A stretch of 38,846 bases of DNA from assembly GCA_028691835.1 (NCBI GenBank), contig JAQUYN010000014.1, positions 5,173 to 44,018 of the forward strand, read 5' to 3'. Position 1 is the stretch's first letter, and each line of letters begins with the position of its first letter. Below the pieces are notes generated by a model. That model was not told where the DNA came from and did no database searches. It saw only the letters and a list, made by a program, of their open reading frames with translations. Below, in pieces: positions 1-38,846 of the stretch. Source of the stretch: Alphaproteobacteria bacterium. Its GTDB lineage: Bacteria; Pseudomonadota; Alphaproteobacteria; UBA9219. The translations under genes were made by a program, and so were the position numbers.

Positions 1-2
1 TG

Positions 3-740
3 TTACCGCGCATTTCCGTTGATGGGCGGAAACCTTGGCGAGTTTATGCGCGTCCCTTTAATTTCCAAGATCCGCGCCCGCGTATTGCTATTGTTATGTT
101 GGATTTGGGTACATCACGGGTTGCGACGGATGCGGCCTTGCGGCGACTTCCTCCTCCTGTGACGTTTGGCTTTGATGTGCAGGCCAAGGCCATTGATGAA
201 TGGCTTGTGCGCGCACGTCAGGACGGACATGAAACATTGTTGTCGCTTCCGATGGAGCCTTTTGATTTTCCGCACAGCGACCCTGGACCAAACACTCTTT
301 TGACGAGCCTTCCGAATGTTGACAATATGCAGCGTCTTATGTCGGCTTTGCGTGTGGGGGGTGGCTACGTTGGGGTTACGACAAATTCCGGGTCACGTTT
401 CTTGAGCGATTCCCCAAAGCTTATGCCTATTATGCAAGTTTTGAAGGATCGTGGGCTTTTGATATTAGATACTAAAGTGGCATCTCACAGTGTCGTCTCA
501 AGTTTGGCTTCGGAAGTTGGCGTTCCTTCTGCGGCGAGCATAAGAGAAATTGATTCATTATCTGACCCCGATTCGATTGATAAAGCGCTATCGAGTTTGG
601 AACAATCGGCGCGTCTAGAGGGGGCTGTCGTCGGGATTGCATCACCACTGCCAGTCACATTGGAAAGAATTCAAGCTTGGTCAAAGACCCTTGCCGAGCG
701 AGGAATTGTCTTGGCACCGCTTTCTGCTGTTGTTAAATAA
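3..740 (+). CDS. Divergent polysaccharide deacetylase family protein (5' partial)
   Basis: The open frame enters from outside the window at its first complete codon, so the true start lies upstream. The visible 245 residues match the divergent polysaccharide deacetylase family (YibQ-like, PF04748): a beta strand ending IAIVMLDLG, then LPMEPFDFP with DPGPNTLL, then GYVGVTTNSGSRF, then RGLLILDTK, and a C-terminal W..TLAERGI. The family is thought to act on envelope polysaccharide and in alphaproteobacteria commonly sits between a ctpA-type protease gene and rppH; rppH does follow here. Two positions look altered. The usual DD pair of the first strand is LD, and the H/Y-M-G-S-R-F motif reads N-S-G-S-R-F, so deacetylase activity is uncertain. 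An ATG at 96 lies inside the conserved first strand and is not a credible start. Confidence 0.85.
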   Translation, partial: LPRISVDGRKPWRVYARPFNFQDPRPRIAIVMLDLGTSRVATDAALRRLPPPVTFGFDVQAKAIDEWLVRARQDGHETLLSLPMEPFDFPHSDPGPNTLLTSLPNVDNMQRLMSALRVGGGYVGVTTNSGSRFLSDSPKLMPIMQVLKDRGLLILDTKVASHSVVSSLASEVGVPSAASIREIDSLSDPDSIDKALSSLEQSARLEGAVVGIASPLPVTLERIQAWSKTLAERGIVLAPLSAVVK

Positions 741-772
741 TACGGAAAATCTTTTGATGATGGAAAAATTCT

Positions 773-1294
773 ATGCAACATGAAATCACGACAATGTCTT
801 CGGGGCTTCCTTATCGTCACAGTGTTGGTATTTGTTTGATCAATGACGAAGGGCTTGTTTTTTGCGCTGAACGTCGGGATAGGCATGGTGCTTGGCAGAT
901 GCCTCAAGGAGGTATTCAAAAAGGAGAAGACCCTGCCGTTGCTGTATTCCGTGAGATGAAGGAAGAAATTGGCACAGACCGCGCTGAAATCATTTCGCGG
1001 CATGCGGAGCCTTTATGTTATGAGTTTCCTGATTACCTGCAATATCGTCACGGTGTCTTTCGCGGCAAATATCGTGGCCAAGAGCAAATCTGGTTTGCGT
1101 TGCGTTTCCTTGGCGACGATTCAGAGTTTCGTTTAACAAACGAGTTTGAAACTGAACTGCCAGAATTCATTAATTGGAAGTGGATGGAACTTGCCCAGAC
1201 GCCGGACGCTATCGTTGAGTTCAAGCGTCCCGTTTATGAACAAGTGGCTCTTGCCTTCCAGCCCCTTGTCGACTCGATCCGCAAAACGTCTTAA
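773..1294 (+). CDS. rppH: RNA pyrophosphohydrolase RppH
   Basis: A 173-residue Nudix hydrolase. It removes pyrophosphate from the 5' end of primary transcripts, which starts their decay in the cytoplasm. The Nudix box is complete: G47, E52, R60, E61, E64, E65 and G67 fit GX5EX7REUXEEXGU. Family hallmarks flank it: PYRHSVGICLIN, WQMPQGGIQKGE, KYRGQEQIWFALRF, PEF..WKW and a C-terminal FKRPVYEQV. The length is typical. A second in-frame ATG at 794 could be used, because homologues often begin just before the PYR motif. The gene lies 32 bp after the deacetylase gene and is probably cotranscribed with it. Its stop overlaps the stop of the opposing amidase gene by 4 bp. Confidence 0.93.
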   Translation: MQHEITTMSSGLPYRHSVGICLINDEGLVFCAERRDRHGAWQMPQGGIQKGEDPAVAVFREMKEEIGTDRAEIISRHAEPLCYEFPDYLQYRHGVFRGKYRGQEQIWFALRFLGDDSEFRLTNEFETELPEFINWKWMELAQTPDAIVEFKRPVYEQVALAFQPLVDSIRKTS

Positions 1295-1998
1295 CCCCGT
1301 CCTGCTAAATCGTTAAGACGTGCGAAGGATTCTGTAGAAAAGCCTCTTTTCAATTGCTCTGGGTGATAACGACGCAGGAAAGCTGTTTGTGCCCCTTGAG
1401 CCAACGTCTCGTCAGTGTCAGGACATTCATATCCGATTTGTCGCAGAAGCGCGTTGATCCTCGTTTGGGTGAATGTTGGCGGCATCCCATTCTGTTGTGC
1501 GATTTCCATCTGTTCTATCGGCCATAATCCATATCCATGTGCGGCGAGATCTCGCCACGGGAATAATTCTCCCGGATCTTGTCTGCGCATCGGTGCAATA
1601 TCGCTGTGGGCCAAAAGGCTTTGTGGCAGTAAGGCATGCCGTGCATAAAGATCGCCCAGAAGGCCTTTCAGTGCTGATATTTGTTCGCGAGGGAAGGGGC
1701 GATAGCCAAATTCGTGCCCCGGATTGACAAGTTCAATCCCGATAGACAGGCTATTTAAATCACGTTCCCCCTTCCAAAAACTTTTCCCTGCGTGCCACGC
1801 TCTTTTGGATTCATCGACCAACTGAAGAAGGGCCCCGTCTTCTTCAATGACGTAGTGTGCGCTGACTTCGCTATGGGGGTCGCACATTCTCCTAATTGCG
1901 CTTTGGGCATCGCGCATGCCCGTATAGTGTACGACCACATAGGACACGCCGTTCGGGGCTGTTCTTTTATTAAAGTTCGGTGACTGGGAGAGCTTCAT
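1291..1998 (-). CDS. N-acetylmuramoyl-L-alanine amidase (Amidase_2, AmpD/AmiD type)
   Basis: A 235-residue zinc amidase that cuts the bond between N-acetylmuramic acid and the peptide stem. Zinc-site residues are visible: H24 in VVVHYTGM, and the H and D of LLAHSDIAPMRRQDPGELFPW-type sequence near residues 130-145. The SAHYVI segment, the RAWHAG segment and the glutamate in GIELVNPG are also typical. A C-terminal tail of about 70 residues resembles the peptidoglycan-binding-like region of AmiD proteins. No signal peptide is seen, so a cytoplasmic recycling role like AmpD is more likely than a lipoprotein role; anmK at 10.2 kb belongs to the same recycling pathway. Its ATG overlaps the stop of the upstream DjlA-like gene (ATGA), which implies translational coupling. 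Confidence 0.88.
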   Translation of the reverse strand: MKLSQSPNFNKRTAPNGVSYVVVHYTGMRDAQSAIRRMCDPHSEVSAHYVIEEDGALLQLVDESKRAWHAGKSFWKGERDLNSLSIGIELVNPGHEFGYRPFPREQISALKGLLGDLYARHALLPQSLLAHSDIAPMRRQDPGELFPWRDLAAHGYGLWPIEQMEIAQQNGMPPTFTQTRINALLRQIGYECPDTDETLAQGAQTAFLRRYHPEQLKRGFSTESFARLNDLAGRG

Positions 1999-2795
1999 TT
2001 GATTTTCCGCATTTTACAAATCTCGGCATAGGCCGCATTGATGATTTTAATCTTCTCCGTCGCTTCATTAATTCGCGTGACGGGAAGTCCCGCCGCGACA
2101 AGTTTATCGGGGTGATGTTTGCGGACCAAGGCTCGATATGTCCGCTTGATGACATCGTCTGTCGCTGTGGTGGGAAGGCCCAATATGTCAAAGGCTGTAT
2201 CTCGTTTGGGGACGGGAGCCGTGCTTGAAAGCGAAATGCCAGCCATGGCCGCGAGGTGGAGAAAGGTTTCTTCGTCGAAGCCAAAAATGACGCCAACGCG
2301 TCTTAGGAATAAGATTTCAGGGCGTGTCAAGCGCGGGCTATCGGCAATGGCAACTTCAAAAAGGCCAATCATCACTTGTTCAAGGAGCTGTCTTTGCTGG
2401 CCAAAGATTTGTGCAAGCCGTGCCGCATAGGGTTCATAGCCTTCTGCACTTTGGCGCGCATTATCGAACATCTTGCCAATTTCAGCCATATGTATATTGT
2501 GGCTTTTGAAGGCTCTACGAAAGGCGAGGACTTTGTCCGGTGTTACGGCTCCATCCGCCTTGGCGAGTTTTGCCCCTAAAACGATGACGCTTAGCGCAAA
2601 GAGGGACCTAAGGTTTGGGTGAACAGGAAATTCATAGAAAAAAGCGTTTCGGGCCCCGCGAGGATACGTCATGCGAGGCCGTGAGCTTTGTATATCGTTC
2701 ATGTGTCCCACAACGAAACCAAGGGCCGCTCCCATTGGTCCCGCCAATGTGAATCCCAAGACAGTGCCGATAAATTTCCCGACGAATCTTTTCAT
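1995..2795 (-). CDS. DjlA-like TerB/J-domain co-chaperone
   Basis: A 266-residue protein with the order of DjlA. A glycine-rich hydrophobic N-terminal segment (residues about 5-30) can anchor it in the inner membrane. A TerB-like all-helical domain follows at about 62-180, with acidic repeats such as AKADGAVTP. A C-terminal J domain covers about 200-262 and has an intact HPD motif at 228-230 (KHHPDKL). J proteins of this kind stimulate the ATPase of DnaK at the membrane; DjlA is linked to envelope stress and capsule control in enterobacteria. The stop overlaps the start of the amidase gene by 4 bp, so the two form a transcription unit. It is divergent from irr. Confidence 0.88.
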   Translation of the reverse strand: MKRFVGKFIGTVLGFTLAGPMGAALGFVVGHMNDIQSSRPRMTYPRGARNAFFYEFPVHPNLRSLFALSVIVLGAKLAKADGAVTPDKVLAFRRAFKSHNIHMAEIGKMFDNARQSAEGYEPYAARLAQIFGQQRQLLEQVMIGLFEVAIADSPRLTRPEILFLRRVGVIFGFDEETFLHLAAMAGISLSSTAPVPKRDTAFDILGLPTTATDDVIKRTYRALVRKHHPDKLVAAGLPVTRINEATEKIKIINAAYAEICKMRKIK

Positions 2796-2813
2796 GTTAT
2801 TGGTTATAGACCG

Positions 2814-2842
2814 TTAGACATTTGTTGCAAAATATGGATAAT
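2814..2842 (+). promoter_or_regulatory. Likely irr promoter
   Basis: A -35 like TTAGAC (2814-2819) and a -10 like GATAAT (2837-2842) are separated by exactly 17 bp. Transcription would begin near 2849, which places the ATG at 2883 about 35 bases into the message and makes in-frame ATGs at 2841 or earlier unlikely starts. Confidence 0.45.
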
Positions 2843-2882
2843 GGTTAGCATGACGATAATGTATAATAAAAAGAGTCTCGAA

Positions 2883-3284
2883 ATGGACCGTTTATCTGCC
2901 CTCTTGATTGAACAGGGTGTCCGCCCGACTCGGCAAAGGATCGCTTTAGCGTCTATTTTGTTTGAAGGAGGTCATAAGCATGTGACCGCCGAGCAGATCG
3001 TTTCAGCTTTGCGTCAACGTAAGGACAAGGTTTCCCTTGCCACGGTTTATAATAATCTCCACGCCTTCACGAAGGTCGGCCTTTTGCGTGAAATTGCCGT
3101 GGATCACACTTGCAGCTATTTTGACACCAATACAACGATTCATGGCCATTTCTTTGATGAAGTTTCTGGTTTGATCCATGATATTCCCGACCAAGCTTTG
3201 CACATGATCAATTTGCCAACACCGCCGGGAGGCCGCAAGATCAAGCGCGTCGATATCACAATTCGTTTGTGCGCGGAAGTTTGA
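2883..3284 (+). CDS. irr: Iron response regulator Irr (Fur family)
   Basis: A 133-residue Fur-family DNA-binding regulator. The winged-helix part begins RLSALLIEQGVRPTRQR and continues with HVTAEQIV and SLATVYNNLHAFTKVGLLRE; the dimerisation half has YFDTNTTIHGHFF and ends VDITIRLCAEV. This pattern (single-domain length, YFDTN, H.HFF, short C-terminus) is that of Irr, the alphaproteobacterial regulator that senses haem status and represses haem synthesis and iron-storage genes when iron is low. The H-G-H at 87-89 corresponds to the haem-responsive histidine cluster. The N-terminal haem regulatory Cys-Pro motif of Bradyrhizobium Irr is absent. The frame stays open upstream to 2688, but homology and the GAG about 7 bases upstream favour the ATG at 2883; 2859 is an alternative. 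Confidence 0.82.
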   Translation: MDRLSALLIEQGVRPTRQRIALASILFEGGHKHVTAEQIVSALRQRKDKVSLATVYNNLHAFTKVGLLREIAVDHTCSYFDTNTTIHGHFFDEVSGLIHDIPDQALHMINLPTPPGGRKIKRVDITIRLCAEV

Positions 3285-3328
3285 CGGAGTAGAAGGATCC
3301 CTTGATTTATTTAACGAGGGGACCATTC

Positions 3329-3820
3329 ATGAACGAGGCTACACCACAGAAATTCTATCCGGTTAGCTGGGATGTGCTTTATCGTGACGCACGCGCTTTG
3401 GCGGGACTTTTGCACAAAAAAGGCCCATGGAAAGGGATTGTTGCGATCACGCGTGGTGGTCTTATTCCGGCGACGATAGTTGCGCGTGACCTTCACCTTC
3501 GCATGGTCGAGACCGTGTGCGTTGTTGCCTACAAGGACGATGACGTAAATCCCCAGCAAGTTGACGCCGTTGAAGTTCTCAAGCCCCCTTCCGCTAATGT
3601 TGGCGATGGGGAAGGCTGGCTTGTTGTTGATGATTTGGTCGATTCTGGACGTACACTTGAAACCTTGCGCAAGCTTATGCCCAAAGCGCATTACGCAACC
3701 GTTTATGCCAAGTCAAATGGCAAGGATCAGGTCGAGACTTATGTTACAGAAGTGCGTCAGGACACGTGGCTTTATTTCCCTTGGGAAATGGACCGCAATC
3801 CGAATTGTCCGTCTGCTTAA
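3329..3820 (+). CDS. gpt: Xanthine-guanine phosphoribosyltransferase
   Basis: A 163-residue type I phosphoribosyltransferase close in length to E. coli Gpt (152). It salvages xanthine and guanine by adding phosphoribose from PRPP. The N-terminus FYPVSWDVLYRDARALA and ITRGGLIPATIVARDL are characteristic, and the PRPP loop is WLVVDDLVDSGRT at about 97-109. The C-terminal aromatic W..FPWE that stacks on the purine is present. The start was set at the ATG at 3329 because GAGGGG at 3316-3321 gives a good ribosome-binding site 7 bases upstream; the frame is open to an earlier ATG at 3302 with no such site. It follows irr by 44 bp. Confidence 0.92.
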   Translation: MNEATPQKFYPVSWDVLYRDARALAGLLHKKGPWKGIVAITRGGLIPATIVARDLHLRMVETVCVVAYKDDDVNPQQVDAVEVLKPPSANVGDGEGWLVVDDLVDSGRTLETLRKLMPKAHYATVYAKSNGKDQVETYVTEVRQDTWLYFPWEMDRNPNCPSA

Positions 3821-3846
3821 ACGATAAAAATCACAAAGGTGTAGCC

Positions 3847-5034
3847 TTGAGCAAACTTCCCATTATTAAGTTCCAGCCTTCACGGCATAAACGCGTGGCT
3901 GGTGGTCATCCGTGGGTCTATTCCAACGAAATCGTGATGGACGCAACAGCCAAGGCTCTGGAGCCCGGATCCATGGTGCGCTTCATTGCCCATGATGGAA
4001 CGGTTTTGGGGATGGGAAGTTTTAATCCTCATACGTTGATCGCAGGACGTGTCTTTTCGCGCCGCCCTTTGGATGTTATTGACGCCACATGGTTTGCTGA
4101 GAAGTTCAGGACAGCGCTTGATCGGCGTGAAGCCTTGATCCCTTCGCCATATTACCGACTTGTCCATGCGGAAGCGGACGGTGTGCCCGGCCTCATTGTT
4201 GACCGCTTTGGTCCGCATCTGAGTGTGCAGCTGAACACGGCTGGCATGCAAAAAATGTGGCCTGATATTCAAAAAGCACTTGAAGCGCTGTTTAAACCGC
4301 AAAGCATTGTTTTGCACAATGAAAGCTCGGTTCGTGCGCTTGAAGGTCTTGATCGCAGTGTCAATCTTGAAAAAGGTGAAACCTCTGGCGCGATTGAAGT
4401 CGTTGAAAATGGGTTGACCTATTTCACGGATGTTCTGCAGGGACAAAAAACCGGATGGTATTTCGACCAGCGCGATAATCACGCGCTCGTGGCGCGTTTT
4501 GCAAAAGGTAAGACCGTCCTTGATCTTTATACGCATGCTGGAGGTTTTGCTCTGTTAGCCGCAAAGATAGGCGCAAAATCTGTTGTCGGCGTGGATTCGT
4601 CCATCCCGGCCTTGGCGCTTGCCGAGCAGGCCGCGACGCATAACAAGCTTCAGGGGCGTTGCTCATGGGTTCGCGCTGATGTGTTCGACGATATTGAAGC
4701 GCGCATCTCAGCCAAGGAAACTTTTGATATTGTTATTGCTGACCCACCTCCGTTTGTGCGCAGTCGCAAAGACGTTGCCACTGGTGCCAGAGGCTATCGC
4801 AAGCTTGCGATGAAAGCGGCCTGCGTCGTTGCGCCGGGTGGGTTGCTTTACATTGCTTCATGCAGCCATAATATGGAGCTGGCGTTGTTTATAGCCGAGG
4901 TTGCTCGCGGTCTTCATGAAGCCAAACGCGAAGGGCAGATTTTATTCACGACATTTGCCGCACCCGATCATCCCGTTCACCCGCATTTGCCGGAAAGCTC
5001 TTATTTAAAGGGACTTCTGATCCGTTTGGATTGA
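3847..5034 (+). CDS. Class I SAM-dependent rRNA methyltransferase, RlmI family
   Basis: About 395 residues, the usual length of RlmI (23S rRNA cytosine-C5 methyltransferase, 396 in E. coli). An N-terminal PUA domain (KRVAGGHPWVYSNEI, LEPGSMV, GMGSFNPHTLIAGRV) is followed by an EEHEE-type linker and a Rossmann methyltransferase domain: VLDLYTHAGGFALLAA for SAM binding and VIADPPPFVRSRKD as the catalytic DPPxF-type motif. The C-terminus has GGLLYIASCSHNM with a conserved cysteine. No ATG is suitably placed. The best start is TTG 3847 with AAAGGTG 6 bases upstream; an ATG at 3766 would overlap gpt by 55 bp and add non-homologous residues. Homology fits the family, but the exact target base is inferred. 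Confidence 0.85.
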   Translation: MSKLPIIKFQPSRHKRVAGGHPWVYSNEIVMDATAKALEPGSMVRFIAHDGTVLGMGSFNPHTLIAGRVFSRRPLDVIDATWFAEKFRTALDRREALIPSPYYRLVHAEADGVPGLIVDRFGPHLSVQLNTAGMQKMWPDIQKALEALFKPQSIVLHNESSVRALEGLDRSVNLEKGETSGAIEVVENGLTYFTDVLQGQKTGWYFDQRDNHALVARFAKGKTVLDLYTHAGGFALLAAKIGAKSVVGVDSSIPALALAEQAATHNKLQGRCSWVRADVFDDIEARISAKETFDIVIADPPPFVRSRKDVATGARGYRKLAMKAACVVAPGGLLYIASCSHNMELALFIAEVARGLHEAKREGQILFTTFAAPDHPVHPHLPESSYLKGLLIRLD

Positions 5035-5048
5035 TAGACGAATGGCCT

Positions 5049-6320
5049 TTAGTCTCTGGTGAATAGTCCTGCGACTTCAAGGTGCGGTGACCAGAGGAAT
5101 TGGTCAATCGGAAGAAGTTTTTCCAAGCTGTACCCGCCATCCATCAGGATATGGGCATCACGCGCGAAGCTGACCGGATCGCAGCTGATCGCGACAATCT
5201 GGCGCACTTCACTTTTGGCAAGTTGTTGAGCCTGTGCCTTTGCGCCGCCGCGTGGGGGATCGAAGATGACAAGGTCATAATCATCACATTCTTCAGACGA
5301 AAAGGGATCGACGTTTAAGTTGCGCAACCTGACTTCATGCCGTGCATTGCTTTTCGTTGCCGCTTCAAGCGACGTGATAGCCGGACCGTCGAGATCGCAG
5401 AAGTGCACAAGCTTTGGGCTTTCAAATGAAAGGCCAAACGTTCCAAGTCCACAAAAAAGATCAAGGATCTTCATGCCGGGCTTCTCTGTTTGACAGGCAA
5501 AGTTGATAAGCGCCTCTTCCCCTGTTTGTGTTGCTTGCAGAAACGACCCCGGCGGAAAAGCCAAACGCGTATGGCCAAATTTGACAGAAAGTGGTGAGCG
5601 ATGTGCGATAGGTTCAATGGGGCTTCGATCCCATTTCCTCCATGACATATGGGCGACGCCTAAATGTTCGGCCAAATATCCCAGATTTTGCCGTTCATTC
5701 ATTTCAAGCCGTGGGCCGCCAATGAGAACAAGGTCAATCCCTTCGGGAAGGGAGGTTAGTTGAATATCACAGGTGCTTTTTTTGGGTAACCATATCGGCA
5801 AAAACTTACGCAGCTTGTTGATCTCATCGACAAGCTCGGGCTTGATAACTTCGCAGCTTTTGACATCCACAATGGTGTGGCTACGCCATTCGTTGAAGCC
5901 GATGTGGATTCCATCCTTATCGTGTTCAACCGTAACCCGTGCGCGTCGTCTGGTCTGGTTAGCGGTCACGATTGCTGGCATGATCGGGGGCACATCAAGT
6001 TTGGCTTGCGCGAGGATAAAGCGAAGCTGGTCCACCTTGAACTCGCTGTACGCTGAATCATTCATATGTTGAAAACGACAGCCTCCACATTGCGGGAAAT
6101 GGGGGCAGGGTGGTGTGGCTCGCTGTGAATTCGGAACCAAAACTTCAAGGAGAGACCCCCGCTTGACAACACTCTTGTTGGTGGGGGTCGCATCATCCAT
6201 TTCGACGCGCACGCGTTCGCCCTTTAAGGCCCCGGCCACAAAGACTGTTGTATTGTTGACGTGTGCGATCCCGTCGCCTTGCGCGCCGAGGTCGTCGATG
6301 GTGATGTCTAGGGTAGCCAT
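5049..6320 (-). CDS. RNA uracil-C5 methyltransferase, RlmD/TrmA family
   Basis: A 423-residue enzyme with an N-terminal TRAM RNA-binding domain (residues 1-60, LDITIDDLGAQGDGIA), a probable 4Fe-4S cluster motif with C72, C78 and C81 (CPHFPQCGGC) plus a fourth cysteine near 156, and a C-terminal SAM domain. The SAM loop is ILDLFCGLGTFGLSF, the active-site loop is FDPPRGG, and ISCDP near residue 380 carries the nucleophilic cysteine. These features place it with the bacterial RumA/RlmD enzymes that make 5-methyluridine in 23S rRNA. The precise target cannot be read from sequence, so no symbol is given. It is convergent with the RlmI-family gene (14-bp gap) and divergent from the TrmH-type gene. 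Confidence 0.88.
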   Translation of the reverse strand: MATLDITIDDLGAQGDGIAHVNNTTVFVAGALKGERVRVEMDDATPTNKSVVKRGSLLEVLVPNSQRATPPCPHFPQCGGCRFQHMNDSAYSEFKVDQLRFILAQAKLDVPPIMPAIVTANQTRRRARVTVEHDKDGIHIGFNEWRSHTIVDVKSCEVIKPELVDEINKLRKFLPIWLPKKSTCDIQLTSLPEGIDLVLIGGPRLEMNERQNLGYLAEHLGVAHMSWRKWDRSPIEPIAHRSPLSVKFGHTRLAFPPGSFLQATQTGEEALINFACQTEKPGMKILDLFCGLGTFGLSFESPKLVHFCDLDGPAITSLEAATKSNARHEVRLRNLNVDPFSSEECDDYDLVIFDPPRGGAKAQAQQLAKSEVRQIVAISCDPVSFARDAHILMDGGYSLEKLLPIDQFLWSPHLEVAGLFTRD

Positions 6321-6392
6321 GGGACCCGCATTTCTTTATAAGAACTCTATCATCGCGGATATACGTTAAGAAGTCAGAAAAGGAACCATAAA

Positions 6393-6878
6393 ATGCGTGG
6401 CTATTTTGGAGTTGGCGTCGAAGGTATTAGTAAGAGTTTTAACCTTGGCAATCTCGTCCGTACGTCCCATGCGTTTGGGGCCAGCTTTTTCTTTACAATC
6501 AATTCGCATCTGAATTATCAGGATATTCGGGCTTCTGATACCTCTCATGCGGCGATCCATATGCCCTTTTACCCCTACAACAGTGTGCGGGATTTCACTC
6601 TTCCCAAGGATTGTTCGCTTGTTGGGGTCGAGTTTATGGAAGATTCCGTTGATTTGCCAACCTTCCGCCATCCTTTGCGTGCTGCCTATGTTTTGGGGCC
6701 GGAAATGGGCAGTTTATCGCCTGAATTGGTCGCTCGTTGTGATCACGTCGTCAAGATTCCCATGAAATTCTGCGTGAATGTTGGCGTGGCTGGGGCTTTG
6801 TGTATTTATGACCGCATGATTTCTCTCGGTTCTTTTGCGGAGCGTCCGGTCAAGCAGGGGGCTCGGGTCCCCAAATAA
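6393..6878 (+). CDS. TrmH/SpoU-family RNA methyltransferase
   Basis: A 161-residue SPOUT-fold enzyme. SPOUT motifs are seen in order: NLGNLVRTSHAFGA, AYVLGPEMGSLSPE, and IPMKFCVNVGVAGAL at the knot. These form the SAM-binding trefoil knot of 2'-O-ribose methyltransferases. The overall sequence matches a small alphaproteobacterial group with the opening MRGYFG and ending RPV. The usual serine of the N-x-S-x-A motif is glycine here (NVGVA). The substrate RNA is not predictable. It is preceded by a short divergent gap with the RlmD-like gene and followed by a 659-bp non-coding region. Confidence 0.87.
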   Translation: MRGYFGVGVEGISKSFNLGNLVRTSHAFGASFFFTINSHLNYQDIRASDTSHAAIHMPFYPYNSVRDFTLPKDCSLVGVEFMEDSVDLPTFRHPLRAAYVLGPEMGSLSPELVARCDHVVKIPMKFCVNVGVAGALCIYDRMISLGSFAERPVKQGARVPK

Positions 6879-6929
6879 CGCGGGAAAGGAGAAAAATAGA
6901 AAAATCTTTCTTTAATGGTGATTTTTCTG

Positions 6930-6959
6930 TTGACACGGATCAAGGAGTTATGGTATTGA
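6930..6959 (+). promoter_or_regulatory. Possible promoter of a small transcript
   Basis: A consensus -35 hexamer TTGACA occurs at 6930-6935, followed after 18 bp by TATTGA (6954-6959), a weak -10. A second TTGACA at 6956-6961 has no good -10. The spacing and the terminator about 60 bases downstream make a short transcription unit plausible. Confidence 0.35.
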
Positions 6960-6965
6960 CACTCC

Positions 6966-7047
6966 TACGGGGTGGTGCGTCCGGAATTGGGTGTTCGAGT
7001 CGGGAGAGTAAGGCAAGGCTGTCACAGACGTGTGGCGGCTTTTTTTG
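6966..7047 (+). ncRNA. Candidate small RNA (unknown family)
   Basis: The predicted transcript of about 80 bases begins downstream of the TTGACA/TATTGA pair and ends at a strong intrinsic terminator at 7018-7047. It contains GC-rich stretches that could fold, and a TTCGAGTC segment that resembles a tRNA T-loop but has no matching T-stem. I looked for the SRP RNA core and tmRNA or 6S hallmarks and did not find them. It could also be only the 3' untranslated tail of the TrmH-type gene. Confidence 0.3.
7018..7047 (+). terminator. Intrinsic terminator
   Basis: A 9-bp stem, GCTGTCACA (7018-7026) with TGTGGCGGC (7031-7039), closes a GACG loop; two pairs are G-U. It is followed directly by seven or eight T residues (7040-7047). 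This is a textbook Rho-independent terminator on the + strand, ending either the TrmH-type message or a separate small RNA. Confidence 0.7.
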
Positions 7048-7098
7048 TATACCCCTCGCACATCAAGAGTTGGTCATTTTGAGCCGCATCCGCCCTTA

Positions 7099-7209
7099 GC
7101 GTCATCCCGTGCTTGACACGGGATCCAGAGACCTGCGTCCGCAGGTCATATGAGTCTTATGCCGCGTGGACACGCGGCACTGGATCCCAGATCAAGTCTG
7201 GGATGACGC
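7099..7209. repeat. Composite palindromic element 1 (four hairpins)
   Basis: The ends are inverted repeats, GCGTCATCCC (7099-7108) and GGGATGACGC (7200-7209). Inside are four hairpins: CCCGTG/CACGGG, GACCTGCG/CGCAGGTC with a 2-base loop, GCCGCGTG/CACGCGGC with a 2-base loop, and CCCAGA/TCTGGG. The whole can fold into a cloverleaf or cruciform. GTCATCCC-ended palindromes of this kind are widespread intergenic repeats in alphaproteobacteria, and related elements occur at 8518, 10048 and 16285. Confidence 0.8.
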
Positions 7210-7321
7210 GAAAGGAAAGGCCTGCTGGCGAAGAATCAACAGAGGCGTTCATGGAAGAAACGGGACAACAAAAAACAACGCTTCAGGTGCGCGAGGTCTG
7301 TTGCGGGAAGGAGGGTAACGA

Positions 7322-7419
7322 GAATCGAGTCGAATCGACTCGAGTTGATCCGAATCGACTCGGGGCGAATCAACTCGGAGAATCGACTGTGGATAACTAT
7401 TTGGCGTGAATCCTGATTC
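7322..7419. promoter_or_regulatory. Cluster of ten GANTC (CcrM-type) sites
   Basis: GANTC occurs at 7322, 7327, 7332, 7337, 7352, 7357, 7367, 7380, 7408 and 7415; the first four abut with no gap. By chance one is expected about every 256 bp, so ten in 98 bp is a large excess. GANTC is the target of the cell-cycle adenine methylase CcrM in alphaproteobacteria, where methylation state marks replication progress. The cluster lies directly beside DnaA-box-like sequences. Confidence 0.7.
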
Positions 7420-7472
7420 GTTTCGGGGGCACTGTGAATAACTAATTGTGGGCAATACTGTGGATATCCACA
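7388..7472 (-). promoter_or_regulatory. DnaA-box-like sites
   Basis: Reading the minus strand, TTATCCACA (7388-7396) is a perfect DnaA box and TTATTCACA (7433-7441) fits TTATNCACA. A two-mismatch copy lies at 7447-7455. The 14-bp palindrome TGTGGATATCCACA (7459-7472) gives one near-match on each strand. Confidence 0.6.
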
Positions 7473-7512
7473 CTAGATATTGCGTTGCATGGTTAAGTGA
7501 GTGTAATCTTCC

Positions 7513-7527
7513 TTAACTTCTTGTTAG
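7513..7527 (+). promoter_or_regulatory. CtrA-like box
   Basis: TTAA (7513-7516), seven bases, then TTAG (7524-7527): one mismatch to the CtrA consensus TTAA-N7-TTAA. It lies 11 bp before the ATG at 7538, where CtrA could repress the gene or, by analogy with Caulobacter, block origin firing. Confidence 0.35.
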
Positions 7528-7537
7528 GGATTATGTC

Positions 7538-8470
7538 ATGCGTTCTGTTTGCGAAAAGTTTGTCGATCTTGGCCAACCACGTCGCGTTTGGGCTGTTGCT
7601 GCGTTGAACGGGGATCGGGAACGCCTCATTACGCTTCATGACCACTTGGCGACGCGTTTTTGTGTCCGGGATCGTTTGGTCTATTTAGGAAACTATCTGG
7701 GCAATGTGGCATGGGATAACCATTCCGTTTTGGAGGAGCTGCTTGCTTTCCGCTCAGCGCTTTTATCCAAACCGGGAATCGAGCCCTCTGACATCGTTCA
7801 TCTTCGTGGCCCTTCCGAAGAAGCATGGCAGCGGTTGCTGCGCCTGCAATTTGCGCCATCTCCATCGCAGGCTTTGGATAAGTGCCTATCGGCTGGGGCG
7901 GAGGCGTACCTTCGTCTTTATGGCGTCAGCATGAACGACACCAAGGCGATGGCCCGCGCAGGGAGCGTTGCCATTACACGTTGGACCAATCAATTGCGTG
8001 TTCTCCAGCGTCAAGCGCTCGGGCATGAAGCTTTTGTGTGCAGCCTGCGCCGTGCTGCCATGACGCAAGAGACAGGAGATCGTCGTAGCACATTGTTTGT
8101 GCCGGCTGGTTATGATGTTAAGCGCACGCTTGAAGATCAGTGTGATATGTTGTGGTTTGGTGGAGCCTCGTTTGCGGCGACAAGCCAGTCAACGAAGTAT
8201 GCTCGCATTGTGCGGGGGCATGATCCCTTACGCGGCGGTGTGAATACTGACGGTATTGCCGTAACGCTTGATGGCGGTTGTGGAAGTGGCGGGCCGCTGA
8301 TTTGTGGCTGCTTCAACGAAGATGGGCTTTTGGTCGAAGTCGTTGCCATCGGCGGCAAAGGCGCAATCGAAACATCGCGTTTCGAAGATGTGCCGCGTGC
8401 TTCGTCAAGCTATCACGATACGGTCGCCGCTCAACCGACTCTCTGGTCGTCGATGCAAGCAAGCGCGTGA
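7538..8470 (+). CDS. Degenerate calcineurin-like phosphoesterase fold protein (probable pseudoenzyme)
   Basis: A 310-residue protein whose N-terminus follows the serine/threonine phosphatase-type metallophosphoesterase fold step by step while lacking its metal ligands. The canonical GDIHG reads A-A-L-N-G (residues 21-25), GDYIDRG reads GNYLGNV (about 50-56), GNHE reads GPSE, and the late HGHTP reads RGHDP; only one of these histidines is kept. The C-terminal TDGIAVTLDGGCGSGGPL fits the family's NIDTGA..GG strand. This alignment is by eye. The complete reading frame with normal codon use argues against a decaying pseudogene, so a binding or regulatory role is inferred. It lies immediately downstream of the GANTC/DnaA-box region and ends inside a 19-bp repeat shared with the tyrS 3' end. 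Confidence 0.65.
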   Translation: MRSVCEKFVDLGQPRRVWAVAALNGDRERLITLHDHLATRFCVRDRLVYLGNYLGNVAWDNHSVLEELLAFRSALLSKPGIEPSDIVHLRGPSEEAWQRLLRLQFAPSPSQALDKCLSAGAEAYLRLYGVSMNDTKAMARAGSVAITRWTNQLRVLQRQALGHEAFVCSLRRAAMTQETGDRRSTLFVPAGYDVKRTLEDQCDMLWFGGASFAATSQSTKYARIVRGHDPLRGGVNTDGIAVTLDGGCGSGGPLICGCFNEDGLLVEVVAIGGKGAIETSRFEDVPRASSSYHDTVAAQPTLWSSMQASA

Positions 8471-8486
8471 TCTTTGCCAATCAGCG
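8468..8486 (+). repeat. 19-bp direct repeat, copy A
   Basis: TGATCTTTGCCAATCAGCG at the stop of the phosphoesterase-like gene; its first three bases are that stop codon. An identical copy lies at 8700-8718. Confidence 0.85.
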
Positions 8487-8517
8487 TAACACCCCAGCAG
8501 GGAGGTTAACCCTCTGG

Positions 8518-8658
8518 TGTCATTCCTGAGAAACTTTCTCTTCGGATTCGAAGAAGACGAAAGAAAGTTTAATCAGGAATCCCATTTGGTTGCTTTCTAT
8601 TGATAAACAAAAAAATGGGATTCCGTGTTCGCGCTAACCAGCGCGCCACGGAATGACA
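8518..8658. repeat. Composite palindromic element 2 (three nested hairpins)
   Basis: Outer inverted repeats are TGTCATTCC (8518-8526) and GGAATGACA (8650-8658). Inside, ATTCCTGA/TCAGGAAT with AAACTTTCT/AGAAAGTTT forms one arm, GGAATCCCATTT/AAATGGGATTCC a second, and ATTCCGTG/CACGGAAT with an inner GCGC pair a third. ATTCC/GGAAT recurs at every junction, so several alternative foldings are possible. It lies between the two 19-bp direct repeats. Confidence 0.8.
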
Positions 8659-8699
8659 ATGGAGAGTTTGGGTTTTTGATTTGTGTCTGTCGCCCTGCT

Positions 8700-8718
8700 T
8701 GATCTTTGCCAATCAGCG
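8700..8718 (+). repeat. 19-bp direct repeat, copy B
   Basis: This identical copy of 8468-8486 spans the tyrS stop codon (8713-8715, minus strand). The two copies flank a 213-bp segment that contains palindromic element 2, as a target-site duplication or local duplication would. Confidence 0.85.
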
Positions 8719-9954
8719 CTTGATTACGGCATGACGCTTCTTGCCGACGCTGAGGCGAGCAGAATGGTCCGCGCCGAGATCGTTCGATGACGCTTTCGCT
8801 GTGACGTCCGTGACAGGCGTGTCATTCAACTTCACGCCGCCGCCTTCGATTAAGCGCCGTGCTTCGCCCTTGGATGAGGCAAACCCTAGCGAGACGAGCA
8901 CATCGACAAGCGGCATTTCGTCCTGCGGCAGCGTATAGGTTGGAAGATCGGACCCGATGCCGTGTCCTTCGAACGTGGCTTTGGCTGTCGCGGCGGCCTT
9001 TTCGGCGGCTTCTTGGCCATGACAGATTTTGGTGACTTCGTGCGCCAGAATCTTTTTGGCCTCGTTGATTTCGGCGTCTTTCAGTTCACCCAGGCGTGCA
9101 ATTTCGTCAAGCGGCAAATCGGTGAAGATTTTGAGAAAGCGCACAACGTCGGCATCTTCCGTGTTGCGCCAGTATTGCCAGAAATCGTAAGGGCTGAGCT
9201 TGTCTTCGTTCAGCCACATCGCGCCGTTGACGCTCTTGCCCATCTTTTCGCCGGACGAGGTGGTGATGAGTGGTGTTGTCAGGGCAAAGAGTTCTTTGTC
9301 CAGCATGCGGCGGCCAAGTTCGACCCCGTTGATGATGTTGCCCCATTGATCCGATCCACCCATTTGCAGTGTGCAACCGATGCGGCGGTTCAGTTCAACA
9401 AAGTCGTAGCCTTGCATGATCATGTAGTTGAACTCGAGGAAGGTGAGCGGCTGTTCACGATCAAGGCGCATCTTGACCGAGTCAAAGCTCAGCATGCGGT
9501 TGATGGTGAAGTGGCGACCCACCTCGCGAAGGAAGGGCAGGTATTCGATGTGATCCAGCCAATCCGAGTTATTGACGATCATGGCATCGCGTGGCCCCTC
9601 GCCAAAGGTCAGATATTTATCGAAGCAACGTTTAATCCCCGCAATATTTTGGGCGATTGTTTCATCCGTCAGCATCGGACGCGATTCCGTTTTGAAAGAC
9701 GGATCACCGATTTTGGTTGTGGCTCCGCCCATGAGCGCGATGGGTTTGTGCCCCGTTTGTTGCAGGCGGCGCAGCATCATGATGCCCGCCATATTGCCGA
9801 TATGCAGCGAATTGGCGGTAGCGTCGAATCCAATATATCCCGAGATGATGCCCTTGCAGGCGGCTTCGTCTAACGCTTGTAGGTTCGAGCATTGGTGGAC
9901 GTGGCCGCGTTCATGCATCATGCGTAGGAAATCGGATTTAAAGGACTGGGTCAT
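8713..9954 (-). CDS. tyrS: Tyrosyl-tRNA synthetase
   Basis: A 413-residue class I aminoacyl-tRNA synthetase that charges tRNA-Tyr. The HIGH motif is HIGN at 51-54, and the KMSKS loop is KMGKS at 237-241. Tyrosine-pocket features [13 protein letters not shown] and [11 protein letters not shown] are present, as is [10 protein letters not shown]. The C-terminal S4-like RNA-binding domain covers about 345-413 ([23 protein letters not shown]). Length is normal for the bacterial TyrRS type. It is divergent from anmK, an arrangement common in alphaproteobacteria. The last codons overlap the 19-bp direct repeat. Confidence 0.95.
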
Positions 9955-10047
9955 GGGTGCTCTTTTAACTCTTGTGTTTCTGCGTTAAGAGAGAAGAGAA
10001 TAAGGCTGGAAACCACGGGGATCAAATGGAATCGTATAAGAATGCCA

Positions 10048-10154
10048 GCTTGTGGGATCGTAAACGTAACTCTACCCCGAGTTACAGGTTGAAAAGCACA
10101 GTATCTCGTCATGTGTGGACGAGCATCGTGCCCACAAGCTTGTGCGGAATGACA
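10048..10154. repeat. Composite palindromic element 3
   Basis: An outer stem GCTTGTGGG (10048-10056) / CCCACAAGC (10131-10139) encloses two hairpins, GTAACTC/GAGTTAC (10066-10085) and CTCGTC/GACGAG (10105-10123). It is followed by the palindrome CACAAGCTTGTG and by GGAATGACA (10146-10154), identical to the right end of element 2. A matching left end is not clear, so the copy may be truncated or diverged. It fills most of the 260-bp tyrS-anmK divergent gap. Confidence 0.65.
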
Positions 10155-10214
10155 GGATACCACGATTTCCAAGTGGACCAAATCATAACGGGGGTTAACT
10201 ATTAGGTTTTAGGT

Positions 10215-11312
10215 ATGACACAAAAATATCTTGCTTTAGGGCTTATGAGTGGCACGTCCCTTGATGGGATCGATGTTGCTTTGATCGAGACGGATGGGGT
10301 TGGTTCTGTGTCGCCAAAAGGGGGCGAGGCGTTCCCGTATGACCGCATGTTCCGTGATCGGCTGCGCTTGTGTTTGGGGCAGCAAAAAGGCCGCGAAGAT
10401 CCGCAGATCGCATGGGCCGAATCCGAATTAACCAAACGCCATGCTCAGGCCGTTTTGGTGTTTATGGATCGCATGGGATTAAAGGCCGCTGATATTCATA
10501 TGATCGGTTTTCACGGCCAGACGATTTGGCATGCCCCGAAGGAGAAGAAAACGATTCAACTTGGGGATGGTGCGCTTTTGGCAACCCTGACTGGCATTGA
10601 TGTCGTGAATGATTTTCGAAGCGCCGATGTGTTGGCCGGAGGGCAGGGCGCGCCTTTGGTCCCGCTCTATCATCAAGCGCTGGCGCAAGGATTGCCCAAG
10701 CCCATGGCCGTTGTGAATGTCGGTGGCGTGTCGAACATGACTTATCTCGGCGGGAAAGGCGAGACAGATATTCTCGCCTTTGATATGGGGCCCGGCAATG
10801 CGTTGCTGGATGATTGGATGCTTGAAAAGACAGGCAAGGCCTTTGACAAAGACGGGGCCTTGTCTGCGCAAGGTCGTGTCGATCAATCACATTTGCAAAC
10901 ATTTCTGCTGCACCCCTATTTTGAACGGCCTGCACCAAAGTCGTTGGATCGCGATGCCTTCACCAACTTTGTGCCAAGCAGTCTTTCGGATGAAGATGGT
11001 GCGGCGACGCTCACAATGATGATGGCGCTTTCTATTAGCGATGCGTTGCGCGCCCTGTCGGCGCAACCTGTTGCGGTTTATGTGGCTGGTGGTGGACGCC
11101 ACAACGCAACGATGATGCGTTGGATTGCCGAATATTCCGGCCTTTCCATTCAGAATGCCGATGATTTGGGGTGGAACGGCGACTTCCTTGAAGCTGAAGC
11201 CTTCGCCTACTTGGCCGTGCGTTCAGTTCTTGGCTTGCCTCTCAGCCTGCCAACGACAACAGGCGTCCCCTTACCGATGACAGGTGGGCGTCTTCACAAA
11301 GTGAAGGCCTAA
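10215..11312 (+). CDS. anmK: Anhydro-N-acetylmuramic acid kinase
   Basis: A 365-residue kinase of the ASKHA fold. It phosphorylates and opens 1,6-anhydro-MurNAc, which returns wall turnover products to metabolism. The N-terminal GLMSGTSLDGIDVALIETDG is the family signature. IGFHGQTIWHAP, the segment DFRSADVLAGGQGAPLVPLYH (catalytic Asp in the first residue group), VNVGGVSNMTYL, FDMGPGNALLDDW and VAGGGRHNATMM all match AnmK. The length is usual. Its pathway partner in this window is the AmpD/AmiD-type amidase at 1.3-2.0 kb. Confidence 0.95.
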   Translation: MTQKYLALGLMSGTSLDGIDVALIETDGVGSVSPKGGEAFPYDRMFRDRLRLCLGQQKGREDPQIAWAESELTKRHAQAVLVFMDRMGLKAADIHMIGFHGQTIWHAPKEKKTIQLGDGALLATLTGIDVVNDFRSADVLAGGQGAPLVPLYHQALAQGLPKPMAVVNVGGVSNMTYLGGKGETDILAFDMGPGNALLDDWMLEKTGKAFDKDGALSAQGRVDQSHLQTFLLHPYFERPAPKSLDRDAFTNFVPSSLSDEDGAATLTMMMALSISDALRALSAQPVAVYVAGGGRHNATMMRWIAEYSGLSIQNADDLGWNGDFLEAEAFAYLAVRSVLGLPLSLPTTTGVPLPMTGGRLHKVKA

Positions 11313-11322
11313 TAATATTAGG

Positions 11323-11357
11323 AGGTCGCAACCACTGTGACCTGAACGCGTTATTTT
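11323..11357 (+). terminator. Weak terminator-like hairpin after anmK
   Basis: AGGTCGC (11323-11329) pairs with GTGACCT (11337-11343), with one G-U pair and a 7-base loop. A run of six T residues follows about 9 bases later (11352-11357). The gap to the T run makes this a weak candidate. It lies between the convergent anmK and hydrolase genes. Confidence 0.3.
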
Positions 11358-11377
11358 TTCGTTGGTTGGTATAAAGC

Positions 11378-12052
11378 TTACCCAACCAAGCTTGTTGTCG
11401 TCGGCTGCACGCGGTGAAGAAGGATTTGATCCAGATAATCTTCAACATGACTGGCCAATTGGTCAAGTTGGTTTGTGAAGAAATGCCCCGCACCTGGAAT
11501 AACGCGATAGTCCAAATGGATTCCGCGTTGGTGTGAGAGCTTTGTCACAAGTTTTGACACAAAAGGCTCAGGGACAATTTCATCCGCACCACCATGTAGG
11601 ATCAGACCAGATGACGGGCAGGGGGCAAGGAAGCTGAAATCCAGCATATTGGCTGGCGGGGCAACTGAAATAAAAGATTCAATCTCAGGGCGACGCATCA
11701 AAAGCTGCATGCCGATCCATGCGCCAAACGAAAAACCGCCGACCCAGACGCTACGTGCGTTGGGATTAATCGACTGAAGCCAATCAAGTGCCGAGGCAGC
11801 ATCGCTCAGTTCGCCTTCTCCACGGTCATAGGCCCCTTGGCTGCGTCCCACGCCGCGAAAATTGAAGCGAAGCGTTGAAAAATCACGCTCGGCAAAAGCC
11901 GTAAACAAGGAATAGACGACCTTGTTGTTCATTGTTCCACCGTGCTGAGGGTGGGGGTGTAGGATCAGGGCGATAGGCGCAGACGGAGATTTTCCGGGCG
12001 TGTAACGACCTTCAAGACGACCCTCAGGGCCAGCAAAGAGAACTTCAGGCAT
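11378..12052 (-). CDS. Alpha/beta hydrolase (COG2945-like)
   Basis: A 224-residue single-domain alpha/beta hydrolase. The likely catalytic triad is S108 in GGFSFGA, D157 in HGGADEIVP and H190 in PGAGHFF. The opening LHPHPQHGGTMNNKVV and FNFRGVGRSQG are characteristic of the small COG2945 group found in many proteobacteria. No signal peptide is seen, so it is cytoplasmic. The substrate is unknown; the family includes esterases and peptidase-like enzymes. It is convergent with anmK. Confidence 0.82.
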   Translation of the reverse strand: MPEVLFAGPEGRLEGRYTPGKSPSAPIALILHPHPQHGGTMNNKVVYSLFTAFAERDFSTLRFNFRGVGRSQGAYDRGEGELSDAASALDWLQSINPNARSVWVGGFSFGAWIGMQLLMRRPEIESFISVAPPANMLDFSFLAPCPSSGLILHGGADEIVPEPFVSKLVTKLSHQRGIHLDYRVIPGAGHFFTNQLDQLASHVEDYLDQILLHRVQPTTTSLVG

Positions 12053-12310
12053 ATTTTCACCAATTGTTACAAGGCGTTACGATGTTTTAGGACTAAAAAC
12101 GCAACAGCCCTTGACTGTTTATAGATCTTCAGCGATCCTAGCACAGGTCGATAGGCGAATTTCAAGCAAGTAATTCAATATTTTACTCGAAAAACGAAAA
12201 AACTTAATTTAATACAGTTTTTGTCCTTGAAAAACCATAAATCAATACCAATATCGTACCATAACGTAACCGCACCCAACAAAGAAAATAAGGAAAAGGA
12301 GGTGGGATAA
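12053..12310. other. AT-rich divergent promoter region
   Basis: A 258-bp gap between the hydrolase gene and the IscR-like gene, clearly richer in A and T than its flanks between 12160 and 12260. It should hold promoters for both. A TTGAAA-17-AATATC pair ending at 12255 is the best + strand guess but is weak. A strong ribosome-binding site, AAAGGAGGTG (12295-12304), precedes the IscR-like ATG. Confidence 0.4.
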
Positions 12311-12715
12311 ATGCGCATCAGCACAAAAGGACGTCATGCCGTCATGGCCATGGTCGATTTGGCCTGTAATGCTAAGGAGAAGCCCGTGCCATTGGCCGAG
12401 GTTGCCGAAAGGCAAATGATCTCGTTGTCCTATTTGGAGCAATTGATTGCTAAGCTCAAAAAGGCAGGGCTTGTTAAAAGCACACGAGGTCCCGGCGGTG
12501 GGTATGTATTGGCTCAACCAGCAGACCAAATGTCAGTCCAGCAAATTGTGATGGCCGTTGATACGGGCGTTTCACGACAGCCCGCAGTGCCTCATCAAAC
12601 CGAGGCTCAAACTGCACGACGGTTAACAGATAGGCTGTGGCAAAAAATGGACGCTGAGGTTCAAAAGTTTTTGAAGTCTGTTACTCTTGACGATGTGACT
12701 CAAAGCAAAGATTAA
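12311..12715 (+). CDS. Rrf2-family regulator, IscR-like without cluster cysteines
   Basis: A 134-residue winged-helix regulator. The DNA-binding part is very IscR-like: MRISTKGRHAVMAMVDLA, PLAEVAERQMISLSYLEQLI, GLVKSTRGPGGGYVLA. The region that holds the three 2Fe-2S cysteines in IscR (positions 92-104 in E. coli) reads SRQPAVPHQTEAQTARR here, with no cysteine; the only cysteine is C19. The following LW..MDAEVQKFLKSVTLDDV again fits IscR. So it should bind DNA in a cluster-independent way, as apo-IscR does at type 2 sites. The strong ribosome-binding site 6 bases upstream supports the start. It precedes an HscB-like gene, with no iscSUA between. Confidence 0.85.
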   Translation: MRISTKGRHAVMAMVDLACNAKEKPVPLAEVAERQMISLSYLEQLIAKLKKAGLVKSTRGPGGGYVLAQPADQMSVQQIVMAVDTGVSRQPAVPHQTEAQTARRLTDRLWQKMDAEVQKFLKSVTLDDVTQSKD

Positions 12716-12745
12716 TCGACGTCGCCTATAAATTGTTCGCACAGA

Positions 12746-12775
12746 ATCAGGGAAATTGGGTATAATTTCCCTGAT
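12746..12775. promoter_or_regulatory. 12-bp inverted repeat overlapping a TATAAT
   Basis: ATCAGGGAAATT (12746-12757) and its exact complement AATTTCCCTGAT (12764-12775) surround a 6-base centre. The perfect -10 hexamer TATAAT (12761-12766) sits across the centre and right arm. No T tract follows, so a terminator is unlikely. It is a plausible operator for the HscB-like gene, perhaps bound by the adjacent IscR-like protein. Confidence 0.45.
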
Positions 12776-12809
12776 CTTCTGCTGGCATCGAATTTTTTGT
12801 GGGTGTGTG

Positions 12810-13478
12810 ATGGATAATGTTATTGAGTTCAATGAGTTCACGTTTTCTTCAAGTTGCCAGACGGGGGAGGCTTGCTGTTGGTTGTGTCAAAAAGGCACAT
12901 CCTTGCGGGCGCTCTTTTGCCAGCATTGTGGAACGATTCAGCCTGTTCGGCCTTTAGACCACTTTGCAAGATTGGGGTTAGAGCGTCGTATCGACGTTGA
13001 TCCTGTTCTCCTTGAACGTCAATATGCCACGCTCAAGAAAGCGCTTTCTCCAGAGCGATTTGCCATTCGCGGCCTTGGGGAACGTGGCCATGCCTCTAAA
13101 CAGCTCGAAGTTATCGAAACTGCCTATCAGACTCTGCGCGAGCCTTTGCGTCGTGGACGCTATTGGCTTGCTCTCCATGAAAAAGAAATCCAAGAGTCTG
13201 AATCTGTGAATCCGATGGTAGCTGAACTTCGAACAGAGCTTGATGAGGCTTCTGCTGCCGCTCAGTGTGATCGTATTGCTCATCGAGCTGGTCAGGCGAT
13301 GGAACAGGGCATTGTCGGGCTGATGCAGGCTTTGCGTTCACAAAATTGGCAAATTGCGAATGCGATCCTTCTTGAGGTTGATGGACTTGAGTCGATCCTT
13401 GGAGATGTCCGCTCGCGTCGTTCTGCGTTGACGTTGCCTCGTGGCGCTGGAAGCGATGAGCTTACGAGTGTTAAATAG
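12810..13478 (+). CDS. HscB-like J-type co-chaperone, HPD motif lost
   Basis: About 222 residues. An N-terminal zinc-ribbon-like pair of CxxC motifs, C23-W-L-C26 and C37-Q-H-C40, resembles the N-terminal domain of HSC20-type HscB. A J-like domain follows (LDHFARLGLERRIDVD, LLERQYATLKKALSPERF), then an HscB-like C-terminal helical bundle (QLEVIETAYQTLREPLRRGRYWL). The HPDRF motif needed to stimulate the Hsp70 partner reads S80-P-E-R-F. HscB helps deliver Fe-S clusters from IscU. The gene follows an IscR-like regulator, which fits an Fe-S link, but interaction with HscA is doubtful. The start at 12810 was preferred to 12756, which would add residues encoded by the inverted repeat. Confidence 0.65.
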   Translation: MDNVIEFNEFTFSSSCQTGEACCWLCQKGTSLRALFCQHCGTIQPVRPLDHFARLGLERRIDVDPVLLERQYATLKKALSPERFAIRGLGERGHASKQLEVIETAYQTLREPLRRGRYWLALHEKEIQESESVNPMVAELRTELDEASAAAQCDRIAHRAGQAMEQGIVGLMQALRSQNWQIANAILLEVDGLESILGDVRSRRSALTLPRGAGSDELTSVK

Positions 13479-15300
13479 GGCCTTTTTTCAATTTTTTGCC
13501 AACAAAAAGGTGGTTCTAGGAACCATCTTTTTTGTGACATTGGCCTTGCGTTGTCTCTTTGTCTTTCAATGGAGCCAAACGCCTTATGCCACGATGCCTT
13601 TGCTGGATGCGAAGGTTTATCATGACTGGGCGCTCACGATTGCATCGGGCGAGCTTTTGCGCGGCAAGGCTTTTTATCAGTCGCCGCTTTTCCCCTATAT
13701 GCTCGGATTGATTTATGCTTTTTTGGGGCAGAGTTTTATTTTGGTCGGCATCTTGAATGCTGTGCTTGAAGCGGCGACGGCAACCATGCTGGCGTTTATG
13801 AGCCTAACAGCTTTTGGTTCTATCGGCGCAGCTTTAGCAACAGGACTCCTTGCCGCATTTTATCGCCCTACGATATTTTACACGGCGCCCTTGATGAAGG
13901 AGCCGCTTGGTCTTTTTCTTTTGACAGTTTTCTTTTTGATTTTTCAAAAAGGCTTGGAGACAAACCGAGCGCGTTCATTTTTCTTAAGTGGATGTCTGCT
14001 TGGTCTCGCCGCACTTGTCCGGGGAAACTTTCTATGTTTGGCTCCCAGCGCCTTGATTGTCGGAACGTATTATTGGCGGCGCGTATTCTTAAAAAGTGGC
14101 GTGCTCTTTGCCCTTGGCGTGATGCTTGCCGTGTCACCCGCGACACTTCACAATTACCTCGTCTGTGACGATTTTGTTTTGATCAATTATACGGATGGTT
14201 TCAATCTGTATATTGGTAATTCGCCAACTGCAAACGGGACGAACAGTTATCCACCTGAAGTATCGACGGATCCCGTGCAGGAGGAAATGAATACGATTTG
14301 GGTTGCTACCAAAAAAGAGGGACATTCTTTGTCTCCGTCCGAAGTTTCTCATTTTTGGCGCGATCAGGCGCTTGCTTATATGGTGGAAAATCCGGCGCGT
14401 ATCGTTGAGCTTATTTTTAACAAATTTTTGGCGTTTTGGAATGGTCATGAGCAATTTGATAATTATGACATTTCGTTTATTGAGAAAAACTTTGATACGC
14501 TGTTGTCATGGCCGTTGGTCCCATTTTGGGTGGTGTCGAGCCTTTCTGCGGTTGGGGCCGTTTTATTGTCCCGCAGAAGACGAAAACAGGTTTTTCTGTA
14601 TGTATTGTTTGCAGCGGCCTATATGGGCACGCTCATGTTGTTTTATGTGACGGATCGTTATCGTCTGCCAGTCATTGTTTTTCTTCTGCCATTAGCGGGT
14701 GCTGCATTTGCGGCATTATACGATGGGGTGCGAGACAAAGCCTGCAAGCCCCTCGTTATGGCTTTGCTTGCAGGTGGATTTTTTTTGTTTCTGGGACTGA
14801 GGCCGCCCCTTGATCCCGTCGATTTGACAGCCTTTAATTGGGGGACGTTGAGCATGGTCTATTCTGATCTTGAGCAAGATCAGAAGGCCATTGCGGCTTT
14901 TGATAAGGCCGTTTCGTATTCTCCAATTCAAGCCGGAGCTTCCGCTTATGCGCGGGCTTCTTATGCTTATGAACATATGGGAAATGAAAAAAGCGCACAG
15001 GAAGTTTTAGAACAAGCCATCAAGGTGTTTCCTGACAATGGCATCTTGCTTTATAACTATGCGAGATTTAAGGCGGCGAGAAATCAGCTTTCCGAAGCTC
15101 TGCAACTGTTTGAAAGAGCATTGCAGCTTTCGCCCTTTTATCTTTTGAACTATTACGCGTTGGCTAAAGGTTATACTCTTGTCGGACAGAGAGACCGCGC
15201 ACGATATTTTGTGAAAGTTGGTTTGGATCTCGATCCATCAGACCCGCTTTTGAATCAAGTTATGGCCGAAATTGATGGACGTGAAGGAGTGATCAAATAA
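13456..15300 (+). CDS. GT-C-type membrane glycosyltransferase with C-terminal TPR domain
   Basis: About 614 residues. The first membrane helix covers about 20-38 and is followed by a periplasmic loop with acidic residues D51 and D57 (LLDAKVYHDW), as in ArnT/PMT-like glycosyltransferases of family 39. About ten more hydrophobic segments follow up to about residue 455. The last 155 residues form roughly four TPR units (YSDLEQDQKAIAAFDKAVSY, AYEHMGNEKSAQEVLEQAI and similar). The enzyme would use a lipid-linked sugar; the acceptor is unknown. The ATG at 13456 overlaps the end of the HscB-like gene by 23 bp, and its stop overlaps the next start (TAATG), so three genes are translationally coupled. 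A GTG at 13441 is an alternative start. Confidence 0.75.
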   Translation: MSLRVLNRAFFQFFANKKVVLGTIFFVTLALRCLFVFQWSQTPYATMPLLDAKVYHDWALTIASGELLRGKAFYQSPLFPYMLGLIYAFLGQSFILVGILNAVLEAATATMLAFMSLTAFGSIGAALATGLLAAFYRPTIFYTAPLMKEPLGLFLLTVFFLIFQKGLETNRARSFFLSGCLLGLAALVRGNFLCLAPSALIVGTYYWRRVFLKSGVLFALGVMLAVSPATLHNYLVCDDFVLINYTDGFNLYIGNSPTANGTNSYPPEVSTDPVQEEMNTIWVATKKEGHSLSPSEVSHFWRDQALAYMVENPARIVELIFNKFLAFWNGHEQFDNYDISFIEKNFDTLLSWPLVPFWVVSSLSAVGAVLLSRRRRKQVFLYVLFAAAYMGTLMLFYVTDRYRLPVIVFLLPLAGAAFAALYDGVRDKACKPLVMALLAGGFFLFLGLRPPLDPVDLTAFNWGTLSMVYSDLEQDQKAIAAFDKAVSYSPIQAGASAYARASYAYEHMGNEKSAQEVLEQAIKVFPDNGILLYNYARFKAARNQLSEALQLFERALQLSPFYLLNYYALAKGYTLVGQRDRARYFVKVGLDLDPSDPLLNQVMAEIDGREGVIK

Positions 15301-16109
15301 TGCGTATAATCAAAAATACTTTGTTCTTGGCTATGGCCATATACCTCGGCGCCTTGGCCTATTACATTGTCTGTCAACGGAACTATATATATTTCCCGTC
15401 GCCTAAATACGTCACGTTAGAAGATGCTGCCGCTCCAGCAGCATTTGAAGAGCTGAAAGTAACAACAGAAGATCATGTGTCGTTAACGGGGTGGTATGCG
15501 CGTTCAACCAGAAAGCCTTATACGATTGTCCTTTTCCATGGCAGTGGTGACAGCCTGCATAACTTTGCTCCATTGGCAGAACCCTATATAGACGCTGGAT
15601 ACGGGTTTTTGATCGCCGAATACCGTGGTTATAGCGGCATGCCAGGGGAACCTACTGAAAACGGATTATATGCAGATGCCCGTGCTTTTGTAGGAAAGCT
15701 TTTCGATACAAGTGTAGAGTTGGATCACATTATTCTGATGGGGCACTCTTTGGGTGCTGCTGTGGCAACGCAAATGGCAAAAGAGTTTCATCCTGCAGGG
15801 CTTGTCCTCTTGGCTCCGTTTGCCTCCTTGCCCCAACGTGCAGCAGAACTCTATCCCTATTTTCCAACCGATTTTGTCGTTCTTGACCGTTACGCGAATG
15901 ATAAAAAGATTCCACTGATCAACATGCCGTTATTGATCGCGCATGGTGATAAGGACACGATGATTCCGATCCATCATGGTCGAATACTTTTCGATTTGGC
16001 AAAGGAACCTAAAATGATGCAAGTATTGGAAGGTTTCGGTCATAACAATATGATCGGCCCATCAACTCCTTATGTATTGGATTGGCTCAGCACATTCCCT
16101 ACTAATTAG
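15300..16109 (+). CDS. Membrane-anchored alpha/beta hydrolase (Bem46/ABHD13-like)
   Basis: A 269-residue hydrolase with an N-terminal membrane anchor (residues about 7-25) and the sequence QRNYIYFPSP, typical of Bem46/ABHD13 and YqkD-like proteins. The likely triad is S150 in LMGHSLGAA, D219 in HGDKDTMIP and H248 in GFGHNN, with the oxyanion segment VLFHGSGDS near 77-85. The catalytic domain is expected on the periplasmic face, though the positive-inside pattern is weak. The substrate is unknown. Its ATG shares one base with the stop of the glycosyltransferase gene. Confidence 0.82.
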   Translation: MRIIKNTLFLAMAIYLGALAYYIVCQRNYIYFPSPKYVTLEDAAAPAAFEELKVTTEDHVSLTGWYARSTRKPYTIVLFHGSGDSLHNFAPLAEPYIDAGYGFLIAEYRGYSGMPGEPTENGLYADARAFVGKLFDTSVELDHIILMGHSLGAAVATQMAKEFHPAGLVLLAPFASLPQRAAELYPYFPTDFVVLDRYANDKKIPLINMPLLIAHGDKDTMIPIHHGRILFDLAKEPKMMQVLEGFGHNNMIGPSTPYVLDWLSTFPTN

Positions 16110-16569
16110 TTAAATGCTTGGGGCGAGAAGGTGTGTCGCGAGTGCGGATTGGCTTGTCATTGCTCCATTTTTTATGAAAAGAGCGTTGCGTCTTAATCAT
16201 CTTTTATTTATCCCGATGCTATAGTAATCACAGATATTTACGGTCTGTTAACTTTGTGTTTTGAATGTTCTATACGGCTTTCCCTTCAAGAGTTGGTTCG
16301 ACGATCAAAAAAACCGTCATCGCGAGGCCCCTTGAAGGGCCGTGGCGACATGTCCCGCCGTAGCTCCGTTGGAGCGTAGGGGTCCAGCACCGAATGAGGA
16401 AGCTTATGATAAGCTTCACGTCTTAAGGATGGATCCGTCTTCGTTAAGAAGCTACGCCGACACACGTTGCCGCGCCCCGATAAATCGGGACTCGCACGAT
16501 TAAATTTAGTTTTTACGCCCCAACTCTTGAACTGCAATAGGTATATATTTTTAAGGTGTGGAGGATTTT
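16110..16569. other. 460-bp intergenic region
   Basis: The first 175 bp are AT-rich and show no gene; they may hold the promoter of the small downstream gene. The rest is a 247-bp palindromic element (16285-16531). A reading frame on the minus strand, 16286-16537, coincides with the element and is not believed to be coding. Confidence 0.6.
16285..16531. repeat. Large inverted-repeat-bounded element 4
   Basis: Perfect 12-bp terminal inverted repeats, TTCAAGAGTTGG (16285-16296) and CCAACTCTTGAA (16520-16531), bound 247 bp rich in hairpins: a GTCATCGCGAGGCCC/GGGCCGTGGCGAC stem with mismatches, GCTCC/GGAGC, a perfect GAAGCTTA/TAAGCTTC, and CCCGAT/ATCGGG. There is no room for a transposase. An 11-base match to the terminal repeat also occurs alone at 7063-7073. 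It looks like a MITE-like or REP-like element. Confidence 0.75.
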
Positions 16570-16977
16570 ATGTCAGAGAAGTTGAACAAAAAGCTCAAGG
16601 ATAGCATTCGTTATACGTTGGCTTGTTATGCGGGAAATGTTGCCCTTTCACAGGCATGCCCCGCTCGACTCAAAGAAAATGCCGTATTTCTTCGTGAATT
16701 CATTCGTCGTGGTGATGGCCGTGACGCCCTTGGGTGCATGGTTGAAAATATCTTTTTAGGCGATGCCAACGACCGCCGTTATGCCGCTGTAATCCGTTGG
16801 TATGAAAAGCGGCATCCCGGAACTGCGGCGCTTATCTTATCATGCCTTGATGATTTGACCGAAGTGACACCACTGTCTTTGATCGTGGGGCGCATGCGTC
16901 ATCGCTTGCATGTGCAACCTAGATTGGGGTTGAACAGAAAGCCTTCTAATCGGTTGCATAGGATTGTCGGGCGATAA
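16570..16977 (+). CDS. Hypothetical protein, 135 aa
   Basis: I do not recognise this protein. It is basic and largely helical in character, begins MSEKLNKKLKDSIRYTL, and has no signal peptide, membrane segment or metal motif. The middle (VFLREFIRRGDGRDALGCMV and ANDRRYAAVIRWYEKRHPG) suggests a compact helical domain; the last 30 residues are arginine-rich and could bind nucleic acid. The ATG at 16570 has GGAGG 5 bases upstream (16560-16564), a strong ribosome-binding site that supports translation. The frame could also begin at GTG 16558. It is convergent with the QueD-like gene, with a 1-bp gap. Confidence 0.6.
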   Translation: MSEKLNKKLKDSIRYTLACYAGNVALSQACPARLKENAVFLREFIRRGDGRDALGCMVENIFLGDANDRRYAAVIRWYEKRHPGTAALILSCLDDLTEVTPLSLIVGRMRHRLHVQPRLGLNRKPSNRLHRIVGR

Positions 16978-16978
16978 G

Positions 16979-17359
16979 TTACGTCTCGTCTTCACCGTAA
17001 TAGATTACGTTTTGTGTGTCCGTTTCTGATACGGACACACTGTAAAGCTTATAGCGATCAGTCCGCAGCGCTGGTTCCATCCTATCGTAAATGTATTTGG
17101 CAATATATTCTGTCGATGGATTGATAGTTTGAAAAGCTGCGTGTTCGTTGAGGTCTTGGCCCTCAAACGGCGTGATCACATCTTTCATCAATTTGTCGAG
17201 AACAAGAAAATCAATCCCCATTCCTAATTCATCTAATGTTGTGGCTCTTACAGTTACAACGACTTTCCATGTGTGATTGTGTGGGACCTCAAAATCTTCG
17301 GGGTATCCACGAAGACAATGAACGGCATCAAATTGGGTCGTGACGTTAATGTCATACAT
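16979..17359 (-). CDS. QueD/PTPS-fold protein with altered active site
   Basis: A 126-residue member of the 6-pyruvoyl-tetrahydropterin synthase / QueD fold. Zinc ligands are retained as H14 (FDAVH), H27 and H29 (PHNHTW). [15 protein letters not shown] and VSETD match the family, including its glutamate. The catalytic residues are not retained: the cysteine of CxxLHGH is F23, and the Asp-His pair before LN is E-G (PFEGQDLNE). So normal QueD chemistry, which makes 6-carboxytetrahydropterin for queuosine, is unlikely. The start was set at 17359, where ATG lies 8 bases inside the end of trmFO with AGAGG upstream; longer frames begin inside trmFO. It is coupled to trmFO. Confidence 0.78.
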
Positions 17360-18713
17360 GGAAAGCCTCTGTTTTGATCGAGGAAAGAACGGTCTGACAC
17401 CAAGGTTTAAAATCTTCTTTTGCCCGCTGCGTGTAGGCAAGTTTTCTGTCGCGTCCGCTTCTTACATTGGTGATGGGAAGAAAAAGGCTAAACGTGACGT
17501 TCATGGGTTGAAATGTTTCGTCCAAAGCATCGCCTGTAACATGCGCCAACAAAGCGCCAAGAGCCGTTGTTCGTGGCGGAGTGGGAAGTGGTTGTTCAAG
17601 GTATTCGGCGGCGGCAAACAAGCCAGCCAAAAGTCCCATAGAGGCAGATTCAACGTAGCCTTCAACGCCCATGACTTGCCCCGCAAAGCGAACCTGTGGG
17701 CGCGATTTTAAACGTAATGACGAATCCAAAAGCCGGGGGCTGTTGATAAAGGTATTGCGATGAATGCCCCCCAGTCTGGCAAAGACAGCCTTTTCAAGTC
17801 CGGGGATCATCCGGAAGACACGCTCTTGCGCGCCGTATTTCATTTTTGTTTGAAAGCCAACGATGTTCCAAAGTGTACCAAGCGCATTGTCTTGGCGTAG
17901 TTGTACGATTGCATAAGATTTCACAGAAGGGTCGTGAGGATTTGTGAGGCCCACAGGCTTCATGGGGCCATAGCGGAGTGTTTCACCCCCGCGTGAGGCC
18001 ATGACCTCGATTGGAAGGCAGCCTTCAAAATATTTGGTGTTGGTTTCCCACTCTTTGAACTCTGTTTTTTCTGAACAGAGCAGGGCTTCAATAAAAGCAT
18101 AGTACTCGGCCTTGTTCATCGCGCAATTGATATAGTCAGTGCCATCGCCCTTATCATAGCGCGATTGCATCCATGCTTTGCTCATATCGATGCTCTCTCG
18201 CTCAACAATGGGCGCGATGGCATCAAAAAAGTGGAGAGACTGTTCGCCTGTTAGGGCTCGGATCGAGTTCGCCAAGGAATCAGAGGTTAATGGTCCCGAT
18301 GCCACGATGACGTGATTTCCATCCGCCGATGAAGCTGGGAGTTCGCAAACTTCCTCATGTAAAAGCGTAATTAAAGGATGGCATGAAAGGATCCGGGTCA
18401 CTTCGGCTGCAAATGCATCGCGATCTACGGCCAAGGCCCCCCCAGCCGGGACGCGGTGTTTGTCAGCTGTGTTAAGGATAAGCGAATGGCAGCGGCGCAG
18501 TTCTTCGTGCAATAGGCCGACGGCATTGTATTCGGAATCATCGGAACGCAATGAGTTCGAACACACAAGCTCAGCCAAATAATTAGTTTGGTGAGCTTGT
18601 GTCGTTTGAGCCGGGCGCATTTCGTGGATGACGACGGGAATGCCGCGTAAGGCTAGTTGCCATGCCGCTTCGCTTCCGGCAAGCCCGCCGCCAATCACAT
18701 GAACAGGCTTCAT
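17352..18713 (-). CDS. trmFO: Methylenetetrahydrofolate-tRNA-(uracil-5-)-methyltransferase TrmFO
   Basis: A 453-residue folate- and FAD-dependent enzyme that makes 5-methyluridine at position 54 of tRNA. The N-terminal FAD motif is [34 protein letters not shown] and [10 protein letters not shown] are TrmFO signatures. [20 protein letters not shown] and [20 protein letters not shown] close the FAD site. The length is typical of the family. Its 3' end overlaps the QueD-like start by 8 bp. TrmFO replaces TrmA for this modification, which suggests that the TrmA/RlmD-family gene at 5.0-6.3 kb acts on rRNA. Confidence 0.95.
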
Positions 18714-18720
18714 TCGTTTC

Positions 18721-19287
18721 TTACTTTACGTCGGCGGCAACCTGCATTTTGATAATCTTTGATGGATCATCAACTTTGCCGTTGTCGAGACGTGATCCAG
18801 CCTTGATTTTGTCCACAAATTCCATACCTGAAACAACATGGCCCCAGACAGTGTATTGGCCGTCCAGATAGGACGCATCGTCAAAGCAGATGAAGAACTG
18901 GCTGTCTGCCGAGTCGGGGCTTGCGGCGCGGGCCATTGAAACTGTGCCGCGAACGTGTGGAGATTTGCTGAACTCAGCCTTTAGTTTTTGGCCTGATCCA
19001 CCAGTACCATCGCCAAGTGGGTCGCCTGTTTGTGCCATAAATCCAGGAATAACACGATGAAAATTAAGCCCGTTGTAAAAACCCTGCCGTGTTAGTTCTT
19101 TGATGCGGGCGACGTGGTCGGGGGCAATATCTGGTCGAAGTTGGATCACGGCGCGACCATCTTTAAGATCAAGATAAATTGTATTTTCGGGATCGAGAAC
19201 TGGTTTCGCGTCTGCTGTGGTTGTCATGGGAACGGCTCCAATAAGAAAGGCCAACAAAAGGGCTCTGAGGGTTTTTATCATTTTCAC
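18721..19287 (-). CDS. Periplasmic cyclophilin-type peptidyl-prolyl isomerase
   Basis: A 188-residue cyclophilin with an N-terminal signal peptide (residues 1-27: [16 protein letters not shown] then TADAKP with an Ala-x-Ala-like cleavage site). The catalytic core is intact: [39 protein letters not shown] and [15 protein letters not shown]. It speeds proline isomerisation in exported proteins. The gene lies 7 bp upstream of trmFO on the same strand and is probably cotranscribed with it. It is divergent from the GmhB-like gene. Confidence 0.92.
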
Positions 19288-19353
19288 ACCATAGGATATG
19301 TTGTATCTTGACAGCGAACTTAGCGTTTTTCAGCTTTTCAGGAAAGAAATAAA

Positions 19354-19899
19354 ATGAAGAGAAAAGGCTTATTTTTGGATCGAGACGGGGTTATTAATGA
19401 AGATGTCGGTTACATTGGACAAATTGACCGTTTTGTTTTTAAGCCAGGTATTTTCGATTTTCTGCGGAAGGCTCAAGATCATGGTTATGTGCTTGTTATT
19501 GTCACAAATCAGTCTGGTGTCGCGCGCTGTTTTTACACACGGGAAGATCATCTGGCCGTCACACGTTGGATGATGAAGAAGTTCGCGGAGCAGGGCATTG
19601 TGATAAGCGGAGAATATGCTTGTTTTGAGCATCCTGATGCCAAGGATCCAGCTTATTGTCGTCAAAGTTACTGGCGGAAACCAAACCCCGGCATGATTTT
19701 AGAGGCCGCCGTAAAACTATCTATTGATCTTGCCTCATCAGCCATGGTCGGTGATACAGACCGAGATCTGCAGGCAGCGCAAGCGGCACATGTTGGGCAG
19801 AGTCTTCTTTTGGGGGACGGTCCTTCCCGCGTTCCAGATGTTGTTTGTGTGCCTGATTTTGAGAAGGCTGCTTTGGCTCTTGGGTTCGTTGACGGTTAG
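19354..19899 (+). CDS. HAD-IIIA phosphatase, GmhB-like
   Basis: A 181-residue HAD-superfamily phosphatase of the GmhB/HisB-N type. The nucleophile motif is FLDRDGVIN, motif II is VTNQSG, and the acid motif is MVGDTDRDLQAA. GmhB removes the 7-phosphate from heptose bisphosphate in LPS core synthesis, which fits its neighbour lptD. The structural zinc loop of E. coli GmhB (C-x-H...C-x-C) is mostly lost: the first cysteine remains in CFEHP, but the later pair before RKPNPGM is S-Y-W. The exact substrate is therefore uncertain. Its stop overlaps the lptD stop by 4 bp. Confidence 0.8.
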   Translation: MKRKGLFLDRDGVINEDVGYIGQIDRFVFKPGIFDFLRKAQDHGYVLVIVTNQSGVARCFYTREDHLAVTRWMMKKFAEQGIVISGEYACFEHPDAKDPAYCRQSYWRKPNPGMILEAAVKLSIDLASSAMVGDTDRDLQAAQAAHVGQSLLLGDGPSRVPDVVCVPDFEKAALALGFVDG

Positions 19900-22112
19900 T
19901 CTGTTGAAAGACCACCAATATTTTTCAGGTAGAATTGGAACATGATTGAAGACCCCGCCGATATATCAAGGCGCGAGGTATAGTCACGCTTGGCCGTTAC
20001 ACCCGTTGTGAAGCATTCATCTTGATACAACAGATTTGCATTCATCGCACGAGGACCCGGTGATGGTTTGAAGGCTTGCGTTTGACCGATTGAGAAAGTC
20101 CAATATTTAGCGAACCTTGACGTAAAGCCAAGAGTGGCTTCTTCAAGTTTTTCATTCATCAGTGTCGAAGAATTGTATTGTTCGACAAAAAGATAACTGG
20201 CATAGGGACGAAAAATTTGTGGCCCGATAGAGGTCTGGAATTCTTGTTTTGTGAAAGCCAAATCATGCTGGTCCAACCTAAACCCATAATTTGCCTCAAA
20301 GAGATTTGAAGGTATCAGATCAACGCGTCCGACATAGTCAGAAAGTTTTCGCGTGAGGCCAGACCCTTCTGCAAAAGTATTATCTTGGTTCAAACGAAAG
20401 ACTTGTCCACCAACCATTTCAATTCGGCCACCGTTATCACCGATAATGGCATGCCGTAAACCGTAAGCTGTCCGTGTTCCGCCTTCAACACGATCTAACC
20501 CGGTAAATCTGTTGGCTGAGAAAAGATTTGTTTCATCAAACTCTGTGTCAATGCTGTCTTCATTGGGGAGAATGTGTCGGTTCGATACGCGAGGCGCGAC
20601 TGACAGTACAGCTATAGGTTCAATGATTTGTTGATAAGCGCGGCCATGGCGGCCCATGGGATAGCGCACGGATAGATCCGCTTGGGCAAAAGGTCGTATG
20701 CGTGAGACATCCGTGAAGCTCGATCCCAGAGCTAGGTTGGGGTCTGGCACATTATCAGCCCAATAGCCATCTGCGCGAAGAATGCCGGAAACCGTCGTCA
20801 GAAAACCTGTGTTGGATATAATTTGACGTTCCCATCCGGTATCCACGGACAGTCTGCGTGTGCTTGGTCCTTGTTTTGTAATATCAACATCTTTTTCTCG
20901 CGAGGTCACAAGCAAGCTGCTGTTGAATGACCATCTGCCACCTAGCATTTTGTTGGGTTCACCAAATGCGCTATAGCGAATTTCTGGAGCGACGATAGGT
21001 TCAACTAGCTGGTCGCCGGGGCGGAGATCTTGAAAATAGTAGGTGTTAGCGACGGCATAGTTCCGTCCTTTAAAGTTTTCAAGGTAAGCTTGATTGACCA
21101 GAGTGTCTTCCGCTGAGATGCTATAACGAGGCAAATAGCTTTTATCCGTCGTGATCGCTATCTTTGTTCCAGCTCGCCATGTGTCAGTCAGATCAAACTG
21201 AGCTGTGCCAAACAAATGTCCGCGAAGACGTTGTCCGCGATCATCCCCCGTTTCATCGACAAAGTCCGCTTGTGTTAAGCTTCCTGTCCACTTCATTTCA
21301 CCATTCATGAAGCGATAGCGCCAAGCCGTTTCCAGTTGAAGTTTATCGACGGTGCTGAATGTTGGTGTGACGAGAAGGTCGTTATTCGGGGCTATATCAA
21401 AATAATAGGGCGTGCGCGCCATTGTGCCCAAAATGTTTTTTACGCCCCCTGATGGAGTCAGAAATCCTTGGCGTCGTTTGACCGTTGGATCAGGATGAGA
21501 GAAATAAGGTGTGTAAAAAACAGGAAGGCCGGCGAACTCAAGTGTGGCATCGCGATAGATGACATTCTTTGCTTCCGTATCGTGCGTAATCCGTTTCCCT
21601 TTTAGTTGCCATAAAGGGGGGGCTTTGGGATCTTTGGCGCACAGATTACATGATGAGTAGATTCCTTCCTTTGCGATCAGATAACGCCCCTCATAGCGTT
21701 GTGCATCATTGGCAACAAGTCGTGAATTATCTGGAAAAAGGACACCTATCTTTTCGATCAAACCTTGTTTCATATCTGATGTGAGTTCCATCTGATCTGA
21801 ATATAAAATCTCGCCGGAAGCTTCGGTGAGCGCAACATTGCCTTTGGCAAGCACCACATCGGTTGTTTTGTTGTAGGTTACTTTGTCGGCGCGTAAGATT
21901 TTATCGGAAAGTCCGACTTCAACATGGCCTGTTGCCGTGACAATGTTGGTATTTTCATCAAATGAGATTGTGTCGGCTTCGAGTAAAGGAGGTGGCTTCG
22001 CTTCCGTTTGAGCCATAGAAGATAAAGGCATGAATAGGAGCGCAAACACAAAGAGCCCCGAAAGGAGGCTGGCGTGAAATTTGTGAGTCGTTGGTACGAA
22101 AGCGCGCATCAT
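19896..22112 (-). CDS. lptD: LPS-assembly protein LptD
   Basis: The outer-membrane translocon subunit that, with LptE, inserts lipopolysaccharide into the outer leaflet. The signal peptide (HASLLSGLFVFALLFMPLSSMAQ) is followed by an OstA/LptA-like jellyroll domain with the strands LLEADTISFDENTNIVTATG and VTYNKTTDVVLAKGNV, then a large beta-barrel (LPVFYTPYFSHPDPTVKRRQG, then alternating aromatic strands to the end). Cysteines in YSSCNLC and near the C-terminus (DECFTTG) could form the disulfides LptD needs. About 738 residues from the ATG at 22112, where the signal peptide starts naturally; the frame is open to 22193. It is divergent from the sigma-like gene. Confidence 0.93.
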   Translation of the reverse strand: MMRAFVPTTHKFHASLLSGLFVFALLFMPLSSMAQTEAKPPPLLEADTISFDENTNIVTATGHVEVGLSDKILRADKVTYNKTTDVVLAKGNVALTEASGEILYSDQMELTSDMKQGLIEKIGVLFPDNSRLVANDAQRYEGRYLIAKEGIYSSCNLCAKDPKAPPLWQLKGKRITHDTEAKNVIYRDATLEFAGLPVFYTPYFSHPDPTVKRRQGFLTPSGGVKNILGTMARTPYYFDIAPNNDLLVTPTFSTVDKLQLETAWRYRFMNGEMKWTGSLTQADFVDETGDDRGQRLRGHLFGTAQFDLTDTWRAGTKIAITTDKSYLPRYSISAEDTLVNQAYLENFKGRNYAVANTYYFQDLRPGDQLVEPIVAPEIRYSAFGEPNKMLGGRWSFNSSLLVTSREKDVDITKQGPSTRRLSVDTGWERQIISNTGFLTTVSGILRADGYWADNVPDPNLALGSSFTDVSRIRPFAQADLSVRYPMGRHGRAYQQIIEPIAVLSVAPRVSNRHILPNEDSIDTEFDETNLFSANRFTGLDRVEGGTRTAYGLRHAIIGDNGGRIEMVGGQVFRLNQDNTFAEGSGLTRKLSDYVGRVDLIPSNLFEANYGFRLDQHDLAFTKQEFQTSIGPQIFRPYASYLFVEQYNSSTLMNEKLEEATLGFTSRFAKYWTFSIGQTQAFKPSPGPRAMNANLLYQDECFTTGVTAKRDYTSRLDISAGSSIMFQFYLKNIGGLSTD

Positions 22113-22312
22113 TAAGGATTGCCAAAAAGACGTTGAAACTACAATACCGTAATGCACTGAAAATCTTGATTCTTTGTTAACTTGTGTAAGCAAGATGTTA
22201 ATCTGTTGCTTAGGCCACGAAAACGCATGTAAATAATTGTAACGGTGGCGAGATGTCTGTATTTATCTGATGTTTGTTGACGTATGTTTGAGAAGGACAA
22301 CTCGGATTATTT

Positions 22313-24697
22313 ATGAATATAAAATTGCAGACGCCCAAAAACACAGATTCTTCTGAGGGACAAGAAAACCCCAAAGCCAAGCGGCATAGACGTGGGCAGT
22401 TATTGAACAGTTCATCCCACCCCAACGTGCCAGAACAAATCATAAAAGATTTAGTTGCACGGGGCATTACTACTCAGGCTGAGTTGATTCTTGTTATGCA
22501 AAATCACAAGTATACGTATAGCTATGCAAAAGGTCAGGTGTACGCTTTCTTTTCTACTGGTACTGCTTCTGCAAGAACTTTAGCTATTATTGATGATGTG
22601 TGCGGCTATAGTACAGAGGGCGGTGTTATGCCTTTGGACAGGAAGTTAAGCGGACGTTCCCCGGTTGTTTTGTCGGACACCAATCTTTCCCAACACGTCG
22701 TTGAAGCGTTGGCCCGAAAAGGGATTGCGACTCAAAAAGATCTCGTTCTTGCTTTACAGTTGCATGGCTATAAGGCAAGCACGGCTACTTCACAAATATC
22801 GAAACTGTGTTCAGGAAGAAGTGTTTCTCCACGAGTCCAGACTATCATAAATGTCTTAACAGGCGATGTTTCAGCTGAGACGGGAATTCCTTCATTTGGA
22901 AGTCGTGGCGACCTTTTGTCGGGAAGTAAAATGTCTGTTGAAATTATCCAAGCTTTGGCAGAGCGAGGGATTATAACCCAGCGTGATTTAAGACTCGCGC
23001 TGAAGGGGAGCGGGTATTCCGAAAGCTCGTTAAAGATCAACATAGCTCGATTGTGTCACGGCGAAGACATTCTCCGGCGATTAGCCATTGCTATCGGCAC
23101 GCTAACAGGAACTTTGCCGGAAGGAGCGATGCCTCTACCAAGACAGAAAGTTAGAATGGCAGCGTCTGCGCCCAAAGGCATTAAGGCTGAGCGTAAGGAT
23201 CACAGAAGTTACATTGACATTATAAAATCTGCTTTTTCCGCAGGTGGTCTGGATGTTCAATTACAGGCCCATCCCTCCTCGCCAAAAGGACTTAGATCCT
23301 CTCTTGGTTTTACGAAACCATTTGCCCTTGATTCGTACAGAACGTTGAGGCCGTTCGTTTATGAACGGCTCGATAGTCAAGCGGAGTGGAAGGGGGATTG
23401 GTTTCGCTTCGATGTCAACTATAGAACAGAAGTTTCCAAGTTGCCAAAAATTAGCCATGAGGTTGAGAAGGAAATAGGACAATCAATCCGTTGTGAAACT
23501 GAGGCAATGATTGAAGCGTTTTGTTCAATACCTGCATCCTTGCGGGCCATACGATCCTTGTATCAAGCTTTTGTGACAAGGCCTGATTGCCTTGGGCACG
23601 TGGCTGTTCGTTACATAGGGAGAGACTCTGACGATCTTTTTCTTCCTTATCAAAGCGATCTTGCGCGGAGCAAGTTTTGCGAAATTGTTGAGTTGTGTGA
23701 TGATTTGTTAACGCCAGAGAAGGACCAGAGTGTTCCCCGCAAAGAAATACAGAAAAAACTCGTCAAAGAAATCTCTCGTTTTTATCCGCTCACAGAGTAT
23801 TGGCGCGAAATGCGGCAATCTCTAAAAGGGTATGTGGCTTGCCAAGAACTACGCCAAAAATATATGGGGGATGATGCGGTCGGCGTCTCGGCTATAACAG
23901 AAGATATAGGTATGCCGGTTCAGTGCTTAGCGTCGATTGCAGGCAGTATTTCTGAACGGATGGATAGCATTCAAGGTTTAAAAAGTCATTTAGTCAAAGT
24001 GCAACTTCCCGAAATACGTGATGTGGCCGTTCATTATGCTCAGACACACGATGAGGCCCTATGTATTTCCAGCCTTCTTGTATCTAAAATTATTCATCAT
24101 ACCGATAGGTGGGATTATACAAAAGATGGTCGGCTTATGCCCTTCGTTCAAAAGTATATCGTGCCTGTTATTACTGAGGCTTTTCTTGAGGAAAGTTTGC
24201 TTCCGGTTGCAATCTCTCAACATCATTTTCGTATCGCACAAGCTCAGGAGAAAATCTTTGTAAGGCAGGGGCCCCATTGCTCAAGGGAAGAGTTAGCTGC
24301 TGAGACAAAATTAACGCCACGGACTCTCGCTGTTCGTGAGGCGCGAAACATGGAGTTTATTCCGATCAATCAGGTAAACCCGCGAGAGTATGTAGATCAT
24401 GTTCCCTTGGACTTGACTTCAGACCCGGCGATGATTTTCGAAAAAACGGATTTGGACGCTTTGGTGAATCGAATAGTTCAGAATAAGGCGGAATCTGGAT
24501 TAACAGATCGTGAGGTCGATGTGTTGTGCTATCGTTTTGGCTGTGGTCATTCGGATGGAGAACCTATGACGTTAAGAGCCGTGAGTAATAAGATCAAAGT
24601 ATCGTACGAACTTGTTCGATTAGATGAAGATAACGCACAACGAAAGCTTCGCACGGGACCGTTGCGGCACGTGCTTTATGATTTATGCTATGGCTGA
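22313..24697 (+). CDS. Divergent sigma-70-like protein with three N-terminal repeats
   Basis: A 794-residue protein of unusual layout. Residues 38-98, 124-184 and 207-266 are three copies of an about 60-residue unit with the shared pattern L..[RK]GI.TQ.DL.LAL...Y, a small-residue turn, and a closing [CL]TG, each followed by a short E.G.MP-like spacer; the pattern resembles an XRE-type helix-turn-helix. From about 380 the order follows RpoD: a region 1.2-like helix (380-412), a region 2-like stretch (555-625), region 3 (629-676, EELAAETKLTPRTL) and region 4 (728-790, LTDREVDVLCYRFGCG then RAVSNKIKVSYELVR and AQRKLR). The YATWWIR promoter-melting motif is replaced by FVQKYIV. It could be an alternative sigma or an RNA polymerase-binding regulator. 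Alignment is by eye. Confidence 0.7.
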   Translation: MNIKLQTPKNTDSSEGQENPKAKRHRRGQLLNSSSHPNVPEQIIKDLVARGITTQAELILVMQNHKYTYSYAKGQVYAFFSTGTASARTLAIIDDVCGYSTEGGVMPLDRKLSGRSPVVLSDTNLSQHVVEALARKGIATQKDLVLALQLHGYKASTATSQISKLCSGRSVSPRVQTIINVLTGDVSAETGIPSFGSRGDLLSGSKMSVEIIQALAERGIITQRDLRLALKGSGYSESSLKINIARLCHGEDILRRLAIAIGTLTGTLPEGAMPLPRQKVRMAASAPKGIKAERKDHRSYIDIIKSAFSAGGLDVQLQAHPSSPKGLRSSLGFTKPFALDSYRTLRPFVYERLDSQAEWKGDWFRFDVNYRTEVSKLPKISHEVEKEIGQSIRCETEAMIEAFCSIPASLRAIRSLYQAFVTRPDCLGHVAVRYIGRDSDDLFLPYQSDLARSKFCEIVELCDDLLTPEKDQSVPRKEIQKKLVKEISRFYPLTEYWREMRQSLKGYVACQELRQKYMGDDAVGVSAITEDIGMPVQCLASIAGSISERMDSIQGLKSHLVKVQLPEIRDVAVHYAQTHDEALCISSLLVSKIIHHTDRWDYTKDGRLMPFVQKYIVPVITEAFLEESLLPVAISQHHFRIAQAQEKIFVRQGPHCSREELAAETKLTPRTLAVREARNMEFIPINQVNPREYVDHVPLDLTSDPAMIFEKTDLDALVNRIVQNKAESGLTDREVDVLCYRFGCGHSDGEPMTLRAVSNKIKVSYELVRLDEDNAQRKLRTGPLRHVLYDLCYG

Positions 24698-26122
24698 TTA
24701 AGACGAACGCTTCGCGACGGATCGAGGTCGACGCAGGAAAGCTGGTAAGTTCTCGCCAAAAGCTGCAGTTGTTTCAGTCATTGGTGACTCATGAATGCTT
24801 GCTCGCGGTGCTCGGACGGCTTCCACTTCGCCCGGATGAGGAACATGACGTGGCGATTCAAAGACGCGATTTTCTTGAATTTCTTGTTCCGGTTTTGGCT
24901 CACGACGATTGCGTCCGCGATTTTGACCTGAGCGTTGGCGTGATGACAATGTTTTGGCTCGTCTTGAGATGCTTTCATCGGGCTGCGGGAGGTTCGGAAT
25001 AATCCCGCGATTAATTTCTTTTTTGATCAGGGCTTCAATGGCTGAGACAAGCTTACTCTCCTCTGGTGTGACGAGAGTTACTGCTGTACCTGTTTTGCCC
25101 GCCCGCCCAGTTCGCCCGATACGATGAACGTAATCTTCGGCATTAAACGGAACGTCATAGTTAAAGACGTGGCTTACATCCGCGATATCAAGACCTCGTG
25201 CGGCGACATCTGAGCAAACCAAAAGCGAAATCTCGCCGTTACGGAAAGCATTGAGTGTGTCCGTGCGTGTGGATTGTGTAAGGTCGCCATGCAGCGCTCC
25301 AGCGTTAAACCCGTGTTTGGTCAGAGATTTTTGAAGAAGAGCGACATCGCGTTTGCGATTGCAGAAGATAAAAGCATTCGCAACATTTTGCTCACGAAGC
25401 AAATGTCTCAAGGCTTCTCGCTTTTGCCAATCATTCGTGCTTGGCAAGTCAATCAGGGAGTGTTGAATGTTCACGCCTGTACTGGCGGGCGGCGATACTG
25501 TAACCGTTTTGGGGTTGCTCAGGAAACGATCTGCCAACTTGCGGATTTCCGGTGGCATGGTGGCTGAGAAAAAGAGTGTTTGACGCATAGGGGGTAAAAG
25601 ACCCGCGATTTTCTCGATATCAGGAATGAACCCCATGTCCAACATGCGATCAGCTTCATCGATCACAAAGATTTTGATGTCATTGAGCATGATACGCCCA
25701 CGTTCGAACAAGTCGATGAGGCGACCAGGAGTGGCAATAAGAACATCAACGCCACGTTCAAGATTCTTGATTTGCGGGTCCATATTCTCGCCACCAATCA
25801 GCAAAGCCATGCTCAGGCCTGTGTGATATTTTCCGTATAGGCGGAAGTTCTCGGCGACTTGTGTGGCGAGTTCGCGTGTTGGCTCAAGGATAAGGGATCG
25901 TGGCATGCGCGCACGTGCGCGACCTGATGCCAAGATTTCAATCATGGGCAGAGTAAAGCCCGCCGTTTTTCCAGTTCCGGTTTGTGCGCAACCAAGCACG
26001 TCCCTCATTTGAAGGACATAAGGGATGGCTTGTTCTTGAATGGGTGTTGGGGTTGTGTAGCCGACGTCTTCAATGGCCTTGAGGGTTTCGTCGCTTAATC
26101 CCAGATCTGTGAATGTTGTCAC
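24698..26122 (-). CDS. DEAD-box RNA helicase, RhlE-like
   Basis: A 474-residue ATP-dependent RNA helicase. The Q motif (GYTTPTPIQEQAIP), motif I (AQTGTGKT), PTRELA, TPGRL, DEAD (VIDEADRMLDMGF), SAT (FFSATMP), and motifs IV-VI (IFCNRKR, DVAARGLDI, HRIGRTGRAG) are all present. The core covers about residues 1-370. A basic, glutamine- and arginine-rich C-terminal tail (about 380-474) would bind RNA. It acts in RNA unwinding during ribosome assembly or decay. The match is to the RhlE/RhlB group, so no symbol is assigned. Its stop directly abuts the stop of the sigma-like gene. Confidence 0.92.
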   Translation of the reverse strand: MTTFTDLGLSDETLKAIEDVGYTTPTPIQEQAIPYVLQMRDVLGCAQTGTGKTAGFTLPMIEILASGRARARMPRSLILEPTRELATQVAENFRLYGKYHTGLSMALLIGGENMDPQIKNLERGVDVLIATPGRLIDLFERGRIMLNDIKIFVIDEADRMLDMGFIPDIEKIAGLLPPMRQTLFFSATMPPEIRKLADRFLSNPKTVTVSPPASTGVNIQHSLIDLPSTNDWQKREALRHLLREQNVANAFIFCNRKRDVALLQKSLTKHGFNAGALHGDLTQSTRTDTLNAFRNGEISLLVCSDVAARGLDIADVSHVFNYDVPFNAEDYVHRIGRTGRAGKTGTAVTLVTPEESKLVSAIEALIKKEINRGIIPNLPQPDESISRRAKTLSSRQRSGQNRGRNRREPKPEQEIQENRVFESPRHVPHPGEVEAVRAPRASIHESPMTETTAAFGENLPAFLRRPRSVAKRSS

Positions 26123-26263
26123 GTTCTACTATTACTCTATCATTTATTACCTTGCGTTGAGACTCCATTAGTCCTTTTTACTACCAAAAGCAAATATCAA
26201 TTTTGCACAAAGCCTTAATGTGCCTTATCTGTCAAAGGATTCAGGGTGTTAATGATAAAATGG

Positions 26264-28924
26264 TTAAGCCAACGGTAGTGAAAAAGTGATTTTAGCCCCG
26301 CCTGTGGGGCGGTTTTCAGCCCAAATTCGCCCCCCATGAAGACGTACAATTCCTGCAGAGATCGTAAGGCCGAGGCCGAAGCTTTTGTTGTTTTGACCAT
26401 CCGATAGAGCAAAAAACTTGTCAAAGATTTTGGCTTCTGTTCCATCTGGGAAACCAGTTCCTTCATCTTCAACACTGATGAATATCGCGCCGTCTTTGCG
26501 AATGGCGGAGATGGTAATCTCACCTTCGGGTGGTGAGAACCGCGAAGCATTTTCAAGCAAGTTAATGATCAGTTGTTCAATCAGTTCCGCATCCACGAGG
26601 ACATCAGGAATATCACTTGGGATCGTAAGTCTAACGGGATGCCTTTGGATTGTTGATTTTGCACGTTCGATTGATGTTTTAATTCTCTCAAGCAGAGAAG
26701 ACGGTAGGCGGTTGGTTTGATAAGTCCCGCTTTCTAGTGAATTGATGTCAATGATTTGCCCCACAATGTTTTTGAGGTGATGCGCGTGTTCGTTAAAGGA
26801 AAGTACCATTTTTTCTGATATATCAGGTGCGTTGAGTTCCGATTTGTTACTCAAAAGAGAACTGATTGAGTTCTGTATCGCTTGAAAGGGAGCATCTGGC
26901 TTATCGCTGAAGGCTGATAAAAGTGAAGCCCGCAATTTTTTGTTTTCATTTTCGACTACAACTTGCTGGGCTATTTCGCCAGCACGTACGCGTTCAAGTG
27001 CTGAGGCTAACAGACTTGCAAGTGTTTCCATGGAACTCACTTCGTCGAATGTAAAGATACGATCCGGTTGTTGGGGGATTATGCCTAAAACGCCAATTGC
27101 GCCGTCGCTTGTTGTGAGCGGGAGGTATAATCCACTTGCACTCGGCATTGTTGATGTGCCATGTCCTGCATTTTTTGAGCTTTCAAAGCACCACTGTAAG
27201 GCCCCAAAATCTTTGTAATAGCTCGTTTCTGGTATATCCCCGACAATGGCCGAAAGGTGACCTTCTTGGTTTGTCATCCAGATCGTGACAATCACATCAT
27301 GTGTTTTAGTTAGATAGGCAGAAATCACTTCGGAAACAGGAAAGCGGCCCCGTGAAGCTGTTAGTTTTTGTGTGAGTTCATAAAGAGCGCGCATGCGCTC
27401 TTCGCGAATACGTGACGAAATAGCCTGTGTTTTCAGCCGTGAGGATTGTCGCGCTACGGCAAAACCTGTAATCAACATGACAAGGAACGTCATGAGATAG
27501 GCGCGTTCATCGGTAACGTGAAAATAGTGAGACGATGCAAAAAAGATGTTGAAAGACGATGCCGCGAGAAGCGCATAAAACAGTGCTGGTCCCAATCCCA
27601 AGTTTTCAGCGACAAGAACGATTCCGGCAAGATAGAGAAGTGCTTGATCGGTACTCGTGATCAGTGATGAAAGATAAAGACCAGGAATTGTAAAGCCGAC
27701 GACAACCAGAAAGGAGATGAGGTAATTTAATGGTCTAAGGTCAGTTAAGGCTGAATGTTTTTGTTGGTTTAAATCTGGGTTGTTTGGGTCTTCTGTGACG
27801 ACAATAACATCGATATTGCCGCTTGATTTGATAATGCGGTTTACCAAAAGTCCATCGAAGAAGCTGTGGACAGACAATGTATTGCTTTTGCCTACGATAA
27901 TTTTTGTTATTTTATTTTTTTTCGCATAGCTCATAATTTCGTCGTGCAGATCATCTCCGTGCAACGTCACCATCTTGCCGTCTAAGCGGCTGACCATTCG
28001 TTCAAGGAGTTCAATCGCACTTCGATTGTTTTTATTTGTTTGAGATTGGGGATCGCCTTTTTCAATGTAGAGGGCTGTCCATGGCGTTTTTAACGCAGAG
28101 GCCATGCGTTTGGCAGAGCGTATGAGCTTGGCGGAATGTTTGTCTGGGCCAACACAAACAAGGATCTTATCGGAAACGGGCGCACGTCCTAATGTTTCAT
28201 GTAAGGGGTCGCGTTCTGCATCCACGCGCTCGGCCGTTCTGCGTAATGCAATTTGGCGTAGGGCATTGAGATTTTCTTTTTTAAAGAAATTATCTGCAGC
28301 TCTGCGGTTGGCTCCCGGTGCAACATAGACATTGCCCTCGTGTAAGCGCTTAAGTAAATCGTCCGAGTCAATATCAACCAGAACGATATCGTCGGCCATA
28401 TCAAAAATAGAATCGGGAACTGTCTCCTTGACCCAGACGCCTGTGGTGCTGGCGATAAGATCGCTGAGGCTTTCGATGTGTTGAACATTCAGTGTTGTAA
28501 AAACATTGATGCCAGCGTCCAAAAGTTCCATCACGTCATTCCATCGTTTGGGGTGGCGTGATCCGGGAGTGTTTGTATGTGCGAGTTCATCGACAAGGAC
28601 GGTGTGGGGCTTAAGCGTTAAGGCTTTGTCGAGGTCAAGCTCGTTGATTAATAGGCCACGATAGGGAATGGCAATGGGGTTAATTATGGGGATGTCTTTG
28701 GCAAGTTCTTCCGTGTGTGGGCGTTGATGCGTTTCAATGATGCCTATAACTGTATCAAGTCCCTGAGCGCGAAGCTCTTGAGCCGCAGACAGCATACTGT
28801 ACGTTTTGCCAACACCTGCGCTGCTTCCGAAAAAGATTTTGAGTTTACCATGACCTGCTTTCTTGCTTTCTTCATCAGCCAAAGAAAGAAGGTCATCGGG
28901 GGATGGTCTGCTTTCTTCTCTCAT
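26264..28924 (-). CDS. kdpD: KdpD sensor protein lacking the phospho-acceptor histidine
   Basis: An 886-residue KdpD. Domains in order: KdpD ATP-binding domain (1-235; Walker A GSSAGVGKT at 33-41, VDELAHTNTPGSRHPKRW), USP-like domain (about 250-380), four membrane helices (about 398-495), GAF-like domain (about 515-645), then the kinase part. The ATPase domain is intact: NLLENASRFSP (788-798), EDEGTGFP and GLGL. The dimerisation helix aligns LRASLLSAFS with E. coli LRNALLASLS, but the following HDLRTPL is DKPDAPF, so the acceptor histidine is D674. Autophosphorylation in the normal way looks impossible, and no kdpE follows. Its ATG overlaps the kdpC stop. Confidence 0.9.
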   Translation of the reverse strand: MREESRPSPDDLLSLADEESKKAGHGKLKIFFGSSAGVGKTYSMLSAAQELRAQGLDTVIGIIETHQRPHTEELAKDIPIINPIAIPYRGLLINELDLDKALTLKPHTVLVDELAHTNTPGSRHPKRWNDVMELLDAGINVFTTLNVQHIESLSDLIASTTGVWVKETVPDSIFDMADDIVLVDIDSDDLLKRLHEGNVYVAPGANRRAADNFFKKENLNALRQIALRRTAERVDAERDPLHETLGRAPVSDKILVCVGPDKHSAKLIRSAKRMASALKTPWTALYIEKGDPQSQTNKNNRSAIELLERMVSRLDGKMVTLHGDDLHDEIMSYAKKNKITKIIVGKSNTLSVHSFFDGLLVNRIIKSSGNIDVIVVTEDPNNPDLNQQKHSALTDLRPLNYLISFLVVVGFTIPGLYLSSLITSTDQALLYLAGIVLVAENLGLGPALFYALLAASSFNIFFASSHYFHVTDERAYLMTFLVMLITGFAVARQSSRLKTQAISSRIREERMRALYELTQKLTASRGRFPVSEVISAYLTKTHDVIVTIWMTNQEGHLSAIVGDIPETSYYKDFGALQWCFESSKNAGHGTSTMPSASGLYLPLTTSDGAIGVLGIIPQQPDRIFTFDEVSSMETLASLLASALERVRAGEIAQQVVVENENKKLRASLLSAFSDKPDAPFQAIQNSISSLLSNKSELNAPDISEKMVLSFNEHAHHLKNIVGQIIDINSLESGTYQTNRLPSSLLERIKTSIERAKSTIQRHPVRLTIPSDIPDVLVDAELIEQLIINLLENASRFSPPEGEITISAIRKDGAIFISVEDEGTGFPDGTEAKIFDKFFALSDGQNNKSFGLGLTISAGIVRLHGGRIWAENRPTGGAKITFSLPLA

Positions 28925-29499
28925 AGATCACCAAGTATCTGGTGAGCAAGGTCGAGGTTGAGTAGCAAAACATTGACTCGCGCTTCGCCAATAAAACCAA
29001 AGGTGCGCGTTTGCGTGTGCTTATCGATCAGGTCGAGAAGCTCTTGTGGTTGGATTCGTCTAGCCTTGGCAATACGATTAACCTGTGTGCGTGCGGCGGC
29101 CGGAGAAATGTCGGGGTCAAGACCACTTGCTGAGGATGTAATGAGATCAATAGGAATCAGCGACTCTATCGTTGTATTCTTGCGCAGGGCTAGTGTTCGT
29201 CCACGCAAGCTTTCAATAAGAAATGGGTTGGCCGGGCTTAAATGACTGCCACTTGATCCTAGAAATTGATAAGGCTCGCTTGGCGTTGCCGATGGCCGTG
29301 ACCAAAAATATTTGTCGGATACAAATCTCTGTGCAATGAGTTCGGATCCAATGACCTGTCCTTTGGCATAGATAAGACTGCCGTTAGCTTGTTTGTGGAA
29401 CAAAGCTTGCCCGACCAACCAAACGGATGCGGGATATAGGCCCCCCAACAGAAGCGTCATGAAGGCTAAAATACGTAGAGATGTGATCATTGAAATCAT
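28921..29499 (-). CDS. kdpC: K(+)-transporting ATPase subunit KdpC
   Basis: A 192-residue single-span subunit of the high-affinity KdpFABC potassium pump. The N-terminal membrane helix ([23 protein letters not shown] pattern, residues 8-30) is followed by a periplasmic domain with the family motifs [26 protein letters not shown] and [12 protein letters not shown]. It stabilises the complex and promotes ATP binding by KdpB. The length is typical. Its start overlaps the kdpB stop and its stop overlaps the kdpD start, both as ATGA. Confidence 0.95.
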
Positions 29500-31568
29500 A
29501 GGCTGTAGATCCCCATGATAAGTGATAAGAGCGTATCTATTGCCTTAATGCCAATAAAAGGCACGATGATCCCACCAAGGCCATACACAAGAAGATTGCG
29601 GCGCAAAAGGCGATCCGCGCCAATCGGGCGATAGGTTACACCACGCATTGCTAGCGGAATGAGGATGATGATGATCAAAGCATTGAAGATAAGTGAACTC
29701 AGTATGGCATTGTGAGGATTGGAAAGCCCCATCACGTTCAGCTGAGCCATGCCTGGGTTTGTTCCAACGAAGACAGCGGGGAGGATTGCAAAATACTTGG
29801 CAATGTCGTTGGCAAGGCTAAAGGTTGTTAGTGACCCGCGAGTCATCAATAGCTGTTTGCCAATTTCAACAACCTCAATTAATTTGGTTGGGTTTGAGTC
29901 AAGGTCAATCATGTTTGCTGCTTCTTTGGCAGCCTGTGTTCCACTATTCATGGCTACGGCGACATCGGCTTGCGCAAGCGCTGGCGCATCGTTGGTGCCA
30001 TCGCCTACCATTGCAACAAGTTCACCGGATTCTTGCATTTTACGAATATAATTTAATTTTGTTTCTGGTGTAGCTTGAGCAATGAAGTCATCAACACCAG
30101 CTTCGGCAGCGATGGCTGCCGCAGTAAGTGGATTGTCGCCTGTGACCATGACACTTTTAATGCCCATGGCGCGAAGTGAAACAAGACGCTCCTTTATGCC
30201 TGTCTTTACGATGTCTTTGAGCTGGATCACACCGAGGATTGAGGCATTCTCAGCAACCATGAGGGGCGTGCCACCTTGACGGGCAATCATTTCAATGGCG
30301 CGATTCATATCATCGGGAATTGTGCCCCCAAGTTTCTGAACATGATCCTTGATGGCATCACCTGCGCCCTTGAGTATTGCTCGATTGCCAATGGCAATGC
30401 CGCTAATGCGTGTATCGGCAGCAAATGGTATAAACGTTGTGTTAGGCTCTGCTATCGGAGGCTCCACATTATATTGCTTATTTGCTAATTCAACGATGCT
30501 TTTCCCTTCTGGCGTTTCATCGGCAAGAGATGCCAATAAGGCGGCTTTAACAAGTTGAATGGGCGAGACGCCTGCGGCAGAAATGAAGGCAACTGCTTGG
30601 CGATTGCCGAGTGTGATCGTCCCCGTTTTGTCGAGCAAGAGAACATTCACATCACCAGCGGCCTCAACGGCGCGTCCAGAGCTTGCAATAACATTGGCGC
30701 TCATCAATCGGTTCATGCCTGCAATACCAATGGCGGAAAGAAGACCACTGATTGTGGTCGGGGCGATGCAGACAAAAAGGGAAATAAGGACAACGATGTC
30801 GAGAGGCTGGCCTATTCCTGTGCGCGATGTTGTGTAGAGCGAGAAGGGGAGAAGCGTTGCGCAAGAGATAACAAAGATGATGGTCATTGTTGAAAGGAGG
30901 AGGCTAAGAGCAACTTCATTCGGTGTCTTCTGACGCTTGGCCCCTTCGACCATGGCGATCATTTTATCGAGATAGCTTTCCCCAGGATTTGTTGTGATCT
31001 TGACAATGATCCAGTCGGACAGGACTCGCGTGCCACCTGTAACGGCATCGCGGTCGCCGCCGGATTCACGAATGACGGGAGCGCTTTCGCCTGTAATGGC
31101 GCTTTCATCGACTGTGGCTATGCCTTTGACAACCATGCCATCGGCAGGCACATAATCGCCAGTTTGTATAAGAATAAGATCGTCTATTTTCAAGTTTTGT
31201 GCAGGGGTGAGCTTAAACGTGGTTGTGTCTTCGATGCGGGTTAACAGCTTGGCAGAAATGTCTTGTCGTGCGTGCTTCATGCTTGAGGCTTGGGCTTTGC
31301 CTCGTTCTTCGGCAAAGGCTTCCGCAAAGTTGGCAAAGAGAACCGTAAACCAAATCGTCAATGCGACGAGCGCTGTGAAAGTTGTATTGGGGCCACCGAA
31401 GTTCACAAGAAAATCAAGCGTTGTTAGAATTGCACTCACGTAAATAACGAACATTACGGGATTGCGAACTTGGTTGACTGGTGTAAGGCGTCGTAAGGCT
31501 GTTTTGATGCTTGTCAGAATCTTGTCTGTGGTTTTTGTGCCGGTGTTGGAGTGCTTGGTTTGTGTCAT
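29496..31568 (-). CDS. kdpB: K(+)-transporting ATPase subunit KdpB
   Basis: A 690-residue P-type ATPase, the energy-coupling subunit of KdpFABC. The phosphorylation site is D313 in LLDKTGTIT. The actuator motif TGES is at 159-162, and [16 protein letters not shown] forms the hinge. The regulatory serine is in ITGESAPV. The membrane helices M1-M7 are in the expected places. The length is similar to E. coli KdpB (682). The ATGA overlap with kdpC and the 4-bp gap after kdpA indicate one message. Confidence 0.96.
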
Positions 31569-31572
31569 GGTT

Positions 31573-33258
31573 TTACCTCGCCGCCATCAAATGAAAATGT
31601 TCAGCCATGGGGCCAAAGGTAAGGGCGGGAATGTAAGTAAGAACGCCGACAAGAACGATGACGCCCATTAACAAGATAGCAAAAAGAAAGGATGTCGTGT
31701 TGAGGGTCCCTTGCGAGGGTGGGACCGCAATCTTGCCGCTCATCGACCCCGCAATTGCGAGAATGGGAAGAATGATACCAAAGCGACCGAGCAGCATACA
31801 AAAGCCCAAAATCAAATTAAAATAGGGCGTATTTGTTCCCATTCCGCCCAGAGCGCTTCCGTTATTGTTGCTGGCAGAGGAGAAGGCATAAAGAAGTTCG
31901 GTAAAACTTTGAGCCCCAATATTTACCGTTTGCGCGTGGCCTGCGGTTGCTACGACAGATACGGCTGTACAAAGCAAGGTTGTCATCACAGGGATCAGGA
32001 TGATGAGCGAGGCCATTTTCATTTCAAAGACGCCGATTTTTTTGCCGAGGTATTCTGGCGTGCGTCCAATCATTAATCCTGCAATAAAAACTGTCAGCAT
32101 AACATAGACCAAGATTCCATAAAGGCCTGAACCAGCGCCGCCAAAGATAATCTCGCCAAACTGGATGAGTATGAGTGGAACGAGGCTTCCCAGCGGCATA
32201 AAAGAATCCAAAGTCGTATTTGTTGATCCGCTTGCTGCTGCTGTTGTTAGGCTAGCCCACAAAGCAGAGCCCGTTGCGCCAAAGCGAACTTCTTTCCCTT
32301 CCATGTTGCCAAGGATTTGATCGATGCCCATCGTATTAAGAATTGGGTTTCCTTGTTGTTCGGTATAAACGAGCCACAACATAAGGGGTAGGAAAATGGC
32401 GAACATTGTGAACAAAAGCGTTTTGGCTTGTCGCATTTGACCCGTCATCTTGCCAAAACAAATTGGGGCCGAGGCTGGGATCAATATGATCGCGAGCATT
32501 TGGACGAAGTTACTAAGTGGCGTTGGGTTTTCAAACGGGTGAGCCGCATTAGCCGCGAAGTAACCACCACCATTGGTCCCCAGCTGTTTGATCGCTATTT
32601 GTGAGGCAACGGGTCCTGTCATCAGGGAATGAGTCGTGCCATCGCTTAGTGTTTGAAAGGGAATGGTTTCGCCGAAGCTTTGCACTATGCCCTGAGAAAC
32701 ATAGAAAAGAGCAAAGAGCGCGGAAAAGGGCAGAAGGAGATAGATTACACCCCGTGTTAGATCAACCCAGAAATTCCCGATTGTTCCTGTTTTTTCAGCA
32801 GATAGGCCTCTAATGAAGGCTGCCATTACGGCAAGCCCAACGGCAGCGGACAGAAAATTCTGAACGGCGATACCCAACATTTGGCTTGTTGTTGCTATGG
32901 TCGTTTCCGGTGTATTGGGTTGCCAGTTTGTGTTGGTTACAAAGCTGCTTGCCGCATTGAATGCGAGATCAAAGGAAACGTTGGGGTAAGATTGACCCGT
33001 GAGAATTGCAAAAAGGACGACTATGCTTGTCAGTGAAAAGGCTAGAACGCTTTTCGTATAGTTTGCGGAATTCATTGATTGCGTTGCGTTGATTCCGCAG
33101 TACCGATAAATCACACATTCATACTTGGAAAGGAATGTTGCGCGCCCATCATAAATCGCGGCCATATACAGGCCAACGGGACGGATAAGGGCAACTAAAA
33201 CCAGAAGGAAGAAGACAATCTGGAACCATGCGGCAGAAGAGGCGGGAGCAGCGATCAT
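31573..33258 (-). CDS. kdpA: K(+)-transporting ATPase subunit KdpA
   Basis: A 561-residue potassium-binding subunit homologous to SKT-type channels. Ten or so hydrophobic segments are seen. Selectivity-filter loops are recognisable: [30 protein letters not shown]-type sequence (a pore loop), and [13 protein letters not shown]. It admits K+ and passes it to KdpB. The length matches E. coli KdpA (557). The start is fixed by the ATGA overlap with the tiny kdpF gene and by the N-terminal homology. Confidence 0.95.
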
Positions 33259-33338
33259 GGAAATAAATCCGGCTTCAACAAGGCGATGAAGAGATAGACG
33301 ATAAGGAGGGACGACGTTAGGGCGGTAAGTATAATCAT
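33255..33338 (-). CDS. kdpF: KdpF small membrane subunit
   Basis: A 27-residue single-helix peptide, too short for ordinary gene finders. It begins MIILTALTSSLLIVYLFIAL and ends in a K-P-D-L-F-P tail. KdpF of E. coli has 29 residues, is nearly all hydrophobic and precedes kdpA, as here. It packs between KdpA and KdpB and stabilises the complex. Its TGA overlaps the kdpA ATG (ATGA), which supports a real, coupled gene. AGGAC lies upstream at a slightly long distance. Confidence 0.8.
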   Translation of the reverse strand: MIILTALTSSLLIVYLFIALLKPDLFP

Positions 33339-33383
33339 CTTATGTCATTTGTCCTGACTCTTTCTACACGATTTTCTTCTTTG

Positions 33384-35819
33384 TCAGTCGTCTCCCGGCT
33401 TTCGGCCATAGATCTCACGTTTTCCAACATGATTGGCCTCGCTGATAATGCCGTCTTTTTCCATGCGCTCGATGATTGTCGCAGCGCGGTTATACCCGAT
33501 GGAGAGGTGTCGTTGAACAAAGCTTATTGAGGCCTTGCGTTCGCGCAGGACGATATCAACGGCTTTGTCATACAGATCATTACTTTCACTGCCGCCGCTT
33601 GATGTAAAGTCTGAAGACATGCCCTCACCTTCTTCTTCAGTGATTTCATCAAGATACTCAGGTTCGCCTTGGGCTTTGAGGAATTTGACAATCTCTTCAA
33701 CTTCTTCGTCGCGAACAAAGGGGCCATGCACACGTGTGATGCGTCCGCCTCCAGCCATATAGAGCATGTCGCCTAGGCCTAGAAGTTGTTCAGCGCCTTG
33801 TTCTCCCAAAATCGTTCGACTGTCAATTTTTGATGTGACTTGGAAGCTGACACGTGTTGGGAAGTTAGCTTTGATTGTGCCCGTGATAACGTCGACAGAT
33901 GGACGCTGCGTTGCCATGAGAATATGGATGCCAGCAGCACGTGCCATTTGCGCAAGACGTTGGACAGCACTTTCAATTTCTTTGCCTGCGACCAGCATCA
34001 AATCAGCCATTTCATCGACGATGACGACAATATAGGGAAGAGCCGTAAGATCAAGGGGTTGTTCCTCATATACTGGCTTGCCTGTTTCTCGGTCGAACCC
34101 CGTTTGGACTGTTCTCATGAGATTTTCGCCTGTCTTGGCGGCTTCACGTAAACGGATGTTGTAGCCTTCAATATTACGTACGCCGAGTTTCGACATGGCG
34201 CGATAGCGTTCTTCCATTTCGCGCACGGTCCATTTTAATGCGACAATCGCCTTCTTGGGCTCGGTTACGACCGGGGCGAGGAGGTGGGGGATTCCTTCAT
34301 AGACAGACAATTCCAGCATCTTGGGATCGATCATGATGAACCGGCATTTTTCAGGCGGTAAGCGATATAGCAAGGAAAGGATCATCGTATTGATCGCGAC
34401 AGACTTGCCTGACCCCGTTGTTCCTGCGATCAGCAAGTGGGGCATACGCGAAAGATCTGTGATAATAGGAGCCCCTGAAATGTCTTTGCCGAGGATCAGT
34501 GGCAAGCCGCCCTTATGTTCCGTATAGGCATCTGTACAGAGAAGCTCACGTAGGAAGACCATCTCTCGTTTTTTGTTGGGAAGCTCAATGCCGATGACAT
34601 TGCGTCCTTGAACGACAGCAACGCGCACCGATACGGCACTCATGTTTCGGGCGATATCGTCGGCGAGAGAAATAACGCGTGACGAGCGTGTGCCCGGTGA
34701 AGGTTCAAGCTCGTAAAGCGTGACAACAGGGCCAGGGCTGACCTTTGTGATTTGTCCATAAACACCAAAATCGGCCAAGACAGATTCGAGGAGTTTTGCG
34801 TTGCGCTCCAAGGATTCTTCTGAAAGCTCCGGGGGGCTTTTACGAGAAGATTCTGGCCATTGAAGTAAATCAATAGGTGGAAGTTCATGGGCTTCATCAG
34901 AACGCAAAGGTAGGCGAGCTTGACGTGAAGTTGTGGTCGGACGCTGAACCAAAGGTGTTTTTTTCTTGTTCCCAAAAATGCGTTTTACAGGAGGTTGATT
35001 TTCTTCTGTCTCATCGCCTTCCTCCTCCTCGACTTCGTCCTCCTCCGTTTCTTCGTCGTCCTCTTCCTCGGTCTCCTCTTCTAAATCTGTGTCAATCTCT
35101 TCATCCCTGTTTTCATAGCGATTGCGAAGGGAATGCCAGACTTCTTCGATGCTCTCAATTATTCGTGTTGTGACGGCATGTGCTAATTCGTTGAGGAGTC
35201 TTCCAAAATCTTGCCATTCACCAAAAGTCAGGGCTGAAGCCATATAAAGCGTGCCGAAAGACAGGATGAACATTGGTACGGCAAGTATATATCCGCCCCA
35301 CCTGTGGGAAAGCCAATGCAAGATGTTTTCTGCAATAATGTTGCCGAAAGCGCCGCCCCAAAAACGGGTGTACCCAAGCGCAGCTGTTGGATCGAGTGCG
35401 GCAATAGCAATACCCGCCGCCAGTACGGATAAGAGAGCAGCAAATGTCCGCCCCCAAAATAGGTCAAGTCCACGTTGTGTGCCAATGCGCCAGCCCCAAG
35501 CTCCCAGAACAACGGATAAAAGAATTCCTGCAATGCCTAAATACTGCCATATGATGTCAGCGGTATAGCTTCCCCAGCTTCCCAAAAGATTGTGAATTTC
35601 TTCAGATGAAGCGGCGTTCCACGATATATCTTCGGGTGTGTAGCTTATAATGACCAAAGCCAAAAGGATCGCCAGAAGGATGATCACCCCACCTTGAACT
35701 CGAGCAAATATCAGTTTGATTGCAGCGCGCAAAGGATCAGGCATCCATCGTGAATGGTTTTTCTTGCTACGAGATCTGGATCGAACGAGTGGACGCGCGG
35801 ACATTATTTGAAAAGCCAT
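33384..35819 (-). CDS. ftsK: DNA translocase FtsK
   Basis: An 811-residue DNA pump that clears chromosome termini from the closing septum. Four membrane helices lie at about 40-200. A very acidic linker at about 245-275 is almost all Glu and Asp. The motor has GTTGSGKS (Walker A), VVIVDEMADLM (Walker B), ATQRPSVDVITG and the sequence FPTRVSFQVTSKIDSRTILGE. The C-terminal winged-helix gamma domain (about 745-805) reads SISFVQRHLSIGYNRAATIIERME, which reads KOPS and contacts XerD. The start could also be the ATG at 35804. It is on the same strand as, and 45 bp upstream of, kdpF. Confidence 0.95.
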   Translation of the reverse strand: MAFQIMSARPLVRSRSRSKKNHSRWMPDPLRAAIKLIFARVQGGVIILLAILLALVIISYTPEDISWNAASSEEIHNLLGSWGSYTADIIWQYLGIAGILLSVVLGAWGWRIGTQRGLDLFWGRTFAALLSVLAAGIAIAALDPTAALGYTRFWGGAFGNIIAENILHWLSHRWGGYILAVPMFILSFGTLYMASALTFGEWQDFGRLLNELAHAVTTRIIESIEEVWHSLRNRYENRDEEIDTDLEEETEEEDDEETEEDEVEEEEGDETEENQPPVKRIFGNKKKTPLVQRPTTTSRQARLPLRSDEAHELPPIDLLQWPESSRKSPPELSEESLERNAKLLESVLADFGVYGQITKVSPGPVVTLYELEPSPGTRSSRVISLADDIARNMSAVSVRVAVVQGRNVIGIELPNKKREMVFLRELLCTDAYTEHKGGLPLILGKDISGAPIITDLSRMPHLLIAGTTGSGKSVAINTMILSLLYRLPPEKCRFIMIDPKMLELSVYEGIPHLLAPVVTEPKKAIVALKWTVREMEERYRAMSKLGVRNIEGYNIRLREAAKTGENLMRTVQTGFDRETGKPVYEEQPLDLTALPYIVVIVDEMADLMLVAGKEIESAVQRLAQMARAAGIHILMATQRPSVDVITGTIKANFPTRVSFQVTSKIDSRTILGEQGAEQLLGLGDMLYMAGGGRITRVHGPFVRDEEVEEIVKFLKAQGEPEYLDEITEEEGEGMSSDFTSSGGSESNDLYDKAVDIVLRERKASISFVQRHLSIGYNRAATIIERMEKDGIISEANHVGKREIYGRKPGDD

Positions 35820-36031
35820 AATCGTTATTGGGAATTGAGGCGATTTTCGCTGATTCGCGATGATATGTCACGGAAAGAAGACGCAGAAGAAACTTGCCAT
35901 CGCTAAACGATATGCGTAAACTCTTTTTACACCATGCTATAAGGGCATGGCGCGTCGCTTGGACGTATCTAGGCGCTTACGTGAAAGAAGATCAAATGAC
36001 CAAGACTCAAGCTGCGTCTCGTGGATGCATT
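35820..36031. other. ftsK-alaC divergent region
   Basis: This 212-bp gap should hold the promoters of both genes. A TATAAG hexamer near 35940 is a possible -10 for alaC. An open frame continues upstream of the alaC start to 35894 but has no homology, so it is treated as non-coding leader. Confidence 0.4.
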
Positions 36032-37228
36032 ATGGCTGATTTGCCAACAGAATTCTCCCGTATTGAACGCCTCCCTCCCTATGTGTTTAACATCACTGGC
36101 GCCTTGAAAATGGCGGCTCGCCGTCGAGGTGAAGACATTATTGATTTTGGTATGGGAAATCCTGACGGTCCTACACCCCAACATATCGTTGATAAACTGA
36201 TCGAAACGGTCAAGCGCGGTGATACACATGGCTATTCGATGTCGAAAGGGATTCCTCGCCTGCGCCGTGCTATCTGTAACTGGTACAAGTCACGTTATGA
36301 TGTTGACCTTGATCCTGAGTGTGAGGCGATCTCGACCATCGGGTCCAAGGAAGGTATTGCACATCTGATGCTGGCTACGCTAGATCGTGGCGACAGCGTT
36401 CTTGTGCCCAACCCATCCTATCCCATTCATATCTTCGGGCCTGTTATTGCGGGTGCGGATATTACGCAGGTGCCCCTTGTCCCCGGCGTTGACTTTTTTG
36501 CCGAGCTTGAAAAAGCAATCAAGATGCGAATTCCCAAGCCCAAGATGCTCATCATCAACTTTCCTGCTAATCCAACGGCCCAGTGTGTTGAGCTTGATTT
36601 TTTTGAGCGCATTGTCGCGTTGGCCAAGGAATACGGTATCTATGTCGTACATGATTTGGCTTATGCTGATATTTGCTTTGACGGCTGGAAATGCCCTAGC
36701 ATCATGCAGGTCAAGGGCGCGAAGGATGTTGCCGTGGAGTTCTTTACGCTCAGCAAAAGCTATAATATGGCGGGTTGGCGGGTTGGCTTCATGGTGGGCA
36801 ATAAGACGCTTGTGAAGGCGTTAGAGCGTATTAAGGGGTATAACGACTATGGAACCTTTACGCCTATTCAGGTCGCGTCTATTGCCGCTCTGGAAGGCCC
36901 ACAGGACTGCGTGAGTGACATATGCGCCAAGTATGAAAGTCGTCGCAACGTTCTGGTTAAGGGGCTCCATGATACTGGTTGGATGGTCGATAAGCCGAAG
37001 GCTGCTATGTATATCTGGGCCAAGATCCCTGAGGCTTATGCTCATATGGGGTCGCTTGAATTTACGAAGCTTCTTATGTCTGAGGCAAAAGTATCCGTTG
37101 CGCCGGGGATAGGTTTTGGTGAGTTTGGGGATGATCATGTCCGCTTTGCCATGATCGAAAACGAAGAGCGTTCGCGCCAAGCTATCCGTGGCATCAAGGA
37201 GATGTTCAGGAAGGGGATTGGGGCTTAA
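36032..37228 (+). CDS. alaC: Alanine-synthesising aminotransferase AlaC
   Basis: A 398-residue PLP-dependent fold-type I aminotransferase. It is strikingly like E. coli AlaC, which makes alanine from pyruvate and glutamate: [82 protein letters not shown], and the lysine site [15 protein letters not shown]. The C-terminus has [23 protein letters not shown]. The ATG at 36032 aligns with the E. coli start (MAD...). An upstream ATG at 35996 has a GAAAGAAG-like ribosome-binding site and would give 410 residues; both are possible. The gene precedes dnaN by 212 bp. Confidence 0.9.
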
Positions 37229-37440
37229 GATCGCCGTTTGGGCTACGGGTACGGGTACCATCGTATTTTGCCCTTTTGTTAGATGGAGGGGCGGAGTGTG
37301 CTGTAGGTTTACTTGTTGAAACGGGTGTTAATAATTGGTCCTATGCGCCGGGGTTTTTGTGCTATCCGCTTGAGCTGTCGGTCGACCCGTGTTAAACCAA
37401 AGCTTAACAATTCATTAACCTGTGAAAACAAGGCCATCCC
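37229..37440. other. dnaN upstream region
   Basis: A 212-bp gap with no gene. It holds a CtrA-like box near its 3' end and an AAGG ribosome-binding site for dnaN. No dnaA gene or DnaA-box cluster is seen here. Confidence 0.5.
37404..37418 (+). promoter_or_regulatory. CtrA-like box upstream of dnaN
   Basis: A perfect TTAA-N7-TTAA: TTAA at 37404-37407 and at 37415-37418, followed by CC as in the extended consensus. Another TTAA lies at 37392. The box is 23 bp before the dnaN ATG, so CtrA binding would cover the promoter or early transcript. Confidence 0.4.
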
Positions 37441-38556
37441 ATGAGAATCACCCTTGAACGCGCCGCCCTTTTGAAGAGCCTCAGTCACGTCCAGAGTGTC
37501 GTGGAGCGACGCAACACGATCCCCATTCTTGCTAATGTCCTGATCCGCGCATTGGGGGATGAAGTTTCTCTTGTTGCGACAGATATGGAAATTGAAGTCA
37601 ATGAAATGGTGCCCGCTGAGATTGCTCAGCCGGGTGCTGTTACAGCTCCAGCGCACACGCTTTACGAGATCGTGCGCAAACTTCCCGATGGTGCACAGGT
37701 CGAATTGCATGCCATCAGCGCGGGGCAGATCGTTTTGTCATCGGGGCGCTCACAGTTCAAGCTGGGTTGTTTGCCGATTGAAGATTTCCCCAAGATGCCG
37801 GATGGCGATCATAAGTATAAATTTTCGTTAGCCTCTGAGGATTTGCGTTCGCTTATCGACAGTACGCGTTTTGCCATTTCTGCCGAGGAAACACGTTATT
37901 ACCTCAACGGCATTTATATGCATGCGACGAAGTCCGAAAATGTTGATGTGCTCCGTGCCGTGGCCACGGACGGTCACCGTCTGGCGCGTGTTGAAATGGC
38001 CGCGCCAGAAGGAGCCAAAGGTGTCAACGGTATCATCATCCCGCGCAAAACGGTGGGGGAGGTGCGTAAGCTTTTGGATGAAACAACGGGTATGATTGAG
38101 ATTGCGTTGTCAGAGTCGAAGGTTCGCTTTACGTTCGACAATATTGTGATCACGTCTAAATTGATCGATGGGACATTTCCTGATTACGAACGTGTCATCC
38201 CCGTTGGTAATGATAAAATCTTGGATGTGAATGCCAAGCTTTTTGCTGCTGCCGTGGACCGTGTGGCAACAATTTCGACCGAGAAATCTCGTGCCGTGAA
38301 ACTTGGTCTTTCGCAAGGTCAGATGATTTTGACAGCCAGTGCTCCTGAAGCTGGAAGTGCGACGGAGGAGTTGGAGGTAAGCTTTGATGGCGAACCAATG
38401 GATATAGGCTTTAATGCTCGCTATCTGATGGATATATTGCAGCAAGTTGGCGGGGAGGGCGTGCGGTTCCTTCTTGCGGATTCATCCGCCCCGGCTGTGG
38501 TTCAGGATATTGCGGATGCAAGTGCGCTTTATGTTCTGATGCCGATGCGGGTGTAG
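37441..38556 (+). CDS. dnaN: DNA polymerase III beta subunit (sliding clamp)
   Basis: A 371-residue clamp with three repeated domains. It encircles DNA and tethers the polymerase. The start MRITLERAALLKSLSHVQSVVERRNTIPIL-type N-terminus and the internal FAISAEETRYYLNGIY, ATDGHRLA and IPRKTVGEV are signatures. The C-terminus PMRV closes the binding pocket. The length and frame are normal. The stop lies 2 bp before the recF ATG, as in the common dnaN-recF pair. dnaA, often upstream, is replaced here by alaC. Confidence 0.97.
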   Translation: MRITLERAALLKSLSHVQSVVERRNTIPILANVLIRALGDEVSLVATDMEIEVNEMVPAEIAQPGAVTAPAHTLYEIVRKLPDGAQVELHAISAGQIVLSSGRSQFKLGCLPIEDFPKMPDGDHKYKFSLASEDLRSLIDSTRFAISAEETRYYLNGIYMHATKSENVDVLRAVATDGHRLARVEMAAPEGAKGVNGIIIPRKTVGEVRKLLDETTGMIEIALSESKVRFTFDNIVITSKLIDGTFPDYERVIPVGNDKILDVNAKLFAAAVDRVATISTEKSRAVKLGLSQGQMILTASAPEAGSATEELEVSFDGEPMDIGFNARYLMDILQQVGGEGVRFLLADSSAPAVVQDIADASALYVLMPMRV

Positions 38557-38558
38557 GT

Positions 38559-38846
38559 ATGACATTTCGTCCACCTATGCACTTTACACAGCTCACTCTT
38601 ACCAATTTCCGCAATCACCGTGACTTGCGGCTAGAGCTGACGGCTGCGCCTGTCGTGCTAACAGGACTCAACGGAAGCGGTAAGACCAATCTTCTAGAAG
38701 CAATCAGTTTGCTTGTTCCTGGGCGCGGTTTGTGTCGTGCAACGCCATCCGAATGGCAGAACCATGTCGACGTGTCTCCGTGGGCCGTTATGGTGGAGGC
38801 TGAAGCTATAGATGGCCCCATGCGCTTTGCGACGGGGCGTGATCCC
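38559..38846 (+). CDS. recF: DNA repair ATPase RecF (3' partial)
   Basis: The first 96 residues of RecF, cut by the window end. The opening LTLTNFRNHRDLRLEL, the Walker A loop GLNGSGKTNLLEAISLL and PGRGL are the family hallmarks. RecF loads RecA at gaps with RecO and RecR. The ATG at 38559 is 2 bp after the dnaN stop. A second in-frame ATG at 38577 lies nearer the conserved start and could be used instead. Confidence 0.93.
   Translation, partial: MTFRPPMHFTQLTLTNFRNHRDLRLELTAAPVVLTGLNGSGKTNLLEAISLLVPGRGLCRATPSEWQNHVDVSPWAVMVEAEAIDGPMRFATGRDP

Follow-up and report, generated by a model that had tools for sequence, protein, structure and literature searches.

Sigma factors are usually held to read promoters by fixed domains, their regulation being left to separate proteins. 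The locus described here raises the question of what a protein does when a sigma-70-like sequence is joined to a tandem array of small repeats. The gene, encoding 794 amino acids, lies in a window of 38,846 nucleotides (the whole stretch of DNA that was analysed) from an alphaproteobacterium of the GTDB lineage UBA9219. The coordinates of its features and of the adjoining genes are collected in Table 1.

The reading frame is coding-like in composition (GC1/2/3 = 53.6/41.3/41.0), and the five remaining frames over 22313-24697 contain 34-52 stops each. The protein has evolved fast: its terminal branch in the sigma tree, where its position is unsure, measures 4.0 changes per site. About 4.7% of the single-base changes in the frame would create a stop, and the chance of finding none at one unconstrained change per codon is ~5e-17. 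Divergence this large without any stop argues that the frame was kept under protein-level selection during its past history. In codon usage the gene departs from 20 other genes of the genome, as does a second accessory sigma (contig C73); this fits a foreign origin, or fast evolution together with low expression. A phage or plasmid origin is without support, since searches of phages and plasmids returned generic sigma matches alone. Searches with the full protein found no orthologue among 59 relatives, which gave only sigma and module matches, nor in the genome contigs collection and viral contigs.

The initial annotation had proposed looking for orthologues and asking whether a normal rpoD exists alongside. 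The search yielded none, and a normal RpoD is present in the same genome, on C28. Besides it, this genome of 2.54 Mb (completeness 94%, contamination 5.3%) encodes a sigma the size of RpoH (C55), one the size of an ECF factor (C57) and, on C73, an RpoD-like sigma whose YATWWVR is intact and which is preceded by a long N-terminal extension. The C73 gene (L028:5205-8126, minus strand) encodes up to 973 aa, and the similarity of its extension to the repeats discussed below is borderline at most.

The nearest neighbours of the 794-aa gene are lptD, a DEAD helicase gene and kdp genes. In the congener G002, lptD adjoins the DEAD gene, with ~0.4 kb and no ORF between them and a kdpD fragment next; in five other genomes of the family the DEAD gene is likewise near lptD. 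The site is therefore vacant in G002, and the 794-aa gene either arrived at it or persisted there. The conservation of the flanks argues that the contig is not chimeric.

Table 1. Features of the 794-aa reading frame and its adjoining genes (positions in the window).
Feature	Position	Strand	Basis
lptD, divergent upstream neighbour	19896..22193	-	Pfam LptD E 2.1e-53
Sigma-70-derived ORF with three N-terminal modules	22313..24697	+	ATG start, 794 aa, no internal stop
Module copy 1 (residues 38-99)	22424..22609	+	shuffle test; leave-protein-out HMM 13.4 bits
Module copy 2 (residues 124-185)	22682..22867	+	shuffle test; leave-protein-out HMM 25.2 bits; AF2 model of residues 118-195 with four helices
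Module copy 3 (residues 206-267)	22928..23113	+	shuffle test; leave-protein-out HMM 16.3 bits
Sigma region 1.2 and non-conserved region (residues 371-556)	23423..23980	+	order sigma HMM; residues 301-556 alone E 6.1e-10
Degenerate sigma region 2 (residues 557-628)	23981..24196	+	3/23 and 5/35 identities to own RpoD; 3-residue gap
FVQKYIVPVITEAF where RpoD has YATWWIRQAITRSI	24143..24184	+	alignment with RpoD
Sigma region 3-like segment (residues 630-712)	24200..24448	+	aligned in PDB search and order HMM; weakly conserved
Sigma region 4 (residues 729-782)	24497..24658	+	Pfam Sigma70_r4 E 4.4e-5; RpoD identities in 4.1/4.2
DEAD-box RNA helicase, convergent downstream neighbour	24698..26122	-	Pfam DEAD E 2.8e-49; synteny

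The three repeats of the N-terminal part are homologous beyond doubt. They align without gaps, with 16-25 identities per 62 positions, and the ungapped BLOSUM scores of their pairs lie 6 to 10 SD over those of shuffles, none of 20,000 shuffles scoring as high. The motif L..[RK]GI.TQ.[DE]L and a terminal CG or TG are found in them, much as the initial annotation had described for three repeats of about 60 residues. Codon third positions agree between the copies at close to the chance level, with the protein pattern retained; the duplications are therefore old, and the copies were constrained as protein. With a pI of 6.8, copy 1 lacks a basic character. Copy 2 has 38% identity with the module of a one-module sigma in a congener, G001, whereas the sigma cores of the two proteins are 18% identical; over that core G001 and RpoD share 45%. 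Relative to G001, these identities show the modules of the 794-aa protein as now better conserved than its sigma core.

In sigma-70, regions 2.1-2.2 serve in core binding and regions 2.3-2.4 in melting the -10 element. The ancestry of the C-terminal part was examined with a profile made from thirteen sigmas of the order, the 794-aa protein being left out. Residues 371-782 match it at E 1.6e-22, and the stretch 301-556 does so by itself at E about 6e-10 (6.1e-10); the whole scaffold from region 1.2 to region 4.2 is thus inherited from an RpoD-like sigma, in line with the likeness from region 1.2 to region 4 seen at first inspection. General databases recognise the C-terminal half only: a PDB search matches HrdB/SigA at 557-790 (E 1.7e-7), and Pfam Sigma70_r4 matches at 729-780 (E 4.4e-5; 0.7 bit below the curated cut-off in hmmscan, above it in a six-frame search). 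The sigma-70 reading had been made to depend on profile matches in regions 3 and 4, and matches to both were obtained.

The conservation is uneven along this scaffold. The identities to the RpoD of the same genome are 3/23 in regions 2.1-2.2, 5/35 in 2.3-2.4, 5/42 in 3.0/3.1 and 4/34 in 3.2, against 14/33 in 4.1 and 8/20 in 4.2. Region 4 is the best-kept sigma part, as the initial annotation had judged by eye. Where a core-binding motif of the DLIQEGNIGL type is expected in region 2.1-2.2, the protein reads LCISSLLVS---KII, with a 3-residue gap. In the motif for -10 melting and recognition (2.3-2.4), which had been suspected of alteration, FVQKYIVPVITE (residues 611-622) indeed replaces the RpoD YATWWIRQAITR, and both tryptophans of the YATWWIR stretch are gone. 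For comparison, the G001 sigma has 13/23 and 23/35 identities to RpoD in the same two regions. The alignments show the residues of region 2 that grip the core and melt the -10 element as lost in the 794-aa protein. At the recognition helix of region 4.2 (TRERIRQIE) it reads KVSYELVRLDEDNAQRKLR, with the 8/20 identities given above; here it is likely that the fold is kept and the contacts are altered. The first proposal, a specialised sigma or an RNA polymerase-binding regulator, thus stands as regards sigma ancestry, but the loss of the core-binding motif of region 2.2, on which the initial annotation was silent, speaks against a simple specialised sigma.

The repeat is covered by no Pfam family, and it is not private to this protein. 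It is present in 5 of 33 genomes of the order (mostly draft assemblies; the E values within the order depend on small databases), and in all five it occurs within a sigma ORF. The earliest profile, built from four copies, hit sigma ORFs alone: the 794-aa protein and proteins of G001, G018 and G029. With wider profiles, matches also came from an ECF sigma in G022 and from three G029 ORFs beside a sigma-54 activator. The layouts vary. The G001 sigma (574 aa, YATWWIR intact) carries one module, and that of G018 has its module at the C-terminus. In G029, a 1805-aa protein (L029:5555-10972, plus strand) consists of an intact RpoD-like sigma followed by nine modules with lysine/alanine-rich linkers. 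The ECF-type sigma of G022 (L166:2567-4003, minus strand; Pfam Sigma70_r2, PhyR_sigma2 and Sigma70_r4_2) has two C-terminal modules. The three other G029 ORFs follow the gene of a sigma-54 activator AAA+ protein (L165:2689-7301, plus strand), each with Fis-type HTHs and modules, and are the only non-sigma hosts in these genomes. Leave-protein-out E values are 2.4e-17 for the 794-aa protein, 7e-11 for G001, 2.9e-15 for G018, 1.4e-15 for the G022 ECF sigma, 1e-88 for the nine-copy sigma and 2e-12 to 5e-33 for the three G029 ORFs.

Some candidates were set aside. The C73 paralogue and an RpoD paralogue in G015 are alike by eye, and with leave-protein-out E values of 0.033 and 0.81, respectively, they were not counted. 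About 380 genomes sampled evenly over the class gave no real match outside the order: a G369 match of the 19-module profile lies in a frame on the opposite strand of a gene for an ABC transporter ATPase, and two matches of the 12-module profile, L062 (which reads as an ankyrin-like ORF) and L063, were not recovered with 19 modules. PPR matches of the 19-module profile are weak scores summed over designed repeats, no single stretch passing. The sequence comparisons thus extend the repeat to a module of the lineage, recurring in sigma factors of the order. An association with transcription is argued for by its hosts, which are sigmas in all five genomes and otherwise proteins with Fis-type HTHs by a sigma-54 activator. 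Those relatives that carry the module and keep the sigma motifs intact are probably true sigmas.

Other unusual sigma-like genes are found in the order. Two congeners, G004 and G005, have a related sigma-like pair (L043:3376-4890, minus strand, and L047:2470-3966, plus strand) with a changed -10 motif, YAKSWIV, and a long joint branch of 2.87. A sigma-70 with N-terminal ankyrin repeats is encoded in G019 (L041:1160-3220, plus strand), and an ORF of G032 (L050:3485-5818, minus strand) joins a superfamily 2 helicase to a C-terminal sigma region 4.

The fold of the module was approached by prediction. For copy 2, an AF2 model built on an alignment of 4 sequences (the three copies plus the G001 module) has four helices with a core pLDDT of 82-89. 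A single-sequence prediction of residues 31-286 is poor (pLDDT 44) and still gives four helices per repeat. With the four-sequence model Foldseek finds nothing significant (best E 0.37). The top rows of the VIA list are mostly XRE domains (HipB, C.Csp231I, SinR, 434 repressor), at insignificant Z of 4 to 4.8, and the remainder includes RAD51-type and BAF domains. The Pfam XRE families do not match the three repeats at E up to 10, and Arg_repressor matches copy 2 weakly (0.04); the 12-module profile in turn weakly matches ArgR in the PDB (0.037; 0.92 with 19 modules). The module profile does not score above a cyclic-shift null against 30 genuine XRE domains from relatives; a seeming support for XRE homology from one shuffle null vanished under this stricter one. 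The structure prediction that the initial annotation had suggested thus gives a four-helix model without a significant fold match. In favour of the helix-turn-helix character it had assigned to the repeats are the four helices and the predominance of XRE-type resemblance, but the scores are insignificant and the profile comparison lies within its null. An HTH-like module is our best guess. Given the four helices and the weak XRE-like fold matches, DNA binding is plausible, though the modules may instead serve in protein interaction.

What, then, does the 794-aa protein do? We favour, at somewhat less than even confidence, a sigma-derived regulator whose conserved, working part would be the modules. 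It would be a working paralogue of the lineage's RpoD-type sigmas, evolving fast, which has retained the scaffold from 1.2 to 4.2 but, at the level of sequence, has lost the residues that grip the RNA polymerase clamp and melt the -10 element. Ordinary promoters would not be opened by it. The modules would recognise DNA (most likely) or a partner, and the sigma-like half, region 4 above all, would contact RNA polymerase or upstream DNA. The relatives with intact sigma motifs would probably be working sigmas whose activity or promoter choice is tuned by the module. Several points count against this reading: that the module is an HTH is a guess, basic character is missing from copy 1, region 4.2 is altered too, making the -35 contact uncertain, and no orthologue was found by which to measure selection on the present form directly. 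Moreover, terminal repeats of sigmas, such as TPR and WD40, are thought to work through protein contact (PMC8999054). This last point leads to an alternative that we consider unlikely, in which the modules are protein-interaction or sensor repeats, like the TPR tails of ECF42 or the WD40 tails of ECF57, with the sigma part as effector. Sigmas with N- or C-terminal TPR, WD40 or Ank_2 are indeed described (PMC11119718; PMC8999054), the ankyrin-bearing sigma of G019 comes from the same order, and the structural resemblance of the module to HTHs is insignificant. However, the AF2 model resembles XRE HTHs oftener than other classes in the VIA list, and the sole non-sigma hosts also bear Fis-type HTHs.

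A true alternative sigma, its diverged region 2 binding core and reading an unusual -10 element while the modules stabilise or select promoters, also seems rather improbable. The full scaffold is kept, the module-bearing relatives retain YATWW and a DLVQEG motif, and odd -10 motifs (e.g., YAKSWIV and YASYWIN) occur in other sigmas of the order. Yet the few matches to RpoD in 2.1-2.2, the gap in the core-binding motif and the loss of both tryptophans are hard on such a sigma, and the G004 and G005 sigmas, diverged as they are, keep more of the core-binding motif (DRFQAG..GL). Less probable still, and by our estimate quite unlikely, is a decoy in the manner of PhyR, sequestering an anti-sigma or occupying the polymerase and so freeing or blocking another sigma. 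The PhyR-NepR-EcfG system is a precedent in this bacterial class (PMC8103513; PMC5830050), and a retained scaffold without promoter-opening residues would suit a decoy. Against it, the protein is without a receiver domain, its sigma part is RpoD-like rather than ECF-like, no anti-sigma gene was recognised among the neighbours examined, and the tandem modules need a separate explanation. Returning to the sigma-derived regulator, a wider scenario can be sketched, which we regard as doubtful: the order may have invented an HTH-like module and placed it, in 1-9 copies, on RpoD-like sigmas, an ECF sigma and sigma-54-linked regulators for reading extended DNA, the sigma part of the 794-aa protein having later lost promoter opening to leave a DNA-binding regulator.

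How does the protein compare with known systems? It shares its scaffold with group 1/2 sigma-70 factors (RpoD, SigA, HrdB), its best matches being HrdB/SigA and the SigD/SigC/RpoD models, but differs from them in the erased core-binding and -10 motifs and the extra N-terminal modules. All its NCBIfam scores are far under cut-off, and Pfam finds no region 1.1. The accessory repeats described on sigmas (TPR in ECF42, WD40 in ECF57, and Ank_2, TPR_MalT or WD40 in cyanobacteria) are terminal and never lie between sigma domains (PMC8999054; PMC11119718). The 794-aa protein, a sigma core with a terminal array of small repeats, is similar; its module, in contrast, is outside Pfam, confined to one order in the genomes searched, and found on RpoD-like and ECF sigmas alike. 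In PhyR, a sigma-like domain acts through anti-sigma binding (PMC8103513; PMC5830050), and in the 794-aa protein too the sigma-like domain is not expected to initiate transcription. PhyR, however, joins an ECF-like domain to a receiver domain; in the 794-aa protein, tandem modules accompany an RpoD-like part, and neither a receiver domain nor PhyR_sigma2 was found by Pfam (E up to 1). MzaA, the sigma of the MZA anti-phage system, is likewise RpoD-like with a long N-terminal extension. Identity with it was rejected: the score is 25.5 bits against an NCBIfam cut-off of 800, the sigma part alone matches, and the nearest neighbours are housekeeping genes. A defence role was similarly set aside, PADLOC yielding only a weak MzaA match on the sigma part. 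With XRE/Cro-CI HTHs the module shares the four-helix prediction and most top VIA matches, but not a Pfam XRE match, and the similarity stays at Z <=4.8, Foldseek E >=0.37 and a profile comparison inside the cyclic-shift null. No sigma that bears this module, or HTH-like domains arrayed in tandem, was found in the openly licensed papers searched, which agrees with the initial remark that no described sigma of such layout is known.

In closing, the sigma-attached module of this order suggests that transcription may be directed or controlled in a manner not yet described. If real, a module limited to one order (as far as searched) and borne by several unrelated types of sigma would amount to a built-in device for targeting or control, and it raises the question of how far sigma factors can become ordinary regulators. 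The intact one-module sigma, the nine-module sigma and the worn-out three-module protein would form a natural series for following the gain and loss of sigma function.
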